Assembly: GCA_018304465.1 (NCBI GenBank) | Contig: JAGVWC010000010.1 | Span: 191,211-255,210 of the forward strand | Origin: Candidatus Iainarchaeum sp. | GTDB taxonomy: Archaea > Iainarchaeota > Iainarchaeia > Iainarchaeales > JAGVWC01 | Reading direction: 5' to 3' | Length of the DNA stretch: 64,000 bases | In this document: positions 1-64,000 of the stretch, piece after piece | Layout of the letters: each line of letters opens with the position of its first letter | Numbering within the stretch: the stretch's first letter is position 1 | Position numbers and translations under genes: made by a program | The notes under the pieces: model-generated | Seen by the model: the letters and a program-made list of their open reading frames with translations, nothing else | The model's database searches: none | What the model was told of the DNA's origin: nothing

Positions 1-2
1 TC

Positions 3-137
3 ATTCTCATTTTGCTCAACTATTTGCCGTTCGTCAAGATTACGATTAACATTTGGAGCATTCTGATCGTGGCGATCGGCGGGATTCCTGGAATCGCGCT
101 TGTGGTCTTACTGAGCCATTTCGGGATCGCGTTCTAG
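3..137 (+). CDS. C-terminal part of BofA-like small membrane protein (5' truncated by window)
   Basis: Frame 3 reads ILILLNYLPFVKITINIWSILIVAIGGIPGIALVVLLSHFGIAF*, resembling the C-terminus of BofA-family proteins. Confidence 0.6.
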   Translation: MLILLNYLPFVKITINIWSILIVAIGGIPGIALVVLLSHFGIAF

Positions 138-172
138 CGGACATCGAAAAAGAAAACTACGGGGGAAATAAA

Positions 173-265
173 ATGGAAACATATTCGGCGCTTTTGTTGA
201 TCGCTGCAGTCGTTGTGATTATAGACCTTTTAAAAAATCAATATACAAACCCGGAGGACTGGTAA
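173..265 (+). CDS. 30-aa single-TM microprotein
   Basis: METYSALLLIAAVVVIIDLLKNQYTNPEDW*, preceded by a G-rich stretch; hydrophobic segment. Confidence 0.45.
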   Translation: METYSALLLIAAVVVIIDLLKNQYTNPEDW

Positions 266-266
266 A

Positions 267-428
267 ATGGATTTGATATGGACTATTGTAGTCATTTTAG
301 TCATTCTATGGATACTCGGATTAATCGGATCAATTGGCGGAGGACTCATCCACATACTGTTAGTCATCGCCGCAATCATCGTAGTGTACCGACTGGCGCA
401 AGGCAGAAACATGCTCACTGGAAAGTGA
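267..428 (+). CDS. Lmo0937-family small membrane protein (53 aa)
   Basis: MDLIWTIVVILVILWILGLIGSIGGGLIHILLVIAAIIVVYRLAQGRNMLTGK*, typical of the family; below the ORF-track cutoff. Confidence 0.7.
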   Translation: MDLIWTIVVILVILWILGLIGSIGGGLIHILLVIAAIIVVYRLAQGRNMLTGK

Positions 429-470
429 ATCCCGTCCAGTAAATTAATCAAAGAAAAGGAGGAAATCGAA

Positions 471-608
471 ATGGCGAAGAAAAGCAGAGGCGGCAGAATG
501 ACTGCTGCTAAAACACGCGCAAAACGCGGAGCCAAAACAGGCGGACGTCCGGGGGGAAAAGGACCCATCAACCAGCGTCCGGCTGGCAAAAAAATCATGA
601 AAACCTAA
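471..608 (+). CDS. Small basic Gly/Lys/Arg-rich protein (45 aa)
   Basis: MAKKSRGGRMTAAKTRAKRGAKTGGRPGGKGPINQRPAGKKIMKT*, with an AAAGGAGG ribosome-binding site upstream. Confidence 0.6.
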   Translation: MAKKSRGGRMTAAKTRAKRGAKTGGRPGGKGPINQRPAGKKIMKT

Positions 609-646
609 GAATATCGTAAATTTATCCAAAGAATGGGGGATGAAAC

Positions 647-871
647 ATGAATCAAAAACGAGCAATCACAGGATTAATTGTAATTGCAATCGCGGGAATA
701 TTTCTACTCAGCGGCTGTACTTCAATCGCATTAACATGTGAAGACCAATCGCGGCAAACATTGGACAAATGCAACGAGGACTGCGGGGAAGGAGTCCTAA
801 ACGCGATCTGCAAAACCGGTTGCACCGGCGAACACAACCAGCGACTGGAACAATGTCAGGCAAACCGATAA
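647..871 (+). CDS. Small Cys-rich lipoprotein
   Basis: N-terminal lipobox IFLLSGC followed by regularly spaced Cys. Confidence 0.6.
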   Translation: MNQKRAITGLIVIAIAGIFLLSGCTSIALTCEDQSRQTLDKCNEDCGEGVLNAICKTGCTGEHNQRLEQCQANR

Positions 872-935
872 TGGATTGTTGGGATTGGCCGCAATACGGG
901 TCAACCCATTTTGTTTATCATGAGGTGATAAGATT

Positions 936-1421
936 ATGCAAGAAATTAGAGCAATAACGCGGGAAAAAGATGCGGGAATCAAGGCAAATGACTTGAAGGG
1001 AACAAAAGTTCGTGCGGCCAACGGAAAGGAAATCGGCCACGTCATAGGTGTCCGGTTAGATGTCAATACCTTTAATCTGGATGGAATTGAAGTGGACCGC
1101 GGTTTTTTTGGAAAAGACACGTTCATCGGGCGAAAATACATCACGTCTCTTTCCAAAGAAGGAGCTGTTTTGAACATGAGCCCCGTATCCGACTACAAGG
1201 GCCTCAAAGTCTTTGACTCGTCAGGAAAAGAAATCGGAACCGTGAAAGAAGTCAGGACCAACGAACAAACCAACGACATTTCCGCCATCGTGGTTGGAAC
1301 CGGTTTTCTCAAAAACGACGCGGTTTTTTCCAAGTCAGACGTTGAAGAAGTGGGCGAAAGCATCATGCTAAACGTTCTGGTGGATGCCAATGCCGTCAAA
1401 GTAGGCGGACGCGCAGAATAA
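936..1421 (+). CDS. Double PRC-barrel domain protein
   Basis: Two PRC-barrel-like units (LKGTKVRAANGKEIGHVIGV... and YKGLKVFDSSGKEIGTVKEV...). Confidence 0.75.
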   Translation: MQEIRAITREKDAGIKANDLKGTKVRAANGKEIGHVIGVRLDVNTFNLDGIEVDRGFFGKDTFIGRKYITSLSKEGAVLNMSPVSDYKGLKVFDSSGKEIGTVKEVRTNEQTNDISAIVVGTGFLKNDAVFSKSDVEEVGESIMLNVLVDANAVKVGGRAE

Positions 1422-1435
1422 ACGCAATGCAACCG

Positions 1436-1467
1436 CCCTGACAGGGCTTTACACCCCTTGTCAGGGG
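1436..1467. repeat. Inverted repeat / strong hairpin downstream of PRC-barrel gene
   Basis: CCCTGACAGGG ctttaca CCCCTTGTCAGGGG; CCCTGACA pairs with TGTCAGGG. Confidence 0.6.
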
Positions 1468-1552
1468 AATGTTGAATTAAAACCGCGCTAATATCGCTAC
1501 AAACGGCGATAACAACATCTTCGCAGCTAAAAAATATTTTCCAAAATCAGAT

Positions 1553-1732
1553 CTATTTGTTTTTCGGTTTAAAGTATTCTTTTTTCGGCAACTTTTCAGG
1601 TTCGATGCGTGCCTTGAAAAACTTCACCATCAGTTTAATCGCTTCTTCTTTTGTTCGAAGGTCATGAGCCAGCTTGTAAATTTCGACAATCGTATCCTCT
1701 TCATGAGACAAGTCAATCTGAATTTTTACCAT
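1553..1732 (-). CDS. DUF2683-like small protein (59 aa)
   Basis: Minus-strand ORF MVKIQIDLSHEEDTIVEIYKLAHDLRTKEEAIKLMVKFFKARIEPEKLPKKEYFKPKNK*; not in ORF track because under 60 aa. Confidence 0.65.
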   Translation of the reverse strand: MVKIQIDLSHEEDTIVEIYKLAHDLRTKEEAIKLMVKFFKARIEPEKLPKKEYFKPKNK

Positions 1733-1919
1733 ATATTACCACAATATACAATGTACTTGCATCACTGCTTAAACAGATGTTTTACAGTCCAACTAAAAGT
1801 TCAATCACCGAAACGTAATTAAAAGAGACGGTGCACTATCCGGAAAACGAAAAAAGGCGACCAACCTCAACCCGTAACGAATCCACCACCGCAGCCAAAT
1901 AGAGATTAGATTTATTAAA

Positions 1920-2408
1920 ATGCGTGCCCTAATTCTTTCAATGAAAAATATTCCAAGTGCTCGGTCTGTGATCGAGTTTCGTTTCATCGCCCAAGTCCCA
2001 CCAACACTTGTCGACAAATTTATGAAAGACACCTACGCACCACTCAAATACCACACCCTAATCAAGAACTCGGACAGAGTTTTGGGCGCTTTTCACAACG
2101 AGCAAATGATCGGATTTATTAGCGCAAATGGACACCAAGTCACCGCATTGTACGTCGAACCGCAATATCGCAGGTTAAAAATCGGGTCACGGTTAATCCG
2201 AAGATTAGGAACAACCTTGAGGAAAAACGGCTTTGATGGGTTTCATCTCGCTGAAATGACCGGCTATGCGCAAGTGACCGTAAAAAAAGAAAGTGAGCGA
2301 TTAGCAATGAGAAAAAAAATGGGAACAGGAAAAGAAATCAGAATTTATCCCTCGGGCATCGGGTTTCGAGGAGACATTCGCTTTCCGCGAAAAACCCCCC
2401 GAAAATAG
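1920..2408 (+). CDS. GNAT-family N-acetyltransferase
   Basis: ALYVEPQYRRLKIGSRLIRRL acetyl-CoA binding motif. Confidence 0.75.
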   Translation: MRALILSMKNIPSARSVIEFRFIAQVPPTLVDKFMKDTYAPLKYHTLIKNSDRVLGAFHNEQMIGFISANGHQVTALYVEPQYRRLKIGSRLIRRLGTTLRKNGFDGFHLAEMTGYAQVTVKKESERLAMRKKMGTGKEIRIYPSGIGFRGDIRFPRKTPRK

Positions 2409-2545
2409 CCTGGGTGTGAACTGATTAATTGAACGCAAAGGGGGTACTTTGTACCTGAAGTTCAAAACAAACCCCAAAGTTTCGGTTGCTTTGCTTACTG
2501 AATACATTATGCAGAAACTTGCATAAACGGTTTTCAGCATTTCGA

Positions 2546-3403
2546 CTATTTTTTTGCCCTTAAATATTCTTTTGCGATTGCGATTCCGAGTTGATAAGTG
2601 AGCCTGCGCACTAAGGCGCTTTTTTTGTTTGCTTCTTTGGGGCTCATGCGCAGTTCTGCTGGAGGATTATATTTGATTTCACTCGGGTGCTTTTGTGCGT
2701 ATCGCTGGGCGTGGCCGAGCGGCATGGCTTTTGTTCCAGAGCGAGTCTTTACCCATCCAAGATTAGCGGATTGGATTATATCGGGGCGATCAAGGTTGGA
2801 GTAATATTTTGTATAAAATAAGCGATTGTTCGTATTCGCAAAATGTGCCATGCTGTAAAGTACCATGGGGGACATAGGCCAGCTATGCAACTCCCCTGTT
2901 TCCGGGTCTCGCCAAGGTAGGCTTACAGCCCCGTCTTCTTCAGGTTTGATGCTTTGAATTACTTTACGTTCATCTGCAACTGCAAACGCTTTCTTAATCC
3001 GTTTAAGTGTTTTCAGCCTATCGAACATATCCACTATTCGAACATGATGACTTTCAGGTGTAAGCGCTTTCGAAACGTGACGAACGAGCGTTGGAAATTC
3101 TTCATTGGTTCCTCCTTGAAAGGGAGTTACGAGAAATGTCACTCTGGCTTCGGGGGCAACCACGTGTAAGATTCCTTTAATTAATTCGCCTGAAGAGGCG
3201 GCCGTTGTGAGCGGAAAAAAGAAATGGTATCCGCTTCCATCCGAACTTCTTACCATCTTTTTGACACGTTCAACGGATTGCAATCCTCTTTTCATGTCTT
3301 CGGGTCGAGGAGCATAATCTGGACGAAAAAGGTGCTTGCGGTTCCGTTCAAAGAAGTCCGCATAGTTTTTTGGTTCCCTACGAAAACGCTTGCCTCGCGC
3401 CAT
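2546..3403 (-). CDS. Hypothetical protein (285 aa)
   Basis: Long ORF with coding-like composition, no antisense competitor of similar quality. Confidence 0.6.
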   Translation of the reverse strand: MARGKRFRREPKNYADFFERNRKHLFRPDYAPRPEDMKRGLQSVERVKKMVRSSDGSGYHFFFPLTTAASSGELIKGILHVVAPEARVTFLVTPFQGGTNEEFPTLVRHVSKALTPESHHVRIVDMFDRLKTLKRIKKAFAVADERKVIQSIKPEEDGAVSLPWRDPETGELHSWPMSPMVLYSMAHFANTNNRLFYTKYYSNLDRPDIIQSANLGWVKTRSGTKAMPLGHAQRYAQKHPSEIKYNPPAELRMSPKEANKKSALVRRLTYQLGIAIAKEYLRAKK

Positions 3404-3607
3404 GAAATACTATCTAAATTTTAGCTATATAAAGCCATTGTTCAAGAAACTTCGGGTTTTTGATTATCCAAATGACTCCCCTCCCAGGGGGTTGTTTAAC
3501 CACGGCAGATTGTTATTGGCGGCGATTGATTGTTAGATCAATTGGTAATTACACCAATTTAGCCCTACAAAAATCGCACACACCAAAAATTGTGGGAATA
3601 ATTCGTT

Positions 3608-4018
3608 TCAAAGCAAATTAGTGATTTCATCCAGAAAATTTTTCGGCGTCACAATCCGAATCCTGTTGTATTCACCGATTTTGAGCAGGTGCTTGTCACC
3701 AGTGACAATAAAATCGGCATGTGCTTCGAGAGCGGCTTCGATGATCTTGTTGTCCGCCGGATCGTCTTTCACGATTTCCAGACGACGCCCGGGATTGACT
3801 ACTTCGTGAAAAGAGAGAACTTTGCTTACCTTTGCTTCGATCTCGGATTTTGTTTGCTTGAAATCACGATCCAGAATAAACGAATACTCATCCATTATTT
3901 CCGGAGAAGTAAAGCACCGGATTTTTTGTTCAATGGCAAGCAAAGTAATGTGATTGGAAGCACCGGGCCAGAACGTAGCCGAAATTAACACGTTCGTATC
4001 AAGAACAACTGCCATCAT
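3608..4018 (-). CDS. PIN-domain ribonuclease toxin
   Basis: VVLDTNVLISATFWPGAS...DDPADNKIIEAALEAHADFIVTGDKHLLKI. Confidence 0.8.
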   Translation of the reverse strand: MMAVVLDTNVLISATFWPGASNHITLLAIEQKIRCFTSPEIMDEYSFILDRDFKQTKSEIEAKVSKVLSFHEVVNPGRRLEIVKDDPADNKIIEAALEAHADFIVTGDKHLLKIGEYNRIRIVTPKNFLDEITNLL

Positions 4019-4293
4019 TCTTTTATTCCTCGGCCCTTGTGAATCATCCGAACGACATCTTTTTGCTTGATTCCCAATTTCTTGACTTGCTTGTTTCCTT
4101 CGGTCACGGTTTTTTTCCAATCTGCCAAAATCTCTTCCCGCGAAGGCGCTTTCACTCGCTTTAGCAACAACGTATCGCCGGTCCGAACCACGGCAAAGGT
4201 TTCTCCTTCCTGCAAGTTCATTTCATCCCGCAAATCCTGCGGAATAACTACCTGGCCACGAGAACTCATCTTGGTCAATTCAACATCCGCCAT
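4015..4293 (-). CDS. AbrB/MazE-like antitoxin
   Basis: LTKMSSRGQVVIPQDLRDEMNLQEGETFAV motif; overlaps the PIN gene start. Confidence 0.8.
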   Translation of the reverse strand: MADVELTKMSSRGQVVIPQDLRDEMNLQEGETFAVVRTGDTLLLKRVKAPSREEILADWKKTVTEGNKQVKKLGIKQKDVVRMIHKGRGIKE

Positions 4294-4363
4294 TTCATTC
4301 ACCTCCAATAAACTACCGTCACAAACACTTAATAAAATTATCTTATTGTAAGAAAGTAAGATT

Positions 4364-4448
4364 CGCAGAGGGGGAGATTTGAACTCCCGTGGGGTTTCCC
4401 CCAAGAGGTTAGCAACCTCTCGCCGTAACCAGGCTGGGCCACCTCTGC
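4364..4448 (-). tRNA. tRNA-Ser (anticodon GCT)
   Basis: Reverse complement GCAGAGGTGGCCCAGCCTGGTTACGGCGAGAGGTTGCTAACCTCT...GGGAGTTCAAATCTCCC CTCTGCG; class II variable arm. Confidence 0.9.
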
Positions 4449-4535
4449 AGCAAACAAAATTCAATCAGAAAATGCCATATAAATCAGCATTGCCAAGGTT
4501 AAAAAAACCATTCGGATAATTCAACAGAAAAAAGA

Positions 4536-5046
4536 CTATTCGGACGCTGTTTCTACGACCTCAACCCATTTCGACACCGTTCAAGCGTCAGAACACGCAC
4601 CAGCAACACACGTTCTAAAGTACGAAAAAGACGCTTCCAAGCAAATCGGAAGTTTTCACTGCAAGTAAACAGAACCGATCGTTCAACGAAATCACCCGGC
4701 GTCAATTCGCCAATCGCGTTTGGAGCACTTGGATCCGAAATACCGTCCGGACACGTAATCACGGGAACCGTTTTATCCGAAGGTTCCTCGCCAGCGGGAA
4801 CAATACAACCCGGCCACCAGCCCTTGCCAATAAGCTGGATTCCCATGCAACGATTGTAAAAAATCGAAGCGTTGGAATCATTGAACGCCTTCATTTCAAT
4901 CGTTCAACGACAGTATAAACGGATTTGGTGGTTTCGATTCGAACGTCATCGAAAGGCACCACCGGCGCGAGAGAAGAATCCGAAACACAACCCGCCAACA
5001 CAAAAACGAGAACCAATAATCCAATCCCCTTTGAATCCCTGCACAA
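4536..5046 (-). pseudogene. Frameshifted lipoprotein remnant
   Basis: LVLVFVLAGCVSDSS...TTKSVYTVVERLK* continues in another frame as NDSNASIFYNRCMGIQLIGKGWWPGC..., then a third frame gives ...TVSKWVEVVETASE*. Confidence 0.5.
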
Positions 5047-5143
5047 CAAAAGCAAACACGCTATAATAAACTATTCTAAAACAGATCACCGGCAATCACG
5101 GGCGCCTGCAAAGCAACTTATATTCAGTGAATATGGTCTTAGC

Positions 5144-5452
5144 ATGTGGAAGGAAAAGCAAAAATTTGTAGATTATGTCCGTGAACGACGACGCCGATAT
5201 AAACGCCAACTCCTTGAATTAAAAGGAGGAAAATGTGAAAAATGTGGTTATTCAAACTGCGAAGCAGCTTTAGAATTCCACCATATCGATGAAAAAGAAG
5301 ACCGTATTTCAAGATTATATAACCGTGGATGGAAACGATTGGTTGGCGAGATTGACAAAACGATTTTGTTATGCGCGAATTGTCATCGAGAACAACATGC
5401 AAAAGAACAGGATATTGGTAAAAAAGCAGTTTATCCAATTGAAACGCAATAG
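5144..5452 (+). CDS. HNH-type endonuclease-like protein
   Basis: CEKCGYSNCEAALEFHHIDEKED...ILLCANCHREQH. Confidence 0.75.
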   Translation: MWKEKQKFVDYVRERRRRYKRQLLELKGGKCEKCGYSNCEAALEFHHIDEKEDRISRLYNRGWKRLVGEIDKTILLCANCHREQHAKEQDIGKKAVYPIETQ

Positions 5453-5520
5453 ATTCAAGATGATGTTTAAATACCTTATCTTGCCCAAATTTAGAAACAG
5501 CAAACCAAATTTTCACATTA

Positions 5521-5650
5521 GCCCGAGTAGCTCAGACAGAATTCGGTTCTGAAATTGGTTCCGAGTCTGGGGCCACAGGTAGAGTGATCGGCTGTTACGA
5601 CAATTGTCGTAGATACCGATTGGTCGAAGGTTCAAGTCCTTCCTCGGGCG
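5521..5650 (+). tRNA. tRNA-Asn (anticodon GTT), two apparent introns
   Basis: Acceptor GCCCGAG/CTCGGGC, T-arm GAAGG-TTCAAGT-CCTTC, anticodon arm ATCGG-CTGTTA[intron]A-CCGAT; D-arm GCTC/GAGT separated by about 39 extra nt. Confidence 0.8.
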
Positions 5651-5711
5651 TTTCTTCTTTTTTTGGCCACCGATACTATTTATTAGCCCCAAAAGCCTTT
5701 GTTGTGTCCAT

Positions 5712-6341
5712 ATGCGATCCAAAAGCGTTTTCATTGTTTTCGAAGGAATCGACGGCACGGGAAAAACCGAAGCCCTTTCCAAACTGATTCCCCACCTGGT
5801 GACCCGCCATAAGGAGTTTTCCAGTATTGTGCTCACCAAAGAACCCACTTGTGGAAGCACTGGAAACAAAATCCGAAAACTGCATCGCGCCGACATCAAA
5901 GACCCTGAATTGTTTTTTCGCTTGTTTTGCCTGGACCGATCCGAACACATCGAACGCACCATCAAACCCGCACTCAAAACGAATTCCCTGATTATTTCGG
6001 ACCGATACGCCTATTCGACGCTTGCATACCAATCGGTCCAAGGAATCCCCAAAAAAACGCTGCAACACTATTCCTTTCTCAAACCCAATTTGGTAATCTT
6101 GTTTGACGCGCCCGCCAAAACCGTCATGAAACGCATTTACCGACGAAAAAAAGCTCCGGAAGTATTCGAACACACCCGGTTTCTTGAAAACGCACGTCAA
6201 GAATTCTTAAAAATCGCGAAAAAAACAAAAAAACCCCGTTTTGTCGTGATTGACGCCAGCAAAAACCGAAAAACCGTGGCGTTATCGGTTCAAAAAGCTG
6301 TTGAAAAATTCCTTTTTGATTCCTCAAGAAACCGATTTTAA
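5712..6341 (+). CDS. tmk: dTMP kinase
   Basis: FIVFEGIDGTGKTE P-loop, RYAYSTLAYQ. Confidence 0.85.
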   Translation: MRSKSVFIVFEGIDGTGKTEALSKLIPHLVTRHKEFSSIVLTKEPTCGSTGNKIRKLHRADIKDPELFFRLFCLDRSEHIERTIKPALKTNSLIISDRYAYSTLAYQSVQGIPKKTLQHYSFLKPNLVILFDAPAKTVMKRIYRRKKAPEVFEHTRFLENARQEFLKIAKKTKKPRFVVIDASKNRKTVALSVQKAVEKFLFDSSRNRF

Positions 6342-6469
6342 TTGTTCGATCTTTTTTCTTACAGGAGACTGCTTTCGATTGCGATGGGAAACGTTGGCCA
6401 CCCAAAAAACACCCAAATAAAAATAAAAAGCCCTTGGAACATGGGTAGTGCAATCCCGATTGTGATTTT

Positions 6470-8029
6470 GTGAAAAAAATAATTCTGATAGTATTGGACG
6501 GATGGGGCATCGCGCCTGACGGACCCGGAAACTGCATTTCGCAAGCCCACATTCCGTTTTACAATTCCTTACTTGAAAAATACCCTCATTGCCAGTTGCA
6601 CGCCCACGGAAACGCCGTGGGACTACGCGAAGACGCCATGGGAACCAGCGAAGTCGGACACCTGCACATGGGCGCGGGACGAATCGTCTGGCAACCCATC
6701 GCTCAAATCGACCGTGACATCAAAAACGGAGAATTCTTCAAGAACAAAAAACTTGTGTCCGCCATGGAAACCGTTCGAAAACGAAAAACCCGATTGCACT
6801 TTATGGGTATCTGTTCGGACGGCGGCGTCCACTCCTCCATCGAACACTTGGACGCGCTCCTAAAACTCGCCAAACAACAAAAAGTCCCCAAAGTATACAT
6901 TCATTTTTTCAGCGACGGACGCGACGTACCTGAAAAAAGCGCGCTCACATACGTGAAACAAGTGGAAAAACAGATTCAAAAAAACGGAATCGGAAAAATC
7001 GCAAGCGTCATTGGCCGGTATTACGCCGGAGACCGCGACAACAACTGGGACCGAACCCAAAAAGCATTCGATTGCCTCGTGAACGGAAAAGGATTCACCG
7101 CAAAAAACGCGTCCGACGCGGTACAACAAGCGTATGCACGCGGCGACTTGACGGATTACTATATCCAACCCACAATCATATCTGAAAAAAACAAACCCCT
7201 CGCCACGATTTCGGATGGCGACGTCGCGATTTTTTTTAACATTCGCACCGACCGGATTCGACAACTCATCAAAAGCATCGTATTACCCAATTTTAAGGGA
7301 TTCAAACGCCCCAAAACCCCCAAAGTCGATTTTTATTCTTTCGTTCAAACCGAAACCGCGATTCCCGCTAACAAATGCGTTCCAATATTCAACCCCATCC
7401 GCATCAAAAACAACCTCGGAAACCAAATTGCCCGACAAGGCTACAAACAATTACGCGTCGCGGAAACCGACAAATACGCGCACGTCACCTATTTTTTCAA
7501 TTCGCAAGTAGACGAACCCAATCCAGGCGAAGACCGCATCATGGTGCCAAGCCCCAAAGTCCCGGTATACGACCAAAAACCCGAAATGTCCGCCCGAGAA
7601 ATCACTGAAAAAGTCACGGAACAAATCAAAACCGGAAAATACGATTTTATCCTGATGAACTACGCCAACGCCGATCTTGTGGGACACTCCGCCAATATCC
7701 CCGCGATTATCATCGGTGTGCAAACCATCGACCAATGCTTACAACACGTCATCGAAAACGCGCTTGCCAAAAACTATTCGATCATGGTCACCGCAGACCA
7801 CGGAAACGCCGAAGAAAAACTTTCTCCGACCGGAGAACGCATTGCCAGCCACTCATGCAACCCCGTTCCGTTCATTTTGGTGTCCAACGAACCCGAACTC
7901 CAAAAAACGTTTCTTCGCTCCAACGGACAACTCATTGACATCGCGCCCACCATCTTGGAACTGATGAACCTTTCCATTCCAAAAGAAATGACCGGAAAAA
8001 GCCTGATTCTAAAAAACCAGAAAAAGTGA
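6470..8029 (+). CDS. gpmI: 2,3-bisphosphoglycerate-independent phosphoglycerate mutase
   Basis: IILIVLDGWG, GTSEVGHLHMGAGR, HFFSDGRDV, NADLVGHS, TADHGNAEE. Confidence 0.95.
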   Translation: MKKIILIVLDGWGIAPDGPGNCISQAHIPFYNSLLEKYPHCQLHAHGNAVGLREDAMGTSEVGHLHMGAGRIVWQPIAQIDRDIKNGEFFKNKKLVSAMETVRKRKTRLHFMGICSDGGVHSSIEHLDALLKLAKQQKVPKVYIHFFSDGRDVPEKSALTYVKQVEKQIQKNGIGKIASVIGRYYAGDRDNNWDRTQKAFDCLVNGKGFTAKNASDAVQQAYARGDLTDYYIQPTIISEKNKPLATISDGDVAIFFNIRTDRIRQLIKSIVLPNFKGFKRPKTPKVDFYSFVQTETAIPANKCVPIFNPIRIKNNLGNQIARQGYKQLRVAETDKYAHVTYFFNSQVDEPNPGEDRIMVPSPKVPVYDQKPEMSAREITEKVTEQIKTGKYDFILMNYANADLVGHSANIPAIIIGVQTIDQCLQHVIENALAKNYSIMVTADHGNAEEKLSPTGERIASHSCNPVPFILVSNEPELQKTFLRSNGQLIDIAPTILELMNLSIPKEMTGKSLILKNQKK

Positions 8030-8077
8030 CGCCTAACCATTAAATAATCCTTTTTCCTAAAAAAGCCAAAGGGTAAA

Positions 8078-9127
8078 ATGAAACCACGGGTAAAAAAAGA
8101 AGCGGTTGCCTACGCAAAACGAATCGAAGAAAAATACGGAGTCACCACCAGCGTCATCGCCCAAACCAACCAAGGCCTTCCGTGGGTCACCTCGGGTGAC
8201 GGAATCACGATTTTTGTCATCGAACCCCGAAAAGACAATTTTAAAATCCTCAAACAACTCGCCGCTGATCTGGAAGTATCCTCCTTTGGCCAGCCGCGCC
8301 ATTTGGTTCAGGGAATGCATCCCGTCTCCGAAATGGTTGCAATCACCCGCGAAAACCCCAGTCTCCTCCGAAGCGGCCTTGGCGCCGCCGGTTTTTTAGT
8401 CCCGTTCCTAACCCACACCGAAATATTCGGAAAGTACCAGGACGAATTCCGCCGCGCGTTCCAGACCGCCTTCGGACCCGCGCTTGTAAACGAACTCCGC
8501 GAACGCAAAGAACGGTTAAAAAAATTCCAACAACAAAGGCTTCAACGCGTCAGAATGGCGAGGACGGCCGAACAAAAACAACTGCTGGACCAATTTGAAG
8601 CACTCGCCCAACGCGTCCACGCCGAACAACCAACCGTATTAATCGCCCTGGACCGGTCCGGTCGACCCGTCGGAACAACGGTTCAACAAATACTCAAAGA
8701 AGCCTACGGAGAACGCATTCCCCTGTTTTTCATCAATCCCGAAATGCTTCGGAATACAACGCTTCCAAAACAAACGCTTCGAAAACTTCTCGAAACCCAG
8801 CACCCGCACCTATGCCGACACCTTCCAGACGCCACAGTGATGATTCTCGACGATCAAATCGCCACCGGGAAAGCGGCAGGAGCCGTCGGAGAACTGCTCA
8901 ACCAATTCCACCCCAAAAAAGTAAAAACAGAGGTCTTATCCGAGTATCCCAAAACCCATCCCCCCAGCTGGTGGTACCAAAAACCGTTTCTTATTCAAAG
9001 CGCGAAAGGTCGCCTGATCTCAAAACGCATCCGGGCAAATCAAAAACTCCGCCGAAAATCCGCGACTATCCGAAAAAAGTTCGGTAAAATCGCACGCACC
9101 CTCACGATCCGTCTTCGGAAAAAATAA
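8078..9127 (+). CDS. Phosphoribosyltransferase-fold-like protein
   Basis: ATVMILDDQIATGKAAGAV resembles a PRPP-binding loop. Confidence 0.45.
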   Translation: MKPRVKKEAVAYAKRIEEKYGVTTSVIAQTNQGLPWVTSGDGITIFVIEPRKDNFKILKQLAADLEVSSFGQPRHLVQGMHPVSEMVAITRENPSLLRSGLGAAGFLVPFLTHTEIFGKYQDEFRRAFQTAFGPALVNELRERKERLKKFQQQRLQRVRMARTAEQKQLLDQFEALAQRVHAEQPTVLIALDRSGRPVGTTVQQILKEAYGERIPLFFINPEMLRNTTLPKQTLRKLLETQHPHLCRHLPDATVMILDDQIATGKAAGAVGELLNQFHPKKVKTEVLSEYPKTHPPSWWYQKPFLIQSAKGRLISKRIRANQKLRRKSATIRKKFGKIARTLTIRLRKK

Positions 9128-9472
9128 TTACCGTTTTTGCGTCGCGTCTTCGCGCATCAGCCATTTCACGATCAAAAACACCACCAACGCGATGATTAAA
9201 AAATCGATCAAATTTCCCGCGAAGTCGCCGATGAGAAATTTCACGGGCCCGACCTGCAACACCGCCTGGCGCCACTCTCCGTTTGGGACCAACACACCCA
9301 CAATCGGCATAACCACGTCGTTTACCAGCGCGGTCACGAGTTTGGTGGAGGCCGCACCGATAATAAACGCGACCGCAAGCCCGATGACCTGATATTTTTT
9401 CAAAAAGTCCAGAAACTCCCCCGAAAACCCTTTTCCGATGTTCGCCGCTGCCTTAATTTTCTCCACCTTCAA
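9128..9472 (-). CDS. mscL: Large-conductance mechanosensitive channel
   Basis: GFSGEFLDFLKKYQVIGLAVAFIIGAASTKLVTALVNDVVMPIVG. Confidence 0.93.
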   Translation of the reverse strand: MKVEKIKAAANIGKGFSGEFLDFLKKYQVIGLAVAFIIGAASTKLVTALVNDVVMPIVGVLVPNGEWRQAVLQVGPVKFLIGDFAGNLIDFLIIALVVFLIVKWLMREDATQKR

Positions 9473-9512
9473 AAAAAAGCCTCCTTGATCAACCCAAACG
9501 CCAAAAAATTTT

Positions 9513-9980
9513 TTAACACACCGCGTGCTTGTTTTTTTCCAAATACCGCTGATGGTATTCTTCCGCTTTCCAGAAATCGCCCGCGGGAAGGATTTCCGTC
9601 ACGATGGGTTTTGAAAAACGACCCGACTTGTTCAATGCGGCTTTCGATTCCTTCGCAATTCTTTTTTGTTCCGGCGAAAAATAAAAAATAACGGAGCGAT
9701 ACTGATGCCCCACGTCAGGACCTTGGCGGTTCAATTGCGTGGGGTCATGAAGCGCCCAAAACAAATCCAGGATCTTTTGAAACGAAACGCGTTTCGGATC
9801 GAATTCCACCAGCACCGTTTCGGCGTGACCCGTGGATCCGGAACACACGTCTTCATACGACGGGTTTTTTTTCCATCCACCCGCATACCCCGACGTCGCT
9901 TCAATCACGCCGTCCAAATTACGAAATGCGGCTTCTACACCCCAAAAACAACCCGCGCCCACCAACGCTTTTTCGGCCAT
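9513..9980 (-). CDS. msrA: Peptide methionine sulfoxide reductase A
   Basis: GAGCFWGVEAAFRNLDGV...TSGYAGG...GHAETVLVEFDP. Confidence 0.95.
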   Translation of the reverse strand: MAEKALVGAGCFWGVEAAFRNLDGVIEATSGYAGGWKKNPSYEDVCSGSTGHAETVLVEFDPKRVSFQKILDLFWALHDPTQLNRQGPDVGHQYRSVIFYFSPEQKRIAKESKAALNKSGRFSKPIVTEILPAGDFWKAEEYHQRYLEKNKHAVC

Positions 9981-10023
9981 ACGAACAATAAGACGGAATA
10001 TAACTTAATAATATACTGACGGT

Positions 10024-12597
10024 CTAGGCGCGATCTTTGGAATAATACCAATCCATCATTTCTTTTGACGCGTCTTCGTCGAGGTTTTCCGACCCAATGG
10101 CTTTTGCGGCCAAAAAACCGCGTTCAATCCGATCCGCGACCCATTTTTCATTTGACCGCACAAACGACCAATACTCGTCAAAATCCCGCACAAACGAGTC
10201 GCCGGACAAAATCCGGCCTGTTGCGACATCCACCACGACGTGCTGGGCTTGACCGGATACCCACGCCGTAAACGAATCCTTCGAACGATCGTTTTTGTTT
10301 TGCACCAGAACGATTTCAACGTTTCGCACCGCCAGATTCCTTTTTTGTTCCATCTGGTTTTTGGACGCAAGTTCCGAAACCTTTTCGGAAACTTTTCCGA
10401 ACAAATCCGACGAAACAAAATCTTTTGCCGTGGACAAATTACGGGTTTCGATTCCCGTGTTCAAAAGCACAAATCCAAGGCGCGCCTGTTCGCGCATGAA
10501 ATCCTCGTTCCACATCGCATCGGTTTGGCTTAAAAAATTCAGCAATCGATGCACTTTTCCCCCTTTGGATTTGATATCCGCGATTCCGACGGCTTCAAAC
10601 CCCGTTTGTTCGCGCGTTTCCGAAATCGAGACATCCATTTTTGCGGATTTTCCGGATTTTTCGTATATCCGTTTCAACATGTCCGGCGTCGCGTTTTCCA
10701 CCACGTTTTCTTTTGAAACAAACGACGCGCCTTCTTCCGGCTGATCAATCGCGTTCAATAGCCACTGGTCCGACACCCGGATGAACGTCCAGAATTCCTC
10801 GAACCGGCCGATCCCCATATCCCCACGGATTTTTTTTCCGGTTCGATCGTCGACAATCGTATCGCGGCACTCGGCTTGCACCCACACCGTGAACTGGTCC
10901 GAAAAACGCTTGCCGGCATCACCCATTGAACTCTTCAGGCTTTTCACCCACACGATTTTTTGATCCAGCAACCGCAATTCTTCCAAACGGTTGATTTCAT
11001 GCCGCACTTTCATGGCTTCCAACTGCGACACGTGCGAAACAAACAACGACTGCGACAACAACGGGCGCATTTCGGAATAATCGCGTTTTTCCCAGCATTC
11101 CTGAAGCTTCAAAAAAACCGTTTTCGAACGGTTAACCATTTCGGATTCGTTCCACACCGTCGAAACAGACGCCAGATACGAAAGCAACGCGGATACCTTC
11201 GCGGCCTTGGCATTGATCTTGGGTTTTGAAAGCGCGATCGTGGAGCTCCATTCGCCCAAAAAACCCGAAAACGCGTTTCGGTCGCCGGACAAAAAACGAA
11301 AACCGCTTTTAACGATTGCCGAAAAAACCATGATGATCACGATGCCCCAGACTCCAAAGAAAAACACCAAAAAGAAACCCATCAACAACAATTCGCCAAG
11401 CGACATGGGGCATTCGGGGATGCTGGCTTTGTTCGAAAACGCCGCGTCATTGGTGCAATAACACGAATCAACGATAATGTTCGGATTTTCGGAATCCGAA
11501 GAAACCACTTGTCCGCCGGAAATACAACTGCAAAACGGATACTCGGGCGTTGGAATCACCGACGAAGCCGTCAGAAAAGGAAGATACGAACCGGATTTTT
11601 TTTCACAGCACGTCTTGTTTTGATCGGATTTTTTGCAGTCAAAATACGCCATATTGTCCGGTGGACCGCTAGAGCGGCTCGAACCGCCGGACGACCCTCC
11701 GCCGCCACCCTTGTTGTGCACCGCAAAACCGTTCGCCAAAAACGTGTTCGGTTCGTTTACGCTCAAATTGTACGCGATGACGGACGCGGGAACAACATCG
11801 ATTCGAGTCAGTCGCACGGGCAAAAGATCCCCGTTATCCGAAAACACGATCACTTCATCGCCCACCGCCAATGACTCGGCAACGCGATATCCGGCCAACG
11901 TCCAGAACGGGTGTTCAGGAGTGACATCCACCCAAAAATCCCCCGCTTCCAAATGCAAAAAACGGTCGCGCACCACCCGATACACGTCCGTGACCGAGGA
12001 AGACACCAGAGAACCGTTTTCGTCAAACGAAACCACTTCATCACCGACTTTGATGTCCGCAATCGACTTCAAACCAAACGAAGTTTTCACGGTTGTTTGA
12101 CCCAAAAAACATCCGCCGCCACCGCCTTTGTTATGCACGACAAAGTGGTTCGCGACAAAAAGATGGTTTTGGGAAACCTCCAGATTAAACGCCTTGACTT
12201 TTTTTTGATACTTTTCCACGGATTCGATTTTTTTTGAAACCAACCGATTGTTTTCAAGCATCATCACATTGTCGTCAGGAGAAAACGACCGGGCTTCGCG
12301 AAACAATCCGTTGGCGACCAAAAACGGATGCTCACCAGTCACGAGAACGGAACCCAGGCCGGTTTTAATCGAAAAAAAAGCGTCTCTTTCCACGGAAAAA
12401 ACGTTTTGAACCTGCACCCATTGCGCACCGTTTTGATCGAAACCCAACACCGTGTCTCCGACCAAAAGGGATTCAATCGGAACGGGTCCTTGCGGCGTAT
12501 CGATCCAAGTGCCTTCCAAAAAACACCCGCCACCGCCCCGCGAAAACGCGCTTGAAAAAAGCAGCAGGAAAAAAACCGCTGCAAAAAAACGGCGCAT
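10024..12597 (-). CDS. Signal peptide, tandem Hint domains, Gly-rich linker, TM and two Tim44-like domains
   Basis: GGGGCFLEGTWIDTPQG...VTGEHPF...VVHNKGGGGGCFLGQTTV...VTPEHPFW...AVHNKGGGGGSS; TM GIVIIMVFSAIV; two repeats of ...RFEEFWTFIRVSDQWLL / DFDEYWSFVRSNEKWV. Confidence 0.8.
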   Translation of the reverse strand: MRRFFAAVFFLLLFSSAFSRGGGGCFLEGTWIDTPQGPVPIESLLVGDTVLGFDQNGAQWVQVQNVFSVERDAFFSIKTGLGSVLVTGEHPFLVANGLFREARSFSPDDNVMMLENNRLVSKKIESVEKYQKKVKAFNLEVSQNHLFVANHFVVHNKGGGGGCFLGQTTVKTSFGLKSIADIKVGDEVVSFDENGSLVSSSVTDVYRVVRDRFLHLEAGDFWVDVTPEHPFWTLAGYRVAESLAVGDEVIVFSDNGDLLPVRLTRIDVVPASVIAYNLSVNEPNTFLANGFAVHNKGGGGGSSGGSSRSSGPPDNMAYFDCKKSDQNKTCCEKKSGSYLPFLTASSVIPTPEYPFCSCISGGQVVSSDSENPNIIVDSCYCTNDAAFSNKASIPECPMSLGELLLMGFFLVFFFGVWGIVIIMVFSAIVKSGFRFLSGDRNAFSGFLGEWSSTIALSKPKINAKAAKVSALLSYLASVSTVWNESEMVNRSKTVFLKLQECWEKRDYSEMRPLLSQSLFVSHVSQLEAMKVRHEINRLEELRLLDQKIVWVKSLKSSMGDAGKRFSDQFTVWVQAECRDTIVDDRTGKKIRGDMGIGRFEEFWTFIRVSDQWLLNAIDQPEEGASFVSKENVVENATPDMLKRIYEKSGKSAKMDVSISETREQTGFEAVGIADIKSKGGKVHRLLNFLSQTDAMWNEDFMREQARLGFVLLNTGIETRNLSTAKDFVSSDLFGKVSEKVSELASKNQMEQKRNLAVRNVEIVLVQNKNDRSKDSFTAWVSGQAQHVVVDVATGRILSGDSFVRDFDEYWSFVRSNEKWVADRIERGFLAAKAIGSENLDEDASKEMMDWYYSKDRA

Positions 12598-12601
12598 GTT
12601 T

Positions 12602-12865
12602 TTACCAACCGTGAATACCCGAAATAATCGCCGCCGCGATGATCAGGGCAAAACCGATTAACACGCCTTGGACAATGGCACCGTAATAATGCGCGACCGC
12701 CATGTTACCGCGCGCGATTTCTTTTTCCTCGTCTATTTTCGGGGAAAGCGCGTACAAAATCCGCGGTACCACGAGCACCGCAAGCAACAACAACAAAAGC
12801 CCCAGCACGCCGCCAAGCAACGTGTAAACGACCGCACCGATCACGTCATCAATCAGAATTGGCAT
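12602..12865 (-). CDS. DUF350-like small membrane protein
   Basis: EIARGNMAVAHYYGAIVQGVLIGFALIIAAAI matches the DUF350 pattern. Confidence 0.65.
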   Translation of the reverse strand: MPILIDDVIGAVVYTLLGGVLGLLLLLLAVLVVPRILYALSPKIDEEKEIARGNMAVAHYYGAIVQGVLIGFALIIAAAIISGIHGW

Positions 12866-12942
12866 TCAAACCCCCCTTTTTTTGGGAAAAAATCCCGAAA
12901 GAAAATAGAACAAAACCACAATATAAAGATGGCGGTTACACT

Positions 12943-13362
12943 TCAGCCGGGTTTTGAGACAGGAATTTTTTTGCGAAAATCCAAAGAAACCGAATTGATG
13001 CAAAACCGCTTTCCCGTGTCCGTGGGACCGTCGTCAAACAAATGCCCCAAATGCCCTCCGCAATTCCGGCACACGACTTCAATCCGATTCATGCCCAGGC
13101 TTTTGTCTTCCTTTAACTCCACGTTTCCTTCGTTTGCGATCCGGTCAAAACTCGGCCAACCGCAATTCGAATCGAATTTGGCGTCCGACGAAAACAAATC
13201 CAGTCCGCACGCCGCGCACACGTACATCCCCGTTTCCTTGTTTTTGAGCCACTTGCCCGTGAACGGAATCTCCGTTCCTTTTTCGAACAACACGCGAAAC
13301 TGTTCCGCTGAAAGCGATTTAGAGACTTTTTGGGATCGAATCACACCAAAAATTCCAAACAT
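12943..13362 (-). CDS. msrB: Peptide methionine sulfoxide reductase B
   Basis: PFTGKWLKNKETGMYVCAACGLDLF...CGWPSFDR...CRNCGGHLGHLFDDGP...RFCINS. Confidence 0.95.
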   Translation of the reverse strand: MFGIFGVIRSQKVSKSLSAEQFRVLFEKGTEIPFTGKWLKNKETGMYVCAACGLDLFSSDAKFDSNCGWPSFDRIANEGNVELKEDKSLGMNRIEVVCRNCGGHLGHLFDDGPTDTGKRFCINSVSLDFRKKIPVSKPG

Positions 13363-13483
13363 ATAATTTAATTATAATAACGGTTGTTAATAAATAATAC
13401 GGTCAACCCCCAAAAAAACCATTGTTCGAACGGATAACCCACGCCAAACGATTAAAAAAAAATCGCACTGCAAGTAAGTACAC

Positions 13484-14302
13484 ATGTCGTATTCGAAACG
13501 CCCCGGCAACGGGAAAAAAAAACAGCCACCCATCATGACGCTAAGTCAAGACCAACTCTTTTCGCTGGGCGTGACATTTCTTGTGGTGCTCGTGTTCTTT
13601 GCCGGTTTGCTTTTGCCCAAAAACCACGCGACATTGGTTTTCAACGGAGAAGACACCCAGGTCACGATTTTCCATCAACCGGAATACAGCACCCCCACCA
13701 CAGGAGAACTCACGGTATCCGCGTGGATGCGCCCCGAAACGCTTGAATTTTCGAAAAGCGAAGGTAGCGGATATGTGTATTGGCTGGGCAAAGGCGAAAA
13801 AGACGATTTCGAATGGACGTTTCGCATGTACTCCCAATCAAACACCGAATTACGCGACAACCGAATATCGTTTTACGTGTTCAACAAATCCGGCGGACTA
13901 GGGGTTGGCGCGTATTTCCAGGAACCCGTCACTCCAAACGAATGGATCCACGTGGTGGCCACCGTGGACCGGTCCAACGTCAGCATTTACAAAAACGGGC
14001 TTTGGAAAAACACCCAAGACCACACCCAAAACGTGGTCCTTGAAACGGGTGCAAGCCCGGTTCGAATCGGAACACGCAACGAACGCAGTTTTTTCAAAGG
14101 AAACATCAAAGACGTCGCGATATACAACCGAAAACTGCGAAGCGACGAAGTCATGCGATTGTTCCAGCAACCCGAAAACATTCCCCAGAACGGCCTCGTC
14201 GGTTATTGGCGTTTAAACGAAGGCATCGGATTCATCGCCAACGATTCCGGATCACCCCAAAACAGCGGAACCATCACGAACCCCACCTGGATCGAACCAT
14301 AA
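13484..14302 (+). CDS. Membrane-anchored LamG/concanavalin-like domain protein
   Basis: N-terminal TM, then LTVSAWMRPE...NEWIHVVATVDRSNVSIYKNG...FKGNIKDVAIYNRKL. Confidence 0.8.
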   Translation: MSYSKRPGNGKKKQPPIMTLSQDQLFSLGVTFLVVLVFFAGLLLPKNHATLVFNGEDTQVTIFHQPEYSTPTTGELTVSAWMRPETLEFSKSEGSGYVYWLGKGEKDDFEWTFRMYSQSNTELRDNRISFYVFNKSGGLGVGAYFQEPVTPNEWIHVVATVDRSNVSIYKNGLWKNTQDHTQNVVLETGASPVRIGTRNERSFFKGNIKDVAIYNRKLRSDEVMRLFQQPENIPQNGLVGYWRLNEGIGFIANDSGSPQNSGTITNPTWIEP

Positions 14303-14305
14303 CCC

Positions 14306-14674
14306 TCAAGACAAGGGGGCGGGACCATACCGCTTCACGGCCGGATCGATCGCGCTCCATTCCCAGATGCTACCCGAAAAATTCCGCACATCAAACCCTT
14401 TTCGCTTTGCAAGCCCCGTGGCAAACAAGCTGCGGTTTCCAGTGCGACAATAAAACACGACGGTTTTTCCCGCCGGTTTTTCGAACCTGAAGCGATTCAA
14501 AAAATCTTTTTCAGGCAAATCCAACGCATCGGACAATTCTTTCAACGGAATGTTTTTTGCACCCGGCAACAATCCGTGAGAGAGCTCTGACGGCGAACGC
14601 ACATCGATCAAAATGAAGTCACGCTTGGAATCCATCCACTGTTTTAATTCCTTCAACGAAATAACATCCGACAT
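14306..14674 (-). CDS. Rhodanese-like protein
   Basis: FILIDVRSPSELSHGLLPGAKNIPL...VVFYCRTGNRS. Confidence 0.9.
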   Translation of the reverse strand: MSDVISLKELKQWMDSKRDFILIDVRSPSELSHGLLPGAKNIPLKELSDALDLPEKDFLNRFRFEKPAGKTVVFYCRTGNRSLFATGLAKRKGFDVRNFSGSIWEWSAIDPAVKRYGPAPLS

Positions 14675-14785
14675 TCGCCACCGTACCCATAACAAGAAAC
14701 ACCCAATCCTTTAAAACGCAAACACCGGCCAAACCGCCAGGAAAACGCGAAAATAAGAGTAAGTTTAAAAGCATTTTACAGTTAA

Positions 14786-15157
14786 ATTATAACTCAGTTA
14801 TCTAAAATTGTTTGGACAACGGGTGAAAAAGATTTCTCTGAAAGCGGAAACCGAAACAACAACCATCATTCCGGTGCCACGACGCCCGAAAAAAACGAAT
14901 CCGACTGGATCGCAACCACACCCGTCACCCAAGTCTTACCGCTTAAAGACAACAGCACGGTCGACGTCGCGATCGTCGGCGACAAGGGGGCACAAAACCC
15001 GACAATTCGACGAAACCGAAAAACTATTCAACTGTCCCGTCACAACAGCCATTTTACCGCCATCGGCAAAGTCGTCAACGGACCGGCAAACGAGGATCTT
15101 TTCCACATTGACTTAGAAAAAAACCCACCTCATCACAGAGGGACCAAAGGAGGATGA
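14786..15157 (+). CDS. Hypothetical protein, N-terminus uncertain
   Basis: Frame reads ...TTGEKDFSESGNRNNNHHSG...VTQVLPLKDNSTVDVAIVGDKGAQNPTIRRNRK...KNPPHHRGTKGG* with codon usage typical of the window, but no clear ATG/GTG/TTG start. Confidence 0.4.
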   Translation: MITQLSKIVWTTGEKDFSESGNRNNNHHSGATTPEKNESDWIATTPVTQVLPLKDNSTVDVAIVGDKGAQNPTIRRNRKTIQLSRHNSHFTAIGKVVNGPANEDLFHIDLEKNPPHHRGTKGG

Positions 15158-15164
15158 AAAAAAT

Positions 15165-15377
15165 ATGCCATCTCGCACCAGCAGTAGACAAGGAAGCCGA
15201 AACAAAACCAGCGCAAGCCGTACCGGCGGAAGCAGAAGCTCCACCGCGCGCGGAGGCGCGCAATCCAAATCCCGAACCAGCCGAAGCGGACTAACCCGAA
15301 GCAAAGTCGGAAGCTCCCGCACCGGAGCACGCGCACGCTCCGCCCGTTCACGTTCTGCCGGACGAAGCATAAGGTAA
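15165..15377 (+). CDS. Ser/Arg-rich low-complexity basic protein (70 aa)
   Basis: MPSRTSSRQGSRNKTSASRTGGSRSSTARGG...SARSRSAGRSIR; AAAGGAGGA ribosome-binding site. Confidence 0.65.
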   Translation: MPSRTSSRQGSRNKTSASRTGGSRSSTARGGAQSKSRTSRSGLTRSKVGSSRTGARARSARSRSAGRSIR

Positions 15378-15442
15378 ACCCAAGTGTCCCAAAAAACATG
15401 GAAAAAACCCAGACGGAAAAAAACTTCCGCTGGGCGCTTTTT

Positions 15443-15649
15443 TTATTCCAACCCGTCCGGAAAATCCTCAAAAGGAGTCGCATCAGGGGAAATGACGGAA
15501 TTGAAATCCGAAGGCGGCTTCGAGCCCTTTAGCGCTTTGGAAGGGAAATCGTCCCGGGCAAAATCCTTAGGAGTATCTTTTTCCGCCTGCGAAAGACACC
15601 CGAAAAGCAGCAGCCCCATGATCAGCAAGACAAACAAAGTTTTGGACAC
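15443..15649 (-). CDS. Small lipoprotein
   Basis: MSKTLFVLLIMGLLLFGCLSQ lipobox. Confidence 0.6.
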   Translation of the reverse strand: MSKTLFVLLIMGLLLFGCLSQAEKDTPKDFARDDFPSKALKGSKPPSDFNSVISPDATPFEDFPDGLE

Positions 15650-15694
15650 GGGGATATTATAAACGAAAAATAATTTAAACGGTTGTTTTCAAGA

Positions 15695-16120
15695 TCACTT
15701 TTTGGAAAAAACCGAAACTAGCACTTGGCGGGTTCTCGGACCGTCGAACTCCGCGAAAAAAATTCCTTGCCAAGTACCCAACACCAACCGGTTTTGTTCA
15801 ATTAGCACCATCACGCTCGAACCGATCAAAGAAGACTTGAGGTGCGCGTCCGAATTGCCTTCGGCGTGACGAAACTTTGAATCTTTTGGCACCAGTTTCG
15901 ATAACGCCGACAGCAAATCAAAAGAAACATCCGGATCCGCGTTTTCGTTAATCGTCACGCCGGCGGTCGAATGCGGAACGAAAACAACGACAAAACCCGA
16001 TTCGACTTTCGATTTCGAAACGGTTTCTTGAACCAGATCCGAAATATCCACCAGTTGATTCCGATCGGTTGTTTTTTGTTCGAGTTCGAAAAACACCGGA
16101 TCACTTCTTTTTGACGGCAA
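15695..16120 (-). CDS. YjbQ/UPF0047 family protein
   Basis: VFVPHSTAGVTINENADPDV...GNSDAHLKSSLIG...LGTWQGIFFAEFDGPR. Confidence 0.9.
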   Translation of the reverse strand: MPSKRSDPVFFELEQKTTDRNQLVDISDLVQETVSKSKVESGFVVVFVPHSTAGVTINENADPDVSFDLLSALSKLVPKDSKFRHAEGNSDAHLKSSLIGSSVMVLIEQNRLVLGTWQGIFFAEFDGPRTRQVLVSVFSKK

Positions 16121-16802
16121 CCGCTTCGGTCATCGACGGTACCGATTCCACCGAGATATCCGTCACCTTGGGCGGCAACGGCGCAAACAACACCCGAAGA
16201 AAAACAACCAGCGCCCTCAAAAAACGCAGCCCCCATTCCAAAGCCACCACGAAAAGAATGAACTGAAACGTCTGGCGCAAAAAAGCAGGCAGTTCCAGCA
16301 AACGCGACGCGCTGTCATTTAACACCACGACCGACGGATTCGCGAGAAACACCGACAACACCACGAGCGGAAACAACTTCGACAGTTCGCGCGCCAAGTC
16401 CTCGTTGTAATACGACGAGATTCGAATCGAGGAAACCAGGGAAATCGACGTGACCAGCACCAAATCCAAACGCGTGCCCGATGACAAAAACAACAACATG
16501 ACGGCAAAAACCACGAAAAAAACAAAAACCAACAGCGGATAAACGACCGCGTATTCGACAAAATACCAGAACGCGTCTTTTAGCTTTCCGACAAAACCTT
16601 CATACCGAAACTTCGTGGTGTTAAACCGAAAAAAATCCCGCCGAGAGACAAACCGATAAAAATTCCAGATCAGCACCGCGTACAACGTGATGAAAACAAT
16701 GAAACTGAACACCGGAAGCAAGTTGTCGAAAAAACCTTCTGAAATCCACTCGGAAACACCAGAATTCGCGACCGTCGACAAGGAATCCAACGACAAATCC
16801 AT
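16101..16802 (-). CDS. Multi-pass membrane protein
   Basis: Several hydrophobic helices. Confidence 0.6.
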   Translation of the reverse strand: MDLSLDSLSTVANSGVSEWISEGFFDNLLPVFSFIVFITLYAVLIWNFYRFVSRRDFFRFNTTKFRYEGFVGKLKDAFWYFVEYAVVYPLLVFVFFVVFAVMLLFLSSGTRLDLVLVTSISLVSSIRISSYYNEDLARELSKLFPLVVLSVFLANPSVVVLNDSASRLLELPAFLRQTFQFILFVVALEWGLRFLRALVVFLRVLFAPLPPKVTDISVESVPSMTEAVAVKKK

Positions 16803-16842
16803 TGCAATATTTATCGCAAAACGGGGATATAAAGGTTTTGAT

Positions 16843-17490
16843 CTACACGAGCAAACCCGAAAGCTGTAACCCGTTGATCACAAACTGCACTGAAAGCGCC
16901 ATTAACAACATCCCCATGATCCGGGTAATGACCTTTAAGCCCGTGACTCCAAGCCAGCGGGAAATCTTTTCGGATTGAAGCAACAGAAAATAGCTTAACA
17001 AAAAAGCGATGATAATCGCGACAAAAAACAACATATAATCAAAAATTCCCGTAGCCCGCGAAAACAACACGATTCCCGTCGTAATCGCACCCGGACCCGT
17101 AATCAGCGGAATTGCCAGCGGCGTAATCGTCACGTTTTCGCGTTCTTCCGCTTCTTCCTGCTCGCCTTGCGTGATCTCGGTTCGCGTCTTGTATCCGAAC
17201 AACATTTCAAGCGAAATCAAAAAAAGCAAAATTCCGCCCGCAATCTTAAACGAGGAAAACTCGATGTTAAGATACGTGAAAAGAAAATTTCCGAACAAAC
17301 AAAAAAAAACAAACGCGACAAAACCGATGATGTGCGCTTTTCGAGCCGTTTTGATTCTGTTTTTATGCGAAAAATTACGCGTAAACGACAAAAACAACGG
17401 AATGTTGGCAAACGGATCCAAAATGAAAAAAACCGAAGTCAGCACCAAAACGAAAAAAGACAAGTCCGCCATACGACACCAAAAAGGCAA
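16843..17490 (-). CDS. MarC-family integral membrane protein
   Basis: DPFANIPLFLSFT...ITPLAIPLITGPGAITTGIVL...RIMGMLLMALSVQFVINGL. Confidence 0.85.
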   Translation of the reverse strand: MPFWCRMADLSFFVLVLTSVFFILDPFANIPLFLSFTRNFSHKNRIKTARKAHIIGFVAFVFFCLFGNFLFTYLNIEFSSFKIAGGILLFLISLEMLFGYKTRTEITQGEQEEAEERENVTITPLAIPLITGPGAITTGIVLFSRATGIFDYMLFFVAIIIAFLLSYFLLLQSEKISRWLGVTGLKVITRIMGMLLMALSVQFVINGLQLSGLLV

Positions 17491-17523
17491 AAAGAATATT
17501 TAAAACCATGGTAAACCTAGCCG

Positions 17524-17847
17524 TTGATGCTTTCGCTTCCATTCGGATGCAACACAGGTCCCCGGATATACGACGAATCGCTTGAGACCAAAAACACAAC
17601 ACACGACGCGATTTCAAACGACTGTCCCGCACGACTCAACGACGAACCCGAACCAAACGACTCGACTTTTTCTTTCGGCAATTTTTCACCCTCCGCCTTT
17701 TTTCAGACGGGAAGAAAAAGTACAAAAGAAAAGGCTATTGAAAAAAAAAGCAAATCCGAAAACAACCGCGTTATACAAATCGCTCTTCACACCCCCCGCC
17801 CGGCAAAAAACACCCAAAAAAAACCCCGAATTCCCGGAAAAGTATAA
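17524..17847 (+). CDS. Hypothetical protein
   Basis: Codon usage in this frame is more typical than in the overlapping 17582 frame; weak. Confidence 0.3.
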   Translation: MMLSLPFGCNTGPRIYDESLETKNTTHDAISNDCPARLNDEPEPNDSTFSFGNFSPSAFFQTGRKSTKEKAIEKKSKSENNRVIQIALHTPRPAKNTQKKPRIPGKV

Positions 17848-17873
17848 AAACAAGCGAGTAGAATTATTTGCAT

Positions 17874-18716
17874 ATGAGAAAAATTCTCGTTCTGGCGGGA
17901 TTAACGCTCCTTGTTCTTTTCGGTTGCGTTCAACCCCCCGTAGCGGGTCCCAATGACAACAGCGGATTAAACGACTCCCCCGCATACATCGATCCGACCA
18001 TGTTCGACCCCAACCGCGATCCCCAGTTGAACGCGCCGAATCCCAACCTCGGGGGTCTCCCAAGCTGCGATACGATCATGAGCGCGCAAGACCGCGAAGC
18101 CTGTTACGTACGGTTTGCCATGGACAATCTCGAACCCCAATGGTGCCAAAACCTCTGGCAACAAATCAATGATTGCTATTCCGGTGTCGCCTACCTGAAA
18201 AAAGACATTTCTCTATGCGCTCACGTCAAAAACAGCGTGGACGCCAAAGACATGTGCATTTTCGGAGTCGCAGACCAACTCCAAAACCCGTCGTTATGCG
18301 ACTCCGTTCAAACTGAATCCATTAAGCGCGAATGCGTTTCCCAAAGCGCACCCCAAGCCGATCCGATCGCGCCCGAATCCCCAAGCCCCGTAACCGATCC
18401 AAACGATTGCCCCGCCAAACCCACGCAATTGGAAAAAGACACGTGCTATTGGGGACAAGGCCTACAAAATCCGGATCTTTCCACGTGCGAAAAAATCGTG
18501 AACCAAGATCTTCGAGAAGGATGCTATCTTGCAACCGCGGTTGCCCTAAAAGACGAAACGATTTGCGACAAAATGACCACCGAACGAGACCGCTGGGGAA
18601 AAAGTCAATGCTATTTCGACGTGGCGATAGCCAAACAAGACCCCTCAGTCTGCGCACTGGCACCCACCACGCCCGACGCGATCGAAACCTGCCAAGTATT
18701 CGCAAACCCGCAATGA
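17874..18716 (+). CDS. Cys-rich repeat lipoprotein
   Basis: MRKILVLAGLTLLVLFGCVQ lipobox; repeats of C...(5-7)...C...A...(D/N)P..C. Confidence 0.7.
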   Translation: MRKILVLAGLTLLVLFGCVQPPVAGPNDNSGLNDSPAYIDPTMFDPNRDPQLNAPNPNLGGLPSCDTIMSAQDREACYVRFAMDNLEPQWCQNLWQQINDCYSGVAYLKKDISLCAHVKNSVDAKDMCIFGVADQLQNPSLCDSVQTESIKRECVSQSAPQADPIAPESPSPVTDPNDCPAKPTQLEKDTCYWGQGLQNPDLSTCEKIVNQDLREGCYLATAVALKDETICDKMTTERDRWGKSQCYFDVAIAKQDPSVCALAPTTPDAIETCQVFANPQ

Positions 18717-18717
18717 A

Positions 18718-19551
18718 TCACGCCAACGGATCCAACACGGCCGCATGATAGTAATCGCGAAACAACTTCTGCACCCGTTTTGTTTTTTCGAACGGACCTG
18801 CGAAAACCACGTCATCCACCTGCCGAACCGGCAACGCATTAAACAACGTGCTAGAAATAAAAACCTCGTCAAAACACCCGATTTTTTTCAAAGGCAAATC
18901 CCGCGCCACCAGTTCGAAATGCGGTGCGCACACTTTAAGCAAAATTTTTTTCGTGACCCCTTCCAACACTTTTTCTTTTGGCGGAAAAAACAATTTGTTT
19001 CCCTTAAAAGCAAACACGTTGCTTCGAGTTCCCTCGCGCACGTTTCCATCCGCATCGACCAATAACGCTTCCAACGCCCCGGCTTTTGTTGCCGCGCGCA
19101 ACGCCACAAAACCCAGCAACAAATCCTTGGTTTTCGCGTTCGGAAAAAGCCGCTCGCCGGAAAAAGAAATCGTTTTCACGCCTTGCGAATAAAACTTCTT
19201 CGGATAAAACGTCACTCCCGCCAACGGAAACACGAACAACTTCGGATCCTTGTTGGCGTCGGCGTCGCCGATCAAAAGCACGCGCAAAAAAGCGTCGATT
19301 AAGGAATTCGCTTCCACCACTTTTTCGATCCACGAAACGACCGCGGCTTTGGAAAACGAATGACCCAATCCAATGACTTTGGCGGAATCAAACAACCGGT
19401 CCACGTGATACTCGGAAAAAAACACTTTTCCCGACACCACTTTAAGCGACTCGTACACGCAAAAATCGAAAAAATATGCCTTGTCCGAAACCGGCAACAC
19501 CGCTTCGGATTCCGCAATCAAACGACCGTTTAGAAGAACCTTCATATCCAT
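18718..19551 (-). CDS. Class IV aminotransferase (branched-chain/D-amino acid type)
   Basis: VYESLKVVSGKVFFSEYHVDRLF...ALLVDADGNVREGTRSNVFAFKGN. Confidence 0.85.
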   Translation of the reverse strand: MDMKVLLNGRLIAESEAVLPVSDKAYFFDFCVYESLKVVSGKVFFSEYHVDRLFDSAKVIGLGHSFSKAAVVSWIEKVVEANSLIDAFLRVLLIGDADANKDPKLFVFPLAGVTFYPKKFYSQGVKTISFSGERLFPNAKTKDLLLGFVALRAATKAGALEALLVDADGNVREGTRSNVFAFKGNKLFFPPKEKVLEGVTKKILLKVCAPHFELVARDLPLKKIGCFDEVFISSTLFNALPVRQVDDVVFAGPFEKTKRVQKLFRDYYHAAVLDPLA

Positions 19552-19592
19552 TCACTTAAACTCGAACAGAATAAAAGAAAACCGTGGACCCC

Positions 19593-20453
19593 TCAGTTAT
19601 TGGTGGGAAAACGCGTTTTCCGAACCTGGACCGGCGCGGGAACAACCCATTTTTCGCGGATACGACGCACGGATTCACGGCGAAAACGCGGTTCGGCTCC
19701 ATGCCGGTCACGAAACTGGTCAATAATCCAAATCCGCGTGATCCGATCCCCCTTCACGTTCGCGATAATATTAGAGGGAATAAAATCAGGCGTCGGATAT
19801 TCCAGCCCCGCTTGCGTGAACAAATGAATCCACTGGTTACTGCCAAGCGAAATCTGCCGGCCTAACGCCGAAATCGCAACCTTAACCGCCTCGAAGTGAG
19901 AAGGCGTCAACTTGTCCGCGACCACGAGGCGTTCACCCGACAAATCGCGCATCACCAAAAAAGGACCTTTGATCGTGATGGCTTCCGGAATCCGAATTTC
20001 AAAATCCGCTTTGGGAAGACGACCCGTACTGGACAAGTATTTCATCATCAAATTAAGGCTATACAAAGTACGCGCCTGGTTTTGCGGATTGCTTCGAGCG
20101 CCTTTCTTGAATTTTTTCACGGCAAGCGAATTCCATTTGATTCCGCTGGAAGAAACAAACGGTTCTTTTGGAACAAATCTTCGCACTTCTCCTTCCCCGC
20201 GACCGCCAAGTCGCGGTAAACGGGAAAAAAATCGAGTCGTAAAAAAACCAGGAAAATCTTGCTCTAATGTTTGCCGGTTCTTGACCCAACGCGCTTCCCG
20301 GCCCACCCAATCCGCCGCCGGAACAGGCGCCAAACCCCGACCCAATCGAGAACCCAAACCTTTCGGACGCCGGTTTTGGATTGCCGCACGCACTTCTTTT
20401 GGTCGACGATGCCACGGCGCCGGCTTTGCATGGGAATCGTATCGTTTACGCAT
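19593..20453 (-). CDS. Hypothetical protein
   Basis: Long ORF with coding-like composition. Confidence 0.5.
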   Translation of the reverse strand: MRKRYDSHAKPAPWHRRPKEVRAAIQNRRPKGLGSRLGRGLAPVPAADWVGREARWVKNRQTLEQDFPGFFTTRFFSRLPRLGGRGEGEVRRFVPKEPFVSSSGIKWNSLAVKKFKKGARSNPQNQARTLYSLNLMMKYLSSTGRLPKADFEIRIPEAITIKGPFLVMRDLSGERLVVADKLTPSHFEAVKVAISALGRQISLGSNQWIHLFTQAGLEYPTPDFIPSNIIANVKGDRITRIWIIDQFRDRHGAEPRFRRESVRRIREKWVVPAPVQVRKTRFPTNN

Positions 20454-21129
20454 GTTCCAACGCCTTCCGCTGTTCGTCCAAAATCATGTCCAACGCATCC
20501 AAAAGTTTCAGAATCTGGTCGCGTCGGTTGATTGCGGTTTCAAAATCAAGATCCAATTCCAGTTTCTTGTTCACGTGCACGATCAGGTTTCGAAGCGAAC
20601 TGGCCGCCTTCAAATCCTCCTTGAAATCGCTTCGCGAGGAATACAACGATTGAAGCGAAAACAACACGGGGTCATCGACTAAAACGCGGATATAATCATT
20701 CAAGTGTTTTTCGTTCAGTTCCCTCACCGGGTTATGCGACCATTCCTGCACCCGATACAACCGGGATTCAAGTTCGGTTAACAACACGAAAAAAATAATG
20801 CGCAGCGGGCGCTTTAATACCATATGGCGCTTCACGATTCTTGCATCCGGCAACACTAAACAATCCGAATCCGAAAACAAGGTCAGCGCGTCCCACACGG
20901 GAAGCGAATCCGGCACGTTCATGCATCGGTCTTTGGGATGCGAATGACCCGGTTTTGCGACCAACGACACGGGAAGAACCGAAGACATATTGCTTAAAAA
21001 AACCTTGAACTCGGGTCCGCGCATGAAACATACCAGTGAACCAAAACACGTAAAAAAACCACCTAACCCTAAAAAAAGGAAAAACGACCCGGGCCCCACA
21101 GGCAAATACAGCGCTGACGAAAAAAACAT
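20446..21129 (-). CDS. Hypothetical membrane-anchored protein
   Basis: N-terminal hydrophobic segments then helical region. Confidence 0.5.
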   Translation of the reverse strand: MFFSSALYLPVGPGSFFLFLGLGGFFTCFGSLVCFMRGPEFKVFLSNMSSVLPVSLVAKPGHSHPKDRCMNVPDSLPVWDALTLFSDSDCLVLPDARIVKRHMVLKRPLRIIFFVLLTELESRLYRVQEWSHNPVRELNEKHLNDYIRVLVDDPVLFSLQSLYSSRSDFKEDLKAASSLRNLIVHVNKKLELDLDFETAINRRDQILKLLDALDMILDEQRKALEHA

Positions 21130-21170
21130 CTTTTTTTAAAGGTATGAATTTCATACTTATATGTGGTTCA

Positions 21171-21428
21171 GTGAGTGAAGTAGCAATTACAACCATTTCA
21201 GAACGCGGACAAGTCGTCATACCCAAAGAAATCCGAGATGAACTGGGCCTGACTAAAAATTCAGGAGTTGCAATGAAAACCGTGGACGGAAAGCTGGTGG
21301 TGACAAAAATAAAACTTTCAGACAAAGATTTCGAACTAAAAGAATCTTTCATTAAAAAAATGAAGAAACGAGAAAAAACAAAAGGAATTCCGATAGATAG
21401 CTTCGCCAAACGCTATGGACTTGAATAA
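21171..21428 (+). CDS. AbrB-like antitoxin (GTG start)
   Basis: ITTISERGQVVIPKEIRDELGLTKNSGV. Confidence 0.8.
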   Translation: MSEVAITTISERGQVVIPKEIRDELGLTKNSGVAMKTVDGKLVVTKIKLSDKDFELKESFIKKMKKREKTKGIPIDSFAKRYGLE

Positions 21429-21701
21429 ATGTATCGCCTCATTGTTTTACCCGTAGTTGATCGAATATTTAAAAAACTGGCAAAAAAAGACCCCAATCAG
21501 CTTCGTGCAGTCGACAAAAAAATAAAACAAATATTACAAAACCCACCGCTTGGAAAGCCGCTTCACTTTCCGTTACAAAACATGCGCCGGGCCCATATTC
21601 AAAAGTCATTTGTTTTACTTTACGATATTCAAGAAAAAGAAAAAACAATCACGATTCGAGATTATGACCATCACGATAACGTGTATAAAAATAAGAATTA
21701 G
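21429..21701 (+). CDS. RelE/ParE-like toxin
   Basis: FKKLAKKDPNQLRAVDKKIKQILQNP...KSFVLLYDI...YDHHDNVYK; abuts the antitoxin. Confidence 0.8.
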   Translation: MYRLIVLPVVDRIFKKLAKKDPNQLRAVDKKIKQILQNPPLGKPLHFPLQNMRRAHIQKSFVLLYDIQEKEKTITIRDYDHHDNVYKNKN

Positions 21702-21771
21702 CCTCCGGTGGGATTTGAACCCACGACCCCATGCTTACGAAGCACGTATTCTGCCGCTGAACTACGGAGGC
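21700..21771 (-). tRNA. tRNA-Thr (anticodon CGT)
   Basis: Reverse complement GCCTCCGTAGTTCAGCGGCAGAATACGTGCTTCGTAAGCATGGGGTCGTGGGTTCAAATCCCACCGGAGGCT. Confidence 0.93.
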
Positions 21772-21865
21772 CGAAAAAAGCTGTTTTTACCATTTAAACG
21801 ATTACGTTTGTAACAAAACTGCACGCTAAATCGTTAAAAAAACCACCGGTTTTAACGAATCGATT

Positions 21866-22885
21866 TTATCGCAAAAACCGCCGAAAACGCCCAAAATCCT
21901 TGGGATACTCTTCGCACAATTTTTGCAATTCCCGGTCCCGCACAAAAACAAAGGGTTTGTCCTTGTAAAAATTCCAATAATCCGAAAGCAGTCCTTTGCG
22001 CCCAAGGTAATGCAACGTCAAGCCCTGCGCAATGTCATGCGAAAACATTTCCCCTACTTCGTGCTCGGCAATCGCCCGCCGAAACCGCGCTGGAAGCACA
22101 GCCGGATCCGAATTCAGCCACAATACCCCGTGAATATACTTTCCCAACGCCGGCAGCTTGGCGCCTTCTTTTGGCGGAAGCGATTTCGAATCCACCAAAT
22201 ACACCGGCACTCCCCGATGCAAAAAAACCTGGCGACCCGCGTTTCGGTTTTTTTCGATTTCCGAAATCGGAACCGGCTCCGGACTCGATTCAAGATAAAA
22301 AAGCTCCGGACGCGTCACCCGCTTTGCGTTCTCGGGAAAAAACCGATCCAACAAACCCGCCAGGTAACGAAACCCTTTTCGCTTGACGAGTTCGACCGCG
22401 GCGGCTTCGCGCACACTGCGATGCGAATCAAACACCGCGTGCTCAATCGTCCGAAGTGGAACACGCGTGGGTGAACGCGTCAAATACCGGATCAGTTCAA
22501 AACGGTTTTGATGAACATCGTCGGTTCGAACCCGCTCGGATAACAATTTGGAATAACCCCGCGGACGCACCAAGGACAACACATCATAGGCGTGAGATCG
22601 CCAATCCGAATCCGGACTATTCGCGGCCCGAAACAACGCCCGTGTCACATCGTTTCTCCGCGCGATTTTCAAATAACGGGCGGTCGAAGCCTCGGACAAA
22701 TAACGGTCAAAAAAAAGTTTTTTCAACGCGACCCGTTGCCGGACGTTTCGGATTCCCCCAAAAATATCCGAATGATCCGAAAACACCTGTTTGGCGGAAG
22801 GTTTTCGAAAATGCCAATGAAGCTGCGCCATTCCAAAAAAAGGGTTTTCCATTGTATTTAAAGCCTTACTTTGCACAAAAATCAT
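21866..22885 (-). CDS. HEAT-repeat-like protein
   Basis: AVFDSHRSVREAAAVELVKRKGF and similar helical repeats. Confidence 0.5.
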   Translation of the reverse strand: MIFVQSKALNTMENPFFGMAQLHWHFRKPSAKQVFSDHSDIFGGIRNVRQRVALKKLFFDRYLSEASTARYLKIARRNDVTRALFRAANSPDSDWRSHAYDVLSLVRPRGYSKLLSERVRTDDVHQNRFELIRYLTRSPTRVPLRTIEHAVFDSHRSVREAAAVELVKRKGFRYLAGLLDRFFPENAKRVTRPELFYLESSPEPVPISEIEKNRNAGRQVFLHRGVPVYLVDSKSLPPKEGAKLPALGKYIHGVLWLNSDPAVLPARFRRAIAEHEVGEMFSHDIAQGLTLHYLGRKGLLSDYWNFYKDKPFVFVRDRELQKLCEEYPKDFGRFRRFLR

Positions 22886-22912
22886 TAGTATAACAAAAAA
22901 AATGGGTCCGGA

Positions 22913-24409
22913 ATGAAACCAACCAAAAACGATTTTTCCCTTGAACTAGCCGCATACTTGTCCGAAAAAGACTTTGTCTACGGACCCGAACCCGAATTAT
23001 ACGGCGGCATCGCGGGATTTTATACCTACGGACCGCTTGGAAAACGATTGAAAAACAACATTGAAACCGTCATTCGCAAAGCGTTTAACGTCAACGGTTT
23101 TTTTGAAATCGAATACCCCTTAATTGCGCCCGCCGCGGTGTGGAAAGCCTCGGGTCATTTGGCCAATTTTTCGGACCCGACCATCGAATGCTCCAAATGC
23201 AACTCCAGTTTTCGCGCGGACAAACTCGTCGAAGAAGCCACGGGAACCAGCGACGCGGGCCACTTGACCGACGAACAACTCGTCAACCAGATCCGCGAAC
23301 ACGACCTCAAATGCTTAAACTGCAAAGGACGCTTTAACCTCGAAATCAAACGATACTCCTTGATGCTCAAAACCACGATCGGATCCGACATCGAAGCGTA
23401 TAACCGACCCGAAACCGCGACCACGACCTACTTGCCGTTCAAACATTACCTGAATTTTTTCCGAAACCGTTTGCCCTTCACGGTGTTCCAAATCGGAAAA
23501 GCGTTTCGAAACGAAATTTCTCCGCGCCAACACTTGCTTCGCATGCGCGAATTCACCCAAGCCGAAAGCCAATTCTTTATCGCGCCCGAATCCAAACACA
23601 CGTGGGAAAAATTCTCCAAAATCGAAAACGAAACACTACCGTTTTGGACCGAAGACGCCCAAAAAAAAGGTCAACCCCTTCAAATAATCAAACTCAAAGA
23701 CGCGTTGGCCAAAAAAATCCTCAAAAACAAGGCCTACGCGTGGAACCTGTGGTTATCGTATCACATTTTCACGGAAATGGGAATACCCGTCCAAAAAATC
23801 CGGTTACGCCAGCATTATTCGGATGAACGCGCGTTTTACTCCGACGACACCTGGGACCTGGAAGTCGAACTCAACGCGTTTGGCTGGACCGAACTTGCCG
23901 GAATATCCGACCGAACCGATTACGACCTCAAACAACACGCCAAACACTCCAACCAAAAACTCGTGGCACGCTCGCCTGAAAACGTGGAATTCGTTCCGCA
24001 CGTCATCGAAATCGCGTTCGGAGTCGACCGACCCGTATTCGCGTTATGCGACTTGTTTTATTCCAAACGCGAACAAGACGAAAAAAGAACCATTCTCGCG
24101 TTTCCACCCAAAATGGCTCCGATTCAAGTCGCGGTTTTTCCCCTGGTGAAGAAAGACGGTTTGGATGACAAAGCCGAACAACTCTACCGATCGCTTGAAA
24201 ACCAGTTCCTATGCTATTTTGATGATTCCGGAAGCATCGGAAAACGATACTCCCGCATGGACGCCGTTGGAACCCCGTACTGCATTACCATCGACTACGA
24301 TTCCATGCAACACCAGGACGTTACGGTCCGCGAACGCGATTCCATGAAACAAGAACGCGTCAAACTATCCGAACTCGAAAAATACTTATTTCAAAGGCTG
24401 CAAAAATGA
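22913..24409 (+). CDS. glyS: Glycyl-tRNA synthetase (class II, dimeric type)
   Basis: FVYGPEPELYGGIAGFYTYGPLG, QIGKAFRNEISPRQHLLRMREFTQAE, AFGVDRPVFAL. Confidence 0.95.
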   Translation: MKPTKNDFSLELAAYLSEKDFVYGPEPELYGGIAGFYTYGPLGKRLKNNIETVIRKAFNVNGFFEIEYPLIAPAAVWKASGHLANFSDPTIECSKCNSSFRADKLVEEATGTSDAGHLTDEQLVNQIREHDLKCLNCKGRFNLEIKRYSLMLKTTIGSDIEAYNRPETATTTYLPFKHYLNFFRNRLPFTVFQIGKAFRNEISPRQHLLRMREFTQAESQFFIAPESKHTWEKFSKIENETLPFWTEDAQKKGQPLQIIKLKDALAKKILKNKAYAWNLWLSYHIFTEMGIPVQKIRLRQHYSDERAFYSDDTWDLEVELNAFGWTELAGISDRTDYDLKQHAKHSNQKLVARSPENVEFVPHVIEIAFGVDRPVFALCDLFYSKREQDEKRTILAFPPKMAPIQVAVFPLVKKDGLDDKAEQLYRSLENQFLCYFDDSGSIGKRYSRMDAVGTPYCITIDYDSMQHQDVTVRERDSMKQERVKLSELEKYLFQRLQK

Positions 24410-25785
24410 CGGACTTTTTAGAACTGAGAAAAAAACTCCTCGAACGCACCAAAAAACAAGTGCAAATCGAATTCGGAGAAAACGAAATCCACTTGATCCG
24501 CGCCAGCAACGCGTTATCCGATCTGGAAGCCGTATACAACCTGCTGTACGAACACACCAAAGAATGGTATCACTATCACTTTCCCGAACTCGAAGGCCTT
24601 TTGGACGATCCTGCGTTGTACCTAAAACTCGTGTACGAACTCGGTGAACGATCGAAAATGACCGACGACGCGGTCGCCAAAATCGAAACCGACATTGAAA
24701 AAGCCAAAACCATCGCCCAAAAAGCGGTTTTTTCCATCGGAGCCGACATTCCCGACGAAACACTCGCCGAAATCCGGCTCATCGCGCTCAACGCATTAAA
24801 TATCAAACAAGAAATGGACGCATTGGAAAAACTCCTTGAAAAACAACTCAAACAAATCGCCCCCAACTTCTCGATCATCGCCGGCACCCAAATCGCGGGC
24901 CGCATGATCAGCCACACCGGAAGCATCCAAAAACTCGCGATGCTACCCGCGTCCTCCATTCAAGTGCTTGGCGCCGAAAAAGCCTTGTTTCGATTCTTAA
25001 AAAACCGAAAAAACCTTCCGCCCAAACACGGTTACTTGTTCGCCCACGGATTCGTCCGACAATTACCCGCCGAAAAACGCGGTCGCATGGCGCGCACGCT
25101 TGCAAGCAAACTCTCGATCGCGATTCGAACCGATTACTACAACAAAAACGAAAACGTCGCCGGAAAAATCCAAGAACAACTCGCTCGCCGCGTCGAAGAA
25201 CTCAAAAACGCGAAAACCAAAAACAAACCCATCCGAAAATTCGACGCGCCACGACCAATGTTCCAGCGACCCGAACGATTCCAACCCCGCGATTCGAATG
25301 AACGAAAAGAAAGATACCCACCCAAAAGCGATTATCGTCCCAAAGGCAATTATCCGCCGAAAAGAGACTACAAACCCCGCGAAAATTACAGACCCGCAGG
25401 CGAATACAAACCCAGAGACAATTTCACCCCAAACACCGATTACAAACCCCGCGGAAATTTTTCACCCAACACGGATTACAAACCCAAAGGAGACTACAAA
25501 CCCAAAAGCGACTACAAACCGCGGAACAAACCATTCCAAAAAGACCGATTTCGACCCCAACGCTCGGGTCGACGCGAAGAAAAACGGGATTTCGGAACAC
25601 AACCCGTCGAAAAAAAGTTTTCCTCGTTTACCGTAGAAAAATCCACGTTCCAACCCTTGCCACCCGGACAAGCCCCCAAATTCCGAAAATTTAACCAGCC
25701 GCGCAGCAAATTCTCAACCCGAAACCGATCCGAAGCCGGGTCGCAAGGACGCCCCAACAAATTCAGAAAGAGAAAATCCAGATGA
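24406..25785 (+). CDS. NOP5/NOP56-like box C/D RNP core protein with repetitive basic tail
   Basis: APNFSIIAGTQIAGRMISHTGSIQKLAMLPASSIQVLGAEKALFRFLK Nop domain; tail of YxPK/R repeats. Confidence 0.92.
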   Translation: MTDFLELRKKLLERTKKQVQIEFGENEIHLIRASNALSDLEAVYNLLYEHTKEWYHYHFPELEGLLDDPALYLKLVYELGERSKMTDDAVAKIETDIEKAKTIAQKAVFSIGADIPDETLAEIRLIALNALNIKQEMDALEKLLEKQLKQIAPNFSIIAGTQIAGRMISHTGSIQKLAMLPASSIQVLGAEKALFRFLKNRKNLPPKHGYLFAHGFVRQLPAEKRGRMARTLASKLSIAIRTDYYNKNENVAGKIQEQLARRVEELKNAKTKNKPIRKFDAPRPMFQRPERFQPRDSNERKERYPPKSDYRPKGNYPPKRDYKPRENYRPAGEYKPRDNFTPNTDYKPRGNFSPNTDYKPKGDYKPKSDYKPRNKPFQKDRFRPQRSGRREEKRDFGTQPVEKKFSSFTVEKSTFQPLPPGQAPKFRKFNQPRSKFSTRNRSEAGSQGRPNKFRKRKSR

Positions 25786-26441
25786 AAACGCTTTTTCCAG
25801 GGGTGTTTGAACACCAACGAAAACTCTGGACCCAAAACCTGGTTCCCGGCAAACAAGTCTACGGCGAAGAACTCCAAACCATCGACGGCAACGAATACCG
25901 CAACTGGACTCCGATGAAAAGCAAACTCGCCGCCGCCATCAAAAACGGCTTGACGACGTTTCCATTCGCCCCCAAAACCCACGTGCTGTATCTGGGCAGC
26001 GCCGAAGGCACGACCTTATCCCATTTGTCCGACATACTCCAAGGCACCGGCGTCCTCATCGGAATCGACGTATCCGCACGCACCGTTCCCAAACTCATCC
26101 AGATATCCGAACAACGCCCCCACTTAATCCCCATTCTTGCGGACGCCGAACACCCGGCCGAATACCCCGCTGAAATCCGCGAAATCACGTTTGACGTGTT
26201 GTTTCAGGACATCGCGCAAAAAAACCAAACCGAAATATTTCTCGCCAATGTACCCTTGCTCAAAACCAACGGCTATGGACTCCTGGTGATCAAAGCCCCC
26301 AGTATTGACAGCCAACAACCCACGGAAACCGTCATCCAAGAACAAGTCCAAAAACTCGAAAAACACGTAAAAGTCCTCCAAATCGTGTCTTTGGAACCAT
26401 TTGAGAAAAAACACGCGTTAATTCTCTGCCAAAAAAATTAA
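25782..26441 (+). CDS. flpA: Fibrillarin-like rRNA 2'-O-methyltransferase
   Basis: RNWTPMKSKLAAAIKNGL...VLYLGSAEGTTLSHLSDI...DVLFQDIAQKNQTEIF. Confidence 0.95.
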   Translation: MKTLFPGVFEHQRKLWTQNLVPGKQVYGEELQTIDGNEYRNWTPMKSKLAAAIKNGLTTFPFAPKTHVLYLGSAEGTTLSHLSDILQGTGVLIGIDVSARTVPKLIQISEQRPHLIPILADAEHPAEYPAEIREITFDVLFQDIAQKNQTEIFLANVPLLKTNGYGLLVIKAPSIDSQQPTETVIQEQVQKLEKHVKVLQIVSLEPFEKKHALILCQKN

Positions 26442-26483
26442 AAACCACCAAACCCTACAATAATGCACCACAGGGAAAAAAAC

Positions 26484-27056
26484 ATGCGAAAAGAAATTCA
26501 CCGGCAATTCATTCACTTCGTAGGCGGAAACCTCGCGATCGGAGTCCTCTCCGCTACCCTGTTGCTAGGCATTGAAAAATGGATCCTGGTCGCCGTGCTC
26601 ATTGCCGCCTTCATGATCGGATACCTGCTGGCCAAACGCGTTCAAAAAGGCCACAAAGTCACGATCATCCATGACCTCATCAAACACGTCGAACGCGAAG
26701 AAGAAAAAAAAGATTTTCCCGCAAAACCCGCTTTTTTGCTTTTGGCCGGAATCATCTTCACCATCGCGTTATTTGACCCGCTTCCCGCCATCATCGGAAT
26801 CGTAGTGCTCACATACGGAGACACCGTCGCGACACTCATCGGAAAATACAGCGGAAAAATCGAACTCATTTCCAACCGCACGCTCGAAGGAACCGTCGCC
26901 GGCATCATCGCCGCAACCATTCCCTTATTGTTTTTGCTTGATCCCTCCAAAGCCATCGGAATCGCCATCGTCGGAATGCTCGCCGAATACCTTCCCATAG
27001 ACGACAACATCGGAATCCCGCTGGTCGGAGCACTCGCTGCCAAACTATTAATCTAA
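26484..27056 (+). CDS. Dolichol kinase/CDP-diglyceride synthetase-like membrane protein
   Basis: RQFIHFVGG...YGDTVATLIGKYSGKIEL...RTLEGTVAGIIAA. Confidence 0.7.
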   Translation: MRKEIHRQFIHFVGGNLAIGVLSATLLLGIEKWILVAVLIAAFMIGYLLAKRVQKGHKVTIIHDLIKHVEREEEKKDFPAKPAFLLLAGIIFTIALFDPLPAIIGIVVLTYGDTVATLIGKYSGKIELISNRTLEGTVAGIIAATIPLLFLLDPSKAIGIAIVGMLAEYLPIDDNIGIPLVGALAAKLLI

Positions 27057-27067
27057 AAATGATTTTC

Positions 27068-27556
27068 ATGACATCCGAACAACTCTATACGGATCAGCTG
27101 GGGCACGAACACCCGATTCCCGACTACCTCACTCCGAAAAAAAGGGTTTCCTGCTACGCCGCCATCATCTCGAACAACAAACTCTTGCTGGTTCGCCAGC
27201 AATGGGATCACAAACTCGTGTTTCCCGGCGGAAAAATAGACGACGAAGAAACCGTAAAAGACGCGCTTTTCCGCGAAGTCCGCGAAGAAGCCGGACACGA
27301 ACTCGCTTCGTTTTCCACCATCCCGTTCTATGTCAAAAACAACCATTTCTTCGAACTCGACCACAAAGACTATTTCGAATCCACCATGCAATACTACTTC
27401 GGCCAAATCACCCACGCCAAAAACGCGACCCCAAAAGACGTAAACGAAATCGAATCTATCGAATGGAAACCGATCGAAGAAATCAAAGAAGAACAAATCA
27501 GCCAAAGCCAACGCGAAGCCTACGTGGCCCTCAAACAGCATTTAAAAAACAAATAA
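27068..27556 (+). CDS. NUDIX hydrolase
   Basis: FPGGKIDDEETVKDALFREVREEAGHEL Nudix box. Confidence 0.9.
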   Translation: MTSEQLYTDQLGHEHPIPDYLTPKKRVSCYAAIISNNKLLLVRQQWDHKLVFPGGKIDDEETVKDALFREVREEAGHELASFSTIPFYVKNNHFFELDHKDYFESTMQYYFGQITHAKNATPKDVNEIESIEWKPIEEIKEEQISQSQREAYVALKQHLKNK

Positions 27557-27571
27557 GCAACGAATTCTTAC

Positions 27572-27698
27572 GGACCCGTAGCGAAGAGGATATCGCAGCG
27601 CTCTCCTACAGCTTTTTGTCTTGGGACAAAAACCTGGGAAAAAAAATCCCGGAATTGGAGTCAGGCGCAGGTCGTGGGTTCAAATCCCACCGGGTCCG
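27572..27698 (+). tRNA. tRNA-Arg (anticodon CCT) with anticodon-loop intron
   Basis: Acceptor GGACCCG/CGGGTCC; D-stem GCGA/TCGC; anticodon stem GCGCT/GGCGC with loop CTCCTA[about 53 nt]A; T-arm GTGGGTTCAAATCCCAC. Confidence 0.85.
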
Positions 27699-27802
27699 AA
27701 ACAACCTCCCTCGTGACAACAGGGATTGCACAGGAAATCGCCGTTTAGAGGCACTGAATAAGCTTTAATTCTTGAGAATGCCAAGGCCTATGGAGAAAGA
27801 AA

Positions 27803-28546
27803 ATGTCAAGGAACGCACGACGAATCCGCAGACAAAAAGCGCTTGAAGCACGCGGTTCTTTTAACGCAAACAAACCAGTCAGGAGTGTTACTCCGAAAGA
27901 AGCCGCTCTTCGTGCCTTGAACGAAAGCAACTTGGATTTTGAAAAAGCGATTGAAAAAATCGCCAAAAAAAGGGCTGTCCGTCGCAAGCAGCTTTCGCGA
28001 GTCCCAGCAACGGCCATAAGCAAATTCAGGGACGTTATCGAGTACGAGCGCGCTACGATCGCATTGGAACAGCAAGCGATCTGGGAGCTTGAACGGCTAA
28101 GGAAAATGGCCCCGGATTCGTGGATCAGAAGCGCAAGACAATTGTACAACCGCGATTTAATCAAATCAGTGCAGATTGATGAATCCCCGTTGGAAACCGC
28201 GGCTGTCCTGTTAACTATTTCAGCCGTTTCCCGCAAAGGAGATGCGAATAGCCTGACTAGCGGCTTACGAGCAAGCCGGTTACCCCCAAGCGCAACAACA
28301 AGTCTAAAGAATGCGATCGCCCTTGCAAGAGCAGGACCCTCATTAATCCGAACAAAAATTGCGGACGCGCAAAAAAAGCGCGCGAACAAAAAAGACCTTG
28401 AAGTTCTTGAGCGCTTATTGCAACACGCTGAAAGGACAGCAAAAATACTCGAAGAAATCGACTCAAAACCACCCGCAGAAAAAGAACGACGAGTAACTGA
28501 ACTCTTGAAAAAATTCAATCGGTGGGTTATGCCGAATCCAAAATAG
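27803..28546 (+). CDS. Hypothetical Arg/Lys-rich protein
   Basis: Long ORF, coding-like composition. Confidence 0.55.
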   Translation: MSRNARRIRRQKALEARGSFNANKPVRSVTPKEAALRALNESNLDFEKAIEKIAKKRAVRRKQLSRVPATAISKFRDVIEYERATIALEQQAIWELERLRKMAPDSWIRSARQLYNRDLIKSVQIDESPLETAAVLLTISAVSRKGDANSLTSGLRASRLPPSATTSLKNAIALARAGPSLIRTKIADAQKKRANKKDLEVLERLLQHAERTAKILEEIDSKPPAEKERRVTELLKKFNRWVMPNPK

Positions 28547-28576
28547 TGCGCACAACGCCAAAAGCCAGCAAACGGT

Positions 28577-28930
28577 TCAGCTTCGCTTGTACCCGAATTT
28601 CCGTTCGTAATCCTTGTGCGGGACCCATTCGAGCAGGATGGAAATTATTTCAATTTCGTTTCCTTTAATGGTGTAGAGCAGCCGCCAGCCGTTAGGCAAA
28701 TCGTATTTGCGAAGATTATCGATGCGATACTTCCGGATGTACTCTTTTGGCCATTGGTTTGATGGCACCCGAATTCCGCACAAGGGGTTTTGCGTGAGAT
28801 CCGCAACGGCTCTTTTCAAAAACGCGCCCAATTGTTGCTCTTCGGACTTTCCTTTTTCAAGCCCGTCAAAAGCCGCCTTCAAGGAAGGATCGACAAAAGC
28901 CACGCGCTTTATCCGCTCTTTTGGAGTCAC
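28577..28930 (-). CDS. RelE-like toxin
   Basis: DLPNGWRLLYTIKGNEIEIISILLEWVPHKDYERKFGY. Confidence 0.75.
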   Translation of the reverse strand: MTPKERIKRVAFVDPSLKAAFDGLEKGKSEEQQLGAFLKRAVADLTQNPLCGIRVPSNQWPKEYIRKYRIDNLRKYDLPNGWRLLYTIKGNEIEIISILLEWVPHKDYERKFGYKRS

Positions 28931-29211
28931 TTGACCACAAGCCCTTTTTTCTTAAGCCGTTCGACATCTCTTGGCGCCCAAATCCAAATCGGATGCTTTT
29001 CTTCATCAATCAGGATTTTTCCGCTGTATTCCAGATAATCCAAAGCCGCCAGGAACGTTTGCCACATCACCTGTTTTGGAAGTTTCTGCCAAAGTTTTCT
29101 AACGGTAAAATCTCCCTTCGCATCCAGTATGGCCTTTTCAATCATCAAAACAGTGTCCAAGCGGGGAAACCGTAAAACTTCGCCCCTAAAAATCTGCATC
29201 TGATCCGACAT
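28927..29211 (-). CDS. Putative antitoxin/DNA-binding partner
   Basis: Overlaps the RelE-like gene; wHTH-like FTVRKLWQKLPKQVMWQTFLAALDYLEYSGKIL. Confidence 0.55.
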   Translation of the reverse strand: MSDQMQIFRGEVLRFPRLDTVLMIEKAILDAKGDFTVRKLWQKLPKQVMWQTFLAALDYLEYSGKILIDEEKHPIWIWAPRDVERLKKKGLVVK

Positions 29212-29466
29212 ACAACCACAATATATCAATTGATATACAACATTATTTAAGCATTTGCCCGCGGGAATGAAACAGCCCCAGCGATCCGACAAAACACCCA
29301 CGCCTCAATCCGCAACCCGACAGCAATCGTTCGTTTTCTGGGTGTTTACCCCCCAGCCAAACACATAAATGGACAACCACCGAAAAAATAATCATGAAAT
29401 TTGACAAAAAAAATAGGAGCCCCATGGCAAAAAAAGTAGCGGGATAAAGTTCCCTCGATCCGAACA

Positions 29467-29754
29467 TTATTTTTTCTTTTGTTTGGGATTGGATCCGTTT
29501 TGAATTTTTTCCCAGCGCTCAGCCAGGTTTTTTCGCAGGCGTCCCAGGCGATATCCGGCATGAAGACGCAACGCGGGCCGCTCGGCATCCAAAAAATCCG
29601 CTGACACCCATTCAAAACGGGTTCCCACCGTTGCGGCTGGATAAAACGACCGTTTTTTTGGGCTCGAACCGAAACAGCCATCCAACCGATGCGCCGCGAA
29701 AGTACTTGCAGGATTCCAAACGACTGTTTTTCCAACGAAAAAAGCTTTTTTCAT
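29467..29754 (-). CDS. Hypothetical protein
   Basis: MKKAFFVGKTVVWNPASTF...ERWEKIQNGSNPKQKKK. Confidence 0.4.
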   Translation of the reverse strand: MKKAFFVGKTVVWNPASTFAAHRLDGCFGSSPKKRSFYPAATVGTRFEWVSADFLDAERPALRLHAGYRLGRLRKNLAERWEKIQNGSNPKQKKK

Positions 29755-29842
29755 AAACCCGCATTGCAAAGTCGGAAAAGAATTTATTAGTCTTAAAAGA
29801 ATAAATTGAAACTATTATATTCTTTTTTGAATTAAGTTCTTC

Positions 29843-30202
29843 ATGGCCGGAAAAATAAAACACGGAATCATTGCCACCATCGGGTTCTTGCTTTCCCCGC
29901 TTTCATGGTGGAACGATTTGATCATTAACATTCCCATCGCGTACGCCATCGGAACCGCGGTCGCCGTAATTGACAAAACGCTTTTTTTTCCCGCCGTGAT
30001 TTTGGGGTACTGGGCCACCAACATCGCGGGAATGCTGTTGCTTTCCCACGGACTTGCCGGACTTGGGGAAAAAAGGCCTCGCCCGTTATTGGAACAACTA
30101 AAAGAACAACTGGTTTGGACCTTGCTCTACACCGCCTTCATCGCGGTTTTGATTTGGGCGGGAATCCTTCGGTTTCCCACGGAATATTTCCAAACGAACT
30201 AA
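29843..30202 (+). CDS. Small membrane protein
   Basis: Several hydrophobic segments. Confidence 0.6.
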   Translation: MAGKIKHGIIATIGFLLSPLSWWNDLIINIPIAYAIGTAVAVIDKTLFFPAVILGYWATNIAGMLLLSHGLAGLGEKRPRPLLEQLKEQLVWTLLYTAFIAVLIWAGILRFPTEYFQTN

Positions 30203-30209
30203 ACCCAAC

Positions 30210-31634
30210 TCAGTAACCGAGTTTTCGAACTTCGCCTTTTTGACCGTCCACCAAAAGAACGTCCCCTTCTTTGATTCCGTCAATTCCTTTTACTTGCGTT
30301 ACGCACGGAAGATCATATTCGCGCGCCACAATGGCCGCATGAGACAAGTTTCCGCCCGCGCCACTCACCACGCCTTTAACCTGGCTGTACAGCATCACCA
30401 AGTCCGGAAACAACGCATCGCACACCACAATTCCGTCTTTTACGGGTTTTTTCAAATCTTTCGAAGAACGAATCCACACCGCGCGCCCTTGCACCTGCTT
30501 TTTTCCGCCTGCCGAAAGACCCGTCAAGGTAAACGACGATCCCGCATGATCCGAAAACGACGGCTCTTGGGGTTTTACGGGTTTTGTTTCCACGTGCCAC
30601 GTCGAATCAAACCAAACCGGCGACGACACGTCAAACAGCGAAAACGATTGATACCGCCCTTTTCGGCTTTGAACCAATTTTTGCATCGAAGAAACATCAC
30701 CGGAATCCAATTCTTCAAGCCGCAAGAAAAAAACGTCTTCGCCCAGACCCGTGGAAGCCCCCAACGCCAAAAACGCTTTTCGAACCACATCCAGATACAA
30801 TCCCGACACCAACTTGCATTCTTCGCGAAACCGAACCCGCGGATCCCGCGAAAAAACCAGTCCTTTCGGAGTTTTGCGCGACTCGGACACGCGCGGAGAC
30901 GTCAAATCATACGGATTCAGGGAAAAAAAACCAAACTGCTCAAAAAACGCTTTTCTGGGCAACTCTGTTCGAGCCGAACTTGCTTCCAGCCAATCCACCC
31001 AAACCGTCGCGTTTTGGGGCACCACCACGGGAATACGCAGCGAATACGCCAAAGACGCCAAAAACGAAAACCGCATCACGGAAACGGCATTCGCCAACGC
31101 GATTTGACCGATTTCAAGCGGATTTTCCGCCACGGAATTTTTTTTCCAAAATTCAAACGCTTTTTCCCGCTCCGCCTCGAAATCCGGCACGGATTCCGAA
31201 AACAAAAACGCCAGTTTCACCTGACTCATCGCCTGCGAAAAAAAATCACGCGGAAAAGACGCGATGCAAAGCAACGAAGCGGGATTTATCACCCGTTTTG
31301 AAACCACGCGGCCGTTTTGCACGACCAATTCGCGATCCAAACCCGGAGAAATCAAAAAACGCGTCTCGAAATTCTTGACAAAAAACAGTCTTCCCGCGAC
31401 AAACACGCCACATTGTCCTTTCGACGGCCGCACGCCAAAACCGGTTTCTTCCATCACGGACCAATACGGCCCATCAGTGGAAAACACGCGTTCGAAAAAA
31501 ACCTCGCTTGCGGGATTTGAAAATGAAAGCAAATCCGAGTTCTCGTTTTTTTCCAACACGAACGTCGAAGACTTGAAAACCAAGTTACGATTTTTCGCCC
31601 GGTTCAATTCCTCGGCCAAAAAATCCGGATTCAT
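30210..31634 (-). CDS. Protein with C-terminal PEP-utilizing mobile (swivelling) domain
   Basis: ...DALFPDLVMLYSQVKGVVSGAGGNLSHAAIVAREYDLPCVTQVKGIDGIKEGDVLLVDGQKGEV. Confidence 0.8.
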   Translation of the reverse strand: MNPDFLAEELNRAKNRNLVFKSSTFVLEKNENSDLLSFSNPASEVFFERVFSTDGPYWSVMEETGFGVRPSKGQCGVFVAGRLFFVKNFETRFLISPGLDRELVVQNGRVVSKRVINPASLLCIASFPRDFFSQAMSQVKLAFLFSESVPDFEAEREKAFEFWKKNSVAENPLEIGQIALANAVSVMRFSFLASLAYSLRIPVVVPQNATVWVDWLEASSARTELPRKAFFEQFGFFSLNPYDLTSPRVSESRKTPKGLVFSRDPRVRFREECKLVSGLYLDVVRKAFLALGASTGLGEDVFFLRLEELDSGDVSSMQKLVQSRKGRYQSFSLFDVSSPVWFDSTWHVETKPVKPQEPSFSDHAGSSFTLTGLSAGGKKQVQGRAVWIRSSKDLKKPVKDGIVVCDALFPDLVMLYSQVKGVVSGAGGNLSHAAIVAREYDLPCVTQVKGIDGIKEGDVLLVDGQKGEVRKLGY

Positions 31635-32479
31635 TAATTTCCCTCCGGATCGAACAGACGACAAGCGCCCGAAACAGTTACATCCGCAAGCGCGTTCGAA
31701 TGGAGTTCAAACGGACAAAAAACCCGGACCGAAACATTGTTTTCAATGGCCACACACGAAAAAACCGCTTCGATTCGAATCGATTGGATACCATCCGAAA
31801 CAACGCAGCCTTTTTCATCCAACGGCTGCACCCAAATCGAAGAACGGCCGGTCACATCCGGCGACTCCGCCGCTTTTCGGACCTCCGAATCCCCCCGGTT
31901 GGAAGGGCTTGGAGAACCCATCGAAGGCAAAATCGAATTCAATCCTTTGGAAGCGTCCGAATCGCTTTGACCCGGGGCATTCGAAGTCGAAACCGCCCGA
32001 AGTTCAATGGCTCCATACACGGAGACGCCCACCAGAAGTCCGATCACCAAGGACCGGAGGAAAAAAGAACCCAACCGCGAAAAACGCGCGTCTTCTTGCT
32101 GCACCCGCCAGCGCTTGTAATCCAACAGAAAAAACAACACAAAACTCGCCGCCACCACGATTCCGGCGGCAAACAAAATTTCCGTCCACACAAGCGGCGA
32201 AACGAAAACCAATCCTACGACCGCGGCTGCGAGTCCCACGAAAAGCGTTTTTGCGCCATCCGCCGCAAAATCCAGCAAGGCGGAAACCCGGCGGTTAAAC
32301 ACGCGTTTTTGGGCGATTCCCTGCAACGCAAGCCACACGCCAAACCCCACCAGCAAATTCGCGGCAAAAGTCAACGCCGAAAAAGTCGCCACGTAAATCA
32401 AAGGCGGAATAATCACCACGCCAAAAACCGACACCGCAAAAAAAAACAAAAAAAACAACAGCAACCGCTTCATTTCCAA
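31634..32479 (-). CDS. Multi-pass membrane protein
   Basis: Hydrophobic N-terminal half; overlaps neighbours. Confidence 0.6.
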   Translation of the reverse strand: MEMKRLLLFFLFFFAVSVFGVVIIPPLIYVATFSALTFAANLLVGFGVWLALQGIAQKRVFNRRVSALLDFAADGAKTLFVGLAAAVVGLVFVSPLVWTEILFAAGIVVAASFVLFFLLDYKRWRVQQEDARFSRLGSFFLRSLVIGLLVGVSVYGAIELRAVSTSNAPGQSDSDASKGLNSILPSMGSPSPSNRGDSEVRKAAESPDVTGRSSIWVQPLDEKGCVVSDGIQSIRIEAVFSCVAIENNVSVRVFCPFELHSNALADVTVSGACRLFDPEGN

Positions 32480-33264
32480 TCCCCGTACAACTGAAGGAAC
32501 AACCGCTTCGCGCCGGAATTAACGCAAAAAAAATCAAGGGACTCCCGCGCTCCTTTGGACACGATCATGGAACCATGGGTCAAACTCGCGGGACAATCCA
32601 CGGCAGCGGGATCGGAAAAAAAGTCATCCGAAACCGAATCGAACACCTTGGCCACCTTGACGGGATCGTTTCCCACCCTGGCCGAAAGAATCTCGCCGTT
32701 TCCAAACCCAAATTCCGACCGGACAAAGGTTCCGTCCGGAAAAAAATGGTAATCCACGAACCGGCCGCCGTTTTCCTGAAAAACAAACTGGACAAACAAA
32801 TCGTCAGAAGGCGAAGCGGAATCCGACAATTGTTTTAATTCGAAAAAAATATCCGAAAGCTGTCCGGAGCGGTTTTCATCCTGAAAAAATTTCCCAATGT
32901 TTACCCGCGTTAATTTTCCGTTGTGTAACCAAAACGAATTCCACACCGGGCACGACGAACAATTCGCGTCCATTGAAGACGAAAACAACGGTGGCAACCG
33001 GTTCCAAATTTTTTGAACCGATTCTTGCGGCACCCGCGTCACCGAAATCGAAACGGGATTCGTGGAATCACCGGAATTCTGGATTTTTTCAAGCAGCCAG
33101 CCGTTTGAGGTGAGCAAGTATTCAGAAGAACAAACATTGGCGGGACATGACAAATCATCCAGCGCCACTTCGAGAAAACCCTCTGTTGACGCAGGAGGCG
33201 TCACGCAACCCGACACCCAGATGCCTGCCAAGAGAAAAACCACAATCCAAAAAAAGGAACGCAT
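32470..33264 (-). CDS. Lipoprotein
   Basis: MRSFFWIVVFLLAGIWVSGCVTPP. Confidence 0.65.
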   Translation of the reverse strand: MRSFFWIVVFLLAGIWVSGCVTPPASTEGFLEVALDDLSCPANVCSSEYLLTSNGWLLEKIQNSGDSTNPVSISVTRVPQESVQKIWNRLPPLFSSSMDANCSSCPVWNSFWLHNGKLTRVNIGKFFQDENRSGQLSDIFFELKQLSDSASPSDDLFVQFVFQENGGRFVDYHFFPDGTFVRSEFGFGNGEILSARVGNDPVKVAKVFDSVSDDFFSDPAAVDCPASLTHGSMIVSKGARESLDFFCVNSGAKRLFLQLYGDWK

Positions 33265-33361
33265 TACAAACTGAGCGCCAAGGCGTTAATTAAGCTTTCC
33301 AAAACCCACGGGAAAAGCAAAACCGGCACCTTAAAATCCCGCGCCGTTCCAATACTATCCG

Positions 33362-33643
33362 ATGGATTGCATGGTGTACCTGCTGCAATGCCGCGACGGC
33401 ACCTATTACTGCGGCTGGACCAATGATCTGGAAAAACGGTTGAACGCCCACAACGCCGGAACCGCAAGCAAATACACGCGAAAACGACGCCCCGTGCGGT
33501 TAATTTACACCGAAAAACACCTCAACCGCTCCGAATGCCAAAAACGCGAATACGCCATAAAACAGCTTTCCAGAGCCGAAAAAGAACAATTAATCGAAAG
33601 CAACTCCCGGTTAGAAAACCCAAAAAAGCAGGGTTTAAAATAA
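33362..33643 (+). CDS. GIY-YIG nuclease (UPF0213-like)
   Basis: VYLLQCRDGTYYCGWTNDLEKRLNAHNAGTASKYTRKRRPV. Confidence 0.9.
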   Translation: MDCMVYLLQCRDGTYYCGWTNDLEKRLNAHNAGTASKYTRKRRPVRLIYTEKHLNRSECQKREYAIKQLSRAEKEQLIESNSRLENPKKQGLK

Positions 33644-33663
33644 GTATAACCAACTTATAGAGT

Positions 33664-34305
33664 ATGGTTGAAAGCTATTCCGTCCAGCGAAAAAAACTCG
33701 TTGAAAAAATGAAAAAAGAAAAAACCATTCGCACCCCGGAAGTCGAAAACGCTTTCTTGGCGATTCCGCGGGAACATTTTTTCCCGTCCGTTGACCGCTT
33801 GTTTGCCTACCAAGACGACGCGTTCCCCATCGGATACGGCCAAACCATTTCCCAACCCAGCACGATCGCGGAAATGCTCGAACTACTCGAAGTCAAACCC
33901 GGAATGCGCGTACTCGAAATCGGAAGCGGAAGCGGCTACGTACTCGGTTTACTGTCTTGTCTCACTAGAGAAAAAAACACGGTGTACGGAATTGAACGCA
34001 TCACCGCGTTGACCCAAAAATCCCGATTAGCGCTCGAAAAAACCCACTTGGACGACGTCGCGATCCAAGTCGGAAACGGCCGCGACGGCCGGAAAGAAAA
34101 AGCGCCGTTTGACCGCATCATCATCAGCGCGGCAAGCGAAAAAGTCCCGCACGCGCTCGTCGAACAACTCGCCGAAAACGGAAAACTCGTCGCGCCGCTT
34201 GGCGAAACCCAAATGCGCGAACGCGTGGTATTCACCAAGAAAAACGGAGCACTCGTTCCCGCAGAAAAAAAAGGAACCTACAGTTTCGTGCCGCTGCAAG
34301 CGTAA
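33664..34305 (+). CDS. pcm: Protein-L-isoaspartate O-methyltransferase
   Basis: AIPREHFFPS...GYGQTISQPSTIAEMLELLEVKPGMRVLEIGSGSGYVLGLL. Confidence 0.92.
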   Translation: MVESYSVQRKKLVEKMKKEKTIRTPEVENAFLAIPREHFFPSVDRLFAYQDDAFPIGYGQTISQPSTIAEMLELLEVKPGMRVLEIGSGSGYVLGLLSCLTREKNTVYGIERITALTQKSRLALEKTHLDDVAIQVGNGRDGRKEKAPFDRIIISAASEKVPHALVEQLAENGKLVAPLGETQMRERVVFTKKNGALVPAEKKGTYSFVPLQA

Positions 34306-34307
34306 AT

Positions 34308-34970
34308 TCACGCGGATGGGCCCGCGCGCCCATATTTGAAAAAATCGTTGATTGAATGAATCCCGATATCCCACGCATCCAAACCTTCCGCATACGTCTT
34401 TCTCTTGGCACTCATTTTTGACTGGTGTTTTGCAAGTTCATTGACCGACAAAGCACGCACAATATCCCAAAATGGATCCGCAAGCCACCAGCGCGAACCA
34501 TTCCAAAATACAACCTGTGAATGATCCAATATACGCGTAAATTTTGCGGGCACGCCATGAATACGAAGAACTGTGCACAACACAAGACACTCATCCAAAC
34601 AACCGGCTATCCCATGTTTTTTGAACGCATCCGCATCCCCTTTCAAAATAGTCTTTGTCCGGACGATATCATCCGCCGAGCGTTTCGCATACAGCTTCTT
34701 CAAAACAGCATCCGATACCTCCACAGCATCAAAAGAATCCAACCGAAGAATAACATCCTCAACGATTTCCTTTGGCGAACCATGAAATTGAGAGGCAAAT
34801 TTGATCAAGGCTTTCGTCACACGTGTCTGCCGGCCCGACCGCAACCACTCCCGAAAAACCACGGGTTCGATGCGTTTTCTAACGACAGATCCGGGTTTTT
34901 TAGACACCAAACCCCGAACAAGCTTTGTTCGCCGAAAACCGTTTCTTATCCGACGCATACCACATAACAA
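34308..34970 (-). CDS. Transglutaminase-like protein
   Basis: GIAGCLDECLVLCTVLRIHGVPAKFTRILDHSQVVFWNGSRWWLADPFWD. Confidence 0.7.
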   Translation of the reverse strand: MLCGMRRIRNGFRRTKLVRGLVSKKPGSVVRKRIEPVVFREWLRSGRQTRVTKALIKFASQFHGSPKEIVEDVILRLDSFDAVEVSDAVLKKLYAKRSADDIVRTKTILKGDADAFKKHGIAGCLDECLVLCTVLRIHGVPAKFTRILDHSQVVFWNGSRWWLADPFWDIVRALSVNELAKHQSKMSAKRKTYAEGLDAWDIGIHSINDFFKYGRAGPSA

Positions 34971-35023
34971 CCACGAAAACCATTAAAAAAACCCGCCTGC
35001 ATTCAATATATGAATCAGTTCGT

Positions 35024-35185
35024 GCAGAGATGGCGGAACCTGGTTAACGCGCCAGCCTTGAGCGGCCTTTTCACAAAGGCCGGCGAAAACGAAAACCGTT
35101 TTTCCCAGGTTTTTGGCATTGGCCAAAAAGCTGTAAGAAAGCTGGTGGGCGCAAGCCCGTGTGGGTTCAAATCCCACTCTCTGCG
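35024..35185 (+). tRNA. tRNA-Ser (anticodon TGA) with long intron
   Basis: Acceptor GCAGAGA/TCTCTGC; anticodon stem CCAGC/GCTGG with loop CTTGAG[about 77 nt]A; variable arm GGGC-GCAA-GCCC; T-arm GTGGGTTCAAATCCCAC. Confidence 0.82.
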
Positions 35186-35234
35186 AACCCAAAAAACAGC
35201 AACAAATAAGAATGCAAAAACCGTTGTTGAATCA

Positions 35235-35906
35235 ATGCTCGATTGGAAAAAAATCATTTGGAACATTTTTCTCGGAGTCGCCGCGATTTCGCTTCTTTTT
35301 CAGGCCCTTGATCCGATTCTTCACGGATTTTCCAAAGAACGCCTCGTGATCGCAAGCGAAATCCTGCTGTTGCTTTGGCTTGGAACCGTGTGGAAATTCC
35401 AAAACACCATCCGCGAAAAAACAAAATTCATTTCTTCCCTGCGAATGCGCTTTATTCTAATCGGGTTTTTTTCCACCCTGCTTGCCGAAACCATTTACAT
35501 TTTTTCAAAACCCCTGCATCAAAACCTCGCATGGGACCTGATCCTAACGGCGCCATGGTATTTCCTGTGGATGACCGCATGGTACTGGGTTTTGTCCAAA
35601 CACCATTTTTCATTCAAAGAAGCGTTTCTTTTAGGCGGGTTCCACGGATTCGTCATTGAAGGACTCCTCTCCGGCGGACTCGTGTTTAATCCCCTGCTCG
35701 CCTTGGCGATCCTGCCGCTCATGACGGTGTTGTACGGATGCTTTTTCCTGGTACCTTACATTATCACCAAGCCCGATTTTCCCAATCAGTCGCCCGCGTC
35801 CCTTTCCACCAAAATCAAATATTCCCTTGTTCCGCTGCTGATGTATATTCCCGGATTCCTCTGGATCGCTGTTTTAACCAATGTTTTTCAATTGGTCTTG
35901 CATTAA
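35235..35906 (+). CDS. Multi-pass membrane protein
   Basis: MLDWKKIIWNIFLGVAAISLLF...; hydrophobic helices. Confidence 0.6.
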   Translation: MLDWKKIIWNIFLGVAAISLLFQALDPILHGFSKERLVIASEILLLLWLGTVWKFQNTIREKTKFISSLRMRFILIGFFSTLLAETIYIFSKPLHQNLAWDLILTAPWYFLWMTAWYWVLSKHHFSFKEAFLLGGFHGFVIEGLLSGGLVFNPLLALAILPLMTVLYGCFFLVPYIITKPDFPNQSPASLSTKIKYSLVPLLMYIPGFLWIAVLTNVFQLVLH

Positions 35907-35916
35907 GAGAAAAAAA

Positions 35917-36351
35917 ATGAACGAAAACAAAAACCCAAAAATCGCGAATACGCGTTCCTTCAAAGAAATCAAAGGATTTTCATTCGAATACCCCGAATTC
36001 GAAGAATGGACCGTGCATCACGTGGAACAAAACGCTCGCCTCACCAACGTGCTTCGATTCGAGATCAACGTTTTTTTCAATCACCCCACCGAGCTCCAGG
36101 TGGAAACCCCGGCCCACATGGGCGTGACACGCGATTATTCCATTCTCAATTATCCGAACTTCAACAACATGCAATTAAAACAAAACCCCAAAGGAATCCG
36201 CTTCGAACAAAACCCCGTATTAAACAAGGCGATTTTTTACCTCGAAAAAACCGCAGTGACCGTGGATATTTCAAGCATTCCAAACAAGCAAGGCTTTTCA
36301 AGCAACCGATTCATCGAAGAAATCATCCGAAGCTTTCAAACCAACCGATGA
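35917..36351 (+). CDS. Hypothetical protein
   Basis: ORF with coding-like composition after the membrane gene. Confidence 0.55.
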   Translation: MNENKNPKIANTRSFKEIKGFSFEYPEFEEWTVHHVEQNARLTNVLRFEINVFFNHPTELQVETPAHMGVTRDYSILNYPNFNNMQLKQNPKGIRFEQNPVLNKAIFYLEKTAVTVDISSIPNKQGFSSNRFIEEIIRSFQTNR

Positions 36352-36412
36352 CAAAAAGCGAAAAAAACACCGCACGAATAGGATTAAAATAGGCTCTTTC
36401 GAAAAAATAAAT

Positions 36413-36949
36413 ATGAAAAACCAATCAGTAATGATTCTATTCATCAGTTTGACGGTACTGGTCGCCGGATGCACCACGCCGTCCACCAATCCAAATCCCA
36501 ATGGAGGAACCAATTTGGCTGAAACAGTAGAAGTAGGAGACACCGTTGCCGTCAATTACAAAGGAACCCTGACGAACGGACAAGAATTCGATTCATCGCT
36601 TCAACCCGGACGCACACCGCTTGAGTTTACGGTCGGAGACGGCAACATGATCGCCGGATTTGACGACGCCGTCCGCGGAATGAAACTGAACGAAGAAAAA
36701 ACCGTTACCTTGCCGCCCGAAAAAGCCTACGGATTCGAACAACCCGATTTGATCGTTCAAGTTCCGCGCGAAATGCTTTCCGGCGTGCCCGAAGAACAAT
36801 TGGTCGTCGGAACCGAACTTAGGGGCCCCATGGGACGCGGCGTCATCACCAAAGTGGACACAAACAACGTCACCATCAACTTTAACCACGAACTCGCCGG
36901 ACAAACCCTCGTGTTCTGGATCAAAGTCGTTGAAATCAAGAAGAAGTAA
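36413..36949 (+). CDS. FKBP-type peptidyl-prolyl isomerase lipoprotein
   Basis: VLVAGCTTP; VAVNYKGTLTNGQEFDSS...LEFTVGDGNMIAGFDDAVRGMKLNEEKTVTLPPEKAYG. Confidence 0.92.
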   Translation: MKNQSVMILFISLTVLVAGCTTPSTNPNPNGGTNLAETVEVGDTVAVNYKGTLTNGQEFDSSLQPGRTPLEFTVGDGNMIAGFDDAVRGMKLNEEKTVTLPPEKAYGFEQPDLIVQVPREMLSGVPEEQLVVGTELRGPMGRGVITKVDTNNVTINFNHELAGQTLVFWIKVVEIKKK

Positions 36950-36992
36950 GAAAACCACTCTTCTTGAATCCTTTTACTTTTCCAACAAAAAA

Positions 36993-37475
36993 TCAGCGGC
37001 TTGGACCCTCGAAATCAAACGAATAATCCAAAACGGAGTTGTCGTCTTTGGAAAACACCACGGTTCCCGACACCGTTTGTCCCTCGAAAATCAACGGCAG
37101 CCACAACGGATCCGCCGGCCACATGGATTCGAACGGCAACCGATCCAATGGAAACCACTGCGGCACCATTTCTTCGGATTCCGTCGGAGTCCCCGTCCAA
37201 GCAAACGCCACGAACACTTCAACACGCGTCGCAAACTCCGGACGATCCTTCGTCAAAAACACCACTTCACCCGCGGGAACCAGCGACTCCAAAGCCACCA
37301 CCAAACTGCTTTCTTCGAACACTTCCCGCACCGCGGCTTTAACGGTTGATTCGCCCGGATTCAATTTTCCGCCAAACCCGTTCCACTTTCCCCGGCCAAA
37401 ACCGCGTTTCTTTAAACCCAACAATACCTGTCGATGATCCACGTCCACGACGAACACCAAGGTCTTGACTTCCAT
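36993..37475 (-). CDS. NUDIX hydrolase (MTH1-like)
   Basis: GFGGKLNPGESTVKAAVREVFEESSL. Confidence 0.88.
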   Translation of the reverse strand: MEVKTLVFVVDVDHRQVLLGLKKRGFGRGKWNGFGGKLNPGESTVKAAVREVFEESSLVVALESLVPAGEVVFLTKDRPEFATRVEVFVAFAWTGTPTESEEMVPQWFPLDRLPFESMWPADPLWLPLIFEGQTVSGTVVFSKDDNSVLDYSFDFEGPSR

Positions 37476-37592
37476 ACCAAACCAGCAGAACCAAGCATTT
37501 AAAAACAAATTTCGTTATTTGGCTACAAAAACACCAATTTCAAATGACAATTGACGAAGTTTTTTAAATCGTGATCGTCATAAATACGTCCT

Positions 37593-38294
37593 ATGGACAA
37601 ACTCGCCGTCACCATGGCCGGAGAAATCACGTTGTCACGCGACCCCGGCGGCTCCATGAAAAAATGGCGCGAAATCTTCGGAGTCTCGCAAACCGAACTA
37701 GCCGAACACCTAAAGATCTCCAGCTCCACGATTTCCGATTATGAAGGCGGACGCCGAAAAAGCCCCGGCATCAACGTCATCAACCGATTCGTCGAAGCCT
37801 TGCTCACGATCGATTCCAACCGCGGAAGCAAAATTCAAAAACAACTCGAACGCGACTTTGCGCCAAAACAAGAAATATTCGACACCCACGAATTCTCCAA
37901 AGCCATGAAAGGAACCGAATTCCTCGAACTCATCGCGGGCCAATGCGTCACAAGCCCCGCGCGCTTAAAAGAAACCACCATCTTCGGATACACGGTTATC
38001 GATTCCCTCAAAGTCATTCTGGAAGTACCCGTGCACGAATACCTGCAATTGTACGGAAAAACCCCCGAACGCGTCGTTATTTTTCAACAAGTCGAAAACG
38101 GGCGCTCGCCCATGATCGCGATCAAAATCGGCCGCTTTTCCACGGACATGAAACCATCCATCGTGGTCTTGCATGGATGCAAAATGGTGGACAAAGTCGC
38201 CATCAAAATCGCGGAAACCGAAAAAATCCCGCTCTTAACCACCAACAAACCCATTGAAGAAATCAAAGCCGCACTCAAAGCGTTCGAAAGCTGA
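37593..38294 (+). CDS. XRE-family HTH regulator (archaeal)
   Basis: WREIFGVSQTELAEHLKISSSTISDYEGGRRKSPG. Confidence 0.85.
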   Translation: MDKLAVTMAGEITLSRDPGGSMKKWREIFGVSQTELAEHLKISSSTISDYEGGRRKSPGINVINRFVEALLTIDSNRGSKIQKQLERDFAPKQEIFDTHEFSKAMKGTEFLELIAGQCVTSPARLKETTIFGYTVIDSLKVILEVPVHEYLQLYGKTPERVVIFQQVENGRSPMIAIKIGRFSTDMKPSIVVLHGCKMVDKVAIKIAETEKIPLLTTNKPIEEIKAALKAFES

Positions 38295-38295
38295 A

Positions 38296-38742
38296 TCAGG
38301 GAACCCGATCGCAATCGTGTTTTTGGTTGAATTTTCCCAAAATAAAATCCTTGGCGGACTGCACCGCGCCAAACGTGAACAAGGATTCGTTTTCCATTTC
38401 GCTTAACGAAAACCATTTCGCTTCTTTGATTTCTTCCGGCGGAATCCGCAATTCCCCTGAAACGATTTCGGCTTCAAACACGTACTTGACAATCAAACGG
38501 CCGTTTTCAACAAACCGAAACGTTCCCGCCAACCGGCCCAACGATACCACGAAACCCGTTTCTTCCAATGTTTCGCGCACCGCCGCGTCCTCCAAAGACT
38601 CGTTTTTTTCCACGTGTCCCCCCGGATTGTTCCACAACCCCGCAGGAGTACCCACCACGGCGTTCACGAACAAAAAACGATTGTTTTTCACGACCAATGT
38701 CGCCCCCACTTCTTTTGCCTGCAAAAACCCACCGCCTTCCAC
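38296..38742 (-). CDS. NUDIX hydrolase
   Basis: NPGGHVEKNESLEDAAVRETLEETGF. Confidence 0.88.
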   Translation of the reverse strand: MEGGGFLQAKEVGATLVVKNNRFLFVNAVVGTPAGLWNNPGGHVEKNESLEDAAVRETLEETGFVVSLGRLAGTFRFVENGRLIVKYVFEAEIVSGELRIPPEEIKEAKWFSLSEMENESLFTFGAVQSAKDFILGKFNQKHDCDRVP

Positions 38743-39468
38743 TCAACGATTAAACCGTAACAAAAACGTAAAATTCTTGCGTGTTCGACCGCTTTTGTCC
38801 ACGCCCGCCAACGTAAAACTCGTCACGGGTCGAATCCGATATTTTTTCGACAATTCATCCACAATCGTTTTCGCGGCGCGCTTGGAACCCACGCGCACAT
38901 CCACGCCGTTCGAAATCAATTCTTTCTTGGCAACTTGCGCCAACGAATCCGTTCGATACAATTCATCCAAACGCGATTCGAATTCATCCACGATTTTTTG
39001 CCATTCGTTCTTGTCTTTTGATTCGAACCGAAACTGGATTTTGGCTTCGAAATAATCCGCGCGCACCAAACTGCATTTTCGACACAAGGTTTCACGCGGT
39101 TCCAGCGAAACCGACACCGGAACCGAAATTTCTTCGCTTCCAAGCAACCCTTTCACATGACCCGACGCCACCGAAGAACCGTCATCTTGGGGTTCAAGCC
39201 CCACATCGAATTCGAGATGATCCAATGATTTAGACTTGATGTTTTGCCGCACCAATTCGAGCAAATGGTCTTCCGACGGAGGCACCCATTTTCCTTGTCG
39301 CAACACTTTTGCGCACTCGCGGCAATACATGACTTCGATTTCTTCCGGATACATAAGCAGCTTGTTTTTCTTCTGAAAACAATCGATGCACACATTTTCA
39401 ATAAACGGCTTGCTGGTGGCTCCGCAATCGGGACAAAAACGCTTTCGCATAAACACAGTACCTTCCAT
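38743..39468 (-). CDS. NMD3-like protein
   Basis: RFCPDCGATSKPFIENVCIDCFQKK...MYCRECAKVLRQGKWV. Confidence 0.85.
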   Translation of the reverse strand: MEGTVFMRKRFCPDCGATSKPFIENVCIDCFQKKNKLLMYPEEIEVMYCRECAKVLRQGKWVPPSEDHLLELVRQNIKSKSLDHLEFDVGLEPQDDGSSVASGHVKGLLGSEEISVPVSVSLEPRETLCRKCSLVRADYFEAKIQFRFESKDKNEWQKIVDEFESRLDELYRTDSLAQVAKKELISNGVDVRVGSKRAAKTIVDELSKKYRIRPVTSFTLAGVDKSGRTRKNFTFLLRFNR

Positions 39469-39754
39469 TCACTTCTTTATTCTATTTGTTTTTCGGCGTA
39501 AAGTGCCTTTTTTTCGCGCCTTATTGGAAGCAGGATACGAAAAACAGTTTTAAAGAAACCGGACACACGGAGTACTAGGATCAAATACTTGAAGAACTCA
39601 TTTCCAGCGAGAAAAAACTTTCCGTGACCAAGAAATCTGCCAAAGCGGCACTCGATCTTCGAACCAAGTTCAAGTCCCAATTTATTAAAATCAACTGACT
39701 AGCGGAATCGTACTGAAACTCTGACAAACCCAAAAGGACCGGATAGAATCCGTG

Positions 39755-40522
39755 TTATTGTTTCTTCTTGGACGTCGAAACCACCGATTTCGGTGATGCA
39801 AACCGAAGGTCTTTTCCGGAACTCGTTTTCCAAAGCGATTTGAAATAGGCCCTATAATTCTCGGCGACCGCCTTGTTGCGAAGGATGACTGTCGTTATGG
39901 GATCCCCCCACATCATAGTCGCTGTGGTATCCCCATATACCCAAATTACGCTGGGGGCAAAAAGGCTTTTGGGAAGGGGTAACATGTGGGATCGCGTCGG
40001 ATGTGTTCCCGGATCCTGTCCTTCGGGAAAAATTAAGTATTCGTGAAGATTGTTGCGCTTGAGGCAAAGAAAATATTTCTGGAGGTGAATCGGTGCGACA
40101 GTCTGGAAATCCGTCATGTCACCGAATAAAAAAGCCGTCTCCGGATGCGCCATGTAATCGTTAAAAGCGTGGCGAACTCCGTCTTTTCCCTTATAAATTT
40201 CAATCGCAAAACTGGCGGGTTTTTTTCCAGCGATCTTCTGCAACTGAGGCACCAACCGCGACAGCTCTTCCTGCTGATCAGACAAGTCCGTTACCAGTTT
40301 CTCAGGATCGGATGCCAAGAACTGCTTGACGGACCCTTCGGTGAAAAAGCTGACATAGCCGCGATCTACCAGCTTGTTAAGCAGCGAATAGCACAGGGTG
40401 CGGTCCACTTGGCTTTGCTCGGAAATACGCGAAACAGTCGCAGGGCCCAAGCGCAGCGCCGACAGATACACTGCAACTTCTTTTGGAGAAAGACCCATCC
40501 GTTCCAATATCTGTGTGTCCAC
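39755..40522 (-). CDS. TrmB-family transcriptional regulator
   Basis: MGLSPKEVAVYLSALRLGPATVSRISEQSQVDRTLCYSLLNKLVDRGYVS. Confidence 0.85.
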   Translation of the reverse strand: MDTQILERMGLSPKEVAVYLSALRLGPATVSRISEQSQVDRTLCYSLLNKLVDRGYVSFFTEGSVKQFLASDPEKLVTDLSDQQEELSRLVPQLQKIAGKKPASFAIEIYKGKDGVRHAFNDYMAHPETAFLFGDMTDFQTVAPIHLQKYFLCLKRNNLHEYLIFPEGQDPGTHPTRSHMLPLPKSLFAPSVIWVYGDTTATMMWGDPITTVILRNKAVAENYRAYFKSLWKTSSGKDLRFASPKSVVSTSKKKQ

Positions 40523-40620
40523 AGGAACATCTTGAGCCGAATTTTATTTAAATGTTGTTATTTTTTCACAACAAATGAATAATACGCCCAGAGACAGTAT
40601 TCATTATAGCGAGTGAAAAT

Positions 40621-40839
40621 ATGAAACAATATGTCATTACCCCGCACCAGCCATCCGAAAGAAAAATTCAAGCCCATCCGATCCTCGTAACTCACGACAT
40701 CGAAGAAGCGATTTATCTCGCGGACCGCAGTATCGTGCTCAAAAACCATCCGATGATCGTGAGCGCTGTCCTAGCCAATCCTCTTCCAAAACCGCGCACT
40801 CCCGAACGGAAAACAAAACAGGAATTCCGAAAACTGTGA
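40621..40839 (+). pseudogene. ABC-transporter ATPase C-terminal fragment
   Basis: ILVTHDIEEAIYLADRSIVLKNHPMIVSAVLANPLPKPR: H-loop region only, no Walker A/B or signature. Confidence 0.7.
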
Positions 40840-40895
40840 CAACAGATCACGGAATTGCTGAACCCAAAAAAAAATGAAAAAATGGAATATTTCAC

Positions 40896-41465
40896 ATGAA
40901 TGAAAAAAGCAAATGGGAGAACGGCAAACCAAAGATCGCGATCATTCTCGGAAGCCGCAAAGACGAACCGACAGTCGTCGCATCCAAATTATTTCACATA
41001 CTCAAAAACGCTGGAATCGGATACGAATACTCCATCATTTCCTCCGATCGAAATCCGGAAGAGTTACGAACGTATTGCAAAAGCCTGGACACGGAAATAA
41101 TCGCCGTTATCGCGGTTGCAGGCCTCATTCCCAATCTTCCGATTGTTACAAAGTCCTGGGCACCCCACATACCGGTTATTTCGGTTCCCCTTACGGGAGA
41201 CGGATACACCCCGAATGACACCCTGCTTGCAGCCGCGAGTACCCCTGGAGAACGACCCATTATTGTCAGTGGAATCGGAAAAAACGGCCTTGAAAAAGCA
41301 GGGTACCTCGCCGTGGAAATCGCCGGCGTAAAACACGCCCACATTCGAAAAAAATATGCTTCTTTGCAGGAAATTAAAAGTGCCGAAATCAAAACAACGC
41401 ATCCCCGGCCAAAATCAAAAAAAGGAAGTGAAACAAATGGATCCGCGAGACCTCATTTCAGTTAA
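40896..41465 (+). CDS. PurE-like (AIR carboxylase family) protein
   Basis: IAIILGSRKDEPTVVASKLFHILKNAGIGYEYSIISSDRNPEEL...VISVPLTGDGYTPNDTLLAAASTPGERPIIVSGIGKNGLEKAGYLAVEI. Confidence 0.75.
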   Translation: MNEKSKWENGKPKIAIILGSRKDEPTVVASKLFHILKNAGIGYEYSIISSDRNPEELRTYCKSLDTEIIAVIAVAGLIPNLPIVTKSWAPHIPVISVPLTGDGYTPNDTLLAAASTPGERPIIVSGIGKNGLEKAGYLAVEIAGVKHAHIRKKYASLQEIKSAEIKTTHPRPKSKKGSETNGSARPHFS

Positions 41466-42477
41466 CGTAAACGTTTTCGAAGGGGACATTCTTCTGTGCG
41501 ACTCGTACGTGTCGGATGTAGCGCCAGAATTCGTGAAAAAATTATCGACCCATAAAAAAACGTATTCTTTCACTCCAGAACTGACGCATAGCGACATATT
41601 GGGATTCAAGCTGTGCACCATCTTTCGACTGGGCCGAATTAGTCGATTGACGGTTTTTATCAAATCCGGCTCTCCGCATTCGTTGCAGATTCCGCTGATT
41701 GTCCAAGAAGCCGCCGACGATACCGGATTCGATCGATCGAAAATCGAATACTTTGTCTGGGAAAAAGGCGAAATGATCCCTGTTTCTAACGAAGCAATCC
41801 GCAAAGCCCGGCACTTACACGAAATCGAGCGACTGCTTGCCTTTGAACGACTGCAAAAAACGGTCGAAATCCTGCGAAAAGAATGCCGCAATGACCAGCA
41901 GGAAACCTTCGAAACCATCCTGGAACACTTTGTTGAAGAAACCAACGAGCTAAAAGAAGGGATCAAAAACAAAGATACGGCCAATACTCAGGAAGAACTC
42001 GGCGACATCTTGTTCAATGTTTTCTTATTCGCCAAAATCGCGCAAGAAGAAAACCAATTCGATATGGAAAAACTGCTGGATACGGTGAATGAAAAAATGG
42101 TGAAACGGCACGATCAAATATTTCCAAACAGAAACGTAGTGATATTGGTTTCGCCCATTCATGGAAAAGGAGTCTTTGCATTGCAGGACATCAAGGCCGG
42201 AACGATCGCTGACAAATGGCAGGCGTACGCACAAAACCAAAACCCACGCACAGATAAAACCGTTGACCAGTTCGTGAATCATTCGTGCAAACCCAACGCC
42301 TACGCCAAAGACTCCGTCGACATCGCACTCCGCGACATTAAAGCAGGCGAAGAAATCACCTGTGACTACACCAAAGAAAACGGAATACACCCTAAGTTCA
42401 AGTGCAATTGCCAATGCAAAAATTGCAGAGGAGCGATTTACACCAATTTTCAAAGAATCGGACCCGAAAAGGATTGA
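41437..42477 (+). CDS. Three-part fusion: unknown N-terminal domain, MazG-like NTP pyrophosphohydrolase, SET domain
   Basis: MazG: EETNELKEGI...EELGDILFNVFLFAKIAQEE; SET: GKGVFALQDIKAG...FVNHSCKPNAY...GEEITCDYT...CNCQCKNCRG. Confidence 0.85.
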   Translation: MDPRDLISVNVNVFEGDILLCDSYVSDVAPEFVKKLSTHKKTYSFTPELTHSDILGFKLCTIFRLGRISRLTVFIKSGSPHSLQIPLIVQEAADDTGFDRSKIEYFVWEKGEMIPVSNEAIRKARHLHEIERLLAFERLQKTVEILRKECRNDQQETFETILEHFVEETNELKEGIKNKDTANTQEELGDILFNVFLFAKIAQEENQFDMEKLLDTVNEKMVKRHDQIFPNRNVVILVSPIHGKGVFALQDIKAGTIADKWQAYAQNQNPRTDKTVDQFVNHSCKPNAYAKDSVDIALRDIKAGEEITCDYTKENGIHPKFKCNCQCKNCRGAIYTNFQRIGPEKD

Positions 42478-42526
42478 AGAACTCAAACCGTTGACCAAGA
42501 CCCAAATCTACGGAACCGTTCGAAAA

Positions 42527-43804
42527 CTAGCCGAATAACTTGTACGTCTTGCCCCGCTCCGGAATCACGGGTTTGATTCCAAGGCCCTTGATTTGCTCGG
42601 CAAACGTATTCATGACATCCGGATCCCCGTGCACCAAAAACGCGCGTTGCGGCGACCACTTGTTCAACGCTTTTAACATGTCATCGCGCTGCGCATGCGC
42701 CGAAAACTCGTAGCGAACGGTTTCAAACGCGACATCCAACGATTCGTTGTCGATTTCAAGCTTGTGGGTTTCATAGAGTTTTCGACCCGCGGTGCGCTCG
42801 GCCTGAAACCCCGTAAAAAACAGTTTCGAACGGGTTTCAAGACGCAATTTGCGAATATAAAACAAAATCGGACCGCCTTGCAGCATTCCCGCGGACGCGA
42901 CAATCACGCACGGTTTTTTCAACGCGTCTTTTCTTTCTTTTCCGCTTCGCACCCAAAACACGCTTTCCAAGGCTTTCTTTAACGCTTTTGGATCCCGCAA
43001 ATACTGGGGATACTTGAGCATGACATTAGCGGCTTTTTGCCCCATGCCGTCATAATAAATATCCGCGGTCACGCCGTGACTACGCAAAATCTCGATGACT
43101 TCTTGTCCGCGGCCAATCGCAAACGACGGAATCAACGCCCAGCCTTTTCGATCCACGACGTTTTGAACGTCTTCGGCAAACACGGCTTCCAGTTCTTTTC
43201 GCGGCGGATGATTCCGATCCCCATACGTTGACTCGGTGATCACGGTGTCAACCGCACCGATTTTCAAATCCGCGCCCGTGTGCAAACGCGTATCCGCGGG
43301 ATTATAATCCCCCGTGTACAACACGTTTTTTCCGTCCACCGACAGCTTCGTCATTGCGGAACCCAGAATATGCCCCGCGTCAAAAAACTCGAACTGCACA
43401 TTCGGAGAAATCGATAATTTTCGCTTGTATCCGACTTCAAAACTGAATTTTTTGATCAAAAACAAATCATCCGGTTCGAAACCCGCGTGCTCGCGGTTAT
43501 GCTTCGCGATTTTTAAGGAATCTTCCCACAACAAATTCGACAAATCCAAGGTCGGCGACGTCAAGTACGTCAACACAGGGGCTTGCGCGAACAGTTTCGG
43601 AAGATTACCCGAATGATCCAAATGCGCATGCGACAAAATCACGGCATTCAAATTCGTTTTCACGGGTAACGGCTGTTCAATCTGATTTTCCGCGCCAAAC
43701 TTCAAACCCGTATCCAAAACGATTTTGTCCGGCAAATCCAGCAAAAAACTCGACCGCCCCACTTCCTGAGCGGCACCCAAAAACGAAATTGATTCTTTTC
43801 CCAT
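42527..43804 (-). CDS. Beta-CASP metallo-beta-lactamase ribonuclease (CPSF-like)
   Basis: ILSHAHLDHSGNLP...DAGHILGSAM...YTGDYNPADTRL...TESTYGDR...VHGDPDVMNTFAEQIK. Confidence 0.92.
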   Translation of the reverse strand: MGKESISFLGAAQEVGRSSFLLDLPDKIVLDTGLKFGAENQIEQPLPVKTNLNAVILSHAHLDHSGNLPKLFAQAPVLTYLTSPTLDLSNLLWEDSLKIAKHNREHAGFEPDDLFLIKKFSFEVGYKRKLSISPNVQFEFFDAGHILGSAMTKLSVDGKNVLYTGDYNPADTRLHTGADLKIGAVDTVITESTYGDRNHPPRKELEAVFAEDVQNVVDRKGWALIPSFAIGRGQEVIEILRSHGVTADIYYDGMGQKAANVMLKYPQYLRDPKALKKALESVFWVRSGKERKDALKKPCVIVASAGMLQGGPILFYIRKLRLETRSKLFFTGFQAERTAGRKLYETHKLEIDNESLDVAFETVRYEFSAHAQRDDMLKALNKWSPQRAFLVHGDPDVMNTFAEQIKGLGIKPVIPERGKTYKLFG

Positions 43805-43876
43805 GCAACCTTCACTTCCACATAAAAATACGAAGAAAACATATTTATTTAGAAACTGCACTTTAAATACGTTTGG

Positions 43877-44398
43877 ATGAACCGAATCCACCAGCCACCA
43901 GGCCCCCGCCGCACAAAACGGATACTCAAAAGTGCAAAACGACAACAAAAACAATTCCACGCCCGACAAATAACCGGGTTTTCACGCGCAAAAATTTCGA
44001 CCCGGTATCTGGGCAACAAAACCCCCGACGACAAAAAAATCATCCAACGCCTATGGCAAAAAAACCTCAATTCCAAAAATTCCGCGCTGGCTCTGAAAAA
44101 AAGACATTTGATCGAATACGAACGACTAAGAGAAGTGTTTTTCGCTCAAGGCGAATGGAAACAGATTTACACTACTGATACGCCTCTCCGCCAAATCATG
44201 GAATACGTCCGAACCCACTATCAAAACCACGGCACCATTCCCGCCCAGCCCAAAATCGCCACCCACACCGGCTTGTCCCTTCAGGTGGTCCGCCAACGCA
44301 TTCGCCGGCAATACCAACGCGCGTTTGTCCGCGTACGACGAAAAACATCCCACGGAAAACGGAAAACAAAACCGATTTCCGACAAACGCCGCGAATGA
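43877..44398 (+). CDS. Basic HTH-like hypothetical protein
   Basis: PAQPKIATHTGLSLQVVRQRIRRQYQRAF. Confidence 0.5.
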   Translation: MNRIHQPPGPRRTKRILKSAKRQQKQFHARQITGFSRAKISTRYLGNKTPDDKKIIQRLWQKNLNSKNSALALKKRHLIEYERLREVFFAQGEWKQIYTTDTPLRQIMEYVRTHYQNHGTIPAQPKIATHTGLSLQVVRQRIRRQYQRAFVRVRRKTSHGKRKTKPISDKRRE

Positions 44399-44443
44399 AT
44401 CCATCCAAAACCATTTTAAATTTCAAAAAACAATGAAACTAAC

Positions 44444-45061
44444 ATGCCCACGGTTCTCCCAGTCGCCCAATCCTTGTCTTTGCTGCACCAATACAAGATT
44501 CCCACGTGCGAATTCTACGTATGCCGCGAACCCTTTGAACTCTCCGAAGTCCCCTTCAAGTTCCCCTGGGCCATGAAACTATCATCGGACCGCATCGTTC
44601 ACAAAACCGAACAAAAAGCCGTGTACACGAATATTCAAAACCGAACCGACGCCAACACCACGTTTTCGGAACTCCAAAAACGCGATCCACGTGCCCCGAT
44701 TCTCGTGCAACCACACTTGGATGGCACCGAACTCTTCATCGGAAGCAACCAAGACATTCAATTCGGACCCACCATATTGGTGGGCTTGGGCGGCGTATTC
44801 GTCGAACTCCTAAAAGACACCAGCATCCGCGTGCTCCCCGTTTCGATCGACGACTGCCGCCAAATGATCCGCGATCTAAAACACCAAGCCGTACTCGCGG
44901 GGTTTCGCGGAAAACCCAAAGTCGACACCGATCAACTCGCCAAAATTCTGCTTCAAACCAGCAAAATGATCCAAGAAAACCAATTCCTCGAACTGGACAT
45001 CAACCCCCTGATCGCCACCAAAAAAGGCATCTACGCGGTCGACGCCCGCATCGTGAAATAA
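44444..45061 (+). CDS. ADP-forming acyl-CoA synthetase beta-subunit-like (ATP-grasp)
   Basis: VQPHLDGTELFIGSNQDIQFGPTILVGLGGVFVELLKDTSIRVLPVS...LELDINPLIATKKGIYAVDARI. Confidence 0.88.
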   Translation: MPTVLPVAQSLSLLHQYKIPTCEFYVCREPFELSEVPFKFPWAMKLSSDRIVHKTEQKAVYTNIQNRTDANTTFSELQKRDPRAPILVQPHLDGTELFIGSNQDIQFGPTILVGLGGVFVELLKDTSIRVLPVSIDDCRQMIRDLKHQAVLAGFRGKPKVDTDQLAKILLQTSKMIQENQFLELDINPLIATKKGIYAVDARIVK

Positions 45062-45108
45062 AAACCACAACCAAAGCTTTTTCTATTTCCGATCCCTATC
45101 CATTTCAT

Positions 45109-45708
45109 ATGGGATTAAAACGCGTTGGAAAAAAACCCTTGTCCCGGGTCCGTGAAGGAATATTCCAAACCGTGGACATCGGAAGCGGTTTTGGCGAATA
45201 CATTTCAAGACAAGCCGAACGATTTCCGCATCGACGATACGCCGTGGTGGATCCGCGGTACGCGCGAACCAGCGGATTCGGACAAATTCACCTCGAATCC
45301 GAATTCAAACGACTTGGAATTCACATGCATCCCGGCACCGGCGCATCGTTTTTCGAAGAAATGGCACGACGCGGATGGAAAACCCACGCCATCAATTTCG
45401 ATATGCCGTTAGGATCGGAAGCCGAATTGTCCCGCATACTGGACCTGGCACCCCACACCTTGTTTCCCAACGGAAAAATATTCGTCGCCACCGAACGGTT
45501 AACCGCACTGGATCACTTCATCAAAATCGCGCGCGAAAAAGGTTTTTCGGTCACCGAACGAAAATCCATGCCTCCCGCCCAGGCTCGACAACGCACCGCG
45601 TATTCACACCGCCATTCCAACAACCCCCAACGACCGATTCGACGCCTCGAAATCACGTTTGGATTAAAGAAAGCGTTTCCGGACAAAAAACAAAGGCAAA
45701 AAAGATAA
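45109..45708 (+). CDS. SAM-dependent methyltransferase-like protein
   Basis: VDIGSGFGEYISRQAERFPHRRYAVVDPR. Confidence 0.6.
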   Translation: MGLKRVGKKPLSRVREGIFQTVDIGSGFGEYISRQAERFPHRRYAVVDPRYARTSGFGQIHLESEFKRLGIHMHPGTGASFFEEMARRGWKTHAINFDMPLGSEAELSRILDLAPHTLFPNGKIFVATERLTALDHFIKIAREKGFSVTERKSMPPAQARQRTAYSHRHSNNPQRPIRRLEITFGLKKAFPDKKQRQKR

Positions 45709-45774
45709 ACGAAAACCACTGTCCCCAAGCATTAAAAAACTCTTCTGGCATCAAACAATGTAGGAAAAACCCCT

Positions 45775-46809
45775 ATGAAACAAACCCCTGAAGAACGGCT
45801 ACGACTTGTAACGCGAAACACCGCGGAAATCATCACCCGCGAAGAACTCAACCAATTGCTTAAAACCAAGGAGCGCCCAGTCATTTATTTAGGCGTCTCC
45901 ATCACGGGTCGACCCCACGTAGGTTACTTTGTCTGGGCCACCAAAGTCGCGGATTTTTTAAAAGCGGGTTTCAAAGTCAAAATATTGCTGGCCGACGTTC
46001 ACGGCGCCATGGATAACTGTCCCTGGGAAGTCCTTGAAAAACGATTCGAATACTACAACATCGTCATCAAAGGAATGCTTAAAAGCGCCGGCGCCGACCT
46101 CACGCAACTCGAAATCATCAAAGGCTCAAGTTTTCAACTCGAAAAAAACTATGTATTGGATTTGCTCAAATTCTCCACCCAAACCACGGTGCACGACGCA
46201 TTAAAAGCCGCCAGCGAAGTCGTCAAAATGGGCGACAACCCCAAAGTATCCGGACTCATTTACCCGATGCTCCAAGCCCTCGACGAACAATACCTCGATG
46301 TGGACATTCAATTCGGCGGAACCGACCAGCGCAAAATCATGGTGTTTGCCCGCGAAAACCTACCGATCCTCGGATACCGCCCCCGCATCGAACTCATGCT
46401 GCCCTTGATTCCAGGTTTAACACAAACCGGAAAAATGTCGTCCAGCGAACCCAACTCCAAAATCGATTTATTGGAAACCACGACCGACATCAAAACCAAA
46501 CTCAACAAAGCGTATTGCCCTGAAAAACAAATCGAAGGAAACGGCGTCATGGCGTTATGCCAATTCGTGATCATGCCCAAAAAAGAAGACGAAAAAAAAA
46601 CCTTGATCATTAAACGCCCCGAAAAATTCGGAGGCGACGCGTCGTATTCCACGTACGCCGAACTCGAAAAAGCGTTCGTTTCCGGGGCCTTGCACCCCAT
46701 GGACCTCAAAACCGCGGTCGCAAGCGAAATCGACCAATTGGTGGCCCCCATTCGAAAAGACTTCGAAGGAAAAGAAAAGCTCATCCAACAAGCATATCCA
46801 ACCAAATAA
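45775..46809 (+). CDS. tyrS: Tyrosyl-tRNA synthetase
   Basis: YLGVSITGRPHVGYF, VDIQFGGTDQRKI, KMSSSEPNSKIDL. Confidence 0.95.
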   Translation: MKQTPEERLRLVTRNTAEIITREELNQLLKTKERPVIYLGVSITGRPHVGYFVWATKVADFLKAGFKVKILLADVHGAMDNCPWEVLEKRFEYYNIVIKGMLKSAGADLTQLEIIKGSSFQLEKNYVLDLLKFSTQTTVHDALKAASEVVKMGDNPKVSGLIYPMLQALDEQYLDVDIQFGGTDQRKIMVFARENLPILGYRPRIELMLPLIPGLTQTGKMSSSEPNSKIDLLETTTDIKTKLNKAYCPEKQIEGNGVMALCQFVIMPKKEDEKKTLIIKRPEKFGGDASYSTYAELEKAFVSGALHPMDLKTAVASEIDQLVAPIRKDFEGKEKLIQQAYPTK

Positions 46810-46882
46810 AAATCCCGATCAAAACCCGAACCCATAAAAAACCCACGGACCTCATAATACTTAGAAAGGAAAACGACCCCGT

Positions 46883-47233
46883 ATGGACGACGAATATTTC
46901 GAAGACGAGCCCCAGCCCAAAAAACGGCAACTGCCCATTCAAACCAACCCCTTGTTTTACCTCGCCATCGGACTCGCCTTGGGATTCACCTTATCCGTGT
47001 TCGTTTCCCCCGAATTCTTGGAAAGCTTTTCAAACCCCCAAAAATTCGACGGACAAATCACGGACATCAACAAATGGGTCTCCGACGACTTGCGCGTCAA
47101 CCTCGTGATATTACGCATCAATGACTCGAACGTCGCGACCTGCATCGACGGCGACGCGTGCCTCGGATACCAACCCGGCGACACCGTTCACGTCACTTGT
47201 TTTGGCATCGAATGCCGCGCGACGAAACGCTAA
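46883..47233 (+). CDS. Small single-TM protein
   Basis: PLFYLAIGLALGFTLSVFVSPEF then soluble domain. Confidence 0.6.
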   Translation: MDDEYFEDEPQPKKRQLPIQTNPLFYLAIGLALGFTLSVFVSPEFLESFSNPQKFDGQITDINKWVSDDLRVNLVILRINDSNVATCIDGDACLGYQPGDTVHVTCFGIECRATKR

Positions 47234-47277
47234 ACCCAATCCGAAAACTTAATATGGGCCTGGTTCTAAACCATACT

Positions 47278-48360
47278 ATGCCGCGACGCATTTCTCCCCG
47301 CGTTCAACGACTATTCCAACAATACGCGGCCGCCCGACACCAAAGCGGAGGACGCAAAATCGGAATTGGTCAATTTCAACTCATTGTAACGGCACCCAAA
47401 AACGAATCCCTTAGAGCCATCGGAAAACGCGCGCACACCACGCGCGCCACCGCGCGAAACGTACTGGTTACCACCCGTCTGCGAAACAAAGACCGGATCC
47501 AAGGCATCGGAATCGCCGCCAACACGCGTCTACGAAGCGTGGAAACCATGGCCAACGGCACCGTCCTGCAATTCATCCAAGACCAACTGGCCCACACGGA
47601 CAAAACCATGCGCCAAATCGCGATCAAAGCCGGCGTCAATCCGTCCACCGTCAAAAAAATAAACAAAAAAGAAAAAATCCGAAAAAACCCCCGAAGCGTC
47701 GGAGGAAAAATAGCCGCGAAACAACGCTTGGAACCCAAATGGGACGCCATCCGCGCTTTGCTCCAACAAAAAACACCCGAAGGAAACTTCCGATTCACCC
47801 AAAACGAAGTCATTTCCCGGTTAGCCCGACAAGGAATCCGAACAAATCACGTGGTCGTCGGAAGAATCGCCCGCCACGTTCGAAGCGAACAAGAACGAAA
47901 TGAAATGCGCGGACACGCGGTTTCTCCATCCAACCGCCGGAGGGCATTCCTCGAAAAAGCCCTGCGATTCACCCGTTCTCCCATCGCACGCATCACGCAA
48001 CGTGCCATTACCCGCGAAACCCGACAAGGCCGTCCCGCCACCCAAACCGCCATCCGAAACGCGATCGTGAACGTAAAACGGGAACGCGGATTAAAAGGAA
48101 TGCGATTCCAAGAAAGCAAAACCGCCACCCAAAAAGTGGTTCGGTACCTCATGCCCACTGGAACCCCCCGATTACCCATTCCCTGGGAAGAAACCGCCAA
48201 AAAACTCGAAGTTCCGATTTATTTCCTGCAAAAAACAATCGTCAACCAACTGCTTTTACGAAAACCCCTGCACGACATCGTTCTCGCAGAACGAACGGGA
48301 CTACGCCGCGAAAAAATCCGTCAAATCCGCCTCGAACTCGCCAACGAAAACAACCGATAA
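47278..48360 (+). CDS. Multi-HTH basic protein
   Basis: MRQIAIKAGVNPSTVKKINKKEK, FTQNEVISRLARQGIRTNHVVVGRIARH, DIVLAERTGLRREKIRQIRLEL. Confidence 0.65.
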   Translation: MPRRISPRVQRLFQQYAAARHQSGGRKIGIGQFQLIVTAPKNESLRAIGKRAHTTRATARNVLVTTRLRNKDRIQGIGIAANTRLRSVETMANGTVLQFIQDQLAHTDKTMRQIAIKAGVNPSTVKKINKKEKIRKNPRSVGGKIAAKQRLEPKWDAIRALLQQKTPEGNFRFTQNEVISRLARQGIRTNHVVVGRIARHVRSEQERNEMRGHAVSPSNRRRAFLEKALRFTRSPIARITQRAITRETRQGRPATQTAIRNAIVNVKRERGLKGMRFQESKTATQKVVRYLMPTGTPRLPIPWEETAKKLEVPIYFLQKTIVNQLLLRKPLHDIVLAERTGLRREKIRQIRLELANENNR

Positions 48361-48361
48361 C

Positions 48362-49123
48362 TCAATTCTTTTTTCCCGTCAACACGAAAAACGCGCCGCG
48401 CTTTTCTAAAAACCATTTGATCTGCATCCACGACAAATGATTTTCAAGCGCCGGACGACTGTGGGTTACAACCAAGCGCTCTTCCGAAAACCAGTGCAAC
48501 ACTTCTTCGACCAAATGATACGATTCATAAGGCTGGCCAAACTTGTCCGCCAAATACACCTCGCCTTTTGGAGGAACCCGTCCTCCGTAAAACAATTTTT
48601 TCGCGGTTTCCATTCGTTTTTTCACATCGGATCCGGCCAGCAATCCCACTAACCAACGCTTCCAACGCAGACGAAGACGACCCACGGCATTATACAATCC
48701 GACGCAAACGAAACCACCGGCTTTGACATGCGAGACCGCGACTCCAAACCCTTTCCGCGGATTCTTCGTATGATGCAACACCCCAAGCGACAACACGACA
48801 TCGAATTTTTCTTTCGGATCAAACAAAAACAAATCGCCTTGCACAAACGAAACCGAATCCAACCCATATTTTTTCTTCAAACCCAACCCTTTTTCAATCG
48901 ACGAAAACGACAAATCAACCGCAATAACCCGCGCGCCAAACAACCCCAATCCCGCCGCGACTTCACCGGTTCCACACCCAAGCTCCAACACCGTTTTACC
49001 CAAAAACCAATCCCGCGGTTTTCCCATGGCATTGGCCGCCCACAACCCAAAGCCCTCCAAATCCGATTTGGATTGAACCACACGCGACGGATACGGAAAC
49101 CACTCATACATCATCGACGACAT
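48362..49123 (-). CDS. Class I SAM methyltransferase
   Basis: VLELGCGTGEVAAGLGLFGARVIAVDLS...FDVVLSLGVLHHTKNP. Confidence 0.88.
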   Translation of the reverse strand: MSSMMYEWFPYPSRVVQSKSDLEGFGLWAANAMGKPRDWFLGKTVLELGCGTGEVAAGLGLFGARVIAVDLSFSSIEKGLGLKKKYGLDSVSFVQGDLFLFDPKEKFDVVLSLGVLHHTKNPRKGFGVAVSHVKAGGFVCVGLYNAVGRLRLRWKRWLVGLLAGSDVKKRMETAKKLFYGGRVPPKGEVYLADKFGQPYESYHLVEEVLHWFSEERLVVTHSRPALENHLSWMQIKWFLEKRGAFFVLTGKKN

Positions 49124-49412
49124 CTGAATTAAGAATAAAGCCAAATGCTTAATACATTCGGTTGTAGAGCTTCTCCAAGCCGTAGAAGAAGCCTAAGACG
49201 ACGATGTGTCCAAACTGACGTCAAATGCCGTCCAGAGCAGACATAACAACTCTTTTTGGAGTTGTAGCAAAAAAAAGCACAATTTTATGGAATTAATCGG
49301 CAATTAACGATATTTTTTATTTTCCGCCCCACGATTATTATGTTAAAAAAGATATTAATCAAAAAAGATATACTTATTAATATTTTCATACATAATAAAA
49401 TAGAGGAGCGAA

Positions 49413-50702
49413 ATGTCAGAATCAAAGAACATTTGGAACGGATATGGCTTGCGCGGAAATCCGTTCAATCCAGATCCCCTGCAAGTGTACGGCGGAGCGC
49501 TCCCGATCGAAGAATCATTCATTGGACGCGAAGAAGAGTTTAAACAGATCACCAAGCACATTCATTCAAACAATACCTCGCGAATCCTCATTTACGGAAA
49601 CATAGGCATTGGGAAAACCACCTTCGCCAATTACGTTCGCTTCGAATCACAAAACGATTATTTCACCCCGCTTGGCGAACTCGGAGTCCAGTACGATTGG
49701 ACACCCCAAGACTTCATGTTCAATACTGTACAATATGTCTACTCAACCATCGAACGGAACGAAAGCATCAGGGAAAAATTCAACCCAGATATCCTTCAAG
49801 AGCTAAAAGTCCTGTTTGGATCCGAGCGCGGAATTCAAACTGGGATCGGAGCAAACGCATTTGGATTCGGAATCACATCCACCAAAGGAAAACAATTTGC
49901 CCCACAACCCACCAACCCACATGCACTCAAACTGCTTTTCCAAGAAGTATTGGATGAAATCCAACATATAGGATACAAAGGAACCATTATTCACTATAAT
50001 AACCTAGAACTCATCCAAGACAAAGGCGAGAATCAACTCATCAGCATCATGAATGGCATACGCGACTTCTTGCAAGTCGAAGGCGCTCACTTCCTGTTCG
50101 TGAGTGAAACCAGTTTCTTCGAACTTTTTCACCAGATACCGCGGATAGAAGGAATCTTCAAAACTCCCATCCTGTTGACGGCATTCACACCCCAAGAGAT
50201 TAAAAAGATACTTGAAAAACGTGTCAGTCTTCTTCGGATAAGCTCCGACATTACCCCCATTAACCCCGTAGACGACGAAACGCTCGAGATTTTGTACGAC
50301 TTATATGAAGGAAATCTCCGAGGAATACTTCGAAGCCTCGACTGCGCAATCAACAACATCGAAAGCGCTACCCCCACACAAATCAACCCGATGATTCTCA
50401 AATACACGCTTTATCATTTCTCAAACAATCGTTTCGTAACCAACCTAAATGCCACTGAAAAAAAAGTATTGAACAAAATACTCGAAAAAAAAGAAACTAC
50501 CAACAAAAACCTCTGTGAGGCCTTTGGGATGCTCCCTCAAAATGTCGCGCCCATATTGACGAACCTTCGCGATATTGGTGCCATCCGTCTCGCACGGACC
50601 GAAGCCCAAAAACGGTTCTATTCCCCAAGTCAAGAAGCCCTCTGGCTCAAACTTAATCCCACACTGAACACGCCACTCAATCCATTTTTCAAAAAGAAGT
50701 AG
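49413..50702 (+). CDS. AAA ATPase with C-terminal winged helix (Orc1/Cdc6-like organisation)
   Basis: FIGREEEFKQI...ILIYGNIGIGKTTFANYVRF; C-terminal NKNLCEAFGMLPQNVAPILTNLRDIGAI. Confidence 0.75.
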   Translation: MSESKNIWNGYGLRGNPFNPDPLQVYGGALPIEESFIGREEEFKQITKHIHSNNTSRILIYGNIGIGKTTFANYVRFESQNDYFTPLGELGVQYDWTPQDFMFNTVQYVYSTIERNESIREKFNPDILQELKVLFGSERGIQTGIGANAFGFGITSTKGKQFAPQPTNPHALKLLFQEVLDEIQHIGYKGTIIHYNNLELIQDKGENQLISIMNGIRDFLQVEGAHFLFVSETSFFELFHQIPRIEGIFKTPILLTAFTPQEIKKILEKRVSLLRISSDITPINPVDDETLEILYDLYEGNLRGILRSLDCAINNIESATPTQINPMILKYTLYHFSNNRFVTNLNATEKKVLNKILEKKETTNKNLCEAFGMLPQNVAPILTNLRDIGAIRLARTEAQKRFYSPSQEALWLKLNPTLNTPLNPFFKKK

Positions 50703-50812
50703 CCGCCATTTTCCCAAAAGAATAAAAATCAACTTTTTGGTTGAACAAAAATCAACCGCACATATATTACTTCGCGGCGCGGCAATATGTATAACGGATA
50801 GGCCTATCCAAC

Positions 50813-51148
50813 GTGAAAAAACCCTTTCTTCTCTCGAAGAAAGTACATTCAGGAGGAATAGCCATCCGACTCAACGAACTCGCAGCACTCAAAATCATGC
50901 ACCAAAAAATCGCACCAAATACCTTTTCCATGGAACACTACAGCAAAGTATTCAACGTGCTCACCTTAGGCGACTGCACCATCCACGAAATCAGCCAATT
51001 CGCCGAACTCAACGAAAAAACCGTCGAATACCTCATCCAAAACCTGGCGCAAAACCACATCGTCAACCGAAACGACCACATCGTACACCTGAATTGTTCT
51101 CCCCAATGGTTGCTTTCGCAACTCCAAAAAAACGGAGGACACCGATGA
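50813..51148 (+). CDS. Winged-HTH protein
   Basis: FNVLTLGDCTIHEISQFAELNEKTVEYLIQNLAQNHIVNRND. Confidence 0.6.
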   Translation: MKKPFLLSKKVHSGGIAIRLNELAALKIMHQKIAPNTFSMEHYSKVFNVLTLGDCTIHEISQFAELNEKTVEYLIQNLAQNHIVNRNDHIVHLNCSPQWLLSQLQKNGGHR

Positions 51149-51435
51149 AACCATCGGAAAACACCTGGAACCTCTGCACGTACTGCCACAAACTCGAACT
51201 GGGAAACGAAACCCGCTTCAAACAAAAACACGCCCCCTGCAAAATAGATCCCAACCCCACGCTTGCCAACCGGTTTCTAACACTCAAACACTACATCGAA
51301 GAACAACTCGAACTACAACCCGGACAAATCGAAATCAACCGCACGAAAAACCACATCAAAATGAGTTTTTTATTTGAAAATCCACCAAAAAAACAAACCG
51401 CCCCTTCGGCAGTTGACGAAAAAAACATCCGATAA
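51145..51435 (+). CDS. Small hypothetical protein
   Basis: MKPSENTWNLCTYCHKLELG...; ATG overlaps upstream stop. Confidence 0.55.
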   Translation: MKPSENTWNLCTYCHKLELGNETRFKQKHAPCKIDPNPTLANRFLTLKHYIEEQLELQPGQIEINRTKNHIKMSFLFENPPKKQTAPSAVDEKNIR

Positions 51436-51463
51436 ACCACGCGTATTCCCCCAAAGAATACAT

Positions 51464-53302
51464 ATGAAAAATGCGCTCGAATGGACTCTGATCATCGGAC
51501 TAATCGCAGTAAGCGGAACCATTCTGTTATTTCCATCCGCTAATTCCGAAGCAACGATTTCACCCACCCTGTTTCAACTGAACACTACCACCGATCAAAA
51601 CACCCTAACCACACTGGACACTTTCGGCACCAATATACGATTTGACATGTTGGTGACCGACCAATTTTTTTCGCCACTGTCCGGAGTACTCATTGGAATC
51701 ATTCCCAGCTACAACCCCACCAAAATCGGATCCGTAATATCTACTCCCCAAGGAAACGCATCCTACACCGACACCCATGTTCCGCCCGGAGTTCACAAAT
51801 ACCGTTTGATTGGATCCAAAGTCGGATATCAGAACGGCTACATGGAAAAAAACATAGTGATTCCATCAGGACATCTAGTGAATGTAGAAGTTTTTGATTC
51901 AGCGGGGAATCCAGTTCCGGATGCTTTTTTAGTGGTGAATGGAGAAGAAAAAAAGCGAACCAATCCAAATGGAAAAGTTAACTTGAATTTTTTTTCGGGA
52001 ACGTATGTGTTGCAAGCAAAAACAAATAACGGATATATCTGTGAATCCAAAACAATCACAATTACAACCCCACAATCCGTCCGGTTCTCTTGTCCGGTGG
52101 GAAACCTGGTTGTTCGAGTGTTTTCCCCCGATTACGCTCCAATCGCAAATGCATATATTCAACTTGATCAACAACCATCCCAACTCACCAATGCCAGCGG
52201 AGCCCATTTTTTTAAAAACCAAGCATTTGGAAACCACCTCGTCACTATTTTTTTAAAAATCAAAGAAACTCCCGAAACCCAACCCAAAGAATTTTTTACC
52301 CAAACAACAGTAAACCTTTCAGAGGATCTTGTGCTAAAAGAATTCCAACTCGCCCCCAATTCAATTCAAGTTTTGGATACTTCAACCGAAATGTTGGTTC
52401 TATCCGTTGATTCGAATCAATCAAAAAGACTACCCAACGACATCTCCACTGAAAATGCAATAGTCATCAAAGGAAAAATGAACATCAACCAATCCCAAGA
52501 AACCCCCATAACAGATCCTCTGCACTCCGACACCTGCTACAAAAAGTATCTATTAACCGGAGAATGGCCCACCACTGAATGCTCCGCTACCAACACAATT
52601 TGGATCGGAACCGATTCGATAACTCAAACCATCAACACAAACCCCTTCGCCTACACCTGCGGAGACCAAAAATGCAGTCAAAATTTGGGAGTTATTCTTA
52701 CACAGTATATTGTTCCTCCACTAAAAGAATTTTTTACTGGTACAGATGGAGGAAGGTATTTTCGCATTTCCTATACTGAAAAAGGAAAGGGTCAAGATCT
52801 TGAAGCCTGTTTAAACAAATTGGGAATAGCGAAAGACGAAATTATTCAGCACATCAACAACAAGATTCTTATCCCCCATACCCCGATAGAGAAATACAAT
52901 CAGCATATTGGGCAATATAGAGAGAATGGGTTAGATTGCAGTGTCTTCTATGAATCGGTTGCATTTAAAGAAAGCGGCGGTACAAAAGGTTGTGAAAAAA
53001 GTTGCGAACCGCCAGAAAAGTATATCCGAAATCCCCCAATAAGTTATCCGTCTTTTATTCCAACAGAGCATTTAGACGATTGGGTTGAAAGAATAATTAG
53101 ACATAACAACGTCGAAAATGGGTGGCCTACATTAGATAGGTTTAAACCTTTTTCAGACATTGGAATAATTATCGTGGAAGGAGCAGGGGTAGCTGCGGGA
53201 GCACTAATACTATGGGAAGCTACAAAACCTGTTCGATGCTTACTTGCCGCTTTTTTAGCTCCTGAAACAATTGGAGGAAGTGTAGTATTATGCGTAAGTT
53301 GA
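51464..53302 (+). CDS. Exported modular protein with Ig/carboxypeptidase-regulatory-like repeats and divergent C-terminus; candidate polymorphic effector
   Basis: N-terminal TM ALEWTLIIGLIAVSGTILLF; repeats VEVFDSAGNPVPDAFLVVNGEEKKRTNPNGKVNLNFFSGTYVLQAK and VRVFSPDYAPIANAYIQLDQQ; hydrophobic C-terminus. Confidence 0.65.
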   Translation: MKNALEWTLIIGLIAVSGTILLFPSANSEATISPTLFQLNTTTDQNTLTTLDTFGTNIRFDMLVTDQFFSPLSGVLIGIIPSYNPTKIGSVISTPQGNASYTDTHVPPGVHKYRLIGSKVGYQNGYMEKNIVIPSGHLVNVEVFDSAGNPVPDAFLVVNGEEKKRTNPNGKVNLNFFSGTYVLQAKTNNGYICESKTITITTPQSVRFSCPVGNLVVRVFSPDYAPIANAYIQLDQQPSQLTNASGAHFFKNQAFGNHLVTIFLKIKETPETQPKEFFTQTTVNLSEDLVLKEFQLAPNSIQVLDTSTEMLVLSVDSNQSKRLPNDISTENAIVIKGKMNINQSQETPITDPLHSDTCYKKYLLTGEWPTTECSATNTIWIGTDSITQTINTNPFAYTCGDQKCSQNLGVILTQYIVPPLKEFFTGTDGGRYFRISYTEKGKGQDLEACLNKLGIAKDEIIQHINNKILIPHTPIEKYNQHIGQYRENGLDCSVFYESVAFKESGGTKGCEKSCEPPEKYIRNPPISYPSFIPTEHLDDWVERIIRHNNVENGWPTLDRFKPFSDIGIIIVEGAGVAAGALILWEATKPVRCLLAAFLAPETIGGSVVLCVS

Positions 53303-53832
53303 CAAACATGGAAAAAAAGTTCGATGTCAGCTTAGTTCTGGCTAACACTAAAAATGCCAATAACCTAAAACTTCTGTATGAAATATTGTGTTTCTGTAAA
53401 GAAATCGGTGCAGTAACCCTTGAAATAGAGTTTGTGAACCCAGATATCTTTACGGGAAAAGATTTTGTTAATCCAGTTTTTTTCGATCGCCTAAAGGTGT
53501 GCGTTAGCCTGCCAGGAGAACGGGTTCGATACGAAAAACCAAAAAGAAAAGAGGAAATAGGCCATGAAAAATTGCATTATCTTAAAGCTAATTTTGACTC
53601 TCTTTTTATTGAGTGGTATAAAGAAAATAGCCTAATGACTTTTAACGTATTTAATTTGCAATTATTTGACAAAAACGGATCCGTTGTTGCAGACTTTACC
53701 GACGATCAGCTTAGTATTCACATATATTCTTTGAGTAAACAAGAGTTAGAAAAAGTAAGAAAAATTGCGAAAAAATATTCCGTAGATAGTACTACTGACA
53801 CGGCTAAAACCTTAATAAAAAAATGGCACTAG
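53290..53832 (+). CDS. Candidate immunity-like protein overlapping the effector 3' end
   Basis: 180 aa soluble ORF overlapping 51464-53302 by 13 nt. Confidence 0.5.
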   Translation: MRKLTNMEKKFDVSLVLANTKNANNLKLLYEILCFCKEIGAVTLEIEFVNPDIFTGKDFVNPVFFDRLKVCVSLPGERVRYEKPKRKEEIGHEKLHYLKANFDSLFIEWYKENSLMTFNVFNLQLFDKNGSVVADFTDDQLSIHIYSLSKQELEKVRKIAKKYSVDSTTDTAKTLIKKWH

Positions 53833-53859
53833 GGACTTCGCCCATATGACCCTAAGTAA

Positions 53860-54540
53860 GCGTGTGTTCCACCAAACCCGAATGCTCCAAATGCGTATCC
53901 GTATAATGCATTTCATCGCAATTACCACAAGCATAATAAGGCTGACATTGGGGATCACAAGATGCAAAAAGGGATCGAATACGAATATTTTGCCGACGAA
54001 AATGAAGGCAGCATACGGTTTTTGTTTCAGGGCACAGGCAGACTTGACGCACTTGAAGTCGTGAAACGTATCGTAGGAAAAAAAAGTGCAGAAATTCCCG
54101 CAAACCAATACCTCGGAAAAGAATTCATATATGAAGGACAACGACTGGTGCTGTCGTTTGCAAAAAACGGTGTGAACATAAACATCAAAAGAGTTGGTGG
54201 CCAAGTATTTGGTGAAATGGATGGCCTCCTGCTAAAAGACAATACCGTCGTAATACTAGAATCAAAAACAGGCACCGTGGCCAAAATAGTGGAAGACTTG
54301 AGCACGCAGCTACCAAGAAACATTAATGCCATCAACAACCTTTCTCAAAAAACAACAACAGAAGCGCTTATCGCGATCCCAAAAGGCACAACCGAAGAAA
54401 TAAAAGCGCTTGCAATAAACAATTCCAATCTCAACGCGCTCATCAACCAAGGAAAAATACATTTCATTGAAATAACGCAGACAAGCGATGAACTGCTTGC
54501 AACTGCGAATACGGTAAAAGACCTTATAGGTGGCGGGTAG
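53860..54540 (+). pseudogene. Orphan C-terminal nuclease cassette, PD-(D/E)XK-like
   Basis: In-frame ACVPPNPNAPNAYPYNAFHRNYHKHNKADIGDHKMQKGIEYEYF...VFGEMDGLLLKDNTVVILESKTG; open frame extends upstream of ATG 53962 to a stop at 53857. Confidence 0.5.
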
Positions 54541-55245
54541 ATGAAGGACGATACGATTAGAGAAGAATACCTAAAACTAAATAAAGACCATGAATCGTTA
54601 AAAGAGCAAAAAAGGCCCGGAAATGCGCATTTGGGGGGATTTTATGTACGATTAGATCCGAATCGAGGAACCTCTTTATCTGGCTCAGTAAGCGAGTTCG
54701 GTGTTTGCGATTTTAGTTATGAGGAAAGAAAATTTTTTTCAGAAGAAGATCGGCAAAAAAAAGTATCCAAATTAATTGAAACCTTCGGATACGCAATCAG
54801 TCTTATTTTTCTGAGTTTTGGAGAGAGTGATATCGTTATTTGGCTACAACTCCCACTTGGCAGAAAAGAAATCCAAGAAATCCTGGATTTTCTACCTTCG
54901 ACAGGGACATTCAAAAAATACGAAACCCCAATCATACACACCTTGGCAAATGACGAGCAAGTACAAAAAGCACGCAACGATTTTTATCAAAAACTTTCTG
55001 AATGTGTCGACGGCCAGCAGACCGAACATTGGCGTTTTTCGAAAGACATCGAACAAGAAAAAAAAACCGCGTTTCAAATAACCATAAACGAAGTAAAAAA
55101 CATTCAAATAGGCAAAACAACAGGACACAACATTACGCTGGAATTTATGAAAAACTGCTCTACTTTTAAAAAATACATTTTCCCCCTTGAAGAAAAAAGT
55201 TTCAAAAAAACAATTGAAAGGATTCGAAATGCGCAGGTAAAATAA
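54541..55245 (+). CDS. Candidate immunity-like protein for orphan cassette
   Basis: ATG directly follows the cassette stop codon; 234 aa, no recognised family. Confidence 0.5.
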   Translation: MKDDTIREEYLKLNKDHESLKEQKRPGNAHLGGFYVRLDPNRGTSLSGSVSEFGVCDFSYEERKFFSEEDRQKKVSKLIETFGYAISLIFLSFGESDIVIWLQLPLGRKEIQEILDFLPSTGTFKKYETPIIHTLANDEQVQKARNDFYQKLSECVDGQQTEHWRFSKDIEQEKKTAFQITINEVKNIQIGKTTGHNITLEFMKNCSTFKKYIFPLEEKSFKKTIERIRNAQVK

Positions 55246-55324
55246 CGGGTAAATTCATCAGGATACACAAAATATAAAATTTGAGTATTTAGAGATAAAA
55301 ACCGCAACTAGTGGAGGGGGATAC

Positions 55325-55588
55325 ATGAGTTGGATCACAGTATTATTCGGCATCGGGGGAATCGCATTGGTAGGATATGGAGTTTATGTACTTTACCGGG
55401 TCCCAAAGCAGCTGCGCGAAGGAAAAACGCGTCTTACTGGAAAACTCATTACTATGGGTACCCCAGATATTGAAAAGGAAAAAAATCGGACAACTTTTTG
55501 GGAAGTTACGCTGTGGAATATTATTCGAGGGATTCTCTCGATTATATTTGGGGCGTTTCTCGTTCTCAGTATGCTTTCAAATCTTTGA
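55325..55588 (+). CDS. Small two-TM membrane protein
   Basis: MSWITVLFGIGGIALVGYGVYVLY...IIRGILSIIFGAFLVLSML. Confidence 0.55.
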   Translation: MSWITVLFGIGGIALVGYGVYVLYRVPKQLREGKTRLTGKLITMGTPDIEKEKNRTTFWEVTLWNIIRGILSIIFGAFLVLSMLSNL

Positions 55589-55623
55589 AATAATAGTTAA
55601 CCTCAAAGTATGAGGGCCTTGGA

Positions 55624-56478
55624 TCACGGAAAAGAATTTGCATGAACTGACTTTGGAAATAAGTTGATTCCTTCGGTTCGCAGTTGTTCCGCCAAAATAG
55701 GATTCCGTGTAATAACCATTTTGATCGAGACGTTTTCCATGTAAAGCGAATAGACTTTTGCCATGTCGAACTGTTCCATTGATTTTGTTTTTTCAAACAA
55801 CGCATTTAATCGTTGTTTAAACTCCGTTGGATAAAAAATTTGAGCCACATAATCCCCTTCAATCACCAAATCACCGTCCGCCGGATAAGTGACCTGATGA
55901 ATGGATTGCTTGCCCATCTTTTGGGTAAACGTATTCCCAAACTGGTCCAACACCCCAGCACCATGATACAACCCATAATAGGGAACTTGAAAAATTTTTT
56001 TCACTTGCTCCAAATCGCTTGGATCCAAACCCACCGGAAGCCAAGGATGACCCAACAGGCAAACACGAGATTTTTTATCCGGATTAGGAAATTGATCATT
56101 AAAGACCCAAATAACAAAACGAATTAACTCAACCATACTATGGAATTCCAAATTCAGCACCTCTTTTTGCAACCAATCGGAAGGCAAAGAATAATTGGAA
56201 TAGGATTGTAGACGCGCACTAAACGCCTTTACATTTAATATCCACTCAGCACTTAACGAAAATTTCGACCCGTTTTTGACAACGACCCGCTCACCCTCCA
56301 AACTATGAAGCATTTTATGAACCGCTTGGTAGGAAGCTGAAATGGCATATTCTTTTTTGATATCCGAAAATATTTCCTTCAAACTCAAAGGATGCCGAAC
56401 GCTAAGTAAACTAATAATCGCGTCTTTTGTTGAAAGTGTTTTTTTCCCAAAACCTGGCAGAACAATCGAAAGAGCCAT
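55624..56478 (-). CDS. Winged-HTH protein, paralogue C of local family
   Basis: SLKEIFSDIKKEYAISASYQAVHKMLHSLEGERVVVKNGSKFSLSAEWI. Confidence 0.7.
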   Translation of the reverse strand: MALSIVLPGFGKKTLSTKDAIISLLSVRHPLSLKEIFSDIKKEYAISASYQAVHKMLHSLEGERVVVKNGSKFSLSAEWILNVKAFSARLQSYSNYSLPSDWLQKEVLNLEFHSMVELIRFVIWVFNDQFPNPDKKSRVCLLGHPWLPVGLDPSDLEQVKKIFQVPYYGLYHGAGVLDQFGNTFTQKMGKQSIHQVTYPADGDLVIEGDYVAQIFYPTEFKQRLNALFEKTKSMEQFDMAKVYSLYMENVSIKMVITRNPILAEQLRTEGINLFPKSVHANSFP

Positions 56479-56572
56479 CCAAATCACTACGTATAGAACA
56501 TACAAAACATCGATAACCGGATTTATAAACATAACCAAGTAAAAAGTAGATAAAACTCAGATTCTGATTTAC

Positions 56573-57580
56573 GTGGCCAAAAAAACCGTAAAAGATGCCT
56601 ATGAAAGCATCTTCAAAAAAAGCGTCAAAGCCAGCGGAATATCCGTCAAAGGACTTGATTTTAACCAAGAAGTCACCTTGGAAAAACTGATTAACGCGCT
56701 TGGAACCAGCGGATTCCAAGCCACGCATTTAAGCCGCGCCATCGAAATCGTCAAAAAAATGCGCAAAGACAAAGTAACGATTTTCTTAGGATATACCTCC
56801 AACCAAGTATCCAGCGGAAACCGCGACATCATCCGCTATCTGGTTCAACACAAACTCGTGGACTGCTTGGTCAGCACCGCCGGCGGAATCGAAGAAGACT
56901 TCATCAAAACCCACGCTCCGTTTTTCATTTCCGATTTTCGACTCGACGGCGCGAAACTACGCGAAAAAGGAATCAACCGCATCGGAAACCTGCTCGCACC
57001 CAACGAGCGCTACATCTGGTTCGAAAAATTCTTCCAACCGATCCTCCAAGAACTGCTTGACGAACAACTCAACACCGGACACATTTTTTCCCCCAGCGAA
57101 ATCATCGACAAAATGGGAGAAAAAATCAACCACGAAGAATCAATTTATTACTGGGCCCACCAAAACAAAATCCCGGTTTTCTCTCCAGCATTCATGGACG
57201 GAGCCATCGGCGACAACTGCTACTTTTTCAACTACAACAAACAAAAAAAATTATTCATCGACCAAATCGCAGACCATCACCGCCTGATCGAAAAAACACT
57301 CGACTCCAAAGAAACCGGACTCATCATACTAGGCGCCGGCCTCGTCAAACACACCCTGCTAAACGCCAACATGTACCGCGAAGGCGCCAAATACACCGTC
57401 TACATGAACACCTCCAGCGAATACGACGGAAGCGACAGCGGCGCCGAACCCGAAGAAGCCAAAAGCTGGGGCAAAATCGCAGCAGACGCCAACACGGTAA
57501 AAGTAGTTGGGGACACGACAGTGTTGTTTCCCTTAGTGGTAACAGTTGCATTAAGGCACTTTCAAAAAGCAAAAAAATAG
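56573..57580 (+). CDS. dys: Deoxyhypusine synthase
   Basis: GFQATHLSRAIEIVKKMR, LVSTAGGIEEDFIK, YWAHQNKIPVFSPAFMDGAIGD, NTSSEYDGSDSGAEPEEAKSWGKI. Confidence 0.93.
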   Translation: MAKKTVKDAYESIFKKSVKASGISVKGLDFNQEVTLEKLINALGTSGFQATHLSRAIEIVKKMRKDKVTIFLGYTSNQVSSGNRDIIRYLVQHKLVDCLVSTAGGIEEDFIKTHAPFFISDFRLDGAKLREKGINRIGNLLAPNERYIWFEKFFQPILQELLDEQLNTGHIFSPSEIIDKMGEKINHEESIYYWAHQNKIPVFSPAFMDGAIGDNCYFFNYNKQKKLFIDQIADHHRLIEKTLDSKETGLIILGAGLVKHTLLNANMYREGAKYTVYMNTSSEYDGSDSGAEPEEAKSWGKIAADANTVKVVGDTTVLFPLVVTVALRHFQKAKK

Positions 57581-57594
57581 TGTAGGATAGTTAT

Positions 57595-58287
57595 TCAAAA
57601 ATCCAGTAAACCACGTATATCAGTTTTATTTTTGACTATTGGCCATTTTCTTTGTTCAGCAATTTCAGAAAGTTTTTTGTCGGGGTTCACAGTAACTGGA
57701 TGTCCCACATGTTCTAAAACAGGAAGATCTTGTGAGGTATCTCCAAACCCAAACGAAGATTCTATGTCAATATTATACTTTTTTATCAAAGCATAGAACA
57801 AAGTTTCTTTATTTTCACGAATTACTAGATTCGTTTTGACATTCCCCGAATAAACACCATCAACAATCTCGCATTCTGTCCCATATAAATCATCAAAGCC
57901 CAAGTATTTCAATTGTTTTATTACTTCGATAGGGGAACCGCTCATTGCAAGGACCAAATAACCTTTTTGTTTCATTAGTTTTACAAGTTGTTTTGAGTGT
58001 TCAAAAATATTTTTTTTGTATATAGCCATGAATGCTGCCCCCAATTTTTCAACTTTTTGGTGATCGCATCCTTTTAACCCTCTCGCAAACACTTGCGGGA
58101 GTTCGGTTGCAACTTCAGCAGCACTTTTTGTTCCTTTAATATATTCTGATAAAAGAAGTTGTATTTTTTTATTGGATTCGGAGCCTATGCACCCTTGTTG
58201 GTCCAAATACTTTGGAAATTCACAAATGATAAAACCTTTAACAAGTACACCATCAATGTCAAATATTGCTGCTTTTTGCGCATGCAT
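57595..58287 (-). CDS. HAD-superfamily phosphatase (SerB-like)
   Basis: AIFDIDGVLVKG...VLAMSGSPIEVIKQL...GFGDTSQDLPVLEHVGHPVTVNPDKKL. Confidence 0.85.
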   Translation of the reverse strand: MHAQKAAIFDIDGVLVKGFIICEFPKYLDQQGCIGSESNKKIQLLLSEYIKGTKSAAEVATELPQVFARGLKGCDHQKVEKLGAAFMAIYKKNIFEHSKQLVKLMKQKGYLVLAMSGSPIEVIKQLKYLGFDDLYGTECEIVDGVYSGNVKTNLVIRENKETLFYALIKKYNIDIESSFGFGDTSQDLPVLEHVGHPVTVNPDKKLSEIAEQRKWPIVKNKTDIRGLLDF

Positions 58288-58312
58288 ACAAAAGTTCTCC
58301 TGTAAAATAATG

Positions 58313-59092
58313 TTAAAATATCTTGCCAGGATATTTATTTGCCAGAGAAACCATTTTTTTCAAGGTTTCAATACCTTTTGGTTCTTCAATGAGTTTACCA
58401 ACATGAATAGCGTCAGCCTTATGTTTAAACATAAGATCAGCATCTTCAGGCGTTAAAATGCCACTAGTTGGAATAATAAATAAATTCGTCTTTCTTGCCA
58501 ATAATTCAACATGTGTTGCTGGCGGCCCAAGTTCGCTACCGGATCCACCAGCCATGATATATATTCGCATACCTAAATATTGGGCTGCTAAAGCGACAGA
58601 TAAACTAATTTCGGGTTTTTCTCTTGGAATTGGAACGGCGCGTGCCAGCCAGTTAGCTGTTCGCATTGACCCCCGATCATCAAATACATACGCAGTAGGA
58701 ATTGGTTCAAGAGTATTAGGCGTAACAGCAACTGAGTTCATTACCAACACATCACGCAAGAAAAATGGATTTTCTGAGTTCAAAACAGACATCCAATAAA
58801 TTGCGGTTTTCCCTTCGTGGCCATTTAAAAAACACACTGCACTATTAGTCGGATAGGTTACTGTAGAAAAGTTATAATCCTTTACAGCCATATCTTGCAC
58901 TATTTGTAATTTTTGTGGAGTGATAATGCTTCCGCCAAGCGCAATATGTTGAATACCCAAATCAGAGATCGCTTGAAAAATTTTTGAAATTACTTCTACA
59001 GGAAGTTTGTCAGGATCTATTTGTGGGATCACTAGCGGGTGATCCTCTCGAAGAGAATAGATTTTTTTTTCTACTTTTCCAAGGCGTTCCAT
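58313..59092 (-). CDS. Geranylgeranylglyceryl phosphate synthase-family protein
   Basis: HPLVIPQIDPDKLP...ALGGSIITPQ...EPIPTAYVFDDRGS...ALAAQYLGMRIYIMAGGSGSELGPP. Confidence 0.8.
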   Translation of the reverse strand: MERLGKVEKKIYSLREDHPLVIPQIDPDKLPVEVISKIFQAISDLGIQHIALGGSIITPQKLQIVQDMAVKDYNFSTVTYPTNSAVCFLNGHEGKTAIYWMSVLNSENPFFLRDVLVMNSVAVTPNTLEPIPTAYVFDDRGSMRTANWLARAVPIPREKPEISLSVALAAQYLGMRIYIMAGGSGSELGPPATHVELLARKTNLFIIPTSGILTPEDADLMFKHKADAIHVGKLIEEPKGIETLKKMVSLANKYPGKIF

Positions 59093-59095
59093 TGT

Positions 59096-60244
59096 TTACT
59101 CAGCCCCTTCAAATAATAGCGCAAGATGACCTTTGGATACATCGACTTTAGGCTTTTTTAAGATAATCTCTTTCCCATACACTCTAGAACATAGACCAGA
59201 TAAAAATCCGCCGATCATTAAGAAGTCAATTTCTTTATAAAATTTAGTCCAAGGAAAATAATTAATGATAACTTTTAATTTTTCTCCGCTTGAAAGAACT
59301 AAAACTTCGCCCCAGCCCAAAGCCGAAAGTAACTCCATTACTTCAAGCAATCTTCTTTTATCAATTTCAGGAAATAACTCTTGACCTATCCGAAACGCAC
59401 AATCAAAAAGGATTTTTTTCATTTTTTCATTTTTCATTCCTTTTTCTAGCAGGTACATCCCGCTGACTTCCATTAAGAAAAAACGCTCCTTTTGTTTGTA
59501 TACAATGATGCCTTCAGAATATGAAAACAATTTGGCGTTAAGATATGATTCAAAGGATTTTTTATATTGAATGTCCACTTCAGTATTAAAACTTCGATAA
59601 GTTGAAGCGTCCTCTAATAGATCATCTACTTGAGTTTCACTATATACTTGTTCTTTGAATTGCTTTGAAAGAACATCGACAGGAGCACAGGTCACCTTAC
59701 AAAACTGATCAGACCCTTTGAACAAACTATCATACATATGACCTTCAATTTTTATGTCTTGCAGTATCCACGCGATAATTCCTGCTGCACCGGCAGTAGC
59801 AAGAAAAAAATCATACCCTAACTTTCTACACACAACAAAATTTTTCAGTTCATATTTCACAGTCTTATTTTTTACATCAGTCTCTTGCGAGATATTGCTC
59901 GCATAGGTGCCTTCGACAAATTTACTCGCAATCATCACCCAATCTTTTACTGCCTCGCCAGGGTGATCTTTAATATTTTCAAACCGCCCATTCAATGCAA
60001 AGCTATACCCAAACCGTTTGCCGATGGAATATAATGTTTGCTCACCTTCAGCCCCAAACTCAGTAACTAATTGCTTTTCAAGAGCAACAAAAAAACTTTC
60101 AGGGAGCAGAAGTTGTCGCAAGTTTACAGTGGTTTTTCCAGAGATTTTAAAATCTACAAAGCCAGGCCTATCAAAAATCAATGCCCGGGGGATTACAAAG
60201 CGTTTAACGTACAATCTAACAACGCTATCTTTTACATCCACCAT
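59096..60244 (-). CDS. Double V4R (4-vinyl reductase-like) domain protein
   Basis: LLLPESFFVALEKQLVTEFGAEGEQTLYSIGKRFGYSFA...IEGHMYDSLFKGSDQFCKVTCAP; second unit MYLLEKGMKNEKMKKILFDCAFRIGQEL...LMIGGFLSGLCSRVYGKEI. Confidence 0.65.
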   Translation of the reverse strand: MVDVKDSVVRLYVKRFVIPRALIFDRPGFVDFKISGKTTVNLRQLLLPESFFVALEKQLVTEFGAEGEQTLYSIGKRFGYSFALNGRFENIKDHPGEAVKDWVMIASKFVEGTYASNISQETDVKNKTVKYELKNFVVCRKLGYDFFLATAGAAGIIAWILQDIKIEGHMYDSLFKGSDQFCKVTCAPVDVLSKQFKEQVYSETQVDDLLEDASTYRSFNTEVDIQYKKSFESYLNAKLFSYSEGIIVYKQKERFFLMEVSGMYLLEKGMKNEKMKKILFDCAFRIGQELFPEIDKRRLLEVMELLSALGWGEVLVLSSGEKLKVIINYFPWTKFYKEIDFLMIGGFLSGLCSRVYGKEIILKKPKVDVSKGHLALLFEGAE

Positions 60245-60246
60245 GT

Positions 60247-60993
60247 TTATCCGCCTGCTTCGATAACAATGCCTTTTGCAGTAATATTATATGTTCGTGG
60301 ACCGCCACGAATATCAGTTTTTCGCATTTTTCGAACTTCCAAGTTTCTATTCAAACTATCCCCAATCGAAACATGTTTGAGTAAAACTACACCGTCACAT
60401 AAAAATTCACTAATTGTGTCCCGGCTCAAAAAATTTGTGGATTCAGGTAACTCAGAAATGATTATTGATGTTGCTTTTTGATTTTTTAGTGCTTCAAGCA
60501 TATCCACTATTGCTTTTCGAGTAGCAACTTCAGGCCCAAGCTGGAAAGAGAATTGGCTTTTTTGCATTCCCATTTTTTCTAAGATCTCAATATATGCAAT
60601 CGTTTCTGCATAAATCCCATATGTCGAAATAGAATCCAAGACAATTCTATCCGGTTTAAACTCTTGGATTAATGCCTTAATTTCTTGTAATACCGCAGAG
60701 AAAATCATTTTGTTTGGAGTGTAAGTTACAACTTTCAATTTTTTTTCTTTTTCAAGTTTAAGCAAATCCCACCCCAATTCGTTTGATTGATCAATAATAT
60801 CTTCTCTAATCTGTTCAAAACTAATCAAAAGCCCACGTTCATTATACTGCTTCACTCCATTTACAAGGTATTGAGTAGCGAAGATGGTCTTTCCAGATCC
60901 TGTTAACCCTGACAGCAATACCAGATTCCCTTTTGGAAATCCCCCATTAATGAGTTCATCAAAACCAGATATCCCTGTTTTAACTCGTAACAT
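60247..60993 (-). CDS. KaiC-like RecA-superfamily ATPase
   Basis: TGISGFDELINGGFPKGNLVLLSGLTGSGKTIFATQYLVNG...ERGLLISFEQ...PDRIVLDSIS. Confidence 0.9.
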   Translation of the reverse strand: MLRVKTGISGFDELINGGFPKGNLVLLSGLTGSGKTIFATQYLVNGVKQYNERGLLISFEQIREDIIDQSNELGWDLLKLEKEKKLKVVTYTPNKMIFSAVLQEIKALIQEFKPDRIVLDSISTYGIYAETIAYIEILEKMGMQKSQFSFQLGPEVATRKAIVDMLEALKNQKATSIIISELPESTNFLSRDTISEFLCDGVVLLKHVSIGDSLNRNLEVRKMRKTDIRGGPRTYNITAKGIVIEAGG

Positions 60994-61085
60994 TCAACAT
61001 CAGACTCGGCCGCGCTTTAAGATGTATTTAATGGCTTTAAACACCTATTTAAACAATGCTGTTAATCAAAAATCAGTTTATCACG

Positions 61086-61844
61086 TTAGAGCGCCAAATC
61101 ATCTATCTTAATTGTAATTCCTTTTGGCGACATCTCGTACCGTAGCGAGCCTTTTTCGTGATCAGTGTACCGCATTTTTCGGATTCGAACACTGCGAAAC
61201 ACCGAAGAACCGACACCCAAATAACTTAACACAATCACGCCATCCGCAATAAACTCGGACACGCCATCCGCACTGAGTCGCGCGGCTTCTTCAAACAATT
61301 CCGACGTCAACATCGTGGTAACTCCGTAGGCTCGAAGCGACGACAACAACCGATACAAAATCTGTTTCGCGATCAATTGTTCGGTTCGCGGAATCGGAGA
61401 AACCGTTTCGGCAATCTGAACCATTGAAAACGCATCGTGTTCCGCCAAACCCCCGACAATCATGGCATCCGTCAAGGTAGACATGGAATCCACCACAATG
61501 CGTTTGGGTTTGAATTCTTTTAGAATCAGATCAAGACGTTTGAGAAAATTATCCCCGCCGGTAATATCATAAAAAACAACCTTGATCAAGCCCCGCTTGA
61601 TCAAACTTTCCAAATCCCAACCAAAACCGAGACCTTGCTTGATCAATTCGGATTCTGTTTGCTCCGTAGAAATGTATACTCCGCGCTCATTGTTTTGCGC
61701 GCCGTGGACCAAAAATTGCATGCAAAAAGTCGATTTTCCGGTTCCGGCGCCGCCTGAAATCAAAACCATGTTGCCTTCGGGAAGACCCCCTTGCAACGCT
61801 TTATCCAATCCTTCGATTCCAGTTTTGGTTCGTGAAACAGCCAC
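61086..61844 (-). CDS. KaiC-like RecA-superfamily ATPase (GTG start likely)
   Basis: TGIEGLDKALQGGLPEGNMVLISGGAGTGKSTFCMQFLVHGAQNNERGVYISTEQ...PKRIVVDSMS. Confidence 0.9.
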   Translation of the reverse strand: MAVSRTKTGIEGLDKALQGGLPEGNMVLISGGAGTGKSTFCMQFLVHGAQNNERGVYISTEQTESELIKQGLGFGWDLESLIKRGLIKVVFYDITGGDNFLKRLDLILKEFKPKRIVVDSMSTLTDAMIVGGLAEHDAFSMVQIAETVSPIPRTEQLIAKQILYRLLSSLRAYGVTTMLTSELFEEAARLSADGVSEFIADGVIVLSYLGVGSSVFRSVRIRKMRYTDHEKGSLRYEMSPKGITIKIDDLAL

Positions 61845-61947
61845 GAAAACACACCTAATAGCCCATTGGCTGACAAGATAACACCTTCGAGGTTTAAAAA
61901 CCTTATTGGTAGGCGGATTTGAAGAAAAAGAAAGAATTACTAGCATG

Positions 61948-62793
61948 TCAGGAATGGGCGTAAAGAGAATTTATCTGGTCAAACGCCATCTTTGCCATTT
62001 GCGGATTTCGATAAACCCGGACTTTAATGGAGACACTAAGTGGCTTTTTAGCTAAAAATCGGGCGTAATGCAAAAAAACATCCAACAAGTTATTCGTCTT
62101 ATCATATAGTGATTCTAGCCAGCGTCTGGAGTCCGAAGAAAAATCCACTTCCCAGTAATATGAACCAATTACTCCGAAATCTTTTTCAAAATTTCCGGAA
62201 GGATTGATCCGCACGGAAAAACCTGCATCAGAATACATTTTTTGCGCCCAACGATTAAAGTTAGTGTCTCGCGTAATCACCACGCAAATCTGTCCAGGAG
62301 TTGCATCAGACATTTTTTTTAACAAAGAAAAATCAGAAAAACGAAACGACAAAGGAAACCACGCATTTCGAATCAACGCCATTGTCTTGTCGCCTTTTCG
62401 AACTGATTTTCCAAGTGTGACGAAAATTTTTGCCATTCCAACGCAAAACTCACTTATATCAGAGAATTCAAGAATCGTATCAGAGCCAAAAGAGATGGGA
62501 ACACGCCTTGATTTAGAGCGTCGGAACTCCGAGTCTAACTCGCGTGAAAAATTTTTCAAGCTCAAAACCCACTGGGGATTCAACTCGAATTTTTTTTGTT
62601 TTGAAACCAGAACATCTTCCGCTTCAAGAGAAACCAACATTTTGTGCACGGCTTGGTACGACACGCGATCTACTAGCGTCCAATCCATTTTTTCAAAAAC
62701 GCCTTTTGCAGAAAGCGGGCCCTGCTGGCCAAGAATCAAAATAATTTGATCACGTGTGGAAGACTTTCCTAAAAGAATTGGCAATACCCCCAT
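61948..62793 (-). CDS. Winged-HTH protein, paralogue B
   Basis: RVSYQAVHKMLVSLEAEDVLVSKQKKFELNPQWV; FPLSFRFSDFSLLKKMSDATPGQICVVITRDTNFNRW. Confidence 0.75.
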   Translation of the reverse strand: MGVLPILLGKSSTRDQIILILGQQGPLSAKGVFEKMDWTLVDRVSYQAVHKMLVSLEAEDVLVSKQKKFELNPQWVLSLKNFSRELDSEFRRSKSRRVPISFGSDTILEFSDISEFCVGMAKIFVTLGKSVRKGDKTMALIRNAWFPLSFRFSDFSLLKKMSDATPGQICVVITRDTNFNRWAQKMYSDAGFSVRINPSGNFEKDFGVIGSYYWEVDFSSDSRRWLESLYDKTNNLLDVFLHYARFLAKKPLSVSIKVRVYRNPQMAKMAFDQINSLYAHS

Positions 62794-62846
62794 AGATAAC
62801 CCACTACATAACAAGTATTTTAGAACTAACGGATAAAAGAGTACCT

Positions 62847-63698
62847 ATGCAAGAATTCTGGTCCATTCCGGCGGCTCACGGCAACACCACTGTCAAAGAC
62901 TGGACCATCCGGATTCTCACCCAAGAATGGCCGCTGTCGTTAAAACAAATTACGGAGCGCGTCCAACAGCAATCCGGAAAAACCGTTTCTCAACAAGCCG
63001 TGTTCAAAACGCTTCAAGATTTGGTTCGACAAAAAGTCGTTGAAAAACACGACAAGAGTTACGCATTAAACAAAGAATGGATCACGCACCTCGCGAAATC
63101 CGTTCAAGATCTCCAGACCACGTATGAAAACCACGCTGGCCAATTGCCCGCACTCGGAAAACTTGACACCAAAACCGTAATCGAATTTCATGATCCAAGC
63201 GCCGTCGCGGTCACCGTCGCCCAGATTCTGGCCTCGCGCGTACTCACCCAAGGAAAACCGGAACCGTTTTATGGAATCAAACGACACGGCTTGTGGCCGC
63301 TTCGATTCAGCTTTTCCGACTTCGAACTCTTAAAAGAAATGACCAAATCCATTCCGTGTTATTGCGCCGTAATCGGAAATGACCCCTTTGACCGATGGGT
63401 GGTTGAACAATACCTTAAAGGCGGATTCAAAAAATCCAAAACCGGCGCCAAAGCCGAATTCAAAGAATGGGACATCATGGCCCACGGAGAATACGTACTG
63501 ACCATTCAATACGCCAAAGAAACCGAACAAGCCATCGAATACCTGTTCAAACAAATCAACAACCTAAGCGAACTATTCGAAAAATTCAGCCAAGAAGAAC
63601 TGTCCAAATTCAAATTCCAAGCAACGTTAACAATCGAACGAAACCCGGACCTCGCACGGCTCATCAAAGAAAAATGCATGAAAATATTGGAAGAGTAA
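62847..63698 (+). CDS. Winged-HTH protein, paralogue A
   Basis: TVSQQAVFKTLQDLVRQKVVEKHDKSYALNKEWI; WPLRFSFSDFELLKEMTKSIPCYCAVIGNDPFDRW. Confidence 0.75.
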   Translation: MQEFWSIPAAHGNTTVKDWTIRILTQEWPLSLKQITERVQQQSGKTVSQQAVFKTLQDLVRQKVVEKHDKSYALNKEWITHLAKSVQDLQTTYENHAGQLPALGKLDTKTVIEFHDPSAVAVTVAQILASRVLTQGKPEPFYGIKRHGLWPLRFSFSDFELLKEMTKSIPCYCAVIGNDPFDRWVVEQYLKGGFKKSKTGAKAEFKEWDIMAHGEYVLTIQYAKETEQAIEYLFKQINNLSELFEKFSQEELSKFKFQATLTIERNPDLARLIKEKCMKILEE

Positions 63699-63765
63699 AA
63701 ACGAATACTGAAAGAAGAAGTACATACAAGTTCACAAAACAAAGAGATTAGCTAGTAGTTACCCG

Positions 63766-64000
63766 CTATTGGTTTTGGTATAGGTCTTTGCAGGATTGGA
63801 CTGCTTCTTGGGTACTGAGTTCGTCACAGAGCGCAGTGTTTTGAGCGTTGATAATGATTGCGATGATGCATAAATCAGGATTTTCGAGTTGTTTGCATAT
63901 GGCGGGGTCCATCCGGGTAATCGCAATTTTTTTCATGCAACGTTCTTTTTCGGTTGTGGCTTTGCATGCTTCCAGGTCGTCTTTGGCGACTGCAACGTCC
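63766..64000 (-). CDS. Cys-rich repeat protein (N-terminus beyond window)
   Basis: DVAVAKDDLEACKATTEKERCMKKIAITRMDPAICKQLENPDLCIIAIIINAQNTALCDELSTQEAVQSCKDLYQNQ*; resembles the repeats in 17874-18716. Confidence 0.65.
   Translation of the reverse strand, partial: DVAVAKDDLEACKATTEKERCMKKIAITRMDPAICKQLENPDLCIIAIIINAQNTALCDELSTQEAVQSCKDLYQNQ

Follow-up and report, generated by a model that had tools for sequence, protein, structure and literature searches.

What does an archaeal gene pair do in which a PurE-like protein overlaps a second protein that joins a domain of no recognised family (X), a MazG domain and a SET methyltransferase domain? A reading made from the sequence alone (the sequence-only reading) had described this pair, had called the combination of MazG with SET very unusual, and had offered nucleotide-linked signalling or defence as its role. 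The pair lies in the window, the whole 64,000-nucleotide stretch analysed here, from a Candidatus Iainarchaeum genome (G000; 1.25 Mb, 15 contigs, 92% complete).

Gene layout and the MazG-SET fusion

Both open reading frames were found where the sequence-only reading had placed them, with the PurE-like gene (PurE') running into the fusion gene:

39755-40522, minus strand: TrmB-type regulator, divergent to PurE' (Pfam TrmB, 3.3e-13)
40896-41465, plus strand: PurE', a PurE/AIRC-fold protein of 189 aa (Pfam AIRC)
41424-41431, plus strand: SD-like GGAAGTGA, 5 nt upstream of the fusion-gene ATG (read directly)
41437-42477, plus strand: X-MazG-SET fusion protein, 346 aa, in a single open frame
41437-41465, plus strand: 29 nt shared by the 3' end of PurE' and the 5' end of the fusion gene
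41437-41835, plus strand: domain X, residues 1-133, predicted to alternate beta and alpha
41905-42123, plus strand: MazG domain, residues 157-229 (Pfam MazG, PF03819)
42133-42438, plus strand: SET domain and post-SET Cys cluster, residues 233-334 (Pfam SET, PF00856)
42217-42273, plus strand: shortened SET insert, residues about 261-279 (alignment, spacing and models)

The start at 41437 was favoured for the fusion gene because the SD-like sequence precedes it and the X domains of relatives agree with it; the ATG at 41356, which gives a longer ORF, is a less likely start. Housekeeping genes surround the pair (NMD3, NUDIX, beta-CASP nuclease and TyrRS-like). Two NUDIX genes, at 36993-37508 and 38296-38742, lie 2-4 kb from the pair. 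Just 5' of PurE', a 72-aa ORF at 40621-40839 on the plus strand matched only the end of SsuB/CmpD/NrtD-type ABC ATPases (1.9e-5), which suggests that it is a truncated ATPase remnant and points to a deletion at this locus.

The proposed three-part protein was confirmed, MazG and SET by profile searches. The MazG domain matched the Pfam MazG profile at 1.8e-19 (70.2 bits; curated cut-off 22) and the MazG structures 3cra/3crc in the PDB at 4e-18, and the SET domain matched the Pfam SET profile at 7.6e-12 (46 bits; curated cut-off 22.4); judged by profile score, both matches are beyond chance at these E-values. All of the motifs pointed out by the sequence-only reading were present. The MazG metal motif was intact (EETNE at 167 and EELGD at 186), and the SET domain carried HGKGVFA at 242, NHSC at 281, GEEIT at 304 and the post-SET cysteines (CNCQCKNC) at 323. 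The fusion MazG was 38-40% identical to the stand-alone MazG proteins of relatives, with EExxE and ExxGD in both. In contrast to the usual MazG, which ends in a C-terminal tail, the fusion has a single MazG domain with X in front of it and SET in place of the tail.

The judgement that this combination is very unusual was borne out. No second MazG-SET fusion was found in 58 relatives or then in 93 genomes of the phylum, where the MazG and SET genes are separate, nor among the best 80 SET relatives from 85,488 species genomes, nor in plasmids and viral contigs. Within about 4 kb of the best 80 SET loci there was no MazG gene, the sole MazG hit (L132) being the match itself. The fusion MazG query detected no further MazG in G000, and a search of the literature on MazG with SET in archaea found no paper. 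The exact joint is thus known from one genome. Since the fusion MazG is missing the usual tail and the SET part begins at the normal SET start, the two genes appear to have been cleanly joined rather than linked by a frame error. An assembly or sequencing artefact is highly improbable: the fusion does occur in one assembly only and its SET is shortened, but the frame is open throughout on a 307-kb contig, the MazG end meets the SET start at homologous borders, and the same domains are linked in other genomes.

The SET domain matched MLL1 SET chains both by sequence and by fold, and a fold search with the full fusion model returned SET structures only, among the matches listed. Aligned with 20 sister SETs, the fusion SET kept all of the SAM and catalytic motifs (GxG, NHSCxPN and GEExxxxY), and it was 43-50% identical (median 47%) over aligned residues to stand-alone sisters. 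With the small stand-alone SETs of DPANN archaea and CPR bacteria it has GKGVFA, FVNHSC, GEEIT and the post-SET cysteines in common; unlike them, the fusion SET sits behind MazG and is without the SET-I helices and hairpin. Compared with its stand-alone sisters it lacked 18-21 residues in the stretch from the WD region to FVNHSC, a feature that the sequence-only reading did not mention. In the AlphaFold2 model of a sister SET (pLDDT 90), the segment missing from the fusion formed two helices and a beta hairpin (SET-I and the hairpin after it, on the substrate side); residues 263-274 of the fusion model had pLDDT below 50, and the same region was folded in the sister. The possibility that the fusion SET is dead was weakened by the good conservation of its remaining residues and by two viral SETs with N-terminal joined regions, whose inserts are equally short (26 and 32 residues, counted in the same way); because of these viral proteins, a mini-SET need not be dead. 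G000 has two more stand-alone SET genes, at C15:42611-43012 (L019) and C15:146990-147340 (L001), one of which is 46% identical to the fused SET.

The altered PurE-like protein and its companion domain X

PurE' has the fold and length of PurE, the AIR carboxylase (PF00731, TIGR01162), matching Pfam AIRC at 3.6e-23 (82 bits) and PDB 1o4v at 1.6e-17. Against the purE equivalog TIGR01162 it scored 74.3 bits, under the cut-off of 149.6. The altered loop that had been picked out earlier was confirmed, with AVAGLIPNLP occupying the expected position of GGAAHLPG, and a second change came to light at residues 49-54, which read SSDRNP where SAHRTP is expected. In PurE of the E. coli type, the SAHRTP histidine is catalytic. 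Relatives of PurE' were found in two further genomes, G573 (70% identical to the window protein) and G159 (63%), with identities of 63-70% across the three. Both SSDRNP and VAGL(I/V)PNLP (VAGLIPNLP in the window) were invariant in all three proteins, so that the SAHRTP motif and the HLPG His are both altered in 3 of 3 members. In contrast, the ordinary AIRCs of these two genomes carry SAHRTP or SAHKSP together with AAHLPG: G573 has a separate two-domain AIRC adjoining PurC, and G159 has a second AIRC with SAHKSP and AAHLPG. On these sequence features PurE' is a distinct clade, and the strict conservation of its altered site argues for a new activity rather than decay.

No PurC (SAICAR_synt) was found in the 92%-complete G000, whereas it was present in 14 of 14 control genomes. 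A second AIRC was likewise not found in G000, leaving PurE' as its sole AIRC. Because G573 and G159 hold a separate ordinary AIRC and G000 has no PurC, PurE' is very unlikely to be a purine-pathway (CAIR-making) enzyme. That PurE' might be an ordinary AIR carboxylase or N5-CAIR mutase, with an unrelated neighbour, is consistent with its membership of the AIRC family. We rejected this explanation, which is barely credible, on the motifs altered in all three proteins, the equivalog score, the missing PurC and the separate AIRCs of G573 and G159. PurE' is instead a candidate PurE-fold enzyme of novel activity, in organisms that do not synthesise purines. No match to PurE' came from 160 genomes of another phylum, in a search that had no positive control.

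Domain X of the fusion had no match in Pfam, NCBIfam or PHROG, with nothing above chance in Pfam, and nothing significant among PDB sequences. An X-only query retrieved a strong relative in G159 (2.7e-22) and a profile search a further one in G573; a third relative is in G223. The X domains of G159 and G573 are 76% identical to each other, compared to 35-36% between the window X and either, and no such gap was seen for PurE'. By this difference, the fused protein evolves fast. Three residues that the X domains of G159, G573 and G223 share are absent from the window X: the YxxC cysteine, the aspartate in front of SPH (DGSPH/DKSPH) and the QxH histidine. In the X model, built from the window sequence only, segments 60-125 had pLDDT of about 70-84. 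A remote match (19-25 bits) was observed between X and the C-terminal part of two-cluster ferredoxins (L163 1507-2346 and L165 1510-2337), and X may have arisen from a domain that carries cysteines and perhaps binds metal. The domain has no name, and its pairing with PurE' is directly testable.

A sparse module in related genomes

In G573 and G159, X and PurE' form one polypeptide behind an NDT-like domain (resembling nucleoside 2-deoxyribosyltransferase) and without MazG, unlike in the window. The G573 locus (L160) has the order TrmB on the minus strand, SET on the plus strand, then NDT-like–X–PurE' (434 aa); the G159 locus (L159) has TrmB on the minus strand, then NDT-like–X–PurE' (435 aa). 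The SET gene of G573 encodes a stand-alone protein of the same subfamily as the fused SET, and overlaps the following gene by 8 nt (ATGTATAA). The divergent TrmB-type genes beside the two modules are:

L159 8526-9239, minus strand: TrmB-type gene beside the G159 module
L160 8011-8829, minus strand: TrmB-type gene beside the G573 module

Three genomes thus showed PurE' associated with X; each had a TrmB neighbour, two had SET and two the NDT-like domain. Since G159 holds another TrmB of similar likeness, it is the position of the TrmB gene that counts and not its likeness. The N-terminal domain of the G573 and G159 proteins scored under the cut-off against Pfam (0.016 and 0.061-0.087), making NDT-like a weak assignment, and it is absent from the window ORFs.

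The explanation that we favour, at a little short of an even chance, is that the two genes represent a rearranged version of a sparse archaeal nucleotide-processing module, whose substrate is a nucleotide distinct from the usual purine intermediate, with the SET methyltransferase as an accessory partner. In this module, MazG would split a (d)NTP to the monophosphate, and this nucleotide, or a compound derived from it, would then be the substrate of PurE' with X; in the relatives, the NDT-like domain would cut the glycosidic bond instead. SET would methylate a protein, possibly a member of the module, so coupling methylation to nucleotide turnover. Distant relatives that keep some of these pieces adjacent hint at such a tie of nucleotide chemistry to the methylation of proteins, one not described previously. 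The fusion probably arose recently and in this lineage alone, with drift of X and trimming of SET.

The same features could have arisen by evolutionary accident, a deletion having joined MazG and a trimmed SET beside a PurE'-X remnant, so that MazG and perhaps PurE' work while X and SET are decaying passengers. The presence of the fusion in a single genome, the fast X without the Cys, Asp and His common to the other X proteins, the disordered and shortened part of SET, and the truncated SsuB/CmpD-type ABC ATPase end as a sign of deletion are all consistent with this. However, outside its gap the SET domain is as conserved as its sisters and keeps its SAM, NHSC, GEExxxxY and Cys motifs, the inserts of the two viral SETs, which also follow N-terminal regions, are just as short, and the link between SET and PurE' is seen independently in G573. 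We hold an accident to be possible but rather unlikely.

SET domains joined to nucleotide hydrolases

A survey of SET architecture retrieved 101 distinct SET ORFs. Among these, the cellular SETs with real extra domains were the window protein and two other kinds:

L047 1534-2919 (equal to L059 2744-4138): SET-HD-NUDIX fusion, 462-465 aa, from Ca. Iainarchaeum-type genomes (STB_123)
L102 3953-4888: SET-NUDIX fusion from Candidatus Harrisonbacteria

Both belong to the same SET subfamily as the window protein and join it to nucleotide-hydrolase-type domains, but their partners are not homologous to those in the window, their SET is N-terminal, and PurE' and X are missing. At L087, HD, SET and NUDIX are adjacent separate genes. 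Viral SETs with extra regions were also among the 101, namely L146 (DHH-like and SET) and L142 (an N-terminal region without an assigned domain); the DHH match of L146, at 3e-5, was just below the cut-off, and its SET is more distant from that of the window. The neighbours of most SET relatives are unrelated, and no clear excess of NUDIX genes over expectation was seen near SET. Because the pattern of SET with hydrolases was spotted post hoc and most SET neighbours are unrelated, only the fusions and G573 support a tie between SET and nucleotides. A broader proposal is that this small archaeal and CPR SET family cooperates with nucleotide hydrolases (MazG, NUDIX, HD, DHH-like and NDT-like/PurE'), methylation being set by or acting on nucleotide turnover, and that the window holds the PurE', X, MazG and SET version, with a PurE' of new specificity. 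We consider this rather unlikely as a whole.

Of the two roles suggested by the sequence-only reading, the nucleotide-linked one gained support from the SET overlap in G573 and from SET fused to HD and NUDIX, to NUDIX, and to a DHH-like domain, and a signalling role for the pair is possible. Defence fared worse. A defence or stress system would clear nucleotides under attack and use methylation as a switch; known conflict systems that deplete nucleotides contain MazG, NDT-like, HD and NUDIX domains, and the sparse distribution of the module would fit. However, no module protein matched a PADLOC profile, viral contigs held no relative of X or PurE', and the neighbours are housekeeping genes, making this explanation improbable.

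To our knowledge, SET methyltransferases outside eukaryotes are mostly without a known role, and their repeated tie to nucleotide-hydrolysing domains is a concrete, testable hint of one. A cupin gene (L102 3667-4011) overlaps the SET-NUDIX gene of L102 from upstream, and the viral contigs L146, L155 and L156 encode proteins longer than 720 aa that combine a DHH-like domain with a mini-SET.
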